From assembly GCA_018262895.1 (NCBI GenBank), contig JADFDJ010000002.1, forward strand, positions 62,001 through 126,000: a DNA stretch of 64,000 nt, in the 5' to 3' direction. The notes beneath the pieces are model-generated. The model did no database searches. It was not told the DNA's origin and was given only the letters and a program-made list of their open reading frames with translations. The stretch is from Methanomassiliicoccus sp. (GTDB lineage: Archaea; Thermoplasmatota; Thermoplasmata; Methanomassiliicoccales; Methanomassiliicoccaceae). Positions 1 through 64,000 of the stretch are shown piece after piece; position 1 is the stretch's first letter, and every line of letters begins with the position of its first letter. The position numbers and the translations under genes were made by a program.

Positions 1-776
1 TGCATTACGTTTACTTCATCGGAACTGCCGGAAGCGGCAAGAGCTCCCTGGTCCAGGCGTTCAGCGAGTGGCTGGATGTCAACGGGATCAACAGCATCAT
101 CGTCAACCTTGACCCCGGCGCGGACTTCATCCCCTACGAGGCCGACGTGGACATCAGGGACTGGGTCCACCTGGACGAGATCATGTCCGAGTACTCCCTC
201 GGCCCCAATGGCGCACAGATCGTGGCCTCGGACCTCATGGCGGTTAACGCCAAGGAGTGGGTACCGGTGATAAAGGGTATGGAAACGGATTACTGTCTGA
301 TCGACACCCCCGGGCAGATGGAGCTTTTCGCCTTCCGCCAGTCGTCCAACGCCCTGGTGGAGGAGCTGGGCCGGGAGGACAGCATGCTTGTTTTCCTCTC
401 GGACCCCACATTGGCGCGCACCCCCAACGGGTTCGTTTCCGACATGATGCTCTGCGGGATCACCCAGTTCCGCTTCTCCCTCCCCATACTCAACGTCCTC
501 TCGAAGTCGGACCTTCTCAAGGAGGAGGAGCTGGAGGAGCTCTCCACGTGGTCGCGCGATGCCTATGCCCTCTATAACGCCCTGACGGAGAGGGACATGT
601 CCTCCCAGACCGTTATCAGCGTCGAGTTCCTGAAGGCCATGGAGAATGTGGGAATGTACAAGGAGTTGACCCCCGTGTCCGCTCTTGAGGGGACGGGCAT
701 GGAGGATATATACAACACAGTACAGCAGCACTTCGAGGGCGGGGAGGACGCAGGGTCCAGGCCCTCGCTAGAGTAA
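1..776 (+). CDS. GPN-loop GTPase, 5' end cut at the window edge
   Basis: This is a GPN-loop GTPase, a family whose eukaryotic members help assemble RNA polymerase II; the archaeal role is less defined. The frame is open from base 3. If the missing base 0 is A, the gene starts ATG-CAT and lacks only one base. On that numbering the P-loop GTAGSGKS is at residues 8-15, the hallmark GPN tripeptide at 68-70 and the switch DTPGQ at 102-106. About 258 aa is normal for the archaeal family. The 3' end overlaps the convergent regulator by 9 bases. Confidence 0.9.
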   Translation, partial: HYVYFIGTAGSGKSSLVQAFSEWLDVNGINSIIVNLDPGADFIPYEADVDIRDWVHLDEIMSEYSLGPNGAQIVASDLMAVNAKEWVPVIKGMETDYCLIDTPGQMELFAFRQSSNALVEELGREDSMLVFLSDPTLARTPNGFVSDMMLCGITQFRFSLPILNVLSKSDLLKEEELEELSTWSRDAYALYNALTERDMSSQTVISVEFLKAMENVGMYKELTPVSALEGTGMEDIYNTVQQHFEGGEDAGSRPSLE

Positions 777-1103
777 GGCTTCGCCGGCCTGAGAGAAGCT
801 CTGCTGGTCCGCGGCCACCAGCTGGAAGGTCGCCTTCAGCTTGCCCCTGTCCACGAAGACCAAGGAGTCGTAGATCATTGAGCGGTAGACTGCCCTCTCC
901 CTTCCCCGGGCATCGTAGCGATATGAGACCTTAGCTACCAGCCCTTTCTTCTCCATGACGCGCAGCCGGGAGAACACATGCGCTACTGGTACTCCCGTTA
1001 TCTTGCATATCTCCAATGCTGAGAGCGGACGGTTCAGAGCTGCCAGGAGGATCTTTGCTGACTTCTCGTCCACAAAGACCTTGGGGGCTCTCATGACCTT
1101 CAT
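768..1103 (-). CDS. Winged-helix (ArsR-like) transcriptional regulator
   Basis: A 111-aa protein with a winged-helix DNA-binding fold: the segment SALEICKITGVPVAHVFSRL resembles the recognition helices, followed by a basic wing (residues about 50-75). No effector domain is visible, so the ligand and targets are unknown. A TATA-like box (1126-1134) lies about 26 bases before the ATG and no Shine-Dalgarno is present, so the mRNA is probably leaderless. It is convergent with the GPN GTPase gene. The call rests on pattern similarity to small archaeal HTH regulators. Confidence 0.7.
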   Translation of the reverse strand: MKVMRAPKVFVDEKSAKILLAALNRPLSALEICKITGVPVAHVFSRLRVMEKKGLVAKVSYRYDARGRERAVYRSMIYDSLVFVDRGKLKATFQLVAADQQSFSQAGEALL

Positions 1104-1125
1104 TGATTATTGACTAGACAACAGG

Positions 1126-1134
1126 CTATATAAC
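1126..1134 (-). promoter_or_regulatory. TATA box of the winged-helix regulator
   Basis: On the minus strand the sequence reads GTTATATAG, centred 26-27 bases before the ATG at 1103. The spacing places the transcription start at or next to the start codon. Confidence 0.5.
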
Positions 1135-1242
1135 AGGTTAGATGTCAGTCCGCTTGACTGATTATCAGGTACAAGATTACAACTCGAGCGTGAATAAGAG
1201 AATAAAAAGTTGAGAATGAAAAGAAGTTTGGAGAAGAGGTTT

Positions 1243-2451
1243 TTAAGCGAACATCACGCCGGATTCGACGATCTTCGACGCTTCGTTGTCCAGGACCTTT
1301 ATGATGGCCCTCTCGAAGTCGCTCATGTTGATATGGTCGCGGTTGTCGCGAATGGCGAACATGCCGGCCTCGGTGCAGATTGCCTTGAGATCTGCGCCCG
1401 TAGCACCCTCAGCCTTCATAGCAAGCTCGGATAGGGAGATGTTCTCGTCGATGGCCATCTTCTTGGTGTGGATCTTGAGGATCTCCAGCCTCCCCTCGTA
1501 GCCGGGCACGGGGATCTCGATGATCCTGTCGAACCTACCTGGCCTGAGAAGAGCCTCATCGAGGATGTCAGGGCGGTTGGTGGCCCCGATGATCTTGACC
1601 TCTCCTATGGGGTTGAAGCCGTCAAGCTCCGACAGCAGCTGCATCAGGGTCCTCTGGACCTCCCGATCGCCGCTGGTAGCGACCTCCAGCCTCTTGGCGC
1701 CGATGGAATCTAGCTCATCTATGAACACGATGCTGGGGGCCTTCTCCTTGGCCAGCTCGAACAGCTCACGGACAAGCCTGGCGCCCTCACCGATGTACTT
1801 CTGGACCAGCTCGGAACCCACGAAGCGTATGAATGTAGCGTTGGTCTGGTGCGCTACGGCCTTGGCCAGCAGGGTCTTGCCCGTCCCCGGGGGACCGACC
1901 AGCAGGACGCCCTTGGGGGGCTCGATGCCGACCTTCTTGTAAAGCTCAGGCCGGAGCAGGGGATCCTCCACGGCCTCCCTGACCTCCAGGATCTGCTCCT
2001 CCAGGCCACCGATCTCCCCGTAGGAGATCTCCGGCTTCTCGATTATCTCTGCGCCGATGACGATAGGGTCCAGGGATGGAGGCAGAACGCCCATTACAGC
2101 CAGTGTCTGCTTGTTGAGAGCGACCCTAGCGCCCACGATCAGGTCCTCGCTGGGAACGTACTCGGAGGTAGAGACGATGAAGTCCGGTCCTGTGGAGCTC
2201 TTGACGATGACCCTGCCGTCGGCAAGCACGTCCTTGATGGCGCCGATGATAAGGGGAGGGGACTTAAGTCTCTCCATCTCCGCCCTCATGCGCTTGAGCT
2301 CCTTCTGCAGTCTGAAGAGCTCGCTTTCGACGTAGCGCTTCTCTCCTTCCACCCGTCTTATCTCCTCCAGGAGCTCGCCGTTACGCCTCTCTAGGACCTC
2401 GATCTTGTCCCGCATCTCGGTCACAAGCTCTTCCAGCTGGGGTTCTTTCAC
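1243..2451 (-). CDS. pan: Proteasome-activating nucleotidase (PAN)
   Basis: PAN is the hexameric AAA ATPase that unfolds substrates and opens the gate of the archaeal 20S proteasome. The 402-aa protein has an N-terminal coiled coil (about 8-62), an OB domain (about 65-125) and one AAA domain with Walker A GPPGTGKT (186-193), Walker B IVFIDELD (241-248) and the pore loop F-V-G (210-212). The start is GTG, chosen because a GAGGTGA site sits five bases upstream. The C-terminus ends M-F-A, so the usual HbYX tyrosine is phenylalanine. No proteasome subunit gene lies in the window. Confidence 0.95.
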
Positions 2452-2799
2452 TATGTCACCTCGGCAACGCTTAATTAAGGCCTTAGCTATAAGACCGTTT
2501 CGCCTATAAAGCTGATGGAGCCAGACAGGTAGGGCGGTCGTTTATCAGGCCGAGCGGGCCTTCGCCCGTCGATGTGATTATAGTGTTGAAGGGGATTTAT
2601 AAAATTATTCATAATATTCCCATCCTCCGTACGGTCACGTTCAGTATCAAAAAAGAGTTCACTCAGCATAGGAATAAAATATATTCCAGCGCATTTAATT
2701 CAACCTCCTTCATTTCCAAAGAACGCTTTTTGGGTGGTTCTCAACTCCCGTTCTTCAAAGATGTTATATCATCGTTGAATTATTGCGAACTGAACGATC
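2452..2799. promoter_or_regulatory. AT-rich divergent promoter region between PAN and MBF1
   Basis: No convincing gene is seen in this 348-base stretch; short frames here have atypical composition. A minus-strand TATA-like box at 2486-2493 fits the PAN gene, with a start near 2464. A plus-strand TTATAT at 2764-2769 fits MBF1, predicting a leader of only about 8 bases. The middle part (about 2570-2720) is strongly AT-rich and unassigned. Confidence 0.5.
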
Positions 2800-3306
2800 A
2801 TGTTGTGCGAGATGTGCGGTAAGGAATCAGATTTCACCAAGACTATTTTCGTGGAAGGTACAAAGCTCACAGTGTGCAAGGAGTGCTCCCGCTTTGGAGA
2901 AAGTCCAGATGGAAAGGGCGGGGGGGCGAAACGGGGTACTGCCGCCGCTCCCAGCCGCACCATGGTCACCGAGAGGCTGGAGGCCCGGGAGCGCAGGATG
3001 AGGACCCGCTCCATCTATTCCGATGAGGAGACCACGGACCTCATACCCGAGTACTCCAAGGTCATCCGTGAGGCCCGGGCGGCCCGGGAGTGGAAGCAGG
3101 AGGACCTTGCGGCCAAGCTCAACGAGAAGGCCAGCGTCATAGCCAAGCTGGAGAACGGGACCATGCGGCCAAACGACGCTCTGCTGAAGAAGCTCGAGCA
3201 CGAGCTGGGCATCAAGCTCACGGAGAAGGTGTCGGTGGTGAAGCCGGAGGGGGGCCGCTCCGCGGGCAAGGCCCTGACCCTAGGCGATATGATCAAGAAA
3301 AAATGA
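2800..3306 (+). CDS. Archaeal multiprotein bridging factor 1 (aMBF1)
   Basis: This 168-aa protein has the archaeal MBF1 layout: an N-terminal zinc ribbon (C3, C6, C26, C29), a flexible linker rich in Gly and basic residues, and a Cro/XRE-type helix-turn-helix at about residues 80-140 (REWKQEDLAAKL... and NGTMRPNDALLKKLEHEL). The family is reported to associate with the transcription or translation machinery; its precise archaeal role is not settled. There is no Shine-Dalgarno, and the TATA box 34 bases upstream predicts a near-leaderless mRNA. Confidence 0.9.
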   Translation: MLCEMCGKESDFTKTIFVEGTKLTVCKECSRFGESPDGKGGGAKRGTAAAPSRTMVTERLEARERRMRTRSIYSDEETTDLIPEYSKVIREARAAREWKQEDLAAKLNEKASVIAKLENGTMRPNDALLKKLEHELGIKLTEKVSVVKPEGGRSAGKALTLGDMIKKK

Positions 3307-3309
3307 GCC

Positions 3310-3843
3310 TCACCGGCTCAGTATCTCTTTTTTTACCGGCTCCAGGTAGGCGGCCACGTCGATGCCCAGGTCCCTGGCGACCAGCACCGCAGCGACCTCC
3401 ACGTCCACGCCCAAGCGCTCCTGGGTGCGGTTGATTCGTGCCACCGCGTCCCTCTTCTTGAGCCCGCCCTTGTCGGAGATGAGCTGCACCAGCTGCGCGA
3501 AGATGGAGACCTCCTCCTTCTCCGCGCTAAGCACCGCCTTGGAGGGCCGGAAGGAGAGCGAGGCCTCGATGTCCTTGATGTCGAAGCTCGGCTTTAGGAA
3601 CTCCTCGGTGCGGACCAGGAGCCCCTTCTTGACCGACACGTCCAAGAGCATCTGCGCCTCCTTGGGCGTGAACCACCGGTAATCGAAGGAGACTGTGAGC
3701 ATGAACTCGGTCTCGGTCATTACGTTCTTGCCCTTGCGCTTGAAGAGCACAGCCAGACAGGTCTCCAGTTCACCTATTGCGATCCCTCCGCTTCCAAGGG
3801 ACTTACAATGCCAGCGGATATATCCATCTTTCCTTGCATTCAA
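3310..3843 (-). CDS. DUF2240-like archaeal protein
   Basis: A 177-aa protein of unknown function resembling the archaeal DUF2240 family: the stretch FKRKGKNVMTETEFMLTVSF and the following RWFTPKEA are the recognisable part. It is soluble with no membrane segments. The ATG at 3843 gives an N-terminus of about 20 residues that looks unlike the rest, so translation may begin further in, but no good in-frame ATG, GTG or TTG with a ribosome site was found there. It is convergent with MBF1 (3 bases apart) and immediately follows the antiporter gene on the same strand. Confidence 0.7.
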   Translation of the reverse strand: MNARKDGYIRWHCKSLGSGGIAIGELETCLAVLFKRKGKNVMTETEFMLTVSFDYRWFTPKEAQMLLDVSVKKGLLVRTEEFLKPSFDIKDIEASLSFRPSKAVLSAEKEEVSIFAQLVQLISDKGGLKKRDAVARINRTQERLGVDVEVAAVLVARDLGIDVAAYLEPVKKEILSR

Positions 3844-3848
3844 GCCGC

Positions 3849-5603
3849 TCAGAAATCCTTCCAGCGCTGACGGTAGTTGAACACCGGTTTCTCGATCTGC
3901 ATGGTGACCGTCGGCTGAAAGCTCCTCTCCCGTATCTCATCGTACAAGGCCGCATCGCAGGTCCGTTTGTAGGAGAGATGCATGAGGTAAACGAACCACA
4001 GCAGGTAGGCCAGTGTGATAACGATGACCGAAGGCCAATACACCAGGTACATAAGGGCCACGCTCGCCACCATGATAAGGCCCAGGCATGCAGCCGTGGC
4101 GACGTAGTGGCTCACCGTCCTCTCCATCCCCTCCCTCACCCCCAGGTTGGCGTAGTCCACCTTGGTCACCACGTTGAGGAGGTCCTTCTGCAGCAGGTAC
4201 CATATCAGCACGACCGAGCTGATGGCCAAGTAGTACAGGACCAGCCCCGGGATGCCGGGGGTGGTCGCCACCGCCAGTACCAGGACCAAGTACGCGATGA
4301 AGGCGATGAGGAGGGAGCGGGAAAGGGTGAACACCTGGCTCCCGGGCATGACCATCTTGTTGAAGGTCCGGGATATCACCCCCGCCCCATAGGTCATGAA
4401 CCTCGGGGCTTTCCGGGCGACCCAGTCCGCTAACGAAAAGGCCTTTCGTATATAGAGGGGGCAGAGAACGCTCATGATGAAGGTCACGGCCCCGGCGATG
4501 GGGTACAGCTCCGCCCCCTTGGTGGCCCCCGCCGCTTGGCTTCCCACGCTTGCGTACATTATCGACTCTCCCCCGCGGGCGCTGAAGGAGGCTCCCACGG
4601 AAGTGGCGGCCCGGCGGCCGAAGCCCACGAGGTAGGCTAGCGCCGACATTATGAGGATCTCGTCAACGCTTATGAGAACCACGGCCATGAGGATGATGAC
4701 CCAGACCGAGCCGAAGAGCGAGGGGTCGATAAGCATCCCGAAGGCGACGAAGAACATGGCCACGAACGCGTCCCTCAGCGGAACGATGATCCTCTCCGCC
4801 CGGAGGGTGATCTTCGACTCGGCAAAGGTCATGCCTATGAAGAACGCCCCTATCAGCGCCGGAACCCCGCACAGCTCGGCGAGGGCAGCGGACAGGCAGA
4901 TCGCTCCCAGCATGAACAGGACGAACATCTCGTCGCTCTTCATCTTCTGCAGGCGGGCGATGACCCGCGGGACCACCACCGCAGCCATGATTATGAAGAA
5001 CAGGAAGAACGCCCCCAGGCCCATGAGCATGCTCGACACCGTGAAGTCAGCGTCGGTGTGGATGACCAGGCCGCCCACGATGGTCAGGAACAGCATGGAG
5101 ATGAACTCCTCCAGGATGATCATCCCCAGCAGGAACTCCGTCTCCGGCCTCTCCAGGCGTCCCAGCTCCATGAGGGTCTTCATGGCCACCGCCGAGCAGC
5201 TCATGGCCAGTACAGAGGCCAGGAACAAGGTGTCGATCAGGGGCCAGCCCAGTCCCGTCGCCAGCAGGATCCCGGTGAACAGGTTAACCCCCACATCCAG
5301 GATGGACAGGATCACCGCGGGCCCCTTCACCCGTCGGATCTTGTCCAAGGAGAACTCCATACCCACGAAGAAGATGAGGAGTATGAGCCCCAGCTCGGAT
5401 ATGGTCTCAATGAACTCGGTTTCCTGGATGATGCCATTGTAGGCGAAGTCCCCTAATTGGAAGTGGAGGTAGGGGCCGATGATGATCCCGGCGGCGATGT
5501 ACCCCAGAATAACGCTCTGTCTGGACCTCGAGGCCAGGAGGGCGCCGATGAAGGCCACCATCAATATGAGCCCTATCTCCAGCATCAGTCCGCTATATTC
5601 CAT
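3849..5603 (-). CDS. Kef-type (CPA2) cation/proton antiporter
   Basis: A 584-aa membrane protein of the monovalent cation:proton antiporter-2 family, exchanging Na+ or K+ for H+. The first about 380 residues form the usual antiporter core of roughly 12 membrane helices, including GYIAAGIIIGPYL and VPALIGAFFIGMTFAE. Instead of a cytosolic TrkA-N/RCK nucleotide-binding domain, residues about 405-545 contain further hydrophobic segments (around 405-450 and 485-530), so the C-terminal half is also membrane embedded. The ATG at 5603 starts directly at the first helix. The downstream DUF2240-like gene follows after 5 bases, suggesting co-transcription. Confidence 0.85.
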   Translation of the reverse strand: MEYSGLMLEIGLILMVAFIGALLASRSRQSVILGYIAAGIIIGPYLHFQLGDFAYNGIIQETEFIETISELGLILLIFFVGMEFSLDKIRRVKGPAVILSILDVGVNLFTGILLATGLGWPLIDTLFLASVLAMSCSAVAMKTLMELGRLERPETEFLLGMIILEEFISMLFLTIVGGLVIHTDADFTVSSMLMGLGAFFLFFIIMAAVVVPRVIARLQKMKSDEMFVLFMLGAICLSAALAELCGVPALIGAFFIGMTFAESKITLRAERIIVPLRDAFVAMFFVAFGMLIDPSLFGSVWVIILMAVVLISVDEILIMSALAYLVGFGRRAATSVGASFSARGGESIMYASVGSQAAGATKGAELYPIAGAVTFIMSVLCPLYIRKAFSLADWVARKAPRFMTYGAGVISRTFNKMVMPGSQVFTLSRSLLIAFIAYLVLVLAVATTPGIPGLVLYYLAISSVVLIWYLLQKDLLNVVTKVDYANLGVREGMERTVSHYVATAACLGLIMVASVALMYLVYWPSVIVITLAYLLWFVYLMHLSYKRTCDAALYDEIRERSFQPTVTMQIEKPVFNYRQRWKDF

Positions 5604-5973
5604 CTACATCGCCAGATAAGTGCCGGACGGGCCAACCAAAGGTCACCTTACGATACCTTCCAGCCGTGGGCAGGAGATGTTCAGGCTCTCCCGCCCTCTA
5701 CCCGGTTCCAGTGCATCCCGTAAAGAGTAACGGATAGCGGGTAAAATATGTTTCTCGCCAAGAGGCGAAATCTGAAAAGTAACACCTAACGCCCCCTGCC
5801 GCCCCGGCCTGTGGAGCTGGCCGTTCACCCCTGGCCAGTCGTTATGCTGTTTCTATGCTTGGAATACTTGGAGAGAACTGAAGATACGCTATTCTTATAT
5901 AGAAGAACAAACATTCAACGCAGGCTTAGCTAAACACTAGCTTCGTATATGAAAGATTATTGGAGGTAAATGC
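5604..5973 (+). promoter_or_regulatory. Thermosome promoter and leader region
   Basis: This 370-base stretch has no convincing gene. A clear TATA box CTTATATA lies at 5894-5901, predicting transcription from about 5923 and a leader of about 50 bases. GGAGGT at 5962-5967 lies six bases before the thermosome ATG at 5974. The part next to the antiporter gene shows no assigned element. Confidence 0.6.
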
Positions 5974-7608
5974 ATGGGAATGGGAAACACACCTATACTC
6001 ATCCTTAAGGAGGGTACGAAGAGAGACCGGGGCAAGGACGCCCAGTACAACAACATAATGGCCGCCAGGGCCATCGCTGACGCTGTCCGCAGTACCTTGG
6101 GACCCCGTGGGATGGATAAGATGCTCGTAGACAGCCTGGGGGATGTAGTCATTACCAACGATGGCGTGACCATCCTCAAGGAGATCGATGTCGACCACCC
6201 CGCGGCCAAGATGCTCGTGGAGGTCGCCAAGACCCAGGACACCGAGGCCGGGGACGGCACCACCACCGCTGTGGTCCTGTCCGGTGAGCTGCTCAAGAAG
6301 GCCACCGACCTCATTGATTCCAACATTCACCCCACAATCATCGCGGGCGGCTACAGGCTCGCCTGTAACAAGGCCCAGGAGATCCTGGACGAGATCGCGA
6401 TGCCGATCGATGTCAAGGACAAGAAGGCCCTAAAGGTCGTCGCCGAGACCTCGATGATCTCCAAGTCCGTGAACGCCTCCCGCGAGTACCTCGCTGACCT
6501 TGCCGTGAAGGCGGTCACCGCGGTGGCCGAGCAGAACGGCAAGAAGTGGGATGTGGACATGGACAACATCCAGATCGTGAAGAAGACCGGCGGGTCCATG
6601 GAGGACTCCGAGTTCATCCAGGGCATCATACTGGACAAGGACCCCGTTCACCCCCAGATGCCTCGGAAGCTGGAGAATGCGAAGATCGCCCTCCTCGATG
6701 TGGCCATTGAGGTCCAGAAGACCGAGGTCGACGCCAAGATCGAGATCACCGATCCCAGCCAGATGCACGCCTTCCTCGAGGAGGAGGAGAAGATGCTGCG
6801 CAACATGGTCAAGGCCATCAAGGACGCCGGGGCCAACGCAGTGTTCTGCCAGAAGGGCATCGACGACCTGGCCCAGCACTTCCTGGCCAAGGAGAAGATC
6901 ATGTCCCTCCGCCGTGTCAAGAAGTCCGATATGGAGAAGGTCGCCAAGGCCACCGGCGGTGTCATCATCAACAAGATCGAGGAGCTGACCGCCGATGAGC
7001 TGGGAAGCGCTGCCATGATCGAGGTCCGGGCAATGGGCGAGGACGACATGACTTTTGTCACTGGCTGCAAGAACCCCAAGGCCGTTTCCCTGCTGCTGAG
7101 AGGCGGCACCCAGCATGTCGTTGATGAGATCGAGCGGTCCCTGGACGACGCCATGAGCGTGGTCGCGGTGGCGATCGAGGACGGGAAGACCGTCACCGGA
7201 GGCGGAAGCTCCGCCGTGGAGATCGCCATGAGGCTGCGCGAGTACGCTGCCTCCATCGGCGGACGCGAGCAGATCGCCATAGATGCCTATGCCAGCGCCC
7301 TTGAGGTCATCCCCACCGCTCTCTCCGAGAACGCGGGCCTGGACCCCATCGACATACTCATCAACATGAGGAAGGCCCACAAGGACGGCAAGGTCAACGC
7401 CGGCCTCAACGTCTACACCGGCAAGGTCGTGGACATGAAGGACCTGAAGGTAATCGAGCCCATCAGGGTCGGTCGCCAGGCCATCAACTCCGCCACCGAT
7501 GCCGCGGTCCTCATCCTCAGGATCGACGACGTCATCGCCGCCAGGGCCTACAAGACGGGAGAGGGCGGACAGGGCGCTCCCGACATGGGCGGAATGGACG
7601 AGGACTGA
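5974..7608 (+). CDS. thsA: Thermosome subunit (group II chaperonin)
   Basis: A 544-aa group II chaperonin subunit that forms the double-ring, lid-containing folding chamber in the cytosol. The equatorial ATP site has GDGTTT at residues 93-98, with [11 protein letters not shown] upstream; the C-terminal tail is Gly- and Met-rich and ends DMGGMDED, as is typical of the family. The start is fixed by GGAGGT six bases upstream. A G6/C6 hairpin follows the stop codon, and the grpE-dnaK-dnaJ genes lie just downstream, so two chaperone systems are adjacent. Confidence 0.97.
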
Positions 7609-7616
7609 AATCCCAT

Positions 7617-7632
7617 GGGGGGTTTCCCCCCA
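7617..7632 (+). terminator. GC hairpin after the thermosome gene
   Basis: Six G, a TTT loop and a run of C form a compact hairpin nine bases after the thermosome stop. No U-tract follows directly (the sequence continues ACATAAAACCCC), so it may be a processing or stability element rather than a true terminator. Confidence 0.4.
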
Positions 7633-7689
7633 CATAAAACCCCTTAACATTTCTAAACTAACGACCCACGGTCCGAGGACGGTGATGGG

Positions 7690-8232
7690 ATGGAGAAGGC
7701 GCAAGGGTCAGAGGCGAACGGAAGCGGGGCTGTTGACCCCGAACAGCAGCTATCTTCGCTGCAAGAGGAGCTCCGATCGGAGAAGGACGAGAAGGAGCGT
7801 CAGGCGAAGTTGGCAGCAGAGTACCTGGACACCGCTAAGCGGGTGCAGGCTGAGTTTGACAATTACAAGAAGAGGGCCCAGCGGGAGAAGGAGGACATCG
7901 TCAAGTACGCCAATCAGCGGCTTCTCTCCGACCTGCTCCTGATATTCGATGATTTCGAGCGGGCCCTGGCCTCCCAATGCTCCGAGGAACAGCTGCGGGA
8001 AGGCATCCACAAGATACGTGATAACCTCGCTGCCCTGATGGCGGAGAACGGCCTGAAGGAGATACCCTCTAATGGCAGGTTCGATCCCACCATCCACGAG
8101 GCATTGGCCGTGGGAGAGGGTGAGGACGGCACGATACTGGAGGTTTTCCAGAAAGGTTACTACCTCGGCGACAAGGTGCTGAGGTGCTCAAAGGTAATGG
8201 TAGCGAAGAGAACGGGTGATAACAATGGCTAA
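7690..8232 (+). CDS. grpE: GrpE nucleotide exchange factor
   Basis: GrpE releases ADP from DnaK and resets the Hsp70 cycle. The 180-aa protein has a long N-terminal coiled coil (about 18-75, rich in Glu, Lys and Arg) and the C-terminal beta domain with [14 protein letters not shown] and a final segment about [14 protein letters not shown]. The stop overlaps the dnaK start in ATGGCTAA, an 8-base overlap that indicates translational coupling. Confidence 0.95.
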
Positions 8233-10078
8233 GATTATCGGCATAGATCTAGGCACCAGCAACTCGGCGGCCGCAGTGATGGAGGGCGGTAGGCCGACGA
8301 TCATTCCCAGCGCGGAAGGGACCAGCATAGGCGGAAAGGCCTTCCCGTCGTACGTGGCGTTCACGAAGGACGGCGAGCTCCTGGTGGGCGAGCCAGCCAG
8401 GAGGCAGGCGATCACCAACCCTGAGGGGACGATCGCCGCCGCCAAGAGGAAGATGGGGACGGACTATAAGTTCAAGGTGCACGGTAAGGAGTACACGCCC
8501 CAGCAGATCTCTGCCTTCATCCTGCAGAAGATAAAGCGTGATGCCGAGGCCTTCCTCGGTGACACCGTGGATAAGGCCGTCATCACCGTACCCGCCTACT
8601 TCAACGATAACCAGAGGCAGGCCACCAAGGATGCAGGGGCCATCGCCGGCCTGGAGGTGGTGAGGATCATAAACGAGCCCACCGCCGCTGCTCTCGCTTA
8701 CGGGCTGGACAACGTCAAGCAGTCGCAGAAGATAATGGTCTTCGACCTTGGCGGGGGAACCCTGGATGTCACCATCATGGAGTTCTCCGAGGGTGTTTTC
8801 GAGGTCATCTCCACCTCCGGCGACACACAGCTGGGAGGCACGGACATGGACCAGGCCCTCATAAACTACGTGGTCGCGCAGTTCAACAAGGACACTGGCA
8901 TCGATCTCACCAAGGACAAGATGGCCATGTGGAGGGTCCGTGAGGCCTCGGAGAAGGCCAAGATCGAGCTGTCCTCGACCATGTCTACGGAGATCAACCT
9001 CCCGTTCATCGCCGATCAGAACGGGCCCAAGCATCTGGCCATGAGCATCACCAGGGCGAAGCTGGAGGAGCTCGTAAACCCCATAGTGGAGCGTTGCCGG
9101 GCTCCTTTGACAAACGCCATGCGCGACGCTAAGCTCACCCCGGAGCAGATCAACAACATCATCCTGGTCGGCGGTCCCACCCGCATGCCCATCGTCCAGA
9201 GGTTCGTTGAGAACGTGGTGGGCAAGAAGATCCAGAGGGGCATCGACCCCATGGAGTGCGTGTCCATGGGTGCGGCCATCCAGGGCGCGGTCCTGTCCGG
9301 TGAGGTCAAGGACATCCTGCTGCTGGACGTCACACCCCTGTCCCTCAGCGTGGAGACCCTAGGCGGCATTGCCACCAAGCTCATCGAGCGCAACACCACC
9401 ATACCCACCCGAAAATCGCAGGTGTTCTCCACCGCTGCCGACTACCAGCCCAGCGTGGAGATCCATATCGTGCAGGGGGAGAGGGAGATGGCCGCCGACA
9501 ACGTTTCCCTGGGCAAGTTCCAGCTGACCGGCATACCGCCTGCGCCGAGAGGCGTCCCCCAGATCGAGGTCACCTACGACATCGACGCCAACGGCATCAT
9601 CAACGTGTCCGCCAAGGACCTGGGGACAGGCAAGGAGCAGAAGATCACCATCACCGCCACCAACAAGCTGTCCAAGGACGAGATCGATAAAATGGTGAAG
9701 CAGGCCGAGCAGTTCTCCGAGGAGGATAAGAAGCGCAAGGAGAAGGTGGAGACCCTGAACCAGGCGGACAATCTGCTGTACACCACAGACAAGACCATCA
9801 TCGAGCTGGGAGACAAGGTCACCGCCGAGGAGCGGGAGAAGGTAAAGAAGGCCAGTGACGAGCTGCGGGAGACCCTGAAGTCCGACGACATCGCGGCCAT
9901 CAAGGCCAAGATGGATGCACTGGTAAAGGAGATGTCGACGGTATCGACCCGCATCTACCAGGCCGCGGCCGCCGAGCAGCAGGCCCAGCAGGCGCAGGCC
10001 CCGCCCCCCGGGGACGACAAGAAGGACCAGGGCGGGAAAGGGGACTTCACGGATGCCGACTACCACATCGTCGACTGA
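8225..10078 (+). CDS. dnaK: DnaK, Hsp70 chaperone
   Basis: A 617-aa Hsp70. The ATPase domain begins [10 protein letters not shown] and includes [11 protein letters not shown] and VGGPTRMP; the substrate domain follows [14 protein letters not shown]; the C-terminus is a Gln/Ala-rich linker ending DADYHIVD. I chose the ATG at 8225 over the in-frame GTG at 8216 because it gives the canonical [10 protein letters not shown] start. Hsp70 is patchy in archaea and is generally thought to have come from bacteria. Its partners grpE (upstream, overlapping) and dnaJ (19 bases downstream) are intact. Confidence 0.97.
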
Positions 10079-10097
10079 GCCTCACGGAAGCTGACCG

Positions 10098-11222
10098 ATG
10101 ACACAACGGGACTACTATGATGTGCTGGGCGTCCCCAAGGGAGCCAGCGTCGAGGAGATCAAGAAGTCGTACCGTAAGCTGGCGATGCAGTACCACCCCG
10201 ATGTCACCAAGGAGGACCGCAAGGTCGCCGAGGAGAAGTTCAAGGAGATATCGGAGGCCTACGAGGTCCTCGTGGACGATAAGAAGCGGCAGCTGTACGA
10301 CCAGTACGGGCATGCCGGGGTCAATTCACAGTTCCAGGACGGCTCGTTCAACTGGAGCGACTTCTCCCACATGGGGGACCTGCGGGACATCTTCGGAGAC
10401 AGTGGGGGCTTTGGCTCCATATTCGACATGCTCTTCGGGCGGCAATCTACACGCCGCTCCGGGGGTCGCGACGCGCGCATGGACGTGGAGATATCCCTCG
10501 AGGAATCCTTCAAGGGCGTCAAGAAGCGCATCACCGTCCCCAAGTTCGACAACTGTCCCAAGTGCCAGGGAACAGGTGCCAAGGACGGCAAGGTGATCTC
10601 TTGCCCGGACTGCAAGGGCTCGGGTCAGGTGCGCGTGGTCCAGAGCCGGGGCTTCAGCCAGTTCGTACAGGTCGGCCCATGCCGCCGCTGCCGGGGCACG
10701 GGGCGCTCAGCTTCCAACAACTGCCCCGAGTGCGACGGTCGCGGCAAGGTGCAGCGCAACTCCCACATCGATATCGACATCCCCGCGGGAGTGGAGACAG
10801 GGTCCCGCCTCCGCATCCCCGGGGCCGGTGAGGCCGGTGGTCCCGGGGAGCCCAGCGGGGACCTGTATGTGGTCCTGCACGTGAAGCCGCACTCACTGTA
10901 CGTCCGCGAAGGTCCGGACCTCATCATGGAGCAGCCCATCTCCTTCTCCCAGGCGGCCCTGGGCGCGGAGATCGAGATCCCCACGCTCGATAAGAAGGCG
11001 CGCGTGTCCATCCCTCCTGGAACGCAGCCGGATACGGTCTTCCGCCTCCGGGGCTCGGGCATGCCCATCCTGAACGAGGCCAGCCGGGGGGACATGTACG
11101 TCCGCGTCAAGCTGAAGGTCCCGGACAAGCTAACCAACGAGCAGAAGGAGATACTGAGGCGCTTCGCGGAGACCGAGGGCGAGGACAAATCGATGCTCGG
11201 GAAGTTCAAGAAGCGCCGTTAG
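10098..11222 (+). CDS. dnaJ: DnaJ, Hsp40 co-chaperone (type I)
   Basis: A 374-aa type I J-protein that delivers substrates to DnaK and stimulates its ATPase. It has a J domain with HPD at 33-35, a Gly/Phe-rich region (about 75-125), four zinc-binding repeats of the CxxCxGxG kind at 153-160, 169-176, 195-202 and 209-216, and the C-terminal substrate-binding sheets. All catalytic and zinc residues are present, so the protein should be active. It is the last gene of the grpE-dnaK-dnaJ cluster. Confidence 0.96.
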
Positions 11223-11270
11223 CGGAAAGGATGATGTAGCCTATGGCATCTCTCCCCCCTGAGGGCTAGC

Positions 11271-12515
11271 ATGCTGAAAGGTGGCTCCCTGAGGGGGCTG
11301 GACCAGCGGGTCTGGCTGCTCTGCGGCGGTCGGATCATATCCACTACCGGCTTTTCTATCGTACTTCCTTTTCTGGCCATACATCTTCACCGCGACCTGG
11401 CCCTGTCCATGGGCGAGGTCGGCATGGTATTCCTGGTCATGGCCGTGGCCGGCGCCTTCGGCCAGATCACGGGAGGGGAGCTGGCGGACAGGATAGGTCG
11501 CAGACAGGTGATGTTCGCCTCCATGGGGCTTCGAGGCCTGATCTTTCTGTTCCTATTCACGGCATTCCTGTTCCACAGTGACATCTGGGCAATAACCATC
11601 CTTCTGTCGGTGTCCAACGCCCTGGGGTCCCTCTTCGACCCTGCCAGCAGCGCCATGATCGCGGACATCGTGGAGCCCGGCCGAAGGCTGGAGGCGTACG
11701 GGATACTCCGCATCGGACAGAACATCGGCTGGACACTGGGGCCCCTGATCTCCGGCCTCATGATACTCCTCCTCCCCTTCTCCTACCTCTTCCTGATGAC
11801 GGCCATAACCTGCAGCATCGTGGGGATGGTCATCCTGCTGCTCGTCAAGGAGCCGTCAAGGGTCGCGGTGGGACACGACCGCTTCCACCCCCGGGACCTT
11901 CTCAAGATCTGGCACAACAAGGCGTTCTTCATATTCTGCCTCGCCTCCCTCCCCCTGGGCATAATACTGGGGCAGCTCTCCTCCACCTTCTCGGTGTTCT
12001 GCGTCAAGGACGTGGGCATACCCGAGGCCGGCGTCGGCTACCTGTACGCCCTCAACGGCGTTATCGTGGTGCTCCTGCAGTTCCCCATGACCCGCTTCAT
12101 CAGCCACTACCGCATGCCTCTGGTACTGTCCGCCGGTTCCCTCCTGTACGCCCTCGGCTACTTCCTGGCGGGCCTGACCGAGATCGGATGGGTCCTGCTG
12201 TTCACTGTCATCATCATCACCCTGGGGGAGAACACGGTCTCTCCGTCCAGCACCGCAATGGTGGCATCGTTGAGCCCTGAGAACGAGAAGGGGCGGTACA
12301 TGGGGGTGTACGGCATATTCTTCTACTTCGGCTGGTCACTGGGACCGACGGTGGGAGGTGTGCTGTACGACCTGCTCCACGGCAGCCCCTTCGCCCTATG
12401 GTCGGCGGTGGCGTCCATCGCGATGATGAGCGCTATCGGGTTCCTCATCATGGGGCGGTCATTGACGGAAACCTCACCCCGGCCCACTGGCCGAATGGGA
12501 AGGGCAAAGGGTTAA
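11271..12515 (+). CDS. Major facilitator superfamily transporter
   Basis: A 414-aa polytopic membrane protein with about 12 hydrophobic segments. The MFS signature between helices 2 and 3 is visible as GGELADRIGRRQVMF (residues about 66-80). The layout resembles drug or metabolite exporters of the MFS_1 type, but the substrate cannot be read from the sequence. It starts at ATG with GAGGG six bases upstream, 48 bases after dnaJ, and may be on the same transcript. Confidence 0.85.
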   Translation: MLKGGSLRGLDQRVWLLCGGRIISTTGFSIVLPFLAIHLHRDLALSMGEVGMVFLVMAVAGAFGQITGGELADRIGRRQVMFASMGLRGLIFLFLFTAFLFHSDIWAITILLSVSNALGSLFDPASSAMIADIVEPGRRLEAYGILRIGQNIGWTLGPLISGLMILLLPFSYLFLMTAITCSIVGMVILLLVKEPSRVAVGHDRFHPRDLLKIWHNKAFFIFCLASLPLGIILGQLSSTFSVFCVKDVGIPEAGVGYLYALNGVIVVLLQFPMTRFISHYRMPLVLSAGSLLYALGYFLAGLTEIGWVLLFTVIIITLGENTVSPSSTAMVASLSPENEKGRYMGVYGIFFYFGWSLGPTVGGVLYDLLHGSPFALWSAVASIAMMSAIGFLIMGRSLTETSPRPTGRMGRAKG

Positions 12516-12540
12516 GCTGTCCGCCCTAATTAGTAACTGG

Positions 12541-13287
12541 ATGAAGGTCATCGGGATAATGACCAAGAACTTCAACTTCTTTTACGAGCTGGTCCACCTG
12601 CTCCGGGAGTCCAGGGAACGCTTTGTCGCCCTTGACTTCGATGACGCCGTGCCGGAGAACGTGGGCGTGATAATAACGACCGCCGAGGAGAGGCCTTGGG
12701 TGCGCTTCCGCAAGGTGGTGGCGAACGACCAGCCGGACATGGCCCTGTCCATAGCCCGCTCGCAGCTAAAGGGGCGGGAAGCCTTCACCACCCTGGTGGC
12801 CGGCATCGATCCCGGTTCCCGTCCGGGCCTGGCCATCATCGGGGACGGAAGGGTGCTGGTTGCCGAGACAGTGTCCTCGCCGGAGCAGGTGGCCAACGAG
12901 ATCGTCCGCTATGGCCGCAACTTCCAGCATTCCCGCATGATCGCCCGCGTGGGGCACGGTGACCGGACCAACCGCAACCGCATCATCCGATCGATATGGA
13001 ACATGGTGGACGACGTGGAGGTGGTGGACGAGACCAGCACCACCCGGAGGACGGAGGAGCCAGACGCCGATGCCGCCGTCTCCATCGCCCTGGGCTCCGG
13101 ATACCGTTTGCCGTTCCCTCCGGAAGTGAGACCCACGCCCGGGGAGGTCAGGGACATCCAGCGGCTTAGCCGCATCGAGAGCGGCGGCCGGGTCACGATC
13201 TCCTACGATCTAGCAGAGGCCGTAGCCAAGGGAGAGCTCAGTCTCCAGGAGGCGCTTCGGGCACAGGACAGAACGTGCGCTCGATGA
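12541..13287 (+). CDS. RuvC/RNase H-fold archaeal protein of unknown function
   Basis: A 248-aa conserved-looking protein. Residues 87-100 (VAGIDPGSRPGLAI) match the first strand and Asp of RuvC/RNase H-like nucleases, D90-P91-G92. A later acidic cluster and the DADAAVSIA segment fit the third acidic position. The first 85 residues form a separate alpha/beta domain I do not recognise. A nuclease role is inference. A TTAAG box about 26 bases upstream (12512-12516) and lack of a ribosome site suggest a leaderless start. The 3' end overlaps the convergent AMP phosphorylase gene by 50 bases. Confidence 0.7.
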   Translation: MKVIGIMTKNFNFFYELVHLLRESRERFVALDFDDAVPENVGVIITTAEERPWVRFRKVVANDQPDMALSIARSQLKGREAFTTLVAGIDPGSRPGLAIIGDGRVLVAETVSSPEQVANEIVRYGRNFQHSRMIARVGHGDRTNRNRIIRSIWNMVDDVEVVDETSTTRRTEEPDADAAVSIALGSGYRLPFPPEVRPTPGEVRDIQRLSRIESGGRVTISYDLAEAVAKGELSLQEALRAQDRTCAR

Positions 13288-14803
13288 CCGTGGTCCTGTT
13301 GATGTAGGGCAGCTTGGCCAGGATCATGCCCTCGATGGTCACGGGGTTGAGCTTTCGTGACAGCTCGATGGCCTGATCGAGCTTGGCCTGGGTATCGGCA
13401 TATATTGTGAGCACCGGCTCCCCGTCATCCACACGGTTCCCCCGCTTCTTGTGCAGAAGCACCCCCGCTCCCTTGTCACGGGGCGATCCCGCGGCGCGGG
13501 CCAGGGCCACGATGTCCTTGTTGCGTATGGAGTTGACGTAGCCGCACATGGTGGCTGTGATGTCGTGAGTGAACTTGCCCACCTTGATGTCCGCAGAGCG
13601 GATGTTGGGGTCCCCTCCCTGCGCGGCCACGATCTCCCGGAACTTCTCTAGGGCCTTCCCGGACATCAGTATCTCCCGGGCCTTGGCCTCCCCCCTCTTC
13701 ATTCCTGCCATCTCCAGGAGCATGCCCGCCATGCCGCAGGCCTTCTCGATGACGCTGCTGGGATGAAGCTCGCCCTCAAGGATGGCGATGGCCTCGCGGG
13801 CCTCCAGGGCCGGTCCGATGGCCCTTCCCACCGGCTGCTCGCCGTAGGTGATGGCGCACTCCACGTGCATGCCCAGGCGCTCCCCTAGGTCCACGAAGTC
13901 CTTAGCATAGGCCTGGGCCTTCTCCATGGTCGGCACCTTGGTACCGGCGCCCATGGGTATATCGATGACCAGGTACTCCGTCCCCACCGCCTTCTTTTTG
14001 CTCATGACCGACGCTAGGAGCTGGGCGTGAGGATCTATTCCCAGCGGGTACTCCACCCTTATGATGAGGTCGTCGGCGGGGGCGAGGTTGACAGACCCTC
14101 CCCAGGCCAGGCTGCCGCCGGTGCTCTCAGCTATGCTCCGCAGCTTGTTCCCGTCGAAGTCCACCCGGGCGAAGACCTCAACGATGTCCGAGGTTCCGGC
14201 CGCCGAGCTGATGGCCCGGGATGAGGTCTTGGGTATCAGCAGGCCCGCCGCCGCCACGATGGGCACCACTATGAGGGTGATCTTGTTCCCGGGGCAGCCG
14301 CCAACCGAGTGGAAGTCGTACACCGGGGACCGGTCGAACTTTATGGTCTCACCTGTCTCCACCATCGCCTGCGTCAGGTCGGCGGTCTCCCTCAGGTTCA
14401 TGCCGTTTATGTACAGCCCGGTGACGTACGCGGTGAGCTCGATGTTGCTGAGGTTGTGTGAGGATATGTCGTTGACGATGGCGCGGATCTCCTCAGTGGT
14501 CAGCTCCTTGCCGTTCATCTTCTTCTTGATGAACTCGATGGACTCGGGCTTGGACGTGGCCACCACATCTATGGGCTCGTCCGGGTCCGGACCCAGCTCC
14601 TCCCAGGCCTTGCCCAGTATGCCCACCTCTCCCTTTCCCACCACTGTATCCGTGATCTGGACCAGGGTGACCGCGGAGCTGCGCTCGTGCTTTATTCGCA
14701 CCCTGTCCTGCTCCCTGACGCCGATCTCCAGCGCGTCCTCTGTGTGCAGTACCGCGGTGTATTCCGCTGACTCCATGTCGATGTACTTTGCCTTGAGCTG
14801 CAT
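13238..14803 (-). CDS. deoA: AMP phosphorylase
   Basis: Converts AMP (also CMP or UMP in the family) and phosphate to base plus ribose-1,5-bisphosphate, the first step of the archaeal AMP pathway. The 521-aa protein has an N-terminal extension of about 85 residues, the thymidine-phosphorylase-like core with the Gly/Ser-rich KTSSRAISSAAGTSD, and a C-terminal lobe. I start at ATG 14803, two bases after the RuBisCO stop; a GTG at 14815 would add four residues. It is the last gene of the polX-isomerase-RuBisCO-phosphorylase operon, which supports the AMP rather than thymidine assignment. Confidence 0.92.
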   Translation of the reverse strand: MQLKAKYIDMESAEYTAVLHTEDALEIGVREQDRVRIKHERSSAVTLVQITDTVVGKGEVGILGKAWEELGPDPDEPIDVVATSKPESIEFIKKKMNGKELTTEEIRAIVNDISSHNLSNIELTAYVTGLYINGMNLRETADLTQAMVETGETIKFDRSPVYDFHSVGGCPGNKITLIVVPIVAAAGLLIPKTSSRAISSAAGTSDIVEVFARVDFDGNKLRSIAESTGGSLAWGGSVNLAPADDLIIRVEYPLGIDPHAQLLASVMSKKKAVGTEYLVIDIPMGAGTKVPTMEKAQAYAKDFVDLGERLGMHVECAITYGEQPVGRAIGPALEAREAIAILEGELHPSSVIEKACGMAGMLLEMAGMKRGEAKAREILMSGKALEKFREIVAAQGGDPNIRSADIKVGKFTHDITATMCGYVNSIRNKDIVALARAAGSPRDKGAGVLLHKKRGNRVDDGEPVLTIYADTQAKLDQAIELSRKLNPVTIEGMILAKLPYINRTTVIERTFCPVPEAPPGD

Positions 14804-14805
14804 GA

Positions 14806-16044
14806 CTATCCCCACTTTTTGATCGCTTCCCTAAGCTCCTCATGGTCCTGGGAGTATATCGAGAACGGGATGCCTTCGAAGGCGGCGTCCACCGCCTGGG
14901 CCATGGCCCGGGCCCCGCCCCTCACCCCTCCAGGGTGACCGGCGACGCCTCCGCCCGCCTGTATCTGGACATCAGGACCGGTTATCTTCATGAGCGGCTC
15001 AATGAGCGCGGGGTGCATCCCTCCGGAGCATACCGGCATAACCTTCTCGTATGGCAGCTCCGGGCCGACGCAGGCGCGCTGGTTGGCCAGGTCCTCAGTT
15101 GACGTTCCTTTCATCTTGCCCACGCCGAAGGTGCCAACGTGCAGGGCGTCGCCCCCGCACATGCGGACGAGCTTGGCGAACACCTGCATGGAGATGCCCA
15201 GGTCCTTGTTGCGTGTTATGGCACCGTGCATGGTGCGGTGGACATGAATGGGCAGCTTGATCGACGGGTCCTCGGCCAGCACCTGCACGGCAGCGAACCC
15301 GCAGGTTATGACGTCCACCATAAGCTCGGTGGCCCCCAGCTCCTGCGCCCGCTCCGCGACCTCCAATATCTGGTCCCCCCGGGTGGAGACGTTGATGGCG
15401 TGCATCATCTCGTGCCCCGTCTGGGACCGCACCCGGTCGATGGCCTCGGCGATGGCCACCACCCGCTCCTCCAGGGGACAGAACCTCTGGTTCGACAGGG
15501 TCTCATCGTCCTTGCCGTTGGTGAGGCCGCCCATCCCCGCCTCGTAGATGTAGTCGGCCATGCCCTTAGGCGGCAGACCTATCTTGGGCTTGACTATGGT
15601 CCCCACCAGCGGCTTCTTCGGCCTCTTAAGGGCGCTCCTCAGGCCGGGGATGCCGAACTTGGGACCCTTGAACTGGCTAAGCATGCTCTTGGGGAACTCC
15701 ACGTCCTCCAGGCGTACGCCCTTCAGCCCCTCAAGGCCGAACAAGTTCCCGGCGATGACGCTCAGGACCTGGGGGACCCCGCCGATGTCCAGGGAGAAAT
15801 CCTCCTCCGGGTAGGCGATGGTGGCCACGTTGCCGTCGATGGCTGTGACCCGTCCGTGATACCTTTCAAAGATCTCATCGTTGAGGGTGGAGATCCCGGT
15901 CCATGTGCCTGTGGACTGCTCGGTGGCCACTGCAGCCGCCGCCAGCCTGATGTCCATGTCGGTCACGATCTTGTATTTGCATATCACGTAGGCATCGGGG
16001 TCCACTTTCTCCCCCAGGTGCAGGTACTTCTCTGAATACTCCAT
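14806..16044 (-). CDS. rbcL: Ribulose-1,5-bisphosphate carboxylase, form III
   Basis: Fixes CO2 onto ribulose-1,5-bisphosphate made from nucleotides, yielding two 3-phosphoglycerate. The 412-aa protein keeps all recognised active-site residues: E42, N100, K152 and K154, the carbamylated lysine K178 with D180 and E181 in KDDE, H269 and R270 in HVHR, H302, loop-6 K310, and S340 in SGG. It is therefore likely a true RuBisCO and not a form IV RuBisCO-like protein. Start at 16044 is preferred because GAGGA lies six bases upstream; the ATG at 16050 abuts that site and overlaps the isomerase stop. Confidence 0.95.
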   Translation of the reverse strand: MEYSEKYLHLGEKVDPDAYVICKYKIVTDMDIRLAAAAVATEQSTGTWTGISTLNDEIFERYHGRVTAIDGNVATIAYPEEDFSLDIGGVPQVLSVIAGNLFGLEGLKGVRLEDVEFPKSMLSQFKGPKFGIPGLRSALKRPKKPLVGTIVKPKIGLPPKGMADYIYEAGMGGLTNGKDDETLSNQRFCPLEERVVAIAEAIDRVRSQTGHEMMHAINVSTRGDQILEVAERAQELGATELMVDVITCGFAAVQVLAEDPSIKLPIHVHRTMHGAITRNKDLGISMQVFAKLVRMCGGDALHVGTFGVGKMKGTSTEDLANQRACVGPELPYEKVMPVCSGGMHPALIEPLMKITGPDVQIQAGGGVAGHPGGVRGGARAMAQAVDAAFEGIPFSIYSQDHEELREAIKKWG

Positions 16045-16046
16045 TT

Positions 16047-17021
16047 TCATTCCTCGTTGGCCTCGAATATGGACTCCTGTCCCAGCTCCTTGACGATGAC
16101 CTCGTACGCGGCGTACGGCGAGATAAGGCCTATCTCCGTGACTATGGAATCTATGTGCTCCGCGGGTGTGGAATCGAACACCGGGTTCCTGACCTTGACC
16201 CCGGCCGGGAGCTGTCGTGGATCGACGATCTCGTTGGCATCCCGCTCCTCGATCTCCACCATCTCCCCCAGGACGGTCTTGGGCGAGAACTTGTAGGTCT
16301 CCGCGCACACGATGAAGGGCACCCTCGCCTCGTCCGCCGCCAGCGCCACCTGGGAGGTGCCGATCTTGTTTATCAGGGCCCCATTGGAGCATATGGTGTC
16401 TGCTCCCACCAGCACGACGTCCACCTCCTTCATGATCCAGCGCACTGCGCTGTCGATGATGAGCGTGGAGCCGATGCCCGCCTCGGACAGGTCCCTCACG
16501 GTCAGCAGCCCCTGCCTCCAGGGGCGGGATTCCGTCGCGTATACGTTGATCTCCTTGCCGTCGGCGTGCGCCGCCTTGATGACCCCCAGGGCGGCCTTGC
16601 TGTTGCAGTGCGTGAGGACCGTCATCCCCGACCTGAGTCGGTGGGAGCCTATCCTGCCGATGGTCTCCACGGCCTTTCCGGAGCGCTCGATGAACCGTTC
16701 AGCGTTGGAGATCACCAGGGACCTCAGCTCCTCTACGTCCCTTGCCCGGGATGCCCCCCGTAGGGTGGCTTGGACCGCGTTCCACAGCGATATCGCAGTG
16801 GGGCGGGAGTCAATCAGCGACCTCCGTCCCTCCTCGAGGCGTTTCCGCAGCTCCTCCACATCCTCTCCCCGGTAATCCTCGGCCTGCTGCCTCAGCGCAT
16901 CCGCAGCGCTTCTGGCGATCAGTCCCGCTCCTCTGATCTCCATGCTCTTGATGGAATCAGCTATCTCGATCGCACCCAACGCTTCACCGTCCTGGTGCCC
17001 ACTAAACACTCGACATGACAT
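16047..17021 (-). CDS. Ribose-1,5-bisphosphate isomerase
   Basis: Isomerises ribose-1,5-bisphosphate to ribulose-1,5-bisphosphate, linking AMP phosphorylase to RuBisCO. The 324-aa protein belongs to the eIF2B-alpha/beta/delta-like family; MEIRGAG (27-33), ESRPWRQG (164-171) and the catalytic pair C139 and D208 fit the archaeal R15P isomerase. The family also contains methylthioribose-1-phosphate isomerase and translation factor subunits, but the neighbours decide in favour of R15P isomerase. It sits 5 bases after polX. Confidence 0.92.
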   Translation of the reverse strand: MSCRVFSGHQDGEALGAIEIADSIKSMEIRGAGLIARSAADALRQQAEDYRGEDVEELRKRLEEGRRSLIDSRPTAISLWNAVQATLRGASRARDVEELRSLVISNAERFIERSGKAVETIGRIGSHRLRSGMTVLTHCNSKAALGVIKAAHADGKEINVYATESRPWRQGLLTVRDLSEAGIGSTLIIDSAVRWIMKEVDVVLVGADTICSNGALINKIGTSQVALAADEARVPFIVCAETYKFSPKTVLGEMVEIEERDANEIVDPRQLPAGVKVRNPVFDSTPAEHIDSIVTEIGLISPYAAYEVIVKELGQESIFEANEE

Positions 17022-17026
17022 ATAGT

Positions 17027-18742
17027 TTAGCCGCTGGTTCTTTCGAAGAACCTTTTTATCTGGTCCAGGGAGAGGGTGTTGATCACATCATCCTTCTCCA
17101 ACCATCCCCTTCGTGCCGTCCCCACCGCTAGAGACATGAAGCTAAGGTCCTCAAGGGCATGGGCGTCAGTGCCGATGGATAGCTTGACTCCCCGCTCTTT
17201 GGCCCTCCTGCAGTTAAGGTCGTTGAGGTCAAGCCGGTACGGATATCCGTTCAGCTCCAGGGCCACACCCTGCCGGGAGGCATGCTCCATCACCCTCTCC
17301 AGGTCAATTCTATAGGCCTCCCTGCGTCCGAGGAGCCTTCCCGTGGGATGGCCCAGTACGTTCACCTCGGGATCGCTCATGGCCCGGAGGACCCGTTCCG
17401 TCATCTCCTCCTCGGGCATCTGGAAGCGGGAGTGGACCGAGGCGATGACGAAGTCCAGCCGGGACAGGACCTCCCGGGGGTAGTCCAGCGACCCGTCATC
17501 GAGTATGTCCACCTCGGAGCCGCGCAGAACCGCTATGCCCTCCTCCTCGGACACCTGGCGAGCCTCCTCCACCGAGTCCAGGAGGTCCTCCGCGGTCAGG
17601 CCGTGGGCGATGCGCAGGGACGGGCTGTGATCGGTGAGGCCTATGTACTCGTACCCCAGCCGCTTGGCCTCCCGGGCCAGCTCACGCATGGTGGCATGGC
17701 CGTCGCTCATCACGGTGTGCACGTGTAGGTCTCCGCGGATGTCCTCGGACCTCAGGAGGTCCGGGAGCCGGCCACCACTGGCCGCCTCTATCTCTCCCCT
17801 CATCTCCCGCATCTCCGGCGGGATGAGGTCCAGGCCCAGGGCGCGGTATATATCCCTCTCCTCCTCCCTCGCCACCAGGGAGTTGTCGTCCTTGCGGAAG
17901 AGGCCGTACTCGTTGAGCTTGTACCCCATCTGGATGGCCATCCTCCGCAGCTCCACGGTATGCTCCTTGGAGCCGGTGAAGTACAGGAGGGTGGCACCGT
18001 AGTCGGACACGGGAACGACCCGCAGGTCCACCTGCGTGCCGTCCTCGAGGCGGATGCTGGACCGTGTGGGCCCCTGCAGTATCACTGTCTCCCTGCGCGG
18101 GTAGGAGACGAAGAGCCTCGTGGCCTCGAGGGGAAGGTCGCTGCCGACCACGATATCGATGTCGCCTATGGTCTCCTTCCTCCTGCGGAGGCTGCCGGCC
18201 ACGCTGACATGCTCGATGCCGTTCTGCCGGAGGTAGGACTCCACCGCCAGGCCGATGGGGAGGGCGTCCCCCAGCAGCATGCGTCCGCTGTTCCGCTCGA
18301 CCATCTCTATCCCCCGGAGTATCTTCTCCTCGGACCTCCTTCCGAAGCCCTCTAGCCGGCGGATGCGGTGATCCAGCGCGGCTTTCTTCAGTCCTGCCAG
18401 GTCCTTGATCCCCAGCTCCCTGTACAGCCTCAGGGCCTTCTTGGGGCCAAGGTCCGGCACTTGGGTCAGCTCGACCAAACCTGGGGGATACTGCGCGCGC
18501 AGCCCCTCGAGCTCCGCTGAGCTTCCGGTCCTGATGATCTCGGCGATCTTCTGGGCTATGGACACCCCGACCCCCGGTATGCTCTCCAGCCTTCCCTCTC
18601 GGTAGTATGAAAGGACGTCCCCGTCGAGCTCCTGGACGTTCTGAGCGGCCCGCCGGTAGGCGTTGCGCTTGAAGATGTCACCTTTCAGGTCCATGAGGTC
18701 GGCGAACTCGTGGAGCAGGTCGGCGATCTCCGCGTTGTTCAT
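17027..18742 (-). CDS. polX: DNA polymerase X family with PHP domain
   Basis: A 571-aa bacterial-style PolX for gap-filling repair. In order: helix-hairpin-helix repeats (IPGVGVSIAQKIAE, VPDLGPKKALRLY), the polymerase palm with GDIDIVVG at 193-200 carrying the catalytic aspartates, and a C-terminal PHP phosphoesterase with DLHVHT and YIGLTDHS, which in bacterial relatives gives 3'-5' exonuclease activity. I start at ATG 18742 because GGAGGT lies six bases upstream. It is the first gene of the AMP-pathway operon; a functional link between the two is not obvious. Confidence 0.93.
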   Translation of the reverse strand: MNNAEIADLLHEFADLMDLKGDIFKRNAYRRAAQNVQELDGDVLSYYREGRLESIPGVGVSIAQKIAEIIRTGSSAELEGLRAQYPPGLVELTQVPDLGPKKALRLYRELGIKDLAGLKKAALDHRIRRLEGFGRRSEEKILRGIEMVERNSGRMLLGDALPIGLAVESYLRQNGIEHVSVAGSLRRRKETIGDIDIVVGSDLPLEATRLFVSYPRRETVILQGPTRSSIRLEDGTQVDLRVVPVSDYGATLLYFTGSKEHTVELRRMAIQMGYKLNEYGLFRKDDNSLVAREEERDIYRALGLDLIPPEMREMRGEIEAASGGRLPDLLRSEDIRGDLHVHTVMSDGHATMRELAREAKRLGYEYIGLTDHSPSLRIAHGLTAEDLLDSVEEARQVSEEEGIAVLRGSEVDILDDGSLDYPREVLSRLDFVIASVHSRFQMPEEEMTERVLRAMSDPEVNVLGHPTGRLLGRREAYRIDLERVMEHASRQGVALELNGYPYRLDLNDLNCRRAKERGVKLSIGTDAHALEDLSFMSLAVGTARRGWLEKDDVINTLSLDQIKRFFERTSG

Positions 18743-18835
18743 ATAGGTACCTCCACCAATAGTCATTGGAAAGTGGGCGTAGCACCAAGGAAGTTACTGC
18801 CATATAACCACGTCCACGTAAAACAGGTGCATGCG

Positions 18836-20086
18836 ATGAGCAGTTCCAACCCATATCAGGTAGCGGTAGACCAGGTAAGGAGCGCGGCTACTGCATTGAA
18901 GCTCGATGAAGGCACCGTTAACATCCTGGTGAGGTCACGGCGGGAGCTGGTGATCAACTTCCCGGTGAAGATGGACGACGGCTCGCTGAGGGTCTTCACC
19001 GGTTACCGGGTGCAGCACAACAACGCCCGGGGCCCCTACAAGGGAGGGGTGCGCTACCATCCCAGCGTCTCCCTGGAGGAGATGAGGGCGCTGGCTATGT
19101 GGATGACGTGGAAGTGCGCGTTGGTGGGAATACCCTTCGGAGGGGCCAAAGGGGGAGTGATGTGCGATCCCAAGCAACTGAGCAGGTCGGAGCTGGAACG
19201 CATGACCAGGCGTTTCGCCTGGGAGCTGTCGCCGGTTATAGGCCCGCACGTGGACATCCCCGCACCTGATGCCTACACCAACGCCCAGACAATGTCCTGG
19301 ATCATGGACGCGTACTCCGCCAACGTAGGCCACTCCGTCCCGGCAGTGGTCACTGGCAAGCCTGTCTCCCTGGGCGGCTCGGAGGGTCGGGAGGAGGCGA
19401 CATCGCGGGGTCTGATGCACTGCCTCCGAGAGGCCCTGCGCTACCGAAAGCTCTCGCCTCAGGGCTCCACCGTGTCCGTGCAGGGCTTCGGCAACGTGGG
19501 GAGCAACGCCGCCCGCCTTCTGCGGGACGAGCTAGGCATGAAGGTGATCGCTGTTTCCGACTCCACCGGCGGCATCTACGACCCCTCCGGGCTGGACATT
19601 AAGAAGGTATCCGAGCACAAGGAGGCCACCGGCTCCGTTAGGGACCTCCCGTCCGCGACCAACATCACCAACGAGGAGCTCCTGGAGCTGGAATGCACGG
19701 TCCTGGTACCTGCGGCACTGGGAGAGGTGATAACCGAGCACAACGCAGATGATATCAAGGCGAGCCTGGTGATAGAAGGGGCCAACGGCCCTACCCTGCC
19801 CGAGGCCGACAGGATATTGTACGAGAAAGGATGCATGCTGATCCCCGATGTCCTCGCGAACGCGGGAGGCGTCACCGCATCCTACTTTGAATGGGTGCAG
19901 GACCTGCAGTACCAGTTCTGGACACGCTCCGAGGTCAACCAGAGGCTGGACCGGACCATGACCTCGGCCTTCGGACGTGTGCTCACCAGCTCCCTGAACG
20001 AGGGCACTGACATGAGGACCGCGGCGTACATGTTAGCGGTGAGGGAGGTCGTGACCGCGATGGAGCTAAGGGGGATATACCCCTGA
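18836..20086 (+). CDS. gdhA: Glutamate dehydrogenase
   Basis: Interconverts glutamate and 2-oxoglutarate plus ammonia. The 416-aa protein has the Glu/Leu/Phe/Val dehydrogenase core with YKGGVRYHP, the catalytic-lysine segment FGGAKGGV and a Rossmann domain with GFGNVGSNAA. The ATG at 18836 gives the family-typical length; upstream in-frame sequence overlaps the polX start and is not expected to be coding. A TATA-like CATATAA near 18801-18807 fits a short leader. The HTH_10 gene follows after 23 bases and may sense nitrogen or carbon status. Confidence 0.94.
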   Translation: MSSSNPYQVAVDQVRSAATALKLDEGTVNILVRSRRELVINFPVKMDDGSLRVFTGYRVQHNNARGPYKGGVRYHPSVSLEEMRALAMWMTWKCALVGIPFGGAKGGVMCDPKQLSRSELERMTRRFAWELSPVIGPHVDIPAPDAYTNAQTMSWIMDAYSANVGHSVPAVVTGKPVSLGGSEGREEATSRGLMHCLREALRYRKLSPQGSTVSVQGFGNVGSNAARLLRDELGMKVIAVSDSTGGIYDPSGLDIKKVSEHKEATGSVRDLPSATNITNEELLELECTVLVPAALGEVITEHNADDIKASLVIEGANGPTLPEADRILYEKGCMLIPDVLANAGGVTASYFEWVQDLQYQFWTRSEVNQRLDRTMTSAFGRVLTSSLNEGTDMRTAAYMLAVREVVTAMELRGIYP

Positions 20087-20109
20087 ATGTATGTCTATGA
20101 CAGAGCAAC

Positions 20110-20748
20110 ATGATGGAAGCGATAGTATCCCTGGACATGCCAGACAACTGGATAACGGACATCGTCGAGGCCTACCCATCGGTCATCAAGATCATCGACT
20201 CCAAGGCCCTACAGTCTGAGGTCAGGGACCTGGTCCAGATCGAGGTGGAGAACGAGGAGGACCTGCCCAAGGTCATCGACCAGGTGCGCAACAACCCCAA
20301 CATCTTCAACGTAGACATCAGCGCCATCGACAAGAGCAAGGCCTTAGCCGTGTTCTCCACCAACCAATGCATGGCCTGCCGGCTGTTGGCGGGCACGGAA
20401 TGTTTCCTTACCAGGTCCACCACCACAAAGGACGGGCGATTGAGCTGGACCATGCTGGTCACTCGGAAGCAGGCGCTGCAGGACCTCATCGAGAACCTCA
20501 AGCGTATAAACGCCTCGCCCAAGCTGGTGAAGCTCACCCAGATCACCGACACTGACGATCTCACACTGAGGCAGGAGCAGATCACCCGCATGGCGTTCGA
20601 GCGCGGGTACTTCGACTTCCCCCGACGCATAGGCCTTCGTGAGCTGGCCAAGATGTTCGATATCTCCACCTCCACCCTCTCAGAGATCCTCCGAAAGGGG
20701 CAGAGGCGCATCATGATGAGGTACTTCACCGAGCACCGCCAGTTATGA
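20110..20748 (+). CDS. HTH_10 (Bat-type) transcriptional regulator
   Basis: A 212-aa protein with a C-terminal HTH_10 domain like that of the bacterio-opsin activator: the segment [20 protein letters not shown] at about 177-196 is the typical recognition helix pair. The N-terminal about 150 residues form an alpha/beta sensor domain with a C-x2-C pair (QCMACRLL, then ECF) that might bind metal or sense redox. It is sandwiched between gdhA and alba on the same strand, so it may regulate its own operon. Confidence 0.8.
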
Positions 20749-20770
20749 TGACGGGGAACGGATCGGTGTC

Positions 20771-21073
20771 ATGATGAGCGAACGTGGCAACGGTAGGGGG
20801 AGGACCGAGGACAACACCGTGTTCATAGGCAGGAAGGATACGATGGACTACGTCACTGCGGTCGTCACCCAGTTCAAGGCCGGCTCCGACGAGGTCATCA
20901 TCCGCGCGCGGGGCAAGGCCATCAGCCGCGCCGTTGACGTGGCGGAGATAGTGCGCCATCGGTTCATCAGGGAGGCCGTTGTTAAGGACGTGCGCATCGG
21001 CACCGAGGCCATGGTATCTGATCAGGGAGAGAGTACCAACGTCTCATCGATCGAGATCGTTCTCGCCCGGTGA
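20771..21073 (+). CDS. albA: Alba chromatin protein
   Basis: Alba is a dimeric archaeal protein that coats DNA and RNA. The 100-aa sequence has the typical start [14 protein letters not shown], the [13 protein letters not shown] helix and a final beta strand. The family is often regulated by lysine acetylation at the start of the protein; this one begins with a 14-residue, charged Gly/Arg-rich tail in place of the usual MSS-type start. It overlaps the convergent DUF835 gene by 30 bases. Confidence 0.93.
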
Positions 21074-21784
21074 GCGGGTCCGCAGGACCGAACCGATGTT
21101 GCAGCGGAGGTTGTTCAGGACACGGTCCTCCAGAGCGTGAGGGTATATGGCCAAGAGAAGGATGCCCTTTGTCAGCACGGTCTGGTCCACGATGGTCTGG
21201 AGGAACTTCAGCACCTTCACCAGGTCGTTCTGGATTATCAGGTACTCGATCCCCTCAAGGAGGACTATCCGCCCCGGACCTTCCTTCATGAAATTGCGGA
21301 CCTCGGTGACCATGCCCTCCATTGCAGAGCCGGAGAACACGGGGAAGGAATCGTAGTTTGTCCCCTCGTACTTTGTGAGCCAAGCGCAGCTAACCGAGTC
21401 GTTCATCATTCCCTGGAAATTGCCTGGGAAGCTCCTGAGGATGCACAGCGCGGGGGTGCCGTCGGAGGTAAGCTCGTTCACCACGCTCAGGGCCTGGGTG
21501 ATGGCGGTGATCTCTATGAGGTAGGCATTGCCGTTCTCCACCCTGCCGCTGGCCCGGTCCACGGAGGACCTCCCGGTCATGTCAAAGCCGGTCTCCTCCT
21601 CTATCTCCAACCGCAGCTGCCTGACGGCCGTGCTTATGTTCTGGCGCTTGCTCTTGGCCATCACTTGGATCTCCCTAGGGCTGAAGCCCTTGGTGGTCAG
21701 TCCGATGAGGTCGTCCCAGGCCTTGTTCAGGCCAACCTCATATCCTTTGACCAAACCGCGATAGAAGTCTCTCCCTTCAGGCAA
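21044..21784 (-). CDS. DUF835 protein with N-terminal HTH-like segment
   Basis: A 246-aa protein. The C-terminal half (about residues 95-240) matches DUF835, an archaeal domain seen with signalling proteins: the [19 protein letters not shown] segment and the later [14 protein letters not shown] are the family core. Residues about 20-75 resemble a DNA-binding helix-turn-helix ([20 protein letters not shown]). The start is TTG at 21784; a TATA-like stretch near 21814-21822 predicts a leader of about 8 bases. Function unknown, probably signal-dependent regulation. Confidence 0.75.
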
Positions 21785-21942
21785 TGCATCCCATCATTGC
21801 AAGGGAGTACGCGGATAAATAGGTTCTTCCACAACTATCCAGTACCGTTCCCGACAGGGCTCCGAGCACCTTCCCTTGTGGTTTTTCGACCCTAGCGGAT
21901 CAGACCCAAGGCTTAAGAACGCTGGTGGCGTAGAGGCAATGC

Positions 21943-23472
21943 ATGGGAAGGCGCGCAAGGTTCAGAGGGGCCAAGGCCACCCCCAAGACCCTGGAGAAGG
22001 ACCTTTTGGAGAAAGCGAGGATGCTGGCGGAGGACCCACACCTCCTCTTGCCGCGGTGCGCTCAGGACTGCCGGGGCTGCGACCTTAAGAAGGCCGTGGA
22101 GAAGATGGAAAAGGTGTCCAGCAGACGGCTTGACCCCAAGAAGCTGGAGTTCTCCATGAACTGGGGGGACCAGCTGGTGCGTGCCTACGCGGCTACGATA
22201 TCCCTTCATGTGGCCGGAAAGGTGCCTTATCTCGCCACCACAAAGACGCCAATGGGAGAGGTCTCCTTCGCCATGCGGGGAAAGGTCGACAGGGACAAGC
22301 TCATCGGGGTGCAGCACTTCGACCACCCCGAGCTGCGGCTACTGGCGCTGTGGTCCACGGCGCAGAAGAGGGGCCTGCACATATACTCCACGGAGAAGGA
22401 GGCCATTTGCTGCCCCGATGGACCGCGCCCTCCCGCTGAGTACGTGGATGAGGCGCTGTCCCTACTGCCATATGATCTGGACGACAACAACGACTGCCCC
22501 CACGTGAAGGAAGGGCGGGGCATCAAGATCACGTGGAGGGGCGGGGGCCAGACCGTAAGGGTGTGCCCCTCCTGCGCCAAGGACATAAACACCGTTCATG
22601 TCCTGGCCAGCCGTATCGCGGCCGAGGACCCCACCGATGATTTCGAGGTGGAGGTGATCAGTGATCTGAGGTGCACCTCCTCCTGCCCCGACTGCCGGGT
22701 GAAGGAGTCGTACCAGCTGTCCAAGGACCTGGTGAGGAGGTATCTCAAGGCCGAGCTCAACGACGCTACCCTGCTGGAGGAGCAGTCCAAGGCCCGAGCC
22801 GCCTCCGTGCGGCAGAGAGAGGAGGAGGTCTACATGATCGGGGACACCTGCTACGGCAGGGACAAGGAACGCTTCCTGGCTGCCCTCCGCGGAACCAAGG
22901 CGGAGAAGAAGGCGATCTCCGGCCTGATATCCTCGAAGAAGGTCTGTGTTCTCTCCCGCACGGACCAGACCGCGAACCTGCTCTCGGACCTATGGCCGGA
23001 GCACAAGGAGGAGCTCCTAGGAGCGGTGGCCTCGCCGGACATTGTAATGCGGGTGCTGTCCGAAAGATCGGAGCTGACCCCGTCGCAGATGGTGGTGGAG
23101 GCGGAGCGGCTGGAAGGGTACCGGGGGATCGAGGGGGAGCTCCCCGCGCTTGAGGGCCTGGGGCCCCTGGGCGCATTGGCCGACCGGGTGGCCCGCACCG
23201 CCAAGACCGAGGGCAAGGAGGCGGCCCTGCGGCAGGTGGAGAAGGGGAAGGGCTCGGACCACAAGACGCGCTCGGTATCCTACGCCTTCCTCACCGCGCT
23301 GGGAGAGGGCCAGTCCCGGTCGTGGCAGTTCACCCGCGAGGAGATGGACTTCGGCTCCTACCTGGCACCATTTGCCCAGAGGCTGCTGGTGGAGAAGGGG
23401 GAGGGTTACGCTGAGGCCCTGTCCCTGCTCCTGGAGGCCTCCGGGTCCAACGAGAAGCTGAAGAAGGGCTAG
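21943..23472 (+). CDS. Cys-rich orphan protein with two CX3CX2C clusters
   Basis: I do not recognise this 509-aa protein. It carries C39-x3-C43-x2-C46 and C244-x3-C248-x2-C251, a C208-x2-C211 pair, and single cysteines at 156, 157, 185 and 303, enough for two Fe-S clusters or several zinc sites. No radical SAM barrel motifs such as GGEP are seen despite the CX3CX2C pattern. The C-terminal 230 residues are charged and largely helical. CTTAAG about 28 bases upstream and no ribosome site suggest a leaderless start. Its stop overlaps the convergent taw2-like gene by 4 bases. Confidence 0.75.
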   Translation: MGRRARFRGAKATPKTLEKDLLEKARMLAEDPHLLLPRCAQDCRGCDLKKAVEKMEKVSSRRLDPKKLEFSMNWGDQLVRAYAATISLHVAGKVPYLATTKTPMGEVSFAMRGKVDRDKLIGVQHFDHPELRLLALWSTAQKRGLHIYSTEKEAICCPDGPRPPAEYVDEALSLLPYDLDDNNDCPHVKEGRGIKITWRGGGQTVRVCPSCAKDINTVHVLASRIAAEDPTDDFEVEVISDLRCTSSCPDCRVKESYQLSKDLVRRYLKAELNDATLLEEQSKARAASVRQREEEVYMIGDTCYGRDKERFLAALRGTKAEKKAISGLISSKKVCVLSRTDQTANLLSDLWPEHKEELLGAVASPDIVMRVLSERSELTPSQMVVEAERLEGYRGIEGELPALEGLGPLGALADRVARTAKTEGKEAALRQVEKGKGSDHKTRSVSYAFLTALGEGQSRSWQFTREEMDFGSYLAPFAQRLLVEKGEGYAEALSLLLEASGSNEKLKKG

Positions 23473-24491
23473 TCCAGCACCGCCACGTCCAGAACCATGT
23501 GGGACACGCCGGGGGAGTACGACTTGACCTCCTTCATGAGGCGAACCTCGTAGGCGCGACCGTCTGCCGCCGAGGCCAGGTTATCCAATGCCTTTTGAGG
23601 GAACACCTCCAGAGGGAAAGTGTCCTGGTAGTGGATGGTCCCTCCCTTCCGCACCAGGCGGAAGGCGGTGCGCAGGTGCTGTGCCGTGGTTCGCACGTAA
23701 CCCATGATCACCCGGTCTGCAATGCCCTCACCCGGCAGGTCCCGGTTGTCGCCCAGGACAGGCTCCACCACGTTCTCCAGCCCGTTTAGGCGTACGTTCT
23801 CGCACAGATAGTGGAACGCCAGAGGGTTGATCTCGCAGGAGATGACCCTGGACGCCCGGGCGTGCAGGGCCAGGGGCAGGGTGAAGTAACCTATGCCCGC
23901 GAACATGTCCACCACGTTCTCGCCCCGGCAGTCAAGGGCGGCCATGCGCAGCTTCTCGTCGATGTTACCGGAGGAGAACATCAAGCGGGCGGCATCGAGC
24001 TTGTACAGGATCCCGTTCTCCAGGTGGACGGTCTCGGTCCCATCGCCCCACAGGACCTCCATGTCGGGGATGCGGTACACTCCCTCGATGTGGGCACGCT
24101 CCCGAAGCACCGTCCTAGCCCCCAGAACATAGGCGTAGGTGGCGGCCAGGCTCTCCCGGTAAGGGACCAGCTCCTCCGGGAGGCGCAGGACGAGGACGTC
24201 CCCCAGCATCTCCCAGTGGTGCGGGATCAGACCCTTCAGATGGGCGGGGACGTCCGCCCTCTCCACGATGGCCTCATGGGGCGGGCGGTAGCAGCTCTTC
24301 TCCAAGGTCTCCCCCTCCACCAGCTCCAGTCCCAGCTCTACGGTCAGCTCGGCGGGGGGCTCAGCGCGCAGGGGTATGAAGATGAACCCGCCCTCCCTGA
24401 GAATACGGCGGTCCTTGCGGCCCAGGCCCTTGCGGAACAGCACCTTGCGTACGGCTTCAGCACGGTCGCTGGGCACCTTGGCGAGGAGCAT
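23469..24491 (-). CDS. Taw2-like tRNA wybutosine enzyme (Trm5/TYW2 family)
   Basis: A 340-aa SAM-dependent enzyme acting on G37 of tRNA-Phe. The Rossmann motif VVDMFAGIGYFTLPLA is clear. The segment LMFSSGNIDEK, and GYV in place of the NLP-type motif of Trm5, favour the Taw2/TYW2 branch (aminocarboxypropyl transfer) over Trm5 (m1G37 methylation); the families are close, so this is a moderate call. A TATA-like GATATAATC about 26 bases before the ATG lies at the end of the upstream gene and predicts a leaderless transcript. Confidence 0.85.
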   Translation of the reverse strand: MLLAKVPSDRAEAVRKVLFRKGLGRKDRRILREGGFIFIPLRAEPPAELTVELGLELVEGETLEKSCYRPPHEAIVERADVPAHLKGLIPHHWEMLGDVLVLRLPEELVPYRESLAATYAYVLGARTVLRERAHIEGVYRIPDMEVLWGDGTETVHLENGILYKLDAARLMFSSGNIDEKLRMAALDCRGENVVDMFAGIGYFTLPLALHARASRVISCEINPLAFHYLCENVRLNGLENVVEPVLGDNRDLPGEGIADRVIMGYVRTTAQHLRTAFRLVRKGGTIHYQDTFPLEVFPQKALDNLASAADGRAYEVRLMKEVKSYSPGVSHMVLDVAVLD

Positions 24492-24512
24492 GAAGGTGAT
24501 GAAAAGTTCGGA

Positions 24513-25694
24513 TTATATCACCCTTTGCTCTTTCCTGATGAGGGAGCCGATGAGCTGGGGGGAGAACTTGATCAAGGACGGTACGGCCTTCAGAAGGGGC
24601 GATGCCAGCTTCGATGGGTAGTCAATGTCACCGGTGGCCAGTACCTCCTTGGCATCCTCCCGGTCCAGCATCCTCCCCACATCGTCCAGCTTCTTGTCGG
24701 TGAGATTGGTGAAGACCTTGCGGATCATCAGTCCCCTTTCCAGCTCCCTCCCGATATCCGATCGCCAGCGGTCATCGTACTCGGAAAGCCTCTTGGCGCT
24801 GAGGTCCCCTTCCTCCACGGCGTCCACCGCGGTGAGGGCCGCCCACTTCGCGGCCCGCATACCTGTGTAGATGCCCCCTCCGGAGACAGGCTTGGCCTGG
24901 GCCGCGGCGTCACCGATGATAAGCACGTTATCGGCATAGGTCTTCCGCGGAGGCCCGATGGGGATGATCCCCGAGATGATGTTCTTGCGCCCTACCTTGT
25001 CCAGACCTCTCTTCTTCAGCAGCGCGTTCAGGTAGTGGACGGGGGCCTCACCATCTTGGGAGACGCCTAACCCTACCCTGGTCACATCGCCGCAGGGCAA
25101 GATCCAGGCAAAGAACCCGGGGGCCACGTTCTTACCGACCAGGATCTCTACCAGGGACTGCTCCTCCATGCGCATGTCCAGTTCCACCTGCACACCGCGG
25201 ATGTGCTCCTTGGCAGTGCCCAGGCCCGCCTGCTCGCCGACGCGGGACTTGTAGCCGTCCGCGCCCACCAGAAGGTCCGTGGTCATGGTCTCCAACCCGT
25301 CCGGGCCGTTAAGGGTGAGCATCATTTTGCGGCCCTCGCGCTGGAATCCCACGAACTCCCTCCCAGTGAGGATGTCCGCCCCTTCCAGCTCCGCCCTCTC
25401 GCAGCAGTGACGGTCGAACTTGCCGCGGTCAATGACCACGGCCTTGGTCTCGTTGGACCGCACCTCCATGGTCCTCCCGCCGGGGAAGGTGAGGCGGAAC
25501 CCGCTAATGTTGTTTAGCACCGATGACTGCGCCTGTGCCATCTCCACCACCCGCGGGTGGACCAGTCCGGTGCATTGAACGGGAGCGCCGATCTGCTCGT
25601 GCTCCTCCACCACCACTGTGGTCAGGGAGGCGGTCTGCGCCGCGAACGTGCTTCCCACCGGCCCTCCGCCGATGATGACAACCTCAGCATCCAC
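24513..25694 (-). CDS. Geranylgeranyl reductase family flavoprotein
   Basis: A 393-aa FAD-dependent reductase that in archaea saturates the double bonds of digeranylgeranylglycerol phospholipids. Visible are the N-terminal dinucleotide motif GGGPVGSTFA (9-18), CTGLVHPRVVE, the GADGYKSRVG motif and the FAD-binding GDAAAQAKPVSGGGIYTGM near residue 260. The C-terminal 100 residues are helical. TTTTTATAAC at 25716-25725 lies 26 bases before the ATG, so the transcript is probably leaderless. Confidence 0.9.
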   Translation of the reverse strand: MDAEVVIIGGGPVGSTFAAQTASLTTVVVEEHEQIGAPVQCTGLVHPRVVEMAQAQSSVLNNISGFRLTFPGGRTMEVRSNETKAVVIDRGKFDRHCCERAELEGADILTGREFVGFQREGRKMMLTLNGPDGLETMTTDLLVGADGYKSRVGEQAGLGTAKEHIRGVQVELDMRMEEQSLVEILVGKNVAPGFFAWILPCGDVTRVGLGVSQDGEAPVHYLNALLKKRGLDKVGRKNIISGIIPIGPPRKTYADNVLIIGDAAAQAKPVSGGGIYTGMRAAKWAALTAVDAVEEGDLSAKRLSEYDDRWRSDIGRELERGLMIRKVFTNLTDKKLDDVGRMLDREDAKEVLATGDIDYPSKLASPLLKAVPSLIKFSPQLIGSLIRKEQRVI

Positions 25695-25761
25695 GGCTAT
25701 CTGAACGAAGGCTAGTTATAAAAATCCTATTTACGAAAGAAGGACGGGGGAGGCCCCCCGA

Positions 25762-26409
25762 TCACTTCTTGGGCACCTTTGCCCAATCGTCCTGGAAGCG
25801 CTTGATACCCACGTCGGTCAGGGGGTGCAGGAACATCTTCTTGAGCACATCGTAGGGGATGGTGGCGATGTGGGCCCCCAGCTGGGCCGCCTCCACGACG
25901 TGGATGGGGTCTCTCACCGACGCGACGATGACCTCGGTTTCAAAGTCATAGTTGTCGAGTACGTTCATGATCTCCGCGATCAGCTTCATTCCGTCCTGGC
26001 CTACATCGTCCAGGCGTCCCACGAACGGGGAAACGTACCTGGCCCCGGCCTTTGCGGCCAGCAGGGCCTGTGCAGCGGAGAAGACGAGGGTCATGTTGAC
26101 CTTGATGTCCTCCGACGCCAGGGTGCAGGTGGCCTTCAGGCCCTCCTCGGTCATGGGAACCTTGATCACGATGTTGGGATGTATCTTGGCCAGCTTCCGG
26201 GCCTCTGCGACCATATCAGCCGCCTTGACGCTCATGACCTCCGCGCTTATGGGTCCGTCCACTATCTTGCATATCTCCTTGACCAGGGTCTCGAAGTCGG
26301 TGTTCTCCTTGGCCACCAGGCTGGGGTTCGTGGTAACGCCGTCAAGTATGCCCCAGCTGTTTACCTCCCTTATCTTGTCCAGATTAGCAGTGTCGATGAA
26401 TATTTTCAT
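25762..26409 (-). CDS. tal: Transaldolase-like / fructose-6-phosphate aldolase (MipB/TalC family)
   Basis: A 215-aa short-form transaldolase (TalC subfamily) that makes a Schiff base with the lysine in [25 protein letters not shown] at the N-terminus and GVTTNPSLV are diagnostic. The ATG at 26409 overlaps the transketolase stop in ATGA; upstream in-frame sequence belongs to that other gene. Together with the split transketolase it forms a non-oxidative pentose-phosphate operon. Whether it acts as transaldolase or as F6P aldolase cannot be decided from sequence. Confidence 0.92.
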
Positions 26410-27353
26410 GTTCTCTTTCTCCTGATGACCTCTTCGGCCGAGGAGCTGACCTCTTCGGCGGTGAGACCGTAACGGCACATAAGCTCCGCGCTCTCCCCCG
26501 ACTCGCCGAAGCAGTCCGGCGTTCCCACCATCTTCATGGGAGCGGGATATTGCTGGGCCAGGACGCATGCCACCGCGCTTCCCAGGCCCGACCTTATGGA
26601 GTGTTCCTCTGCGGTGACCACGCACCCGGTCTTGCGCACCGAGCGGAGGAGGGTCTCAACGTCCAGGGGCTTGACCGTGGACATGTTGACCACCTCGGCG
26701 GAAATGCCCTTCACCTGTAGCGACTCGGCAGCGTCCAGGCAGACCGCCACCATCTGTCCGCAGCTCACAAGAGAGACGTCTGTACCCTCTCGGATTATGG
26801 TGGCCCTGCCGATCTCGAACGGTGAGTCGACCGTGGTCACCATGGGCACGTCCGATCTCCCCAGGCGCACATAGCAGGGACCGACATGCTCAGCTACGGC
26901 CTTCACCGCCTTGTACGCCTCCGCTCCGTCGGCGGGGACGATAACGTACATATTGGGCAAGGCCCTCATCAGGGCTATGTCCTCCAGGGCCTGATGCGAG
27001 GCCCCATCGCCCCCCACGGTGATCCCCGCATGCGTGGCCACGATCTTCACGTTGGAGTTGGGGTAGGCGATGGACTGCCGTATCTGGTCCCAGCATCTGC
27101 CGGTGGCGAAGACGGCGAAGGTGGAGGCAAATACGGTCTTGCCGGAGACGGCAAGTCCGGCCGCGGTCCCCATGAGGTTCTGCTCCGCGATGCCTACGTT
27201 GAAGAAACGCTCGGGGAACTTCTTCGCGAACTCCGAGGTCCTGGTGGATGATGACAGGTCCGCATCCAATACCACCACGTCGGTGCGCTTCTGCCCTATG
27301 TCCAGCAGGGCATTGGCGTACTCCTTCCTCTGGCTGGTGTACACCCACTTCAT
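26406..27353 (-). CDS. Transketolase, C-terminal subunit
   Basis: A 315-aa protein covering the pyrimidine and C-terminal domains of transketolase, with the thiamine-activating glutamate in [16 protein letters not shown] and [20 protein letters not shown]. Archaea and some anaerobic bacteria encode transketolase in two pieces. It overlaps the N-terminal subunit gene by 4 bases (27350-27353) and tal by 4 bases, a fully coupled three-gene operon. Confidence 0.94.
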
Positions 27354-28186
27354 ATTTTCTCCCCCAGCTCGCGAAGGGCGATGCGATACTCATCTGCATT
27401 GGGTGCCTTCCCGTGGAATGCTACCGCTCCCTCCATGAAGGACACGCCCTTCCCTTTGATGGTGTGGGCGATGATAATCGTAGGGCGGCCCATGACCCCT
27501 GCGGCCTTCTCGCATGCGTCCAGTATCTGCCTCATGTCATGCCCATTGATCTCTATGACGTTCCATCCGAAGGCCTTCCACTTATCGACCAGAGGCTCCA
27601 GTGACATGACCTGCTCGGTGGGCCCGTCGATCTGCATCTTGTTGCGGTCCACGAAGGCGGTCACGTTGTCCAGCTTGTAGTGCGATGCCAGCATCGCCGC
27701 CTCCCAGTTCTGTCCCTCCTGAAGCTCCCCATCCCCCAGGAGGCAGTAGATGCGCGACGACCGGCGGTCCAGCTTCGCGGCCAACCCCATCCCGTTGGCG
27801 ACACTGAGGCCCTGGCCCAAGGACCCGGTGGAGATCTCCACTCCAGGGGTCTTCATCCGGCAGGGGTGCCCTTGGAGGTAGGAGCCGAGCTTGCGCAGGG
27901 ACAGGAGATCCTCGACGGGAAAATAACCCGCCTCCGCCAGGGCCGCGTAGTACACGGGCGCGGCGTGGCCCTTTGAAAGGACGAACTTATCGCGGTCCTC
28001 CCACAGAGGTTCCTGGGGACGGAAGCGCATGACCTTGAAGAAAAGAGCGGTGATGATGTCAGCATAAGAAAGGGACCCCCCAGGATGACCGGACTGAGCG
28101 GCGTAGGTCATCTTGATGACGTGGCGGCGGAGGAGATTTGCTTTGGCCTCCAACATCTGGATGGTCCGTTCATCATATAATGTCAA
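27350..28186 (-). CDS. Transketolase, N-terminal subunit
   Basis: A 278-aa protein carrying the thiamine-diphosphate and Mg2+ site: SGHPGGSLSYADI, the GDGELQEGQNWEAAM motif and the Asn of FVDRNKMQIDG. The start is TTG at 28184-28186, supported by GAGGTG at 28193-28198 with six-base spacing; no ATG is better placed. It heads the operon with the C-terminal subunit and tal. The upstream 150 bases are AT-rich and hold the promoter (candidate TTTTTTAATC near 28230). Confidence 0.93.
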   Translation of the reverse strand: MTLYDERTIQMLEAKANLLRRHVIKMTYAAQSGHPGGSLSYADIITALFFKVMRFRPQEPLWEDRDKFVLSKGHAAPVYYAALAEAGYFPVEDLLSLRKLGSYLQGHPCRMKTPGVEISTGSLGQGLSVANGMGLAAKLDRRSSRIYCLLGDGELQEGQNWEAAMLASHYKLDNVTAFVDRNKMQIDGPTEQVMSLEPLVDKWKAFGWNVIEINGHDMRQILDACEKAAGVMGRPTIIIAHTIKGKGVSFMEGAVAFHGKAPNADEYRIALRELGEKI

Positions 28187-28337
28187 TTAGGGCACCTCAG
28201 GATGGGGATTTGTCATAATATGGCATTGATTAAAAAACTTTTGTAGATACCACATGTTAAGCCAGACGCTAATGTGAGCGTTGCGGGATAGTAAAAGGAG
28301 AACTGAACAAGTCAGGGGTAAATTGTTTGCTGTTCCC

Positions 28338-29075
28338 TCAATCGCTCTCAATACGAGGGGCCAGCAGGTAGTTCACGTTGCCGCGCTTGTCCGCGATCTC
28401 GAACTCCAGCTTCACTGGGAAGTCGCTCCCCAGGTTTATGGTGACCACGGAACCGGCAGGTATGGAGCGCACCATGTTGGAGAAGTAGTCGAGGGGGAAC
28501 AGGCTCTTCACCTTTTCCGTCACCTCCAGGGAGATCAGCAGGTCCTTGGGGAGCTTAAGGCTCACCGAGTCGGTGTCCCCTTCGGAGTACATCTCGAAAC
28601 CATCGGGGGTGGCGTTGAGGGCGATGTGGTCGGACACGGATTCCGCGGCCCTGATGCCCTTCTGCAGCTCATCGGACGTTACCGAGAGCTTTGCCGGGAG
28701 GCTAAGGTTCGGCACCTTGGGATCGCTCATGCCTGCCGTGTCCACCAGGTTCATCCTCCTGGTGATGTTGCCAACATGGAGCACCAGGCGGTTCTTGGCC
28801 TCGTCCTGCTCCATCTCGATGATGTCGCCGGCCCGGGACAGGCGAAGGACCTCCTTGATCTTGTCCAGGTCGATTCCCAGCTCGGTCTCGTCTGCGGAGA
28901 ACTCCTCGAACGCAGACTTCTCCACCTTCATGTCCACCATGGCCACATGGGCAGGGTCGACCGCCTTGAGCTCGATGCCATCGGAAAATATGTTGAACTT
29001 GGCCTCGTCCACGAGCGTGGAGACCACGTCGACGACGCCTTTCAAGGTCTCTGACTTAATCTTAGCATGAAACAT
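28338..29075 (-). CDS. pcn: PCNA DNA sliding clamp
   Basis: A 245-aa homotrimeric clamp that holds replicative polymerase, ligase and FEN1 on DNA. The two-lobed fold is recognisable from MFHAKIKSETLKGVVDVVS, the central GIELKAVDPAHVAMVDM and the C-terminal VNYLLAPRIESD. A run of G just upstream of the ATG (29078-29083) is the ribosome site, and a TATA-like TTTATCATA lies near 29126-29134. Confidence 0.96.
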   Translation of the reverse strand: MFHAKIKSETLKGVVDVVSTLVDEAKFNIFSDGIELKAVDPAHVAMVDMKVEKSAFEEFSADETELGIDLDKIKEVLRLSRAGDIIEMEQDEAKNRLVLHVGNITRRMNLVDTAGMSDPKVPNLSLPAKLSVTSDELQKGIRAAESVSDHIALNATPDGFEMYSEGDTDSVSLKLPKDLLISLEVTEKVKSLFPLDYFSNMVRSIPAGSVVTINLGSDFPVKLEFEIADKRGNVNYLLAPRIESD

Positions 29076-29157
29076 CCATTTCCCCCCGATTAATTGTTCG
29101 TGGTCTTGAAGGTAAACGTGTCGCCTATGATAAACCTTGCTTTAATTGCAGACTGGG

Positions 29158-29493
29158 TTAGTACTTCCGCCATCGATAGCCACACTTGCAGCAGCTGAGG
29201 AAGGTGGTCTCCGGCTCATCGGACTTCCTGGTCTGACGGAGGTACCAATAGGCCTCGTTGTGGTTGCACTTGGGGCAAGGCACGTTGGTCTTGGGCATCG
29301 TCCCCTCGATACCATCGACAACTGGACAGTCCTCGACCTCTTTCTTGTTCTTACCCATCATCGTCTTGGCGTGGGCCGTCTTGCTTAGGTCCTTGGCGCT
29401 CTGCTCGAACTCGCACTTGGGGTTGGGACACACGAACTCGCCCTTGCAGCCTTCTTTGGCCCGCAGCAGACCGCCGCACTTTGGACAGAACAT
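29158..29493 (-). CDS. tfs: Transcription cleavage factor TFS
   Basis: A 111-aa TFIIS-like factor that rescues backtracked RNA polymerase. It has an N-terminal zinc ribbon (C3, C6, then CPNPKC) and a C-terminal ribbon (CPKC and CCKC) whose tip QTRKSDEPETTF carries the acidic Asp-Glu pair that enters the polymerase active site. Length and layout are typical. A TATA-like CTTTTATATG near 29526-29534 suggests a short leader of about 11 bases. Confidence 0.95.
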   Translation of the reverse strand: MFCPKCGGLLRAKEGCKGEFVCPNPKCEFEQSAKDLSKTAHAKTMMGKNKKEVEDCPVVDGIEGTMPKTNVPCPKCNHNEAYWYLRQTRKSDEPETTFLSCCKCGYRWRKY

Positions 29494-29570
29494 CTTTAAC
29501 TCGCCAGAATGCTGTAAATTATGCTCATATAAAAGGGTTCTGCGCTAGCCTTTTGGGCAGGCGTTCGGTA

Positions 29571-30497
29571 TCAAATGAACTCCCAGTCGCGTGCGCTGCT
29601 CTTGGATTTCCGCGGTGGGTGGGTGTCATCCGAGGACCGCCTGGCGATCCTCCTCTCCACTCCCTTCTGCTCCTCTGCCATGGACTGAGCGCGCTCTCTA
29701 AGGGCCTTGCGTTCCTTGAGGGTGATGGGCGCCTCTTCGTCATCCTCTATCATCATCGCCCTCCTCGCCGTTCGCATGGGGCGGGGTAAATCCTCCTCGT
29801 CGTCATACGTGCCCCCAACCATCTCGAGATCGGCGAAGCTCCGGCCCCGCCGCCGCTCCACAGGCTGACGCTGGGTGGTGGTGAAGGTGTTACCCTCCAG
29901 CACGACTGTGGTGGAGTTGCCCTTGCTCATCCGCGACAGCAGGAGCATCTCCCGGTGGGTCTGCTGAGACAGCACCCCCCCGATGTAGGCGAAGGCCACC
30001 GTGGTGACATAGCTGTCAAGGCCCAGGTTGGCGGTGGAATGCAGGGAGGTGAAGAACGACGTCAGGTACATATCCACGAACTCCAGGTAAGGCTGGAGAA
30101 CAGGTACGTTAGCGGCCACCACCGCAGCGATGGCGTCCGGGCTGAGGTCGATCCCTAGGATGACCGTTGGGATGATGCCGGCGCGTACGAGCATGGTAAC
30201 GGCGAAGATGAATATGACGGGTATCAGTGCGGACATCATGCCCTTGAAGGGAGATCCCGCGCGTCGTCCCCCCACGTATCCGGCGATCATCTGACCAAAG
30301 ATCGGCAGCCACCACAAGAGCAGGGAGAGGGTGAAGGTGTACTTGACGGCGCTCCAGTAACTGTAGACCACTGGCCCGTCGAACTTCCTGGCCTCCTCGT
30401 CGTCATAGGTGTCTGCTAAATGATAGACTCCGTTATGAACGAGCGAGCTAGTGGTACCGTCCTTTATCCTGGACCCTTTTCTGAGCAGCACTCCCAT
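29571..30497 (-). CDS. Archaeal membrane protein of unknown function
   Basis: A 308-aa protein. Residues about 50-120 contain two or three hydrophobic segments (YTFTLSLLLWWLPIFG, LIPVIFIFAVTMLV) and there is another moderately hydrophobic helix near 165-180. The C-terminal third is hydrophilic and highly charged. The motif TYDDEE occurs twice, at about residues 30-35 and 230-235. No domain is recognised. A TATA-like ACTATAAAATATT lies at 30543-30555, consistent with a separate transcript. Confidence 0.65.
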   Translation of the reverse strand: MGVLLRKGSRIKDGTTSSLVHNGVYHLADTYDDEEARKFDGPVVYSYWSAVKYTFTLSLLLWWLPIFGQMIAGYVGGRRAGSPFKGMMSALIPVIFIFAVTMLVRAGIIPTVILGIDLSPDAIAAVVAANVPVLQPYLEFVDMYLTSFFTSLHSTANLGLDSYVTTVAFAYIGGVLSQQTHREMLLLSRMSKGNSTTVVLEGNTFTTTQRQPVERRRGRSFADLEMVGGTYDDEEDLPRPMRTARRAMMIEDDEEAPITLKERKALRERAQSMAEEQKGVERRIARRSSDDTHPPRKSKSSARDWEFI

Positions 30498-30678
30498 CCC
30501 AGCGGTCCGACGTTCGTCCGACCATGCAGTTCAACGCTTGGAGACTATAAAATATTATTGAGCTCATTCCATTGTTCTGAGGCCAGTAGAAGAAGGAGGA
30601 CTGGCCTCACGAGAAATACTGTCGATTTTTTTGGCATAGATCCCGTATGACATAAACCAGGCCTGATAGATCAGGACC

Positions 30679-31041
30679 TTACCGGTCCACATAATAATGC
30701 ATCCCAAGGGTCTCCAAGGCCTTTCGCGTCCCGTCCACCGTAACCCTGTCTGGGCGGATGCGATGCTTGAGGATCTCCTCTATGGAGCACCCCAGGTAGT
30801 CCGCCATAACCTTCAGGCGATCGAAGGGAAAAGGCTGCTTCCCGACCAGTATCTGCCGGACGCTCCATCCTGGGTGCACGCGGGAGCGGTACCCCAGCAC
30901 CCTGCCCAGCTGATTGATGCTCCCGGCCTTCTCTATACCCTGTTGGATCAAGCGCACCCGAAAGTTGGAGGACAGCCAGACCTTATCCTCTGTTATCTCT
31001 CCCCGTTGGAGATATTTGTATGGTATCTGTTCTGGCAACAC
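30679..31041 (-). CDS. Small helix-turn-helix DNA-binding protein
   Basis: A 120-aa basic protein with a probable XRE-like helix-turn-helix at residues about 38-95: SINQLGRVLGYRS followed by WSVRQILVGKQPFPFDRLK and MADYLGCSIEEIL. No effector domain is present. It is surrounded by noncoding AT-rich sequence and stands alone between a membrane protein gene and the divergent yjbQ gene. Targets unknown. Confidence 0.6.
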   Translation of the reverse strand: MLPEQIPYKYLQRGEITEDKVWLSSNFRVRLIQQGIEKAGSINQLGRVLGYRSRVHPGWSVRQILVGKQPFPFDRLKVMADYLGCSIEEILKHRIRPDRVTVDGTRKALETLGMHYYVDR

Positions 31042-31238
31042 TTCTTCGATTACCGTGTGGTTTAAAATACTATTCCATGAATCCTTCGTTACTCACACCT
31101 TCGATGATCTCCAGAGGAAATGGAAGAGCGGGTTCCTGACTGCGGAGGGGCCCTGCCAGATGTTATTTGTTCAAGTGGTCAAAAAAAGCATCAAGTTAAA
31201 ATACTCTACCAAATGTAGCCTTGGTTGCAGAGTGATAC

Positions 31239-31661
31239 ATGGGTAACTTTAGGAAGGTCCTTAAGATAAGGACCTCGGCGGAGGGAGATATTGTCGACCT
31301 CACCGAGGATTTGAACTCGACGATACGCTCATCACAGTTCAAAGAAGGCATAGCCTGCGTATTCATTGCACATTCAACCGCTGGCCTGTTCACCATCGAG
31401 AACGAGGACGGACTTCGGCATGACATGAGGGAGGCCCTTCAGCGCCTATTCCCCAAGGAGTTGGAATATGAGCATCACCTCCGCTGGGGAGACGGCAACG
31501 GGCACTCCCACATACGGTCGGCTTTCCTGGGCACATCCTTGAGCGTGCCCTTTCACGAGGGGGTCCCTGACCTGGGCACCTGGCAGCAGGTCGTTCTCAT
31601 GGAGCTGGACAACCGCGGTCGAGACAGAAAAGTGATAATCCAGATCATAGGAGATCCTTAG
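31239..31661 (+). CDS. YjbQ / UPF0047 family protein
   Basis: A 140-aa member of the YjbQ (secondary thiamine-phosphate synthase) family, which forms small trimers; the physiological role is uncertain. Diagnostic are AHSTAGLFTIENEDGLRHD and GDGNGHSHIRSAFLG with conserved histidines. A TTAAAATA element at 31196-31203 predicts a leader of about 13 bases. The MBL-fold nuclease gene begins 12 bases after the stop, so the two are likely co-transcribed. Confidence 0.9.
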   Translation: MGNFRKVLKIRTSAEGDIVDLTEDLNSTIRSSQFKEGIACVFIAHSTAGLFTIENEDGLRHDMREALQRLFPKELEYEHHLRWGDGNGHSHIRSAFLGTSLSVPFHEGVPDLGTWQQVVLMELDNRGRDRKVIIQIIGDP

Positions 31662-31673
31662 GAGGCATGAACA

Positions 31674-32924
31674 ATGAACATCAAATTCTTAGGCGGCGCC
31701 GACGTGGTCGGCAGGATGGGGATGCTTTTGCAGAACAAAGGAGCAAACCTCCTCTTCGAATACGGTATGACCGCGTCCAAACCCCCATCATATCCCCTGC
31801 CTGCCCCGTTTGTGGACATGGCGTTCCTGACGCACAGTCACCTTGACCACTGCGGGATGCTGCCATGGTTATGCGGAAAGTACGACACCGAGGTAGTGGC
31901 AACCCCTACCACCGTGGACGTGGCCGAGCTGCTGGTGCGCGATTCCCTCAAGATCGCGGACATAGAGGGATACCCTAAGCCGTTCAACGAGCAGGACATC
32001 AAGGCCATGATGCATAACTTTACACCCATGACCTACGGTGAGGTCATGGACGTGGGAGGCTTTGAGATCGGGCTGCACCCCGCAGGGCACCTGCCCGGGG
32101 CGGCCATGTTCGAGATAAAGGGGGAGCAGACCACCGTGTTCACGGGGGACCTGCACACCTACAACATGCGGCTGGTATGGGGGGCGCATCCCGTGAAGTG
32201 CGACAACCTCATCATCGAGGGCACCTACTCCGGCAGGCTCCACCCGGACCGGCTGAAGACGGAGTACGAGCTCATAGAGAAAGTGAAGGCCGTTGTGGAA
32301 CGGGGAGGAAAGGCGATCCTGCCGTGCTTCGCCGTGGGCAGGACCCAGGAGATCATGCTCATCCTCAAGGACCTGAAGTACAACATGTGGGTCGATGGGA
32401 TGGGAAAGACGATAAACCGGATGTACCTCGACCGGCCCGAGTACATCCGCTCGGAGAAGGCGCTGAAGGCCGCGAAGCGAAAGTTCAACGAGGTCCGCAC
32501 GCCTCAGGACCGGCAGCGGGCCCGGCGCGAGGCCCAGGTCATCGTCACGACCGGCGGTATGCTCGACGGGGGCCCGGTGCTGACCTACCTGGAGGATGTC
32601 AAGAACGATCCCAAGAGCGCCGTGCTCATGACCGGCTACCAGGTCGAGGGCTCGAACGGCTGGCGTCTCCTGCAGGAGGGGATGATCCATGTACAGTCGA
32701 GCAAGGAGGAGATCCCCCGGCCCGTAGGCATAAAGTGCGAGGTGAAGAAGTACGACCTCAGCGCCCACGCCGACCAGGGGGAGCTGCTCTCCTTCATCAA
32801 GGCCTGCAATCCCGAAAGGGTCATCATCATGCACTCCGACGACCGCGAGCCCATGGCCGAGGCCATACGCCAGGAGAACATCAAGGTCCTCCTGCCCTCG
32901 GCAAATGAGGACATCGAGCTGTGA
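31674..32924 (+). CDS. aCPSF2-like metallo-beta-lactamase ribonuclease
   Basis: A 416-aa MBL/beta-CASP RNase of the archaeal aCPSF2 type. HSHLDH (54-59) is the zinc motif, followed by PAGHLPGAAMF, the TGDLH aspartate, the beta-CASP domain (about 180-340) and the C-terminal SAHADQGEL. It lacks the KH domains of aCPSF1, as expected for aCPSF2. Members are reported to have 5'-3' exonuclease and/or endonuclease activity in RNA decay. A GGAGG-type site (TTAGGAGGCATGAACAATG) precedes the start. Confidence 0.9.
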   Translation: MNIKFLGGADVVGRMGMLLQNKGANLLFEYGMTASKPPSYPLPAPFVDMAFLTHSHLDHCGMLPWLCGKYDTEVVATPTTVDVAELLVRDSLKIADIEGYPKPFNEQDIKAMMHNFTPMTYGEVMDVGGFEIGLHPAGHLPGAAMFEIKGEQTTVFTGDLHTYNMRLVWGAHPVKCDNLIIEGTYSGRLHPDRLKTEYELIEKVKAVVERGGKAILPCFAVGRTQEIMLILKDLKYNMWVDGMGKTINRMYLDRPEYIRSEKALKAAKRKFNEVRTPQDRQRARREAQVIVTTGGMLDGGPVLTYLEDVKNDPKSAVLMTGYQVEGSNGWRLLQEGMIHVQSSKEEIPRPVGIKCEVKKYDLSAHADQGELLSFIKACNPERVIIMHSDDREPMAEAIRQENIKVLLPSANEDIEL

Positions 32925-32964
32925 CCAGGAAAGTTCATTATCCCCACGCTCGTTCTGTCGGAAC

Positions 32965-33795
32965 ATGGACGGGATCGAGCGGTTCCTCCGCGAGGACATA
33001 GGCCAGGGAGACATCACCACCGAGGCGCTCATAGGCGAACGGGGGGGAAAGGCCAGCATCGTGGCCAGGGAAAGCTGCGCGATAGCCGGCCTGGAGGAGG
33101 CGGAGGCTGTCTTCCATGCCCTGGGTCTAAGGACCGCTGCGCGCGTGGACGATGGGGACAGCGTACCCGCGGGGACCGAGGTCCTGCATATCGAGGGGGA
33201 CCTGCGTTCCATACTCACGGGCGAGAGGGTCGCCCTCAACTTCCTGATGCGCATGTCCGGGATAGCCACGGCCACCAGAAAGGTGCTGACGGTGTGCCGG
33301 GAGCGCAACCCCGCGATAATCGTGGCGGCCACACGCAAGACCACCCCCGGCTTCCGTCGCTACGAGAAGAAAGCGGTCATGCTCGGAGGAGGCGACCCCC
33401 ACAGGTATCGTCTTGACGATGCCATTCTTATCAAGGACAATCACCTGGCAGTGGTGGGCAGCATCTCGGAGGCCGTGACCAGGGCCAGGAAGTACTCCTT
33501 CACCAAGAAGGTGGAGGTGGAGGTCGTGTCCATGGAGGGTGCGAAGGAGGCAGCGGCCGCCGGCGCGGACATAGTGCTTCTGGACAACATGTCCCCGGGG
33601 GATGCCGCGGAATGCGCCGCCGCCATCAAGGCCATCGACAGCAGGATCATCGTGGAGGCGTCAGGAGGTATAACCATGGAGAACGCGCCCCTGTACGCCG
33701 TGGGCGTGGACGTCATCTCCCTGGGCTGGCTGACCCATTCCTCACGGGCGGTGGACCTGTCCCTGGACATCAAGGAGATGGAAGAGCGATCTTAG
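32965..33795 (+). CDS. nadC: Nicotinate-nucleotide pyrophosphorylase
   Basis: Quinolinate phosphoribosyltransferase of NAD synthesis. The 276-aa protein has the N-terminal open-face sheet (IERFLREDIGQGDITTEA), and the barrel with AATRKTTPGFRRYEKKAV and the catalytic lysine in ILIKDNHL. ATG 32965 is chosen as it gives the canonical N-terminus; TTCATTATC at 32934-32942 lies about 26 bases upstream, so the mRNA may be leaderless. No nadA or nadB is in the window. It overlaps the convergent hdrB gene by 26 bases. Confidence 0.95.
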   Translation: MDGIERFLREDIGQGDITTEALIGERGGKASIVARESCAIAGLEEAEAVFHALGLRTAARVDDGDSVPAGTEVLHIEGDLRSILTGERVALNFLMRMSGIATATRKVLTVCRERNPAIIVAATRKTTPGFRRYEKKAVMLGGGDPHRYRLDDAILIKDNHLAVVGSISEAVTRARKYSFTKKVEVEVVSMEGAKEAAAAGADIVLLDNMSPGDAAECAAAIKAIDSRIIVEASGGITMENAPLYAVGVDVISLGWLTHSSRAVDLSLDIKEMEERS

Positions 33796-34603
33796 TGCGG
33801 TGGTAGCGCAGCCCGATCTTCTCCGGGGATGCGCCCATGGCCAGCGCCATGAGCTCAGCCAGGTACAGGACGGGTACCCCTTCCTTTTGCTTGATGTCGA
33901 ACTGCACGAAGCAGAAGGGACAGGGTGTTAGGATAGCATCCACCTTGGACGCCTGCGGTCCTCTCACCGCATCTGCCAGCATTTTCACCGAAAGCCCCTC
34001 GTCTATACCACCCAGACCGCCCCCGCAGCACGCCGGCCACTCCGGCCCCGTGGCCACAGCGGCGCCGGTCCAGGAGGCGATCCTGTCCAGTACCTCGGGG
34101 CAGAAGGACCGATCGAGCCTCAGGACCTCGGAGGGCCGCAGCATATGGCATCCCGGATGAGGGGCCAGTCTCAGGCCCAAAGGTCTTGTGATGAGCCTGC
34201 GGACCTCCTTCTCGCGCTCCAGGAGGTACCCCGGGAGATGGTGGACCTGGACCTCTCCGCGGTACTCCCTCCCGATGCCGTCCAGAACTTTGTTGACCTT
34301 CTCCCTGACGAGATCGTCCTCGAGCATGTGTCGGGCCTCCTTGAGCGACATGTAGCAGCCGTTGCACAGCGTGAGGACGTCCCTCCCCCCCTCCTCAGCT
34401 ATGGCCAGCAGGCGTGCCGAGGAGGTGAGCCATGTCTCCCTGGCCATGGTGCGGAGGCCGATGGGCTCCACACAGCAGGTGGCCCCCGGCAGGTCCGCGC
34501 AGTCCGCTTGCATCCTTTCTAGGACGAAGCGCGACGCAGCCTCCAGGAAAGGCAATCGGGTGGGGATGAGGCAGCCTGAGAAGAGGTAGAGCGGCCTAGT
34601 CAT
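33770..34603 (-). CDS. hdrB: HdrB-like heterodisulfide reductase subunit B
   Basis: A 277-aa protein with two CCG domains that hold the noncubane Fe-S clusters reducing CoM-S-S-CoB in methanogens. First domain: C in FSGCLIP, CCVEPIGL and CNGCYMSL; second: HPGCHM, ACCGGGLGG and CPFCFVQFD. All cysteines are present. ATG 34603 overlaps the hdrC stop by 8 bases, so the two are coupled. HdrA is not adjacent, so the partner electron carrier must be encoded elsewhere or be different. Confidence 0.88.
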   Translation of the reverse strand: MTRPLYLFSGCLIPTRLPFLEAASRFVLERMQADCADLPGATCCVEPIGLRTMARETWLTSSARLLAIAEEGGRDVLTLCNGCYMSLKEARHMLEDDLVREKVNKVLDGIGREYRGEVQVHHLPGYLLEREKEVRRLITRPLGLRLAPHPGCHMLRPSEVLRLDRSFCPEVLDRIASWTGAAVATGPEWPACCGGGLGGIDEGLSVKMLADAVRGPQASKVDAILTPCPFCFVQFDIKQKEGVPVLYLAELMALAMGASPEKIGLRYHRTKIALPSP

Positions 34604-35081
34604 GAACCACACTCCCCAATCCGGTCCGCTGGCATATTTCCCGAGCCTCCGCCACCGCCTCCGCGGAGACCTCCCCATCGGGGAGGCCCAGCTCCTTCCT
34701 CATCTTCTTGGTCATACCGGTACGGGGAAAGCTTAGTCCCGTGGTCAGGAAACGTTCCGCCTCCTCCCGCAGGAAGGCCGGAACCTCCCCGCCAGTCACC
34801 GCCCTCTCCCTGAGTTGGGCGATGACCTCGCCGGGGTCCGCGCCGGAGGGGCACCTCTCAGAGCAGCTCATGCACCGTGCGCACAGCCACAGGGCGCCCT
34901 CGCGGAGGGGATCGATTGAGCCCAGGACAGCACGTTCCATCAGCTCTGCGGGACGGATACCGCCGTGCCTCTGACTGGGGCATACCGCGGCACATCCCCC
35001 GCACTGCTGGCAAAGCATGGCCAGCGGTGCCACGTTCTCCAGCCAATCGGCCATGACCCTGTCGTAAGCGGTCCTCCTCAC
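34596..35081 (-). CDS. hdrC: HdrC-like ferredoxin subunit
   Basis: A 161-aa iron-sulfur protein with two [4Fe-4S] motifs, CQQCGGCAAVCP and CARCMSCSERCP, the standard HdrC layout for wiring electrons to HdrB. The C-terminal about 70 residues carry no cysteines of note and end VVHD. The start is GTG 35081 with only a weak ribosome site. It is coupled to hdrB by an 8-base overlap. Confidence 0.88.
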   Translation of the reverse strand: MRRTAYDRVMADWLENVAPLAMLCQQCGGCAAVCPSQRHGGIRPAELMERAVLGSIDPLREGALWLCARCMSCSERCPSGADPGEVIAQLRERAVTGGEVPAFLREEAERFLTTGLSFPRTGMTKKMRKELGLPDGEVSAEAVAEAREICQRTGLGSVVHD

Positions 35082-35182
35082 GTCCAGGGCAAGCGCTCCC
35101 GCCCATATACCGTTTTCTTCGTTCGGTTAGCTGCATGGCGATGCGCGATGTCATTAAGAGCTGATATCGCTGTCCTGGCATC

Positions 35183-35365
35183 ATGGACATAGAGAAGGAG
35201 AAGTGCCAGTTCTGCGGACGGCCGGCCAAGAACTTCCAGTTCTGCGCCTTCATCTGCGAGCGTGATGAATGCGCAGAGCGGGCCATGCAGGAGCGTGGGG
35301 GTCCGGCAGGTCACATCAAGGCCAAGCGAGAGGCTCAGGAGCGGGAGCGGGCGAGCAAGGAGTGA
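35183..35365 (+). CDS. Small Cys-rich protein, probable zinc finger
   Basis: A 60-aa open frame with C8-x2-C11, then C21, C25 and C30, followed by a strongly charged helix ending in Lys/Arg/Glu repeats. Such spacing fits one zinc-binding knuckle. A TTAAGA-like box about 26 bases upstream and absence of a Shine-Dalgarno would fit a leaderless gene. It lies on the strand opposite to the Hdr genes, in the 400-base gap between hdrC and the HdrD-like gene. Not matched to any known family. Confidence 0.5.
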   Translation: MDIEKEKCQFCGRPAKNFQFCAFICERDECAERAMQERGGPAGHIKAKREAQERERASKE

Positions 35366-35482
35366 GCTACCGTAACCGGTCCGTCCGGTACAGTGGACCA
35401 GGGGAGTACAGATAGGCAGCCCCGTGCGCCCTGTGCCTGTATGGTCGGCCACTCAATCCTGATATAGCTTATTCTCTAATTG

Positions 35483-36634
35483 TCAGGACTCGTCGGACGA
35501 GCTTCGCTCCCGGTCAAGGCGGCGGGCCGTACGGACGCACATGTCCTCGATGCGCACCCTGCTGGAAAGCTCCGAGGCATGGTGCCTGTCGGCGCAGGAG
35601 AGGTGGACGAGACACTTGGGGCATGCGGTGACGAGAACATCCGCTCCTGTCGCCGCGGCCTCCTGCAGTCGCTCTACCTGGACCTTCTTTGCGGTGTGAT
35701 CGCAATCGACCCACCCAGAGGTTCCGCAGCAGACGCTCATGGGGCCGCTGCGAGGCATATCCCGAAGCTCGCCCAGGGAGCGCAGGACCTCTCGTGGCTG
35801 CTCCACTATCCCCACGCATTTGGAGAGCCTGCAGGGGTCCTGGTATGTCACCACGTCCTCCCCCGCCCCGAGCTCCAACTTTCCGGCGGCGATGCCTTCG
35901 GCGAGCACCTCGGCCATGGTCCTGACCCTGATGCCGGTGTCCCCGACCACCTGAGGGTACAGGTCGCGCCACGCGGAAGCGCACTCGGGACAGAACGTTA
36001 CGATCTCCTCCACCCCCGCGTCCCTTGCCGCCTGCCAGTTCTCACGGGCCAGCCTCTCGAACAGAGCGTCGTCCCCGGCCCAATAGGCATCATGCCCGCA
36101 GCATCTTTCCGAGGGGTCCAGCCTCGGTCGCACGCCCAGGGCGTTGAGCAGCCGGACCGCCGATCGGGGTAGCTCCAGGAGATCGTTTCGGATGTAGCGC
36201 AGAGCTACATCAAAGTAGGGGACGCAGCCGACGAACAGCATGCTGCGGGAGCGGGGGTCGATCTGCAGGTCGGGCGTGACCCAACTTGCGGACCTGGGAC
36301 GCAGGGAGGGGGAGGACGTCAGCCTCCCTACGGCGTTGAGCACTCCATGATGGGCGGCCATGGGGACCTCGTCCCGCCTCGCCAGGGACCTCAGGCCGCG
36401 GACCAGCCGCGGGAAGTCCACTCCCGCGTTGCAGACCTGGGAGCATGCCCCGCAGGAGGTGCATGACCACAACTGGGGCACCCTTTCACCGCCTTGCCCG
36501 TTCAGCCCCTGCTCGACCACCTTCCTGGGGGAGAAGGAGTCATAGCGCTGGGCGGCCACACAGGCATAGGTGCACCGGCCGCACCCTATGCAGGCCTCGG
36601 CGTGGAACCTGCGGAAGATATCATCACGCTCCAT
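35483..36634 (-). CDS. HdrD-like Fe-S protein (HdrC-HdrB fusion type)
   Basis: A 383-aa protein with the HdrD layout: two N-terminal [4Fe-4S] motifs (CIGCGRCTYAC at 15-25 and CTSCGACSQVC) fused to two CCG domains (FVGCVPYF with RCCGHDAYW and CPEC; DPCRL with CCGTSGW and CPKC). HdrD normally works with membrane HdrE; similar fusions also serve as soluble electron-transfer units. Here it overlaps mvhD by 11 bases, suggesting that MvhD feeds electrons into it. The substrate may be a heterodisulfide but is not certain. Confidence 0.82.
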   Translation of the reverse strand: MERDDIFRRFHAEACIGCGRCTYACVAAQRYDSFSPRKVVEQGLNGQGGERVPQLWSCTSCGACSQVCNAGVDFPRLVRGLRSLARRDEVPMAAHHGVLNAVGRLTSSPSLRPRSASWVTPDLQIDPRSRSMLFVGCVPYFDVALRYIRNDLLELPRSAVRLLNALGVRPRLDPSERCCGHDAYWAGDDALFERLARENWQAARDAGVEEIVTFCPECASAWRDLYPQVVGDTGIRVRTMAEVLAEGIAAGKLELGAGEDVVTYQDPCRLSKCVGIVEQPREVLRSLGELRDMPRSGPMSVCCGTSGWVDCDHTAKKVQVERLQEAAATGADVLVTACPKCLVHLSCADRHHASELSSRVRIEDMCVRTARRLDRERSSSDES

Positions 36635-37052
36635 CCGGCAACCTCCCCAGCGGGCCCTTGCTCTGGAGCAAAGCGACGAAGGTGTCCACGGTGGACCCGA
36701 AGAGCTCGCCCTCGGCCGCGGAGATCCACCTCAGCACAAGCCTATCCCTTCCGATGCCAAGGAGGTCGAGCAGCTCCCATACCTCCTGTATCCGCACCTC
36801 CTCCCGCTGGTTACCGGAGATGTAATGGCAATCACCGGGGTGGCAGCCCAGGACCATGACCCCGTCGGCACCCTTCTCGAAGCACTGCAGTATCAGACCG
36901 GCATCGATACGGCTGGAGCACATCACTCGCACGATCCTCACGCTGGGGGAGTATTGCCTCCGGGATACCCCTGCCAGATCGGCCCCGGCATAGGCGCACC
37001 AGTTGCAGCAGAACGCCACCACTCTCGGCTGCCAGGGCTCCACTTCGGTCAC
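36624..37052 (-). CDS. mvhD: MvhD/FrhD-like [2Fe-2S] electron transfer subunit
   Basis: A 142-aa protein of the F420-non-reducing hydrogenase delta subunit family, which carries a [2Fe-2S] cluster and links a hydrogenase or formate dehydrogenase to heterodisulfide reductase. FCCNWCAYAGADLAG, VRVMCSS and LGCHPGDCHY are the diagnostic segments. GTG 37052 is the likely start with AGGGGAC upstream. MvhA and MvhG are not nearby, so the electron donor is unknown. Confidence 0.87.
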   Translation of the reverse strand: MTEVEPWQPRVVAFCCNWCAYAGADLAGVSRRQYSPSVRIVRVMCSSRIDAGLILQCFEKGADGVMVLGCHPGDCHYISGNQREEVRIQEVWELLDLLGIGRDRLVLRWISAAEGELFGSTVDTFVALLQSKGPLGRLPDGA

Positions 37053-37094
37053 TGGGTCCCCTGGACATCGTATGGCCTCTTAATCCTTACCCGG

Positions 37095-37125
37095 CCGGCC
37101 TTCCCAGCGAGCGAAGGAAGGCCGG
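37095..37125. repeat. Strong hairpin between mvhD and the radical SAM gene
   Basis: A perfect 10-bp inverted repeat (CCGGCCTTCC at 37095-37104 and GGAAGGCCGG at 37116-37125) with an 11-base loop lies between the divergent starts of mvhD and the radical SAM gene. A shorter GGCCGGCC palindrome follows near 37158. It could be an operator or an mRNA structure. Confidence 0.55.
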
Positions 37126-37222
37126 AGGAAATGGTGGGGATCGAGAGTACCATTACTGGCCGGCCATAATCGAAGCACCCAGAGCAAGGGTTAAGTGCAG
37201 AGAGGCTCTCCCCTGGAAGGCC

Positions 37223-37924
37223 ATGAGGATCGTCGGTTTCATAAAGACCTCCCTGCTGGACTGGGACGGCCATGTGGTGTCTTCCATCTACCTCCCAGGA
37301 TGCAACTTCCTGTGCCCATTCTGCCATAACCAGGACATGGTACTGCACCCAGAATCCTTCGAGGATGTCCCCTTCGCGGTCATCGCCGACTACGTTCGCT
37401 CCAACTCCGAGTTCCTCGATGGGGTGGTGGTCACGGGCGGTGAGCCGACATTGCATAGGGACCTTCCCCAGCTGCTCCGGCAGATTAAGGAGCTTGGTAC
37501 CAAGGTGAAGCTGGACACCAACGGTACGAACCCCCAGATGCTGCGTGACATCATCGACGCAGGCCTCGTGGACTATGTGGCCATGGACCTCAAGGCGCCC
37601 CTCAACGAGAGGTATGACGACCTTGCCGGGGTGAAGGTCGACCTGGAGAGCATCAAGCGCTCCATTGAGATCCTCGAGACGTCGGGAATTGATCATGAGT
37701 TCCGCACCACCGTTGTACCTGTTCTGCTGACCGCGCAGGACGTGGAGTCCATGGCCGCGTACGTAGGTGGAACCAAGAGATACGCGCTCCAACAGTTCCG
37801 TCCGGGCAACACACTCGACCCCAACCTGAATGCCGTGAAACCATACTCCGGAGCGGCCCTCAAGGGAATGGCCGAGACCGCTGGCCGTTACGTACGCAAG
37901 GTCATCATCCGCGGTGATATCTAA
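37223..37924 (+). CDS. nrdG: Radical SAM activating enzyme, NrdG-like
   Basis: A 233-aa radical SAM protein annotated in relatives as anaerobic ribonucleotide reductase activating protein. The cluster motif is C-x3-C-x2-C in CNFLCPFC (28-35), with TGGEPTLH for SAM binding and KLDTNGT. It lacks a neighbouring nrdD, so the target glycyl-radical enzyme is not proven and a different activase role is possible. A TTAAG box about 30 bases upstream and no ribosome site suggest a leaderless start. Confidence 0.8.
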   Translation: MRIVGFIKTSLLDWDGHVVSSIYLPGCNFLCPFCHNQDMVLHPESFEDVPFAVIADYVRSNSEFLDGVVVTGGEPTLHRDLPQLLRQIKELGTKVKLDTNGTNPQMLRDIIDAGLVDYVAMDLKAPLNERYDDLAGVKVDLESIKRSIEILETSGIDHEFRTTVVPVLLTAQDVESMAAYVGGTKRYALQQFRPGNTLDPNLNAVKPYSGAALKGMAETAGRYVRKVIIRGDI

Positions 37925-38023
37925 AGAAGAAATCATTATCAATAGCATCATCGAGCCGCCAAGGTTTTTGTATCATTATTGTTGATTTTTATCGCATAGC
38001 ATTTATGTTAAGGGGACATTGAT

Positions 38024-38737
38024 TTGGAGCAGACACCAAGGCTAAAGACCAGCATTGAAGGCTTCGACAGGATACTGGAGGGAGGCATCCCTCAGGGGCA
38101 CATCGTCCTTATGGCCGGCACTCCCGGTACCATGAAATCTTCCCTTGTGTACTACATGCTCTACAACATGGCCAAGGAGAACGGGACCACCTGCGTCTAC
38201 GTTACCTTGGAGCAGTCCCGAAATTCCCTGCTGCGCCAGATGGAGAAGATGGGCATGCGCACCGAGGACGTCAAGCAGAACCTTCACGTCCTAGACCTAG
38301 GCCTGATACGCAAGAACCTCAGGCACGCAGCGGGCGGGGAGTCCTGGATGCAGGTTTTCAAGGGTTACCTCAGCTCCCTTAAGAACGACATGAACTTCAG
38401 CGTCATCGCCATCGACTCCCTGGGGGTCCTGGAGACGATATCGGACATGAGCAATCGACGCACCGACCTGTTCTACCTGTTCGAGTGGCTGAGGGACCTC
38501 AACTCCACCGTCTTCATGATCTCCGAGATATCTTCGGACCGGCTCTTCGAGGGAGCATACGATGAAGGATACCTTGCAGATGGAATAATCACGCTGAAGA
38601 TGCAGGTGGTACGGGAAGTGGAGACGCAGAGGAGGATACGCTGCGTGAAGATGAGGGAGACCAACCACGACCCCTCCTACTACTCGCTCCTGTTCTCCGG
38701 GTGCAGGTTCCAGGTTACCAAGGCCATAAGTGAGTAA
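38024..38737 (+). CDS. KaiC-family ATPase, first of three
   Basis: A 237-aa single-domain RecA/KaiC-like ATPase. The P-loop is GTPGTMKSS at 32-40, with Met where the canonical Walker A has Gly before Lys; Walker B is VIAIDSLG. The KaiC catalytic Glu-Glu pair reads Glu-Gln here (TLEQSR). The last 35 residues have the RCVKMRETNH segment typical of KaiC. The start is TTG at 38024 with AGGGGA seven bases upstream. Archaeal single-domain KaiC proteins are mostly linked to signalling, but the partners here are unknown. Confidence 0.88.
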   Translation: MEQTPRLKTSIEGFDRILEGGIPQGHIVLMAGTPGTMKSSLVYYMLYNMAKENGTTCVYVTLEQSRNSLLRQMEKMGMRTEDVKQNLHVLDLGLIRKNLRHAAGGESWMQVFKGYLSSLKNDMNFSVIAIDSLGVLETISDMSNRRTDLFYLFEWLRDLNSTVFMISEISSDRLFEGAYDEGYLADGIITLKMQVVREVETQRRIRCVKMRETNHDPSYYSLLFSGCRFQVTKAISE

Positions 38738-38750
38738 GACCGGTGTTCCG

Positions 38751-40214
38751 ATGCCCAGGATCTTGGAGTGCGCTAGGTGCGGTGCCGGAATAAGCCACAC
38801 GGACTCCCAGTGCTGGCGTTGCGGTGAGCCGTTGAAGGGCAACCCTAAGGCCAAGGCCCAACCCGCTGGAGGGAAGAGCTCGGGGGCAGGCATCAAGGAC
38901 ATCAAGGACATGCGGCCCAAGGAGAGCAATAATACCAACACCTCCCTACGTCCGCTGGTAACGGGCGATTACAACGGGAGGGAGAAGGAGCTCCAGGACC
39001 GCGAGAAGGAGCTGAGGGAGGCCATGGACGCCCTCGAGGATGAGTCCAAGGAGCTGGAGGCCGTGGCCATGGAGCTGGAGAAGGAGCGCCTGTCCATAGA
39101 GGCCTCGAGGAAACGCATCCAGGAGCGAGAGGACGAGCTTGACGCCATGGCCCTGGTGCTGCAAGAAACGGCGATGGCAGCACAGGAATACCAGAAGACC
39201 ATGACGGCGGACAAAGAAGGGGTCCAGCGCTTCAAAGAGCTGATGGCCCACCAGGCCGAGCTGGGAGAGGTCCTGGAGGAGGAGAGGGCCCGCATCCGGT
39301 GCTCGATCGAGAGGGACATGGCAGACCAGCTCAGCCGCATCGCTCAGCTGGAGGCCGAGCTGAAGGCCGCCAACGCCACTATCAGGGAGTCACAGGGATT
39401 GACGGACCCCTCACCTATTGATATCGACCAGGTTTTAGGCGAGGTCACCCAGGCCCTGAGCTCCCAGATCGGGACGGGCTTGCCCGGGGGTCAGCTGGAC
39501 CGCCGGATCAGGACCGGGATCGAGGGCTTGGACAAGCTTCTCTCAGGGGGCATCCCCGTCGGAAGTGTCGTGCTTGTAAACGGTCCCGCGGGGAGCATGA
39601 AGACCTCCCTGGCATATCACATCCTGCACCACTCCGCAAGGGACAAGGTAAAAGGCCTGTTCCTATCGCTGGAGCAGGACCGCGATTCTCTATTAAGGCA
39701 GATGGAGCGGCTCGGCATGCCGCGCGAGGAGTCCCTGGATGACCTGATGGTGGTGGACCTTGTAGACCTTCGGCGGAGCATGGAGGGTCAGAGCGGGGAC
39801 TGGAGGAACATCATCAAGCGCTATATCGAGAACGTGATGAAGGACTGCCCCTTCCAGCTTCTAGCCTTGGATTCCCTGGAATCGTTCATCTCCATGAGCG
39901 AGGTCAAGTTCTCCCGGATCGAAACCCAGGACCTGTTCGACTGGTTCCGCTCCCTAGGATTGACGGCCTTTGTGATATCGGAAACCCCCATGGCCAAGCT
40001 GGAGAACGACGGGGCCATGGAGCTGTACGTGGCCGATGGCGCGTTGGAGCTGGCCCTCAAGGAGGTGGGTGATTCGCATATCCAGAGGTGGATACGTTGC
40101 ATCAAGATGAGGGGGGCCAACATAGATCCCCGATTCCACAACATGATGCACGCGGGCAACACGTTCATACTGAGCCTGCCGATGATGAGAGCGTCCCCTC
40201 AATCCGGGGATTGA
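38751..40214 (+). CDS. KaiC-family ATPase with zinc ribbon and coiled coil
   Basis: A 487-aa protein: an N-terminal zinc ribbon (CARC at 8-11 and CWRC at 22-25), a hydrophilic linker, a long coiled coil (about 75-230, heptads of Glu/Lys/Arg/Leu), then a KaiC domain (about 255-480) with P-loop GPAGSMKTS. As in its neighbours, Met stands where the last Gly should be, and the Glu-Glu pair reads Glu-Gln. ATG 38751 is preferred; a GTG at 38730 inside the previous gene would add seven residues. Probably a scaffold or sensor that couples oligomerisation to ATP. Confidence 0.85.
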   Translation: MPRILECARCGAGISHTDSQCWRCGEPLKGNPKAKAQPAGGKSSGAGIKDIKDMRPKESNNTNTSLRPLVTGDYNGREKELQDREKELREAMDALEDESKELEAVAMELEKERLSIEASRKRIQEREDELDAMALVLQETAMAAQEYQKTMTADKEGVQRFKELMAHQAELGEVLEEERARIRCSIERDMADQLSRIAQLEAELKAANATIRESQGLTDPSPIDIDQVLGEVTQALSSQIGTGLPGGQLDRRIRTGIEGLDKLLSGGIPVGSVVLVNGPAGSMKTSLAYHILHHSARDKVKGLFLSLEQDRDSLLRQMERLGMPREESLDDLMVVDLVDLRRSMEGQSGDWRNIIKRYIENVMKDCPFQLLALDSLESFISMSEVKFSRIETQDLFDWFRSLGLTAFVISETPMAKLENDGAMELYVADGALELALKEVGDSHIQRWIRCIKMRGANIDPRFHNMMHAGNTFILSLPMMRASPQSGD

Positions 40215-40275
40215 TACCAAGCTACTCGGGGATTAAATATCCTTAGGCCAATTTATTAAGAAAGGAGTGAACAGC

Positions 40276-40989
40276 TTGCAGATCGAGCGAGTGAGGACTT
40301 ACATTCAGAACTTTGATGAGAACCTCCAGGGCGGGATACCCAAGAACCAGGTGGTCCTGCTCACTGGTACGCCAGGAACAATGAAGTCCTCGGTGGCATA
40401 CAGCATTCTGTACTACAACGCGCTCGAGAAGGGGATAAAGTCCGTGTATATGACCCTGGAGCAGTCCCGGGAGAACCTCCTGCAGCAGATGACCTCCCTG
40501 GGTATGGACGACAAGAAGGCACAGGACTACATCCAGATCCTTGACCTCGGCCTTATCCGGAAGTCGCTCACGCAGCTAAGCGCCAAGGGCACGTGGATGC
40601 AGGTGTTCAAGATGTACGCCGACAACCTCAAGCAGAGCTTCGATTACGATCTCCTCGTGGTCGACTCCCTGGACGTCCTGGAGATGGCTGCCCAGATGGA
40701 GGGGAGCCGCCGTACCGAGCTGTTCTACCTCTTCGAATGGCTGAGGAACCTCAACGTGACCTCGTTCCTCATCTCCGAGACCACCCCTGACAACATGTTC
40801 GAGAACCGCTTCGATGAGGGATACCTCGCCGACGGCGTAATATCGCTGAAGCTCCAGGAGATCGGGGAAACGGACATTCAGAGACGCATACGGTGCATCA
40901 AGCTCAGGAGCACCAACCACAAGACCGGATACTTCTCACTGCTGTTCTCTGAGGGCAAGTTCCGAGCCACCCAGGTCATCACCGAGTGA
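40276..40989 (+). CDS. KaiC-family ATPase, third of three
   Basis: A 237-aa protein of the same length as the first KaiC-like protein and clearly its paralog (shared GTPGTMKSS, LDLGLIRKSL, LFYLFEWLRNLN, FDEGYLADG). P-loop and catalytic pair again carry the Met and Glu-Gln variants. The start is TTG 40276, with AAAGGAGTGA ending five bases upstream; a GTG at 40267 overlaps the ribosome site itself. Conserved order and spacing with the second gene suggest a three-gene operon. Confidence 0.87.
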   Translation: MQIERVRTYIQNFDENLQGGIPKNQVVLLTGTPGTMKSSVAYSILYYNALEKGIKSVYMTLEQSRENLLQQMTSLGMDDKKAQDYIQILDLGLIRKSLTQLSAKGTWMQVFKMYADNLKQSFDYDLLVVDSLDVLEMAAQMEGSRRTELFYLFEWLRNLNVTSFLISETTPDNMFENRFDEGYLADGVISLKLQEIGETDIQRRIRCIKLRSTNHKTGYFSLLFSEGKFRATQVITE

Positions 40990-41091
40990 TGAACGCCAGC
41001 GGCGCCTACTGAAAGGAAGGGCAATGCCTTACCTCTTTCCATCTCAACATATAAAGGAAGGAGGCAGAAAAAAAAGGGAGAAGTGTTTGCC

Positions 41092-41556
41092 TCACTGGAT
41101 CTCCAGCTTCTTCTTGCTGCTCTCGGCCTTCTCCTTCTTGGGCAGCACGATCCTGAGAACCCCGTCCTCCATCTTGGCGGACACCTGGGCAACGTCGACA
41201 TCTGCGGGCAGGCTTACATGGCGGTAGAAGGACATCTTCCCCCTCTCCCGGCGAACGTAGCCCTCTCCCTTATCCTCATTGGATGTCTCCTTGTCGGCCT
41301 TGATCACCAGGGATTCCTCGTCCATCTCCAGGCTGACATCCTCCTTGGACAGGCCGGGGAGCTCAGCTTCCACGGTGTACTGCTTTTCCTCGTCACGAAT
41401 ATCAATGGCCGGCATTCGTGTCCCGACAGGCGTCATGGACACGTAGGGGAATCCCCTGCTCATCTCATCGAACATCCGTTCCATCTCTCTCATAATGCCC
41501 ACAGGGCCCCAGTATCCCAAGGGCGCCAAGCTCATGTCTCTCTTTCTGATTCCCAT
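41092..41556 (-). CDS. hsp20: Hsp20 / alpha-crystallin small heat shock protein
   Basis: A 154-aa holdase. The alpha-crystallin domain spans about 47-140 with AELPGLSKEDVSLEMDEESL and the usual signature LPADVDVAQVSAKMEDGVLRI, and the C-terminus carries VLPKKEKAE. ATG 41556 is preferred over 41565 because GGAG is nine bases upstream of it and abuts the earlier one. A TATA-like TTATTTATAG lies near 41622-41632, so a heat-inducible promoter is plausible. Confidence 0.93.
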   Translation of the reverse strand: MGIRKRDMSLAPLGYWGPVGIMREMERMFDEMSRGFPYVSMTPVGTRMPAIDIRDEEKQYTVEAELPGLSKEDVSLEMDEESLVIKADKETSNEDKGEGYVRRERGKMSFYRHVSLPADVDVAQVSAKMEDGVLRIVLPKKEKAESSKKKLEIQ

Positions 41557-41666
41557 AGGTACCATCTCCTGTAGATCTAAACAACCGATGGTTTACATCT
41601 AAATCCCAAATAGTATGCACTTCTATAAATAACTTTCTCTATAGGTCCCTGAGCATGGTCCCGGAC

Positions 41667-43523
41667 CTAGAAGTAGTACCATATGCTGTTGTACTCCATC
41701 GGGTCCTCGCCCCTCTCCTGGAGTCTCCTGAGGTAACCCAAAATGGGGACGTCACGGTAAACGTACGTGGGCGCCGCCACGATGTTCTTCTCCCAGGGAT
41801 GAAACTCATAGATCCTCTCTCCCGCAGGGGAGATCATTATGAGGTCATGGTTCTGCCAGGAATCTATGTTGTTCTTGCCCAGGGCAGGTATGTTGAACAC
41901 CGCGGCGTCAGTACGGGCGAGGCCCGGGGTCATCCTCGCCTCCTCCTTCCTCTCCTGCAGGATACGGGCGATAGGCACCCGGTACCAGTCCGTCTCCTCC
42001 TTCCCCTTGGTGTTGAACGTATAGTAGGGGTCGACACCGATCTGCTTCAGAAGAAGCCGGAGGGCCACGGTCTCGAACCTGCGGCTGTTCTCCATGGTGA
42101 AGACCTGCTGGTTGTAAACCGACAGCCCCGCCCGGCGGATCTTGTTGATGCACCACATGGCCTCGGGCGTAACCTCGTACGGGTGCTCGAAGTGGGTCAC
42201 CACGCACAGCTCCCTCTTGGAGGGATCGTTGAAGTCGCCCATCATGTCAATTAGCTGCTGATCGAAGCGCATGGGGAGGACCACAGGAAGCCTGGTCCCG
42301 ATCCTCACCCGCCTGATATGGTCCATCTCCGCCACCCTTGAGAGGAGGCGGCGGATGCGATCGTTGTGAAGTAGCACAGGGTCCCCACCGGTGATGAGTA
42401 TCTCTGACACCAGGGGATGCTCCTGGAACCAGGACAGGGCCTCATCCAGCTTGGAGATGGGTGCAAGGGCATCAGGGCTGACCGCCTCATCGATCTCCCA
42501 GTTACGCTGGCAGTAGACGCAGATCTGGGCGCAGCTGTTGTAGGGCTTCAGGATCGCTATCATCGGGTAACGTCGGGTCACCAGGTCTATGGGAGATGTG
42601 TCCCCTTCCCGCATGAAGTCCAGCGATCCCGTCCCCCTCATCCGGAGAACGCCGTCGATATAGCTCAGAGGGGGGATGACCTGAGCCCGGATGGCATGAT
42701 CGTATCGGCGATGGGGTTCCTTGTCCATGAGGGATAGGTAGTAGGGAGTGATCCCGAACGGTATTCGATTGGTGACAGCCAGATCTATAGCTTTTCGCTC
42801 GTCCGCAGTGAGATCCACGAGACCATCGAGGTCCTGCAGGTTCCTTATGACGTTGATCAGATGCCACTTATGGCTATCCCACTTCTCAGCATCCCCTCCC
42901 AGGGCCTGAGCGATGCGCTCGCGGTTCTCCCTACGGCGCTCAACGACCTCGGGGTCAAGGCCCGTAGGGTAGGACATGACCCTCTGACAAGCCCTCTCCG
43001 ATAGCACATCCAGGAAGTCCGATCTGACCTTCGCCGCTTCCCTACCCGACATCTGGGAGAGGTCCGGAGACTCCTCCAGCGCCAGCTCGGAAAGGCCTAC
43101 TGCGCCCTTGATGATGTGGTAGATGTCCATGAAGAAGGCCCTATGGTCAGCAACCATCTGGCCTTCGTTTACTATCTGGTGCAGGACCTGGAGCGTACTG
43201 TATCCACTGATCTTCTCGTTCCTGGGGGACAGGAAGTTCCTGAGAACCTGGATGCAGTTCAATGCGTTCACCCGCTCCAGCGAGCTCGCGGTCCACGATG
43301 GCAAGTGATAGGTTAGCTCCAGCTCATAGAGGCTTTTGAACGCCCGGCCCCTCACCACCTCCAGGTCAGCGCTCGAGCATATGTCATCAAATAGAGCAGG
43401 GGCTACCTGCTTGAGATCCTCTACATCGATCTCTTCCAGTGCCGATGCTCTCTGATTCTCCGTCCAGAGGCCCTCTTCCGTTCCTACGCTGTTCCTAACT
43501 GCCGGTAAGTGATCATCTTTCAT
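41667..43523 (-). CDS. eam: KamA-family aminomutase, likely glutamate 2,3-aminomutase
   Basis: A 618-aa PLP- and radical SAM-dependent aminomutase. The cluster motif is C331-x3-C335-x2-C338; the PLP lysine is K550 in ALGKNN. The residues that bind the lysine side chain in lysine 2,3-aminomutase (Asp293 and Asp330 of the clostridial enzyme) align by eye with K506 and N544, the same exchange described for glutamate 2,3-aminomutase. It would then make beta-glutamate, a known osmolyte of methanogens. The catalytic core starts near residue 215; about 210 residues before it are unassigned. A GAGGT site precedes the ATG. Confidence 0.8.
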   Translation of the reverse strand: MKDDHLPAVRNSVGTEEGLWTENQRASALEEIDVEDLKQVAPALFDDICSSADLEVVRGRAFKSLYELELTYHLPSWTASSLERVNALNCIQVLRNFLSPRNEKISGYSTLQVLHQIVNEGQMVADHRAFFMDIYHIIKGAVGLSELALEESPDLSQMSGREAAKVRSDFLDVLSERACQRVMSYPTGLDPEVVERRRENRERIAQALGGDAEKWDSHKWHLINVIRNLQDLDGLVDLTADERKAIDLAVTNRIPFGITPYYLSLMDKEPHRRYDHAIRAQVIPPLSYIDGVLRMRGTGSLDFMREGDTSPIDLVTRRYPMIAILKPYNSCAQICVYCQRNWEIDEAVSPDALAPISKLDEALSWFQEHPLVSEILITGGDPVLLHNDRIRRLLSRVAEMDHIRRVRIGTRLPVVLPMRFDQQLIDMMGDFNDPSKRELCVVTHFEHPYEVTPEAMWCINKIRRAGLSVYNQQVFTMENSRRFETVALRLLLKQIGVDPYYTFNTKGKEETDWYRVPIARILQERKEEARMTPGLARTDAAVFNIPALGKNNIDSWQNHDLIMISPAGERIYEFHPWEKNIVAAPTYVYRDVPILGYLRRLQERGEDPMEYNSIWYYF

Positions 43524-43741
43524 CTCAATACCTCATGTTAGTGCCTGCCGACTTCCTCTGGAAGAACAGGTCGGCAGATCATCTCTTAATATAGACCCCA
43601 ACCTATATGAACATGCCAGGGCTGAGAGGTCCTTTCGGGAGATCGGGTGGAACGATCTGAGAGAAAGAGCTCCCATTGGCTCTAGAACTCATCTCATGCT
43701 CCACACCAACGCCACTGCCAACCGCCCTCATGGCCAAAAAT

Positions 43742-43749
43742 TCATATAC
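43742..43749 (+). promoter_or_regulatory. TATA box of tRNA-Val
   Basis: TCATATAC centred about 29 bases before the first tRNA base, in an AT-rich run after GGCCAAAAAT. This matches the expected archaeal promoter spacing for a tRNA gene. Confidence 0.5.
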
Positions 43750-43774
43750 GGTCAGCGGTTTCAGACTCACGCAC

Positions 43775-43847
43775 GGGCTCATGGTCTAGCGGTTATGACG
43801 TCTCCCTCACACGGAGGAGACCGCCGGTTCGAATCCGGCTGAGCCCA
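43775..43847 (+). tRNA. tRNA-Val (anticodon CAC)
   Basis: A 73-base tRNA without an encoded CCA. The acceptor stem pairs GGGCTCA (43775-43781) with TGAGCCC (43840-43846). The anticodon loop CTCACAC gives CAC at 43808-43810, decoding GUG. The T stem pairs GCCGG with CCGGC around TTCGAAT. The anticodon stem has one G-U pair at its base. No intron is present. It decodes a frequent codon in GC-rich genes. Confidence 0.95.
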
Positions 43848-44285
43848 CTCTTCTCATTTCCTTTATACCTATCAATTGACGCGTTTCTGCGATCCTGACA
43901 ACACATCATAAAAATTCGAGAATATGGAGTGTCAATGCTTTGGCCTAGCTCCATTTGATCGGTAGGGTCTTTAAAAAATTGATTCCCAGATTCAGCTGTC
44001 CGTAAGAATCATCTTCAGCCTTGAGTTCAAAGACATCGTTAATGATATGTTTAATAACTAATTAGTTAAAAAACCCCAAATTGTTAATAAATTATATTAT
44101 ATTATTTAATAACCTTTTTATCGGATGATGCTCTTATGCAATGAAAGACTAAGGTCCCTAGATGAACCCATCACGCTCGCAAGATCGCCAGAACCAGGAA
44201 AGCTTTCGGTCCGCTCATCGAGGAGGGATGGGGTCATCGACGATAGTGCATATGAGCAAAGAGTGATTGAAGGAAAGGTAAGAAA
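43848..44285. other. AT-rich spacer with palindromes after tRNA-Val
   Basis: This 438-base stretch has no convincing gene. It contains a perfect 14-bp palindrome TAACTAATTAGTTA (44055-44068) and a near-palindrome of about 31 bases starting GTTAATAAATTATA (about 44083-44113) with two mismatches. The AT-richness contrasts with the flanks and may mark a promoter or a small insertion site next to the tRNA. No integrase or direct repeat of the tRNA end was found. Confidence 0.45.
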
Positions 44286-44774
44286 ATGATGGCTTCCGAT
44301 TTTTCGGGATATGCAGCAACATACGATATCGTCTTCCACAAACCAGTCCACGGAGAGCAGGTAAGGTTCAAGGTCCAGAGGATGGCCGAGGATACCCTCA
44401 TGGATTGCATGGCCAAGGGCGCCCGGATGATAGGGCATGTGAAATGCTTGGTCGACGCTCAAGATGCCGGTTATCTGATCTGCAGTGTCACCTCCATTGG
44501 TGAACAAGCGAGATGCGAGGACAAAATAACCTCCCCCTTCATGAGAATGCAGCTGACTATGAACATCATGCTGTATGGCCTTAACGAGATGACCATAGAG
44601 GACACCGTCGTGAAAAATGCTCGAACTCACTTCCACGACGCGACCAGGATCGTAGTTGCCTGTTTAGGCCAGTATAACCAGGTACCCGAGAAGGTTCTTT
44701 TGTCCAGCCATCAGGATGTGAACATCTTGGAGGGAGACATGCGCAGGATGATGGACGGTTCATTGCCCCAGTAG
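44286..44774 (+). CDS. Uncharacterised 162-aa protein
   Basis: I do not recognise this protein. It looks cytosolic, mixed alpha/beta, with cysteines at about 41, 54, 66, 77 and 125 that do not form a standard metal motif, and GHVKCLVDAQDAGYLICSVT near the middle. A weak AAAGGTAAG ribosome site precedes the ATG. It stands alone between AT-rich spacers and ends 36 bases before a hairpin. The frame on the opposite strand is less convincing. Confidence 0.55.
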   Translation: MMASDFSGYAATYDIVFHKPVHGEQVRFKVQRMAEDTLMDCMAKGARMIGHVKCLVDAQDAGYLICSVTSIGEQARCEDKITSPFMRMQLTMNIMLYGLNEMTIEDTVVKNARTHFHDATRIVVACLGQYNQVPEKVLLSSHQDVNILEGDMRRMMDGSLPQ

Positions 44775-44809
44775 CGGATCAATAATCTATTCTATCAAAG
44801 CTTTTTGTT

Positions 44810-44840
44810 CCTTCCATCAGGACTAACCCTTGATGGAAGG
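44810..44840. terminator. 10-bp perfect hairpin after the 162-aa gene
   Basis: CCTTCCATCA (44810-44819) and TGATGGAAGG (44831-44840) form a 10-bp stem with an 11-base loop, 36 bases after the stop codon. No T-tract follows, but CTTTTTG precedes the stem. A transcription end or mRNA stability structure is the likely role. Confidence 0.5.
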
Positions 44841-44956
44841 AGGGAAAACCAGGGACCCCTAATCAAACCGAGCGTTGCTTCTCCATCTATCGGTTTTCCT
44901 CTCAACTCATGTTTGAGATTTTGATCAGATAGTTCTCACACATTTTCGTAATACGA

Positions 44957-44978
44957 ATTATTAAAAAGTATTAATAAT
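44957..44978. promoter_or_regulatory. Inverted repeat upstream of the FecBCD-type operon
   Basis: ATTATTAA (44957-44964) and TTAATAAT (44971-44978) form a perfect 8-bp inverted repeat with a 6-base spacer, 34 bases before the first gene. A TATA-like TTCTTATAC follows at 44982-44990. The position suggests a repressor site for metal or cofactor control; the same arms recur at the zinc operon (52141-52181). Confidence 0.45.
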
Positions 44979-45011
44979 CCGTTCTTATACGGTCTCCTAT
45001 CTCAACCGGCC

Positions 45012-46154
45012 TTGGACCTAACAAAGCCGAGGGCGGCTCCGAACGGGGGTGTTCATATCGATACGAAGAAAACATATGCCGTATTGGCAGCGCTGGTGGT
45101 GGTTATTGCTGCGGTAGGCGCGGCATACCTGCTTACCAGGGGCAATGAGAACGGGAACAACGATGAGAACGCAACGGTAATCGACTCACTGGGCAGGTCG
45201 GTGCAGGTACCGGAAAAGATCGATTCTGTATTCTGCATAGGTGCATGCTCTCTCAGGCTCGTGTCCTACTTTGACGTGTTCGAAAAGGTGAAGGCGGTGG
45301 AGACCGCTGGTACATTCAACACGCGGGACGACCAGACCTATTACTTCGTGAACAAGGGGAACCTGTCCTCCTTGCCGCAGGTCGCCACCGATGCCGAGAG
45401 CATACTGGCCTCAAGCCCCAGCCTGATCATCACATCCACAGCAACGGATGCTGCGACGGCCGATACTCTGCAGAACCAGACAAGCATTCCAGTGTATGTG
45501 ATCAACGCGAACCTGGAGTTCGGCGATGATTTCTACGGTCAGATAACCTCATTAGGAAAGCTGTTCGGCGAACAGGAGAGGGCAGCAGAGCTGAACGAAG
45601 GCATCGCGGCCATGATCGGCGAGATCACCTCGAAGGCCATGAACGACAGCACTGAGAGCGCATATGCCTGCGGGATGTTCTACTATGGCGGGGCCTCCTT
45701 CCTCAAGGCTTCAGGTAACTACCTCCCCTTCGACTACTCCAACGTCACCAACGCCATCGCCCCTGCCAGCAATGGCCAGCCATACGTCATTACGTTGGAG
45801 ACCCTGGTGGCCGCCGATCCAGACTATATCTTCATAGACAGCATAGGCCTGAGCGATTGCATTGCGTCCATGAACGGCTTCATAGCAGATGAGACCGGGC
45901 TGCAGAATGTGTCCGCGATCGAGAACAACATGATATTTTCCACCATGGTCTATAAGTGCTATGGCACCAACTGGGAGAACCAGCTCATCAACGCTTACTA
46001 CGTGGCATCTGTGATCAACGGCGAGGCGTTCTCCTGGACCTTCGACCAGAAGGCCAATGAGGTCATTCAGCTCTTCTACCCTGGAACCACAATGACATAC
46101 GCGGATATCGCTGACGGTCAGAGCGGCAACGGCTGTGGAGCAGTAACGCTGTAA
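45012..46154 (+). CDS. ABC transporter substrate-binding protein, Fe-siderophore/B12 type
   Basis: A 380-aa binding protein of the FepB/BtuF family. An N-terminal membrane anchor (about residues 22-42, AVLAALVVVIAAVGAAYLL) is followed by the helical-backbone fold with RSVQVPEKIDSVFCIG and the two lobes (about 60-210 and 220-375). No lipobox cysteine is seen, so it is held by the helix. The TTG start at 45012 is 25 bases after a TATA box, so the transcript may be leaderless; the start is uncertain. Substrate (iron chelate or corrinoid) is not decided. Confidence 0.85.
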   Translation: MDLTKPRAAPNGGVHIDTKKTYAVLAALVVVIAAVGAAYLLTRGNENGNNDENATVIDSLGRSVQVPEKIDSVFCIGACSLRLVSYFDVFEKVKAVETAGTFNTRDDQTYYFVNKGNLSSLPQVATDAESILASSPSLIITSTATDAATADTLQNQTSIPVYVINANLEFGDDFYGQITSLGKLFGEQERAAELNEGIAAMIGEITSKAMNDSTESAYACGMFYYGGASFLKASGNYLPFDYSNVTNAIAPASNGQPYVITLETLVAADPDYIFIDSIGLSDCIASMNGFIADETGLQNVSAIENNMIFSTMVYKCYGTNWENQLINAYYVASVINGEAFSWTFDQKANEVIQLFYPGTTMTYADIADGQSGNGCGAVTL

Positions 46155-46159
46155 TCCCT

Positions 46160-47323
46160 TTGAAACACCTTCCAGTTCCTTTCTGGATAACGGTGATAAG
46201 AACGAAGAACGGAGACATTTCCTCGAACCATGACAAGTGGGAGGGCTTCGACATCTACGATGATGGCGATGGGGAGGCCACCCATAATTCAGGTTTGTAC
46301 CGTGGATACGTCAGGAAGAAAGGCCTGATGATTTCTCTTGCTCTGGTCGTTCTTTTTGTATGCATCATCCTTGCCGCTCACAACGGCCCTCTCAATATCT
46401 CATCCTTGGACATAATCCGTTATATACTGACCTTTGACAACGACGGGATGGGGGGCGTCATCTGGAACATACGGATGGTCAGGATCATCGGGGCGATCCT
46501 CGCCGGAGCAGGTCTGGCGGTCGCGGGTGTGGTCATGCAGTGCATCCTGCGGAACCCGCTGGCCTCCCCCTACACCCTGGGCATCTCCAGCGCCGCTGCG
46601 TTCGGAGCATCCTTCGCCATCATATTCCTGAACGCCGGCTCCAGCATCACATCCATAGTCTCCATCAGTAACCCCTATGTCACCACCATCAGCGCCTTCC
46701 TGTTCTCCCTGCTGGCAACCGGTGCGATCCTGCTCTTGACAAAGGTGACCCGCGTCAGCTCGGAAACGATGGTCCTTGCGGGAGTGGCCATAAGCGCCAT
46801 GTTCGCGGCCGGCCTCTCCTTCATGCAGTACCTGGCAACGGACTCCCAGTTGGGCAACATCATCATGTGGACGTTCGGGGACCTGGGAAAGGCGACCTGG
46901 TCCTGGAACACGCTGATAATGGCCGTTCTGCTGTCCGTGACCCTGTACTTCTACTACAAGAGATGGGACTACAACGCCATGGAGGCAGGGGAGGAGACGG
47001 CCAAGGGTCTCGGCGTCCACACCGAGAGGGAGAGGATAACCGGGATGGTGCTGGCCTCGGTCCTCAGTGCCGTCATCGTCTCCTTCTTCGGCATCATCGC
47101 GTTCATCGGGCTCCTCGGCCCCCATATAGCCCGCATGATCATCGGAAGCGATCATCGGCACCTCATCCCCCTCTCCATCATCCTGGGGGCCATCATACTG
47201 ATCGTCGCGGACGGTGTGGGGCAGGTGATACTATACCCGTCGGTCATACCGGTGGGGATAATCACATCCATGCTCGGAGGGCCGCTGTTCATCTACCTGC
47301 TCATAAGGAGGTATGGGAAGTGA
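46160..47323 (+). CDS. FecCD-type ABC permease
   Basis: A membrane permease of the BtuC/FecCD family, about ten helices, with the typical RIIGAILAGAGLAVAGVVMQ and GIIAFIGLLGPHIARMI. The frame opens at a TTG (46160), giving 387 aa, but the first 50 residues are hydrophilic and unusual; translation may begin nearer 46328 (ATG, AAAGG upstream), just before the first helix. It lies 5 bases after the binding-protein gene and overlaps the ATPase gene by 4 bases. Confidence 0.88.
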   Translation: MKHLPVPFWITVIRTKNGDISSNHDKWEGFDIYDDGDGEATHNSGLYRGYVRKKGLMISLALVVLFVCIILAAHNGPLNISSLDIIRYILTFDNDGMGGVIWNIRMVRIIGAILAGAGLAVAGVVMQCILRNPLASPYTLGISSAAAFGASFAIIFLNAGSSITSIVSISNPYVTTISAFLFSLLATGAILLLTKVTRVSSETMVLAGVAISAMFAAGLSFMQYLATDSQLGNIIMWTFGDLGKATWSWNTLIMAVLLSVTLYFYYKRWDYNAMEAGEETAKGLGVHTERERITGMVLASVLSAVIVSFFGIIAFIGLLGPHIARMIIGSDHRHLIPLSIILGAIILIVADGVGQVILYPSVIPVGIITSMLGGPLFIYLLIRRYGK

Positions 47324-48075
47324 CGTTCTTCCAGGTGAACGGCGTAGAGTTCTCCTACAAGAGCACGAAGGTCCTGGATGACATCTCGTTCTCCATTGAG
47401 AAGGACGAAGTGACATCGATCCTAGGTCCCAACGGGGTCGGCAAGACCACTTTGATGAAGTGCATCAACAAGATATTGATGCCACATATGGGCTCGGTTC
47501 TCATCGAGGGCTCGGACATCCATCAGATGAGCAGGAGGGACATCGCTAAGAACATCGGCTACGTCTCACAGAGGGGCGAGATGTCCAGGATGACCGTCTT
47601 TGACTCCGTTCTGCTGGGGAGGAAGCCCCACTTCGAATGGGAGGTCACCGATAGGGACATCAGGCTCGCTGGAAGGGTGATCCACCTTATGGGCCTGGAC
47701 GATCTTGCGCTGAAGTATGTGACCGAGATAAGCGGCGGTGAGTACCAGCTGGTTCAGATCGCCAGGGTGCTGGTCCAGCAGCCGAAGGTGATCCTCCTCG
47801 ACGAGCCCACGAACAGCCTGGACCTGCCCAATCAGCACATGATAATGCATCTGATAAGGAACATAGCGATAAGGAACCACATTGCGGCCATCATGACGAT
47901 ACATGACCTCAATCTGGCGATACGTCATTCAGACAAGTTCATCATGATGAGGGAAGGGACCATCTATGCCACGGGCGATCACAGCATAATAACACCGGAA
48001 AACATTCGTGCCGTATACAACATAGACGCCTTCGTGGAGAAGGTCAAGGGGATACCGGTGGTCATCCCGATATGA
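47320..48075 (+). CDS. ABC transporter ATPase (FepC/BtuD type)
   Basis: A 251-aa nucleotide-binding subunit. Walker A is LGPNGVGKTT, the signature is SGGEYQL, Walker B is VILLDEPTNSLDLPNQ and the switch is IHDLNLA. The start is GTG 47320, overlapping the permease stop in GTGA, with GGAGGT seven bases upstream. It completes the binding protein-permease-ATPase set for a metal chelate or cobalamin importer. Confidence 0.92.
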   Translation: MTFFQVNGVEFSYKSTKVLDDISFSIEKDEVTSILGPNGVGKTTLMKCINKILMPHMGSVLIEGSDIHQMSRRDIAKNIGYVSQRGEMSRMTVFDSVLLGRKPHFEWEVTDRDIRLAGRVIHLMGLDDLALKYVTEISGGEYQLVQIARVLVQQPKVILLDEPTNSLDLPNQHMIMHLIRNIAIRNHIAAIMTIHDLNLAIRHSDKFIMMREGTIYATGDHSIITPENIRAVYNIDAFVEKVKGIPVVIPI

Positions 48076-48090
48076 ACAGGAGCGATTTCC

Positions 48091-48705
48091 GTGGGTTCGA
48101 AGAGGATTAATCCGAAGCAGAGGAGCTTCTTCAACGAGAAGGCCAAGGTGTGGGATGAGATCTCCGTCCACGATGACAGGAAGGTTGAGTACATCACCGA
48201 CATCCTCTCCATAATAGGACACGAAAGGATACTGGATATCGGCACCGGGACAGGGATCATGATCCCGCACTACGAAGCCCGTCTGGTTGACGGCTCCATC
48301 GTTGCCGTGGACTATTCCGAGAACATGATAGAGGTCGCACGTACAAAATACCCGGAGAGCGAGCATCCGTCCGTCTCCTATGTGGTCTCCGATATCTACG
48401 ATCTCGACTACAGCTCCGAGTTCGACCTGGCGGTCTGTTACTCGTGCTTCCCCCACTTCGTCGATCAGCCCCTGGCGGTAAGGACTCTCACAAGGGCGCT
48501 GAGGAAGGGAGGCCGGCTTGCCGTAGCTCACTCCGACTCTGCAAAGAAGATCAACGGCATCCACATGGAAGGTGGTGTGGAGATCTCTAACGACTTCCTG
48601 CCATCGATGGAGCGGCTAAAGCAAATGATGACGGACTGCGGCCTCTCGGTGGTCTTCGAGAGGGACGATGCCGACTACTTCGTCTGCATCGCTAGGAAAA
48701 ACTGA
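48091..48705 (+). CDS. Class I SAM-dependent methyltransferase
   Basis: A 204-aa methyltransferase with motif I ILDIGTGTGIMIP, acidic loop VAVDYSENMIE and VSDIYDLDY. It follows the importer ATPase after 15 bases, so it likely belongs to the same operon; it may modify the imported corrinoid or chelate, but nothing in the sequence names the substrate. The GTG start has AGGAG ten bases upstream. Confidence 0.8.
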   Translation: MGSKRINPKQRSFFNEKAKVWDEISVHDDRKVEYITDILSIIGHERILDIGTGTGIMIPHYEARLVDGSIVAVDYSENMIEVARTKYPESEHPSVSYVVSDIYDLDYSSEFDLAVCYSCFPHFVDQPLAVRTLTRALRKGGRLAVAHSDSAKKINGIHMEGGVEISNDFLPSMERLKQMMTDCGLSVVFERDDADYFVCIARKN

Positions 48706-48826
48706 GCCATATCATATATCAAGCGTGAACTCAACCGGACCAGTCCCCTAATGCGATGAAGAGGCATGGCCTGGGCAGGACCAGGGGATGTGAGTGGCGT
48801 CCGTACATGCGCCCATAGGTACGACA

Positions 48827-50098
48827 CTACTGCTCTATAGCGACCGCCTCGGCGATGTGGTCCTCGATGTGCAATACCACTGGAATAAAGAACAGGGCCG
48901 CACTGACGACGACCATGATCAAACCTCCGGCGATGAACCAGGCCTGTATGCCGAACACCCCCGCGAACGGGCCGGAAAGCGCCAGCCCCAGGGGGCTCAT
49001 ACCGCTGGCCAGGCTCGATAAGAGCGCGAACACACGGCCCTGCATGTCAGCCCTTATACCCTTCTGCAGAATGGCCATGACGATGCCGTTGACGATAGAC
49101 AAGCCCGTGCCTATGAAAAGGGCGGTCCCGGCCGCAATAAGGAAGCCGTCAGGAGGGAGAACGCCGATAAGGAGCACCCCTCCACCAGAGGAGGCAAGGG
49201 CTCCGATGCACGTGACGATCTTTCGACTGGACCCGCCCCACATGCCCAGAATGAGGCCGCCGGTGATCATGCCCGCACCTACCATGACATCTATAAAGGC
49301 AGCCTGGTACGGCCCCTGGCCGAAGTGGTACAGGGTCAGCAGGTTGAAGAAAGTGAACGCAGGGGTTATGAGGAAGTTGACGACGGAGAACACCGCCACC
49401 ACCAGCAAGGCCCCCTTCCAGGCCCGTACGTAGCGGAACGCGTCCACGAGATCTCGGAGTATGGGGGCCTTCTCGCCTCCCTTGGGCTTCCGGATCTCCG
49501 GTATCCTTACAACCAGCAGAGCGGTGATGGCCATGGCCGCGGTAACCACGTCCATGCCAAGGACCAGGTACATTGGGAGGGCAACATAGAGGAACGCCCC
49601 GAGGGCCGGACCCATGATGCTTGTAAGACCCATGACGGACTGGTTGAGGCCAGTGATCCGGGCGAGATGGTCCTTCGGCACCATCAGGGCGGTGGAGGCC
49701 TGCATCGCCGGCCAGTGGAAGGCCTGCATGGCCGACCGGAAGAACATGATGATGAAAACGTGCCAGAGCGCAATGGATTGGGCAATGAACAGGACCATTA
49801 AGAGCAGAGTGCCTAGGGCGGTCAGCAGATCAGCGAGGAGCATGACCTTCTTCCTGTCCAGCCTGTCCACGTACGCGCCGGCCAACGGGGACAGGAAGAC
49901 CTGCGGAAGGAGCCCCATCGCACCGGCTATGGCCAGGTCCAGCGGGGAGGCGGTGGTGACAGCTATCCAGAACATCAGGGCCCATTGGACAAGGGCACTG
50001 CCGAGGAGAGAAAAGGCCTGTCCGGCCCACAGCGTGAAGAACCGCCGCATCCACGGCGCGGTCATGCTTTCCTGCACTGGAACGTCGGTCGAGCTCAT
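48827..50098 (-). CDS. MFS transporter (MFS_3 / EntS-like)
   Basis: A 423-aa transporter with about 12 helices. WAGQAFSLLGSALVQWALMFW and AYVDRLDRKKVMLLADLL at the N-terminus fit the MFS_3 group, which includes enterobactin-type exporters. It lies between two metal uptake operons on the opposite strand, so a role in metal or chelate export is a possibility, not proven. The start at 50098 (MSSTDV) has no strong ribosome site. Confidence 0.82.
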   Translation of the reverse strand: MSSTDVPVQESMTAPWMRRFFTLWAGQAFSLLGSALVQWALMFWIAVTTASPLDLAIAGAMGLLPQVFLSPLAGAYVDRLDRKKVMLLADLLTALGTLLLMVLFIAQSIALWHVFIIMFFRSAMQAFHWPAMQASTALMVPKDHLARITGLNQSVMGLTSIMGPALGAFLYVALPMYLVLGMDVVTAAMAITALLVVRIPEIRKPKGGEKAPILRDLVDAFRYVRAWKGALLVVAVFSVVNFLITPAFTFFNLLTLYHFGQGPYQAAFIDVMVGAGMITGGLILGMWGGSSRKIVTCIGALASSGGGVLLIGVLPPDGFLIAAGTALFIGTGLSIVNGIVMAILQKGIRADMQGRVFALLSSLASGMSPLGLALSGPFAGVFGIQAWFIAGGLIMVVVSAALFFIPVVLHIEDHIAEAVAIEQ

Positions 50099-50742
50099 CG
50101 GTCCTGACCATCCTGTCCAATGGTCGATGGAGCCTGGGAACAGAGATGGCCAAGGAATGCTGGACTAGGAGCTTTACCGAAGTAAATGACGGACTCAATA
50201 AAAGCCTCAGGTGAGCCCTGCAGCCCACCCATCTCCCGACCTCCCCCGTTTGACGGCCGACGCACCATCAAGGACATGGATATTTTATATCCATTTATCA
50301 ATTTCTTACGATAGTAGCCCCTTTTTATCAAATGTTTGGCTCTTCAAGCCGAGCGTTCGCCCGAAATATGGAAGTGCCCCGGACAGCTTAGCATCTGAAC
50401 GAAGCTGCTATCCACCTAATGTACATCGGCCATCTGGCATGCGCTTTCTGTTAGACATCTTCGAATGGAATCATCCAGCAAATGACCTATACTTATCAAG
50501 AGATCAAATATGCTACGGTGCTCGATGATCAAAGGTAGCAAAGGAGCGCCTCGATCCAATTTATAGAACAACGAGCTGTTAGGCTGTTAACGCAACCCTG
50601 GCATCAATTCAATAAAGACCGGTTTTTTAATGGCTCGTTTTCCCCATAGATAAAATATTAATAAATATGTAAAGGAAGTTGTTAACTTGTTAATAGAAAT
50701 TACTATATATTTTGATAACCTGTATATAGGCAGTGAGAAAAT
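50099..50742. promoter_or_regulatory. Divergent noncoding region upstream of the zinc-type operon
   Basis: No convincing gene in 644 bases. Near the MFS side, TGGATAT-TTT-ATATCCA (50277-50293) is a perfect 7-bp inverted repeat. Near the other side, AT-rich sequence with AAGTT-GTT-AACTT (50676-50688) and TATA boxes at about 50703-50712 and 50721-50731 precede znuA. The 9-mer TTAACTTGT (50682-50690) recurs at 52145-52153. The middle part shows no assigned element. Confidence 0.5.
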
Positions 50743-52083
50743 ATGGCCATCGGAAGGAGAACAAGGATCGTTGCAGCTCTGGCAGTTGTGGCGGTTGTGA
50801 TCGCGGCCGGGGCGGCGGTCCTGCTATCATCTAATAGCTCTAATGCTAAAACAGGGAAGCTGAGCGTCGTAGCCAGTTTCTATCCCCTGTACTACTTCTC
50901 ATCGGAGATAGGGAAGGACCATGTGGATGTCAGCATGTTGATCCCGGACAACTCGGAGCCCCATACCTGGGAGCCATCTCCCTCCGATATCATCAAGATC
51001 AATGATGCGGACGTCCTTGTCTACAACGGTCAGGGTTTCGAGCCGTGGATGGACACTGTCCTCGGCTCTGTGGACAACGACGATCTGGTTGTGGTGGACA
51101 CATCTCAGAACATATCCCTGCTCCTGTCCGACGAGATAGCGGAGGCCTACGAACAGGCGGTGGAGATCTACAATGGCGGACCCAACTCCGCGCTCACTGC
51201 TTCGACATCAGAGGCTTCAGCTCCGATCGTGAACGCGGAGGGATACGTGGAGGTGAACTTCTTGACTCTGACCAGCGGCAACGGCGGTTACATCAAGGTC
51301 AGCTCCATGGGCGGAGGGGACATAAGGCTCTTCGTTACCAACTCCACCGAGTTCTCCATCAGATCGTCGAACGGCACCGAGCTTGAGTATGAGCTGAGCA
51401 ATGATGCTGTGACCTCCTATCCTCAGTTCAAGGGGTCCAAGTTCGTAGAGCTTGAGGCCGGTGAGGTCTACTCCATCTTCTTCGAGTCCAATGCCACCGG
51501 TACCGGGCTGGTCATGACCGTTGGAGAGGAAGAGGGGGAGGGAGGTCATGAGCATGGCCTGAACGATCCCCACATCTGGCTGGACCCGCTGAGCGCCAAG
51601 GCCCAGGTATCCAATATCCTGAAGGCCTTCGTCAATGCCGATCCCTCGAACGCGACGGCCTACCAGCAGAACGCCGATGACCTTATGTCACGTCTCGATG
51701 GTCTCAATCAGGAGTACGTGACCGGCCTGGCGAACAGGACCAAGAACGCTATCATCACCACCCATGAGGGGTTCAACTACCTGGCCCTGCGTTATGACTT
51801 CGATGCCTACGCTGCCATCGGCATATCTGCCGACGCCCAGCCCAGCGCCGCGGACCTTGCAGCACTGGCGGATAAGGTCAATGACCTGGGCCTGCACTAT
51901 GTGTTCTCGGAACCCATCTTCTCAGACAACGTCATCGGCACCATCGCCAGGGAGACCGGAGCGCAGGTGCTCGTCCTGGACGGCATCCACGGCAGGACCG
52001 GAGTGCACGCCAACATGGACTACTTCGAGATCATGCGTGCGAACCTGGAGTCGCTGAAGACCGGCCTTGAAGTGACCACATAA
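50743..52083 (+). CDS. znuA: ZnuA-type metal-binding protein with an inserted beta-rich domain
   Basis: A 446-aa solute-binding protein of the cluster A-I (Zn/Mn) family. An N-terminal membrane anchor (about 9-29) precedes the first lobe with EPHTWEPSP (H74); the second lobe has DPHIWLDP (H277) and ITTHEGFNY (H341), three conserved metal ligands. In most ZnuA proteins a His-rich loop links the lobes; here about 130 residues (about 135-265) rich in beta strands and Ser/Thr/Asn replace it, followed by HEHG. No lipobox Cys is seen. The downstream ATPase and permease genes support Zn or Mn uptake. Confidence 0.88.
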   Translation: MAIGRRTRIVAALAVVAVVIAAGAAVLLSSNSSNAKTGKLSVVASFYPLYYFSSEIGKDHVDVSMLIPDNSEPHTWEPSPSDIIKINDADVLVYNGQGFEPWMDTVLGSVDNDDLVVVDTSQNISLLLSDEIAEAYEQAVEIYNGGPNSALTASTSEASAPIVNAEGYVEVNFLTLTSGNGGYIKVSSMGGGDIRLFVTNSTEFSIRSSNGTELEYELSNDAVTSYPQFKGSKFVELEAGEVYSIFFESNATGTGLVMTVGEEEGEGGHEHGLNDPHIWLDPLSAKAQVSNILKAFVNADPSNATAYQQNADDLMSRLDGLNQEYVTGLANRTKNAIITTHEGFNYLALRYDFDAYAAIGISADAQPSAADLAALADKVNDLGLHYVFSEPIFSDNVIGTIARETGAQVLVLDGIHGRTGVHANMDYFEIMRANLESLKTGLEVTT

Positions 52084-52140
52084 ACACCTTTCCCTCCTTT
52101 CTTTCTTCATGCTGGTGGGCGACAACGGCGAGGTATGTCC

Positions 52141-52181
52141 ATTATTAACTTGTACAAATGTGAGTGATGGAAGTTAATAAT
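52141..52181. promoter_or_regulatory. 11-bp perfect inverted repeat between znuA and znuC
   Basis: ATTATTAACTT (52141-52151) and AAGTTAATAAT (52171-52181) are perfect reverse complements separated by 19 bases, in the 248-base gap before znuC. The arms contain the ATTATTAA/TTAATAAT halves seen upstream of the FecBCD-type operon. It may be a metalloregulator site for a second promoter, or a hairpin after znuA. Confidence 0.5.
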
Positions 52182-52331
52182 AAATGATATATCTGTTGAT
52201 AAGATAGCAGTAAGCATGATGGAATGCGACGACCAAGATGGAACATAATATAGCTTCCGCGTGACGTCGCGTGGACCACAGCATCCGCACAATATTAAAT
52301 CACCGTTCAACATTAATTTGGTGGGCTCCAG

Positions 52332-53105
52332 ATGGAAGAAAAGGTAATCGAGGCAAAGGACATCGTGGTGAAGTACGACGGCATTACTGTGCTGGACGGC
52401 GTTTCCCTGGATGTCCTGAAGGGAGATTTCCTGGGTATCGTCGGTCCCAACGGAGGAGGAAAGACCACGCTCCTGAACGCCCTCCTAGGTAACGTGAAAC
52501 TATCGCATGGAGAGGTACGTCTCTTCGGAACCGACCTGAACAAGTTCAAAGAGCACCATCGCATTGGATACGTGGCCCAGCATGCGATACAGTTCGATCC
52601 CCTGTTCCCGGCCACGGTAGAGGAGATCGTCCGCTTGGGTTGCATCTCCAGGAACAACCTGGGGAGATGGATCACCGCTGCTGACAAGGAAGCGGTCAAG
52701 GAGGCCATGGATGCCGTGGGCATCTATGAGGTCCGCAGGAGAAAGATAAGTGAACTATCGGGCGGACAGAAACAGCGCATCTTCATCGCCAAGGCGCTGG
52801 TCAAGCGTCCTGAGCTACTGATACTCGATGAGGCGGCGAGCGGTCTTGACGTATCCATCCAGGACCGGTTCGTGAACCTATTGCGTCAGCTCCGAGAAAA
52901 GACAGGTGTCACCATCGTCACCGTATCCCACGACCTTTCCAGCGTGATGTGCCAGGCCAATAAGCTGGCCATCGTCAACCGCAAACTGGAGATGACCGAG
53001 ATAACGCCGGGGACCGATCCCACGAAGTCGCTTCGTGACGCCTATGGCGAGCACTTCACGTTCGTGTTCCACAACCACCGTGATAACTGCATTATTCCAC
53101 GATGA
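52332..53105 (+). CDS. znuC: Zinc/manganese-type ABC ATPase
   Basis: A 257-aa ATPase: Walker A GPNGGGKTT, signature LSGGQKQR, Walker B LLILDEAASGLD and switch SHDLSSV. LFGTDLNKFKEHHRIGYVAQ and the cluster context match the ZnuC/MntB group. The ATG at 52332 lies 248 bases after znuA, which has its own inverted repeat, so znuCB may have a second promoter. The stop lies 13 bases before znuB. Confidence 0.9.
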   Translation: MEEKVIEAKDIVVKYDGITVLDGVSLDVLKGDFLGIVGPNGGGKTTLLNALLGNVKLSHGEVRLFGTDLNKFKEHHRIGYVAQHAIQFDPLFPATVEEIVRLGCISRNNLGRWITAADKEAVKEAMDAVGIYEVRRRKISELSGGQKQRIFIAKALVKRPELLILDEAASGLDVSIQDRFVNLLRQLREKTGVTIVTVSHDLSSVMCQANKLAIVNRKLEMTEITPGTDPTKSLRDAYGEHFTFVFHNHRDNCIIPR

Positions 53106-53118
53106 GGGTGATTTGTAC

Positions 53119-53958
53119 ATGGACCTGATTACTGCATTTGGCTATACCTTCTTCCAGCGAGCATTCATAGGGGGCCTCTGCGCTGCGGTCCTGTGCTCCC
53201 TTCTGGGGGTCTTCATCGTACTCCGTCGATCAGCCCTCATCGGTGAGGGTGTCGCGCACCTGTCCTTCGGCGGCATAGCCCTCGGCCTGTTCCTGTCCAT
53301 ATATCCATTGGACACTGCCCTCATAATCTCCCTGCTGGGCACGCTCGGGATCTCGTACATGCAGCGGAAGCGGATCGTGTACTCGGAGATGGCCATTGGG
53401 ATCATGATATCCTTCGGCCTGGGACTCGGTGCCGTTCTAGCCAGCCTAGGGAACGGGTTCAACGTCGATCTCTTCGATTACCTGTTCGGTTCGATATTGA
53501 CGATATCCGCGGACGACCTGTCCCTCAGCGTCGCGCTGTCACTTGTGGTGATAGTCTTCATACTCCTGTTCTTCAAGGAACTGATGCACCTAACCTTCGA
53601 TGAGCAGGGCGCCCGTCTGTCAGGAGTGCCCGTGTTCATACTGGACCTGGCTTTCAACATCGTGTTGGCATTCACCGTAGTGGTGTCAATCAAGATCGTC
53701 GGCTCCCTGCTGGTCTCGGCGCTGCTGATACTGCCCGCCTCATCGGCGATGCAGCTATCGAAATCGTTCCGTGGCACCGTGGCCATAAGCCTGGTGGTTG
53801 GTATCATCGCCGTCGTCCTGGGCCTTGTGGCATCGGCATTGTACGAAAGGCTCGCGACCGGTGGCGCGATCGTGCTGATCAGCATCGGCCTGTTCCTGCT
53901 GTGCGTGCTACTCAAGAAGATAATGGGATCGGAGCCCAGACCAGTGACCATCTCTTAG
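53119..53958 (+). CDS. znuB: Zinc/manganese-type ABC permease
   Basis: A 279-aa permease of the ABC-3 family, eight or so helices, with RRSALIGEGVAHLSFGGIAL and SIKIVGSLLVSALLILPASSA. ATG 53119 is preferred (GAGGGTGA eight bases upstream); the longer frame from 53035 overlaps znuC and gives an atypical N-terminus. It completes a znuA-znuC-znuB importer. Confidence 0.92.
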   Translation: MDLITAFGYTFFQRAFIGGLCAAVLCSLLGVFIVLRRSALIGEGVAHLSFGGIALGLFLSIYPLDTALIISLLGTLGISYMQRKRIVYSEMAIGIMISFGLGLGAVLASLGNGFNVDLFDYLFGSILTISADDLSLSVALSLVVIVFILLFFKELMHLTFDEQGARLSGVPVFILDLAFNIVLAFTVVVSIKIVGSLLVSALLILPASSAMQLSKSFRGTVAISLVVGIIAVVLGLVASALYERLATGGAIVLISIGLFLLCVLLKKIMGSEPRPVTIS

Positions 53959-54161
53959 CTCGAATGCCCCTCGGACGCCTTCCTGGCCTTTGTGTAAGAA
54001 CGGCCACGCACGTCTTCGATTATGAGGTGTAACGGCAAGTTTATCAACAATAGCCTATGTATAGGTACGATCGAAAGAGGCATTGTTTTCCAGTTTCCAG
54101 CCTCTCCAAAGAATAGGAAACGGCGGACAGGGCCGCCGTTCTCCGATGGTGGCCAACGACC

Positions 54162-54821
54162 ATGACCGCCACCAGCCTAGAAGAAAAGACCGACGAACGG
54201 CTTCGGCAGCTCCGTCCATATGCTAGACCAGGCCGCAGGGAGAGATTCCCGTTCATCAACGAGCGAACGGCCCTGCTAGTCATCGACATGCAGGGATACT
54301 TCCTGGACCCCTCGTCCCATGCTTCGTTCCCAGAGGCCGAGGAGATCATGGAGAACGTGATAAGCCTTGTCGATTCCTTTCGTTCCTCGCAAAGGCCGAT
54401 CGTTTTCACTCGGCACGCGGTGAGGAGCGACGAGGACCCGGGCATCATGGTAGATTGGTGGGGCGACGTTCCCGCGGAGAAGGACCCGCTCTCGCAGATA
54501 GACGCCCGTCTAGGGCCAGGAGAGGACGGGGAGACAATTCGAAAGACCCGTTACAGCGCATTCATGGGGACCGAACTGGAAGGTATACTGCGAGAACAGA
54601 GGGCCGATAAGGTGGTCATCTCTGGGGTCATGACCCATCTCTGTTGCGAATCCACCGCTCGCGATGCCTTCATGCGCGACCTGGAAGTGTTCTTTGTTAT
54701 CGATGCCACGGCGACAGACCACGAGGACCTGCATATGGGCAGCCTGCGGGCCCTGGCTGACGGCTTCGCCATCATGGTGACCACTAAGGAGGTGTTAAGT
54801 TGGATGAAAGGCAGGCAGTGA
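54162..54821 (+). CDS. Isochorismatase-family cysteine hydrolase
   Basis: A 219-aa hydrolase with the Asp-Lys-Cys triad: D42 in VIDMQ, K128 in RKTRYSAF, and C161 in THLCCESTARDA (C162 replaces the usual Val). The family includes nicotinamidases and other amidases or isochorismatases; the substrate is not evident. It overlaps the next flavoprotein gene by 22 bases, so the two are translationally coupled. Confidence 0.85.
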   Translation: MTATSLEEKTDERLRQLRPYARPGRRERFPFINERTALLVIDMQGYFLDPSSHASFPEAEEIMENVISLVDSFRSSQRPIVFTRHAVRSDEDPGIMVDWWGDVPAEKDPLSQIDARLGPGEDGETIRKTRYSAFMGTELEGILREQRADKVVISGVMTHLCCESTARDAFMRDLEVFFVIDATATDHEDLHMGSLRALADGFAIMVTTKEVLSWMKGRQ

Positions 54822-55690
54822 CCATAATAGGCGCGGGACCGGCAGGGATGGCTGCGGCGATCCACCTCCAGCGAGCTGGTCTGGCACCATTGCTGTTGGA
54901 AAGGAACGTCTTTGGGGGGCTATTGAGGTATGGTTACTGGATTGAGAACTATCCAGGCTTCCCAGAGGGCATAAAGGGAGATAAGCTGGCGGCCCTCTTT
55001 CATCATCATCTACTGTCGGTCGGAGGAAAGGTCACCAGCGCTACGGTGCAGCGGGTCGACCGCGATACGGACCACACCTTCACCGTCACCACTTCCCAGG
55101 GGACGGTCCAATCGGACGCGGTCATCGTGGCCACAGGTACCCGGCCCTGTACGATCGACATACCCGGGCTCAGAGGGCTGGAGGGCATCTCCGCCTTCTA
55201 CGATCTCTTCGAGCTGTATAAAGTTGCTGGAGGTCACGATAGGATCCTTGTCTACGGTGGAGGTGATGCCGCCTTCGACCAGGCCATACGACTGAACGAT
55301 GAAGGCCACGAGGTGACCATACAGTGCCGTTCTGTACCGAGATGCTTACCTTTGCTCCGAGAGCGGGCGAGCATGAGAGGCATCCCCCTGGTGGAACATA
55401 TGCCCATCGTCGGCGCGAGAATGGGCTATAACGGGACAGTACTGGACATGGGACGAGAGGGCAGCATGATCGTGGACAAGGTACTCTTGGCTTGCGGCAG
55501 GGAGCCCAGGGTCGAGATACTGAGCCCAGAGCTCCTCCCCCAGAATAACGCCTCGCCCCCAGCTTCGTCCGTCCCCGGACTTTTTCTAGCGGGTGATGTG
55601 GTGGGAGGAACCGAGCGGCAAGTGGGCATAGCCATCGGGAGCGGGATAAGCTCGGCGATGAAGGCCGAAAAATACGTGGATGGGAGATGA
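54800..55690 (+). CDS. Thioredoxin-reductase-like flavoprotein without redox CxxC
   Basis: A 296-aa FAD/NAD(P)H oxidoreductase of the thioredoxin reductase fold: IIGAGPAGMAAA at the start, the VATGTRP motif, NADPH motif YGGGDAAFDQA and the C-terminal GDVVGGTERQVGIAIGSG. The active-site CxxC that precedes the GGGD motif in true thioredoxin reductases is missing, so it must reduce something else. TTG 54800 is the start, with GGAGGTG six bases upstream. It is coupled to the genes on both sides. Confidence 0.85.
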   Translation: MDERQAVTIIGAGPAGMAAAIHLQRAGLAPLLLERNVFGGLLRYGYWIENYPGFPEGIKGDKLAALFHHHLLSVGGKVTSATVQRVDRDTDHTFTVTTSQGTVQSDAVIVATGTRPCTIDIPGLRGLEGISAFYDLFELYKVAGGHDRILVYGGGDAAFDQAIRLNDEGHEVTIQCRSVPRCLPLLRERASMRGIPLVEHMPIVGARMGYNGTVLDMGREGSMIVDKVLLACGREPRVEILSPELLPQNNASPPASSVPGLFLAGDVVGGTERQVGIAIGSGISSAMKAEKYVDGR

Positions 55691-55694
55691 TAGG

Positions 55695-56660
55695 ATGGAA
55701 GTCCTCGAAGAGTATGGGAACGATGCCCTGGCCCGCGTATTCGTCGCCCAGATGAGGAGGGAGGACCCCAGGTCCGTGGTCGAGTTCGTGGAGTCCGTTC
55801 AACCCCCCTTGTCAAGGGAGGAAAAATGGGTCATCATCGTGTCATCCATGTTCGGCTGCCCCATAGGCTGCACGATGTGCGATGCCGGGGGTAACTACGC
55901 CGGTCCGCTGACCTCCCAGGAGATACTGGCGCAGATCGATGAGTGCGTGGTGAGGAGATACCCTGATCATAGGGTACCATCCAGGAAGTTCAAGGTCCAG
56001 TTCTCGCGCATGGGCGAACCGTCCTTGAACCCCGCGGTCCTTGAGGCGTTGAGGGCCCTGCCTGAGCGGTTCGATGCTCCTGGACTGATCGTCTCACTGT
56101 CCACCACCGCTCCCGCACGAGCCCATGGGTTCTTCGAGAGGCTGCTGCGCATAAAGGAGGAGATGTACCGGGATGGCAGGTTCCAGTTGCAGTTCTCCAT
56201 CCATACCACTGACCTTGAGAGGAGGAGGACGCTCATACCGGCCCAAACATGGACCTTCGAACAGATGGCGGAATACGGAGAGCGCTTCTTTGAGCCCCGT
56301 CACGGCGATAGAAAGGTCGTCCTGAACTTTGCACCCTTGATCGACCATCCGATAGATCCCTCAAAGCTGAAAGAGCACTTCGACCCGGGGACTTTCATAG
56401 TCAAGCTCACGCCGTTGAATCCCACGATCCGATCGATGGACCATGGGATGGGGTCGGTGCTGCAGCACGGCCGTCCTGAGACCTACAAAGAACTTGTGAA
56501 CGCCCTCAATGAAATGGGATATGAGGTGATCGTCAGCCTGGGGGCAGAGGAGGAGAACAGGATAGGCAGCAACTGTGGACAGTACGTGCAGCGCATGTTA
56601 TCGGAGGGACGGCGGCCGAAGGACGCTTATGATGTACAAAGATACCGTGGCCAGATGTGA
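55695..56660 (+). CDS. RlmN-like radical SAM protein
   Basis: A 321-aa radical SAM enzyme with C55-x3-C59-x2-C62 (CPIGCTMC) followed by DAGGNYAGPLTSQEI, similar to the RlmN/Cfr methyltransferases. Near the C-terminus SNCGQYV (C294) fits the cysteine that RlmN methylates. It lacks the N-terminal domain of typical RlmN, so it is a shorter paralog of unknown substrate. ATG 55695 follows GGAG; a GTG at 55680 inside the previous gene is possible. Confidence 0.82.
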   Translation: MEVLEEYGNDALARVFVAQMRREDPRSVVEFVESVQPPLSREEKWVIIVSSMFGCPIGCTMCDAGGNYAGPLTSQEILAQIDECVVRRYPDHRVPSRKFKVQFSRMGEPSLNPAVLEALRALPERFDAPGLIVSLSTTAPARAHGFFERLLRIKEEMYRDGRFQLQFSIHTTDLERRRTLIPAQTWTFEQMAEYGERFFEPRHGDRKVVLNFAPLIDHPIDPSKLKEHFDPGTFIVKLTPLNPTIRSMDHGMGSVLQHGRPETYKELVNALNEMGYEVIVSLGAEEENRIGSNCGQYVQRMLSEGRRPKDAYDVQRYRGQM

Positions 56661-56695
56661 TATGCGTTCGACAATGACCGTGTTTCATCCTCCAG

Positions 56696-56710
56696 AGTAT
56701 AATTTATACT
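56696..56710 (+). promoter_or_regulatory. Palindromic TATA element of the RavA-type operon
   Basis: AGTATAA-T-TTATACT forms perfect 7-bp arms with one spacer base and contains the TATA-like core. Transcription is predicted near 56730, about 8 bases before the ATG. A regulator binding here would block the promoter. Confidence 0.4.
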
Positions 56711-56736
56711 GAGTTCACCTTAATTGGGGCGAGAAG

Positions 56737-58155
56737 ATGAGATCAAGGATCGTTACGTTGAGCAAGGAGCTCAACGAAAATTTTAGGGAGCGTGACGAGG
56801 AGATCGCCGGTTCCCTCTTGGCGATGCTGTCAGGGGAGCACGTTCTTTTCATCGGCCCGCCCGGAACGGCCAAAAGCATGCTCGCCAGGGAGCTGTGCAA
56901 GTCCATCAAGGAAGGGAATTTTTTCTACTACCTGCTCACCCGGTTCACAACTCCCGATGAGATTTTCGGACCCTTGTCCCTAAGCTCCCTCCAGGAGGAC
57001 ATCTTCCGGCGGAACATAAAGGGATATCTGCCGACGGCCCACGTGTCGTTCCTGGACGAGATCTTCAAGGCCAACTCTTCCATTCTGAACTCCCTGCTCA
57101 CCATCCTCAACGAGCGCAAGTATCACAATGGCTGTGAGATCCTGGATGTGCCCCTGATATCCGTCTTCGGGGCATCCAATGAGCTTCCGGAGGAGAACGA
57201 GTCCCTGGAGGCGCTTTACGATCGGTTCCTCTTCCGCTTCTATATAGGCTACGTCCAGGACGAGACCAATTTCGTGGACATCATCCTGGGTCATTCCGAG
57301 GACTTCACGCCCTCGGTGCAGCTTACCGTGGAGGAGATCAGGAAGGAGCTGCAGGAATCGGCCGATGTCACCATCGACAATGACGTCATGGACTCCATAG
57401 TCGCCCTGAGGAAAGAGTTCCGCACCTCCAGCATCTCCATATCCGACCGGAGATGGAAGAAGATGGTCGGGGTCCTCAAGGTCGCCGCCCATAGCCTGGG
57501 CCGGGCCAATGTGGACAAGAGCATGCTCCCCATACTGAAGCACATGCTGTGGAACCGCCCGGAGGAGAAGGTCACCATCAGGAAGCGCCTGGTGGAGATG
57601 GCCGTGGCGGGAGGCCTGAACCTTGACAAGGAGCAGCAGTACCTGCAGGACCTCCACGACTCCGCCAAGCAGCTGAAGGACTTCGATCTGCCAGAGGTGG
57701 TCACGTGCAAATCGTGCGGGCAGCGTTTCTTCAACTGGAAGGGGCTGCAGGTGCACGCCTCCGCTTTCCACGACCATGCCTACATATTACCGGACGACGA
57801 GACCCTCTACCAGCTGTGGAAGCACAAGGTGTCGCCGCACCTGCTCCCAAACCTCATCGAGCTCTACGCGACCAGAGGGCACCCCGTGATACTCACCACG
57901 CCCCCTCAGGAAAAGGAGCTGTACATAAAGGAGCTGGACGACTTCCAGGAGGACATGGGGACCCTCGAGGAGGACCTGGGAAGGGAGAGGGAGGCCTTGG
58001 TGGGCATACTCAACAACAACATCTGGCTTACTCCCAGGGACCGAGAGGAGATCATGGCCCAGTACGACATCAAGACCAAGGCCATGATCAAGATGAAGAA
58101 GCTGCACTCCGAGACGCGGGAGATCGTTCTCTCGGAGGACGTGATAGAGCCCTGA
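56737..58155 (+). CDS. ravA: MoxR/RavA-type AAA ATPase with embedded C2H2 zinc finger
   Basis: A 472-aa AAA protein of the MoxR/RavA group: Walker A GPPGTAKS (40-47), Walker B VSFLDEIF (103-110), sensor 1 VFGASNELPE. At residues 324-345 there is a classical finger: C324-x2-C327-x12-H340-x4-H345, unusual for this group. The C-terminal 60 residues are charged and helical. It is followed after 7 bases by a VWA protein, the usual partner, suggesting a chaperone pair acting on metal-protein assembly; the client is unknown. Confidence 0.85.
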   Translation: MRSRIVTLSKELNENFRERDEEIAGSLLAMLSGEHVLFIGPPGTAKSMLARELCKSIKEGNFFYYLLTRFTTPDEIFGPLSLSSLQEDIFRRNIKGYLPTAHVSFLDEIFKANSSILNSLLTILNERKYHNGCEILDVPLISVFGASNELPEENESLEALYDRFLFRFYIGYVQDETNFVDIILGHSEDFTPSVQLTVEEIRKELQESADVTIDNDVMDSIVALRKEFRTSSISISDRRWKKMVGVLKVAAHSLGRANVDKSMLPILKHMLWNRPEEKVTIRKRLVEMAVAGGLNLDKEQQYLQDLHDSAKQLKDFDLPEVVTCKSCGQRFFNWKGLQVHASAFHDHAYILPDDETLYQLWKHKVSPHLLPNLIELYATRGHPVILTTPPQEKELYIKELDDFQEDMGTLEEDLGREREALVGILNNNIWLTPRDREEIMAQYDIKTKAMIKMKKLHSETREIVLSEDVIEP

Positions 58156-58162
58156 GGTCCGC

Positions 58163-59620
58163 ATGACGGAAACGAGCAGCGTACGCTGCCGAAAGGCCCT
58201 GAACGACGATTCCGTGCGCCTGGCGGTGGGCCGGCCGAGGATGATACCACGAAAGCGCAGGGAAGAGGTCGCGTCCATAATTGCACAGGAGATCCTGGAA
58301 CGGAGGTCCGTGATCGATGTCCGCAGGCAGGCAGCCCGCTACGGCTCGTTCTACGTCATCCTCAAGGCGTTGAAGGGAACGGAGGATTGGGAGAAGCTCC
58401 GGGGCATGGCCGCCAGGAGCGATATCCTCGCTGCGCTGTCCCTCCGCTATACCACGATGGTCGTCCTCAATCTCCTGGACAGGACGGCTCCCCTGCCAGC
58501 ATCGAGCGAGGCGGAGAGGAGCCTGAACGGTCTGGTAGCCCTCACCCTGATCGCCTGGCAGCGCCACAGCGATATCAACATGGAGATGCTGGCCCGCGGC
58601 GTGGAGGAGTTCGAGTCTTCGGACGTCCGGGGAGAGGCCCTGGGCTCGCTGGAATCGGTATTGAGGGAGCAGCTCTCCGTCGTGGTGGAGCAGATGGAGA
58701 GTTACATGGAGATGCTGGAGATGATGAAGAAGATGCTCCCCTCCGGCGATGACGAGACCTTCGTGGAGGAGGTCTTCCAGGCCTACATGCAGAACATCGA
58801 GAGCATGGCCCAGCTTCTCCGTCAGAGGAAGGACCTGCAGCGGATAATAGACCTGATGGGCAAGCTGGATGTGGAGTACGGGGCCAAGCAGGAGAAGGCC
58901 AAGAGCTTCACCACCACCGAGGCCTACGACCTGGGCCTGTCCAAGGACATCCGCCACGTGCTACCGGTTGAGCTGCTGAAGCTGCAGGACCCCATACTCC
59001 GCCTCCTTTTCTTCTCGCAGATGCTGGAAGGGGCGCTCCTGACCTACCAGCTCAAGGGGCAGGACGATCCAGACTATCCGCGGCCAAAGAAGAAGGGGCC
59101 GGTGATCGCCCTCATCGACGCCTCCGGTTCCATGTTTGGGGAGCCGGAGATACTGGCCAAGGCGTTCATCCTCATGCTGGCGAAGCGCATGGAGCGGGAA
59201 GGCAGGAACATCAAGGTCATACTCTTCGCCGCCTCCGACTGGAAGCTGGAGATAGACCTGGCGGACAAGAAGAAGGTGGCCAAGAACCTCCTGGACCTCA
59301 TGGTCCGGCATTTCGAGGGGTACACAGACTTCAACTCCGCCATGCGCGTCGGCCTGGATAACGTGAAGGGGAAGGAATGGCACGCGGCTGACGTCATACT
59401 TTTCACCGACGGGGAGTCCAACCTGAACAATGAGGGCCTGATCAACGAGTGGAACGACTTCAAGCTGCGCACCAGCTCAAAGATATACACTCTCATCGTC
59501 AATAACGATACGGCAGGCGGGCTGGAGCAGGTCTCGGACAAGATCTGGACGCTGCCCATGGGAAAATGGGACGTGGAAGGAAGCCCCTCGGGGCTGATCA
59601 AGCTGATCGCCAAAGGCTGA
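58163..59620 (+). CDS. viaA: VWA-domain protein (ViaA-like)
   Basis: A 485-aa protein. The C-terminal VWA domain (about 310-480) has the MIDAS motif DASGSM, a Thr in YTDFNSA and the second Asp in LFTDGES. The N-terminal 300 residues are helical and lack known domains, like bacterial ViaA. It follows the RavA-type gene, so the two likely form a complex. The start ATG 58163 lies 7 bases after the previous stop. Confidence 0.85.
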   Translation: MTETSSVRCRKALNDDSVRLAVGRPRMIPRKRREEVASIIAQEILERRSVIDVRRQAARYGSFYVILKALKGTEDWEKLRGMAARSDILAALSLRYTTMVVLNLLDRTAPLPASSEAERSLNGLVALTLIAWQRHSDINMEMLARGVEEFESSDVRGEALGSLESVLREQLSVVVEQMESYMEMLEMMKKMLPSGDDETFVEEVFQAYMQNIESMAQLLRQRKDLQRIIDLMGKLDVEYGAKQEKAKSFTTTEAYDLGLSKDIRHVLPVELLKLQDPILRLLFFSQMLEGALLTYQLKGQDDPDYPRPKKKGPVIALIDASGSMFGEPEILAKAFILMLAKRMEREGRNIKVILFAASDWKLEIDLADKKKVAKNLLDLMVRHFEGYTDFNSAMRVGLDNVKGKEWHAADVILFTDGESNLNNEGLINEWNDFKLRTSSKIYTLIVNNDTAGGLEQVSDKIWTLPMGKWDVEGSPSGLIKLIAKG

Positions 59621-59865
59621 TGTGTCCTGAGGCTGGCTCCCAATACCCCGGCCGTTGCATGTCGGCGTCCTCTCCCTGCCCGGCGAAGGCATTGTTAATA
59701 TGGGACATCGCCATCACCCCTTAGGATGGTAAATACGAGCTACGGATTCGATATCGGTCCTTCATTCTTCTCGTTCCGTAGCTCCGCCTTTATATTTTGA
59801 AGGCCTGCCAGTGTGAACACGGCAGGCCCCCATTTTCCATCCTCGATCTTAGAAGGTGAGATGAT

Positions 59866-60660
59866 ATGAGCTATACTGGAAAGGCAGTTCGCTTGGAAAG
59901 GATCATGAACCGGAGGACATGGCGCACCGTCATCGTCCCCATGGACCATGGTATGAGCCTGGGGCCCATCAAGGGCCTGGTGAACATGACGGAGACGGTG
60001 GACAAGATTGCCGAGGGGGGCGCCAACGCGGTCCTGGGTCACATAGGCTTGCCCCTGCACGGGCATCGCCGCCACGGTAAGGACATCGGGCTGATCATGC
60101 ACCTGTCAGCGTCCACATCCCTATCTCCCGACCCCAACGACAAGGTCCTTGTGACTCCGGTGGAGGAGGCCTTGAAGATGGGCGCGGATGCTGTCTCCGT
60201 CCACATCAACGTGGGCGCGGAGACGGAGGGGGAGATGCTCCGCTCGCTGGGCACGACCGCCACCAAGTGCCGGGAGTGGGGGATGCCCCTGCTGGCGATG
60301 ATGTATCCCCGGGGCCGCAAGATAGATTCCGAGACCTCGGCCCAGTACGTGAAGATAGCCGCCCGCGCGGCAGCGGAGATGGGCGTGGACATCGTCAAGA
60401 CCAACTACACCGGTAGCGTGGAGTCCTTCCGAGAGGTAACGAAGGGATGCCCTGTCCCGGTCGTCGTTGCCGGAGGTCCGCGCATGGAGACGACCAAGGA
60501 GCTGATGGAGACGGTGCACGATTCCGTGGAGGCCGGGGGAGGGGGCGTGGCCATGGGCCGCAACGTGTTCCAGGCCGAGGACCCCGTGAAGATGCTCAGG
60601 GCCATATCGGGGATAGTGCACCAGGGCTGGAGCGTGGAGGAGGCCCTGAAGGAGCTGTGA
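59866..60660 (+). CDS. 2-Amino-3,7-dideoxy-D-threo-hept-6-ulosonate synthase (ADH synthase)
   Basis: First enzyme of the archaeal early shikimate-independent route to dehydroquinate. The 264-aa DhnA-type aldolase fold has [24 protein letters not shown], the Schiff-base lysine in DIVKTNYTG and VVAGGPRM. Length fits ADH synthase; a class I fructose-bisphosphate aldolase is the alternative. TTTATATTTT at about 59789-59798 is a likely TATA box. No aroB-like partner lies next to it. Confidence 0.88.
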
Positions 60661-60677
60661 TCCGGGAGCCTCCGGGC

Positions 60678-61418
60678 TCAGCGCTCCCGCCACCGCGCCT
60701 TCCTCAGCCCGACCCACATGCACACCGCGGTGATGCCCAGGAGCACCCCCCAGTCCAGCATGGCGATTTCCACGGACAGCTGCTGGTAGCCTGCCAGGCC
60801 GTGGGACAGCTGGGCGGCGTAGGTGGTGGGCGACAGGTAGGCGAGGGTGCGGACCGGCTCGGGGAGGAGAGTGATGGGATAGTAGACCGGGGCCAGGGTC
60901 GAGAACAGGGTGGTGATCAGGCGGGAGAAGGCGAAGCTCTGCACGATGTCCGTGGTCACAGTGGCCAGCGCGAAGCCCAGAGCTATGGATGTCAGGAACA
61001 TCAGTAGCAGCACCGCGATTATGCCAAGGACGTTGATCAGTGAGGTGTGCACGAAGAGGCCGAACAGCGTCGACAGGATGATGATGGCCGGGGAGGAGTA
61101 GATCAGCTCGGAGATGGCGATACCCGCGACGTACACGCCGGCCCTGGTGGGGGAGGCCACCACCATCTCCTGGAGCTTGAAGTCGTTCTTGAGATGGGAG
61201 AGGTCGGACTGCAGGAAGGTCCCCGCTTGGAACATGGTCATGATGAGGCCGCCGATGATGGCCACTCCCAGGAGCTCGCCTCGGCTGACGAAGACGATGA
61301 GGATGAGGAAGGAGAGGGGGGAGATTACCGTGTTGATAAGGATGATGGGGTAGTTCTTCATCTCGTAGATGGCGTTCACCAGTATGGACGCCAGCAGCTG
61401 GTTTCCCACCTTCCTCAT
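60678..61418 (-). CDS. ABC-2 type permease
   Basis: A 246-aa six-helix permease of the ABC-2 export family; NYPIILINTVISPLSFLILIVF and VQSFAFSRLITTLFSTLAPVYYP are recognisable. It forms an exporter with the ATPase gene it overlaps by 4 bases. Substrate unknown; drug, lipid or polysaccharide export are typical. Confidence 0.86.
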   Translation of the reverse strand: MRKVGNQLLASILVNAIYEMKNYPIILINTVISPLSFLILIVFVSRGELLGVAIIGGLIMTMFQAGTFLQSDLSHLKNDFKLQEMVVASPTRAGVYVAGIAISELIYSSPAIIILSTLFGLFVHTSLINVLGIIAVLLLMFLTSIALGFALATVTTDIVQSFAFSRLITTLFSTLAPVYYPITLLPEPVRTLAYLSPTTYAAQLSHGLAGYQQLSVEIAMLDWGVLLGITAVCMWVGLRKARWRER

Positions 61419-62335
61419 TCCCCGTCCTCCTCTTCGACCCCGGAGGAGATGGTCCGACCTACCATCTGGTAGAAGATATCATCAAGAGTTATGGGGTTCA
61501 ACGAGAACTTTTCCTTACTTTCCAGGAGAGATCGGGAGATGTGCATGGCCTCCTCCTGCGAGGTCAGGACCTGCAACTGCCCGTCCCTCCCCAGGCGCTT
61601 CTCCCCCTCAAAGGACGGTAGATCCGCCCCTGCGCTCACGCGTATGCTGTACTGGTGGGGGAGCTTGGCCCTAAGCTCCTCCATGCTCCCCAGGACCAGT
61701 AGCCGTCCGTCGTCGAGGATGCCGATACGGTCCGCCACCCGCTCGGCCTCCTCCAGGTAATGGGTGGTGATGAAGAGGAAACGGTCCTTGCTGAGGTCGA
61801 TGAGAAGCTCCCACAGCTCCTTCCTTGATATGGGGTCCAGGCCCGTCGTGGGCTCGTCCAGGAAGATAAGGTCGGCACCTGAGGCGATGACCATGGCCAC
61901 CAAGACCTTGCGCTTCATCCCTCCGGAGAGGTTGCGGTTCAGCTTGTTGGCATGCTCGCTCATCCCCACCTTCTCCACGGAATAGAGCGCTCGGCGTTTC
62001 GCCTCCCTGTAGTCCAGCCCTCTCCACAACAGGTACGCCGTTATCATCTGCACCGGCGACATCCAGGCTATGGCCCTCGCTTCCTGCGGGACCACTGCCA
62101 TTCGCTCCCGCAATCGGTTGGCATCGGCCATCACGTCCAAGCCGTCGATGCTTGCCCCTCCCTCGCTAGGCTCGAGCAGGGTGGAGAGGATGCGGGTCAG
62201 CGTGGTCTTACCTGCGCCGTTCCTTCCAATGAGGGCGAAGACACCTGAGGTAGGGATGCGAAAGCTAACGGACGAAAGCGCCCTTTTACCGCCGCTATAG
62301 ACCTTCCCCAAGCCGTCGCATACAAGCTCTCCCAT
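61415..62335 (-). CDS. ABC-2 type export ATPase
   Basis: A 306-aa ATPase with Walker A GRNGAGKTT, signature NLSGGMKRK, Walker B LIFLDEPTTGLDP and switch THYLEE. The last 80 residues are the regulatory tail usual in ABC-2 exporters. ATG 62335 gives the typical MGELVCDGLGKVY start; the ATG at 62383 adds 16 residues and has no ribosome site. It is co-transcribed with the permease. Confidence 0.9.
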   Translation of the reverse strand: MGELVCDGLGKVYSGGKRALSSVSFRIPTSGVFALIGRNGAGKTTLTRILSTLLEPSEGGASIDGLDVMADANRLRERMAVVPQEARAIAWMSPVQMITAYLLWRGLDYREAKRRALYSVEKVGMSEHANKLNRNLSGGMKRKVLVAMVIASGADLIFLDEPTTGLDPISRKELWELLIDLSKDRFLFITTHYLEEAERVADRIGILDDGRLLVLGSMEELRAKLPHQYSIRVSAGADLPSFEGEKRLGRDGQLQVLTSQEEAMHISRSLLESKEKFSLNPITLDDIFYQMVGRTISSGVEEEDGE

Positions 62336-62739
62336 GGCCGATCCCGCCCTGCTCGATGAAAGGTCGGGTCCACTTAAAATCATTGGCGAAATGCTATGGG
62401 CAGGTCAGCCATCGAGGCGGTTGTGCCTTTGAGGGCGGGTGCTCTCGACCCCCGCCCCTGTAAAACATCTTCCCTGGGAAAGTTAGCGAACAGCACGACC
62501 CGAGGCAGCTTATAATGCAGATTAAAAATACAGAACGCAAGATAATTGTATTGTTCCAGGAAGTAAACAGTAAGATGAAAAAGCGACAAATTGCCTCCGT
62601 ACGGCGATTCTATCCGTTCTCGGCCGCCGTACAAGCGTAGGTGACCCCTCATTCGAAGGTTCAGGAGCCAATCTATAAATCGTCCGATGAGCCATTGAAG
62701 TGGCTGGTAGGTGGTGGGAGAGCGGTCACCGTCGATGAG
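62336..62739. promoter_or_regulatory. Divergent promoter region of the exporter and Lrp genes
   Basis: The 404-base stretch has no convincing gene. It contains a 7-bp GC hairpin (GGGCGGG 62433-62439 and CCCGCCC 62451-62457, 11-base loop) and a TATA box TCTATAAAT at 62671-62679. The latter predicts transcription near 62700, inside the frame that opens at 62641, so the Lrp protein should start later than that GTG. Confidence 0.45.
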
Positions 62740-63165
62740 ATGAACCAGCGTATCCTAAGGCTCCTGAAGATGGACGGGAAGATGACCTACCGAGAGGTAG
62801 CGGAGAAGCTCCGGAGATCACCCTCCACGGTCCGTGACCGCATCAAGAGGATGGAGGACTTCAACGTGATCCTGGGGTACTCGGCCATCGTCAACAACGA
62901 GCTCATGGGCATGGAGTCCGACGCCATCGTGCTCGCCAACATCGGAGATGGGGTGACCGTCAAGGACCTCCGCAAGCTGCGGAACGTGGATGGGGTGATG
63001 GAGGTCCTCCTAGTTAGCGGAGGGAGGGGGGTCCTGATCCGGCTGCACGCGCCGGACAATCACACCCTGGAGAGCACCATCGCCAACTCCATCATCCCCC
63101 TGGGCCTGAAGGACGTGGAGGTCCGCATCATCCTCGAATCGGTCATGCGGTTCCCCGGGTTCTAG
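62740..63165 (+). CDS. Lrp/AsnC-family transcriptional regulator
   Basis: An Lrp-like regulator with an N-terminal helix-turn-helix (MTYREVAEKLRRSPSTVRDRIKRM) and a C-terminal RAM domain for ligand binding and oligomerisation. I start at ATG 62740 (141 aa) because a TATA box at 62671-62679 places transcription near 62700; a longer frame to a GTG at 62641 would start before the promoter. The 4-base overlap with the convergent GXGXG gene suggests coordinated control of glutamate metabolism, which is inference. Confidence 0.75.
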   Translation: MNQRILRLLKMDGKMTYREVAEKLRRSPSTVRDRIKRMEDFNVILGYSAIVNNELMGMESDAIVLANIGDGVTVKDLRKLRNVDGVMEVLLVSGGRGVLIRLHAPDNHTLESTIANSIIPLGLKDVEVRIILESVMRFPGF

Positions 63166-63998
63166 TTCCAGATGGCCGTCGAATCGAACCGTCCAGTGAA
63201 CGGCCTCGAGGACAGGGGCTTTATCTTGGTGAACTTGCTCCAGTCCCTCTCCACCTTGACATTGAAGGCGTTCTCGAAGTCGGTGATCAGCTCATCAAGC
63301 AGCTTAACGTCCTCAGCGCCCAGATCGGAGATGGACGCTCCCATGCCCAGCTGGTGCTTCTCCACCTTCCCTCGGACGTAGATGCTCCCTCCGTGGATGC
63401 CCGTACCTATGAAGGAGCCCACCGGGGACTCGCCCTCTGGCACGCCCTCGCCCAGGACCAGGATGTTGCCTCCGGCCATGTACTCCCCGAGATAATCGCC
63501 GGTGGTACCACCGATCACGATGGCCGGCCTTTCTTTGCCGAACTCCTTCATGTGTATGCCCACCCGGAACCCGGAGCTGCCGCGGACCAGGATGCGGCCG
63601 CCACGGAGGGAGAGGCCGGTGACGTCCCAGGCGTTGCCGTGGACGACGATGCGTCCGGAGGACATGGTGTTGCCTGTCATGTCCTGGGCGTTGCCGAAGA
63701 CCTCGATGGTGGGGCCGTCCAGGAATGCGCCCAGGTCATTGCCCGGGGTTCCCTTGATGGCCACGTACAGGTCCTTGGCCTTGGCTGCGGACCCAATGTA
63801 CCGCTGTCCCATCACCCCATCGATGATTATGCGCTTGGACCCCTCTGCTATGGCCTTGCGGACCTCGGAGTTGAGGGCCATATGCTCCAGGGGCCTACCC
63901 CAACGGTCCCTGCTCGTGGCATCGATGATCGTCTCTGAAATACCATCTCTATTCTTGCGAACTGTAACTTTATAGATAGGACTAATTCTCTCACCCCC
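63162..63998 (-). CDS. Glutamate synthase-type GXGXG domain protein, probably partial
   Basis: The visible part matches the C-terminal GXGXG beta-helix domain of archaeal-type glutamate synthase (also FwdC-like): GQRYIGSAAKAKDLYVAIKG, repeats of GGRILVRG and GIHGGSIYVRG. The first internal ATG is 63881 (239 aa), but upstream in-frame codons ISETIIDATSRDRWG look coding and match the IIDA strand that starts this domain. The frame has no ATG, GTG or TTG upstream and stays open to the window edge, so the gene likely continues beyond. A TATA-like CTATAAAG near 63968-63976 is an alternative. Confidence 0.75.
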   Translation of the reverse strand, partial: GGERISPIYKVTVRKNRDGISETIIDATSRDRWGRPLEHMALNSEVRKAIAEGSKRIIIDGVMGQRYIGSAAKAKDLYVAIKGTPGNDLGAFLDGPTIEVFGNAQDMTGNTMSSGRIVVHGNAWDVTGLSLRGGRILVRGSSGFRVGIHMKEFGKERPAIVIGGTTGDYLGEYMAGGNILVLGEGVPEGESPVGSFIGTGIHGGSIYVRGKVEKHQLGMGASISDLGAEDVKLLDELITDFENAFNVKVERDWSKFTKIKPLSSRPFTGRFDSTAIWN

Positions 63999-64000
63999 AC

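Follow-up and report, generated by a model that had tools for sequence, protein, structure and literature searches.

Three tandem genes in a Methanomassiliicoccus sp. genome (2.34 Mb, 99.7% complete) encode KaiC-like ATPases in which the last glycine of the P-loop is replaced by methionine, raising the question of whether such proteins can work as ATPases and what kind of system they belong to. The original prediction saw in them a possible ATP-driven switch or oligomerization system not previously described. Here the trio (P1, P2 and P3) was analyzed in a window of 64,000 nucleotides (contig JADFDJ010000002.1, positions 62,001 to 126,000); coordinates of the trio and its neighbor refer to this window, all on the + strand.

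The gene trio and its conservation

The predicted tandem arrangement was borne out by the ORFs and by a PF06745 search, with P1, P2 and P3 lying head to tail, carrying one KaiC domain each and scoring well above the curated cut-off of 26.6 bits. P1 (38024–38737, 237 aa; 148 bits, E 3.7e-43) starts at TTG 38024, preceded by AAGGGG. P2 (38730–40214; 121.8 bits, E 4e-35) has 494 aa when read from GTG 38730 but likely starts at ATG 38751, giving 487 aa, and P3 (40267–40989; 129.5 bits, E 2e-37) has 240 aa from GTG 40267 but likely starts at TTG 40276, giving 237 aa, a start preceded by the ribosome site GAAAGGAG. P1 and P3 share 52% aa identity, and the P2 domain about 38% with either. The translated ORFs gave exactly the P-loops read initially, GTPGTMKSS in P1 (38117–38143), GPAGSMKTS in P2 (39582–39608) and GTPGTMKSS in P3 (40366–40392), the methionine being encoded by ATG in all three, together with a Glu-Gln pair (38210–38215, 39672–39677 and 40459–40464, respectively). 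All three thus depart from the canonical Walker A motif GxxxxGK[ST], its last Gly being replaced by Met, and from the canonical Glu-Glu pair of KaiC.

The zinc ribbon and long coiled coil ascribed to P2 were also recovered. The ribbon (38769–38822) consists of Cys14-Cys17-Cys28-Cys31 in a CxxC-x10-CxxC arrangement whose cysteines did not vary in 15 and 21 aligned orthologs, and in the AlphaFold2 model it is followed by two long predicted helices (residues 81–157 and 162–221) forming the coiled-coil region (residues 81–221, 38970–39392) ahead of the KaiC domain (39498–40181).

Relatives of the trio proteins were searched for in 147 genomes of the order. They were present in families f1, f2, f3, f4 and f6, and none was found in family f5 (about 100 genomes, probably Methanomethylophilaceae) or in four f1 genomes. 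The gene order P1-P2-P3 was unbroken in 27 fetched neighborhoods, most of the remainder being interrupted by contig ends; in G015 (L062), for which upstream sequence was present, P3 alone was recognized as such, preceded by an N-terminal fragment of P2. In the phylogenetic tree, P1, P2, P3 and a scattered paralog, P4, each formed one clade (SH-aLRT 99), with P1 and P3 as the closest pair (support 98), and the P2-type zinc-ribbon protein was the middle member throughout the order. Since each paralog forms its own clade and the gene order is intact, the trio was present in the common ancestor of f1, f2, f3, f4 and f6. The triplet is therefore not confined to a single genome, the outcome that would have counted against the prediction had the variant residues also been unconserved. 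P2 is 94% identical to its counterpart in PtaU1.Bin030, and the nearest relatives in a P2 profile scan of named genomes were Methanomassiliicoccales and Methanomassiliicoccus assemblies.

That scan gave matches in Thermoplasmatota only. Plasmid relatives from outside the phylum were only 24–29% identical, and the three that were read all had Gly P-loops (GDPGAGKT, GGPGCGKT and GTPGTGKT). A viral origin was rejected, there being no relative in the viral contigs searched. Across these searches (plasmids, viral contigs and the named-genome scan) the Met/Gln branch is likely specific to the phylum.

A gene for a NrdG2 radical SAM activase (37223–37924; TIGR02495, 205 bits) is a conserved neighbor that precedes P1 at 32 of the 33 loci from the order, separated from it by a steady gap of 83–142 bp in nearly all of them. 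As NrdG2 is retained in genomes without the trio, it was rejected as a functional partner and probably stands outside the trio system.

P-loop signature and predicted fold

Few residues of NTPases are as conserved as the glycine that precedes the P-loop lysine, and since it is normally essential, ATP binding by P1–P3 is not to be assumed. The Met is fixed at this position in every order locus read, and each codon must differ by two bases or more to turn Gly into Met, so the variant is not a chance occurrence. The analysis was extended to 201 non-redundant KaiC domains across the phylum, gathered by similarity to P1–P3, so that the proportions describe this branch and not KaiC proteins generally. 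A non-Gly residue preceded the lysine in 184 of these domains (175 Met, 5 Leu, 3 Tyr and 1 Phe), and the Gln of the Glu-Gln pair was found in 181 of the 184 as against none of the 17 Gly-type paralogs, which showed the variant residues to be conserved. Lys40, Ser/Thr41, the Walker B Asp133 (40663–40665 in P3) and Glu171 were each present in 184/184 non-Gly domains, and the inter-subunit KxR finger Lys212/Arg214 (40900–40908 in P3) in 183/184. Asp133, Glu171, Lys212 and Arg214 match the KaiC catalytic residues Asp145, Glu183, Lys224 and Arg226 (PMC9599734). With these four residues and the P-loop Lys and Ser/Thr virtually invariant, the members of the P1–P3 branch are, judging by sequence, probably working ring ATPases. 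Literature searches on the P-loop variant found nothing.

Class- and phylum-wide searches returned many relatives, often at least nine per genome. Tyr or Phe P-loops (GTPGTYKSS, GTPGTFKSS) were seen at L209, L210, L211 and L213 (genomes G428, G399, G449 and G425, respectively), and bulky hydrophobic residues in general are therefore accepted at this position. The window genome itself (contig G000:C4) encodes a fourth, divergent Met-P-loop KaiC with the P-loop GPPGSMKTS and a Glu-Glu pair (L149:9598–10329), adjoined by a coiled-coil protein of 376 aa that has a zinc ribbon at its end (L149:8445–9572), so that the parts of P2 occur there as two genes. The same locus holds a 1334-aa gyrase A-like protein (L149:10396–14397) that has GECFVAGTRVLT after the GyrA N-terminus and seems to carry an intein.

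The single-chain AlphaFold2 model of P3 had a pLDDT of 87.5 (92–98 in the P-loop blocks), and its nearest PDB entries were the KaiC CI domain 4tl7 (TM 0.81–0.86) and PH0186 (2zts). The model of the P2 ATPase domain likewise matched KaiC CI and archaeal KaiC-like structures. In the alignments as printed, Gly stands opposite the Met in the solved KaiC structures.

Ras-like GTPases and sensor proteins

In other families of the phylum the KaiC genes have two recurrent kinds of neighbor. The KaiC gene of f16 and f26 is followed directly by a gene for a Ras-like GTPase (PF00071, E about 1e-33), several loci having a second GTPase after the first, and in f21 a GTPase lies within the same gene run as the KaiC gene. 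This adjacency belongs to a few related families and was seen in 9 of the best 30 Ras loci. Families f23 (L116) and f19 (L227) share a common operon-like gene run that begins with a DUF7504-type KaiC, a Met-KaiC, a zinc-ribbon Met-KaiC and a Met-KaiC, followed by a small membrane protein, a DUF835 membrane protein (an assignment that at L227 scores below the Pfam cut-off) and a further Met-KaiC, with a V4R membrane protein in addition at L116. Zinc-ribbon members in other families bear different linkers, such as TPR repeats; the trio-middle protein at L227:8502–10571 (690 aa), for instance, combines a zinc ribbon, TPR repeats and a Met-P-loop KaiC domain. As the f23 and f19 zinc-ribbon members fall apart from P2 in the tree, these trios are alike in layout, with orthology unproven.

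In the window's order the trio and the Ras-like gene are not adjacent. The order has one Ras-like gene per genome (two in G144), and it adjoins a V4R-DUF835 gene. In the window genome the GTPase gene (57569–58069) and then the V4R-DUF835 gene lie at G000:C24:57569–58995 (L139, about 9570–10996), an arrangement conserved across the order, and in relatives this locus adjoins a PAC2-family gene and a gene for pyruvoyl arginine decarboxylase. The link to DUF835-type sensors, one of the hub criteria of the 2017 proposal discussed below, was thus found in f23 and f19; in the window's order it is merely indirect and runs through the Ras-V4R-DUF835 locus. The window genome also encodes two Roadblock/LC7 proteins (G000:C11:197946–198191 and G000:C12:18829–19080); Roadblock proteins are usual partners of Ras-like GTPases, and both are candidate partners of the one encoded here.

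Among the 147 order genomes, the Ras-like gene occurred in 34 of the 41 with trio genes and in 0 of the 106 without. The G007 gene counted here is fragmentary, and a weak, 32%-identical match in one f5 genome was left out. The seven trio genomes without it comprise four incomplete assemblies (G011, G017, G021 and G131) and three nearly complete ones (G009, G014 and G015). In the class sample outside the order, 113 genomes had both, 12 the KaiC type only and 6 Ras only, and copy numbers of the two correlated across the class (rho 0.70 among the matches listed). These counts are phylogenetically non-independent, and most of the contrast within the order comes down to a single loss in f5.

A possible signaling hub and its place among KaiC-type proteins

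Since the gene company consists of Ras-like GTPases and sensor proteins, a trio hub is probable; to the whole reading, of a Thermoplasmatota KaiC-type ATP-driven signaling hub whose P-loop is modified and which works together with a Ras-like GTPase and V4R/DUF835 sensors, we give an even chance. The conserved trio, the signature, the retained catalytic residues, the gene company and the co-occurrence are observed, as is the predicted fold of the models. The trio would represent a KaiC-like branch in which the last P-loop Gly became Met (or, in rare cases, Leu, Tyr or Phe) and Glu-Glu became Glu-Gln. P1, P2 and P3 would most probably bind ATP at subunit interfaces, forming a ring or mixed oligomer that the zinc ribbon and coiled coil of P2 could tether to partners or other rings. 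Driven by ATP binding and hydrolysis, the assembly would move from one state to another, and these states might be read or set by V4R/DUF835 sensor proteins and the Ras-like GTPase. The Met may slow turnover, alter release or stabilize a nucleotide-free state as in Ras G15A. A signaling or assembly role is supported by the company of Ras-like GTPase, V4R and DUF835 genes, which suggests a partnership with GTPase and sensors.

The same methionine could instead block nucleotide altogether, leaving pseudo-ATPases that act as nucleotide-independent scaffolds. Replacing the pre-lysine glycine in Ras (G15A) or Rho yields nucleotide-free mutants, and one member (L128, 10156–11466) lacks the Glu-Gln pair. 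Inactivated KaiC domains (iKaiC) also provide a precedent in archaeal signaling (PMC5847659). Dead ATPases would hardly keep the lysine, Ser/Thr, Walker B Asp, Glu171 and KxR finger with so few exceptions, however, and we consider this reading unlikely. Nor do we favor the view that the proteins are KaiC-type signaling ATPases whose Ras link is incidental, both families expanding in free-living, large-genome Thermoplasmata: the co-occurrence is structured by clade, adjacency is limited to few families and three nearly complete genomes retain the trio without Ras, but the operon-like runs of f16, f26 and f21, the V4R/DUF835 partners common to the KaiC and Ras sides and the absence of Ras orthologs from those of the 147 order genomes that have no trio genes make it rather improbable.

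A DNA-linked role in repair or replication, as RadA/RadC-like ATPases, could draw on the place of KaiC within the RecA superfamily, on SSO2452 (2w0m) as a structural neighbor, on the ability of zinc ribbons to bind nucleic acid and on the adjoining NrdG2 gene (dNTP supply). It is very unlikely given that scores with RadA/RadB models stayed at 43 bits or below (the TIGR00416 cut-off being 403), that NrdG2 persists where the trio is lost and that in other families the genes lie beside those for sensors and GTPases. A KaiC timekeeper is hardly credible: the closest solved structures are those of circadian KaiC, but the proteins are single-domain, lacking CII, no KaiB was found in the genome and KaiC models scored far under their cut-offs (TIGR02655, at most 57 bits against 546). 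A defense role was also rejected, as PADLOC gave nothing beyond weak coiled-coil or P-loop matches.

If the signaling hub is correct, the Ras link would amount to a small-GTPase pathway in methanogens and other Thermoplasmatota, outside the usually discussed Asgard archaea. The Met fixed in a large family, with the other catalytic residues kept, would offer a natural test of the role of the P-loop glycine. A bolder, doubtful extension is a phylum-wide ATPase-GTPase module, in which KaiC-like rings with a hydrophobic P-loop residue would hold nucleotide in a novel way, for example in a long-lived state or in a nucleotide-free one like Ras G15A, and regulate, or act as effectors of, Ras-like GTPases outside Asgard archaea.

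Like P1–P3, the KaiC CI domain (4tl7, 1u9i) has a RecA-type fold of similar length and equivalents of the Walker B Asp, Glu183 and the KxR finger; P1–P3 differ in the Gly-to-Met and Glu-Glu-to-Glu-Gln changes, the lack of a CII domain and an identity of only about 20–28%. ArlH, the KaiC-like protein of the archaellum (4wia, 4yds), resembles the trio proteins in having a single KaiC-like domain, but P1–P3 scored only 46–54 bits with its NCBIfam model (cut-off 215), and no archaellum genes were seen beside the trio. PH0186 (2zts), PH0284 (2dr3) and SSO2452 (2w0m), archaeal single-domain KaiC-fold ATPases and structural neighbors of the P2 and P3 models, share 23–28% identity or less with P1–P3. 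To our knowledge, none of them forms part of a trio in which one member carries a zinc ribbon and a coiled coil.

Makarova, Galperin and Koonin proposed archaeal KaiC-like signaling hubs in 2017, a proposal cited in PMC5847659; the citing paper also names REC-DUF835 in Thermoplasmata. The novelty originally claimed for the system thus holds in part: the KaiC fold, the family and the idea of archaeal KaiC hubs are already known (PMC5847659), and what looks undescribed is at most the variant P-loop, the trio whose middle member is scaffolded and the link to the GTPase, in a literature search that covered the 2017 proposal through this citing source. As described there, the proposed signaling ATPases share with the trio branch a single KaiC domain and an association with DUF835, to which the trio branch adds the Met/Gln signature, an order-wide trio with a zinc-ribbon protein in the middle and gene runs with Ras-like GTPases.
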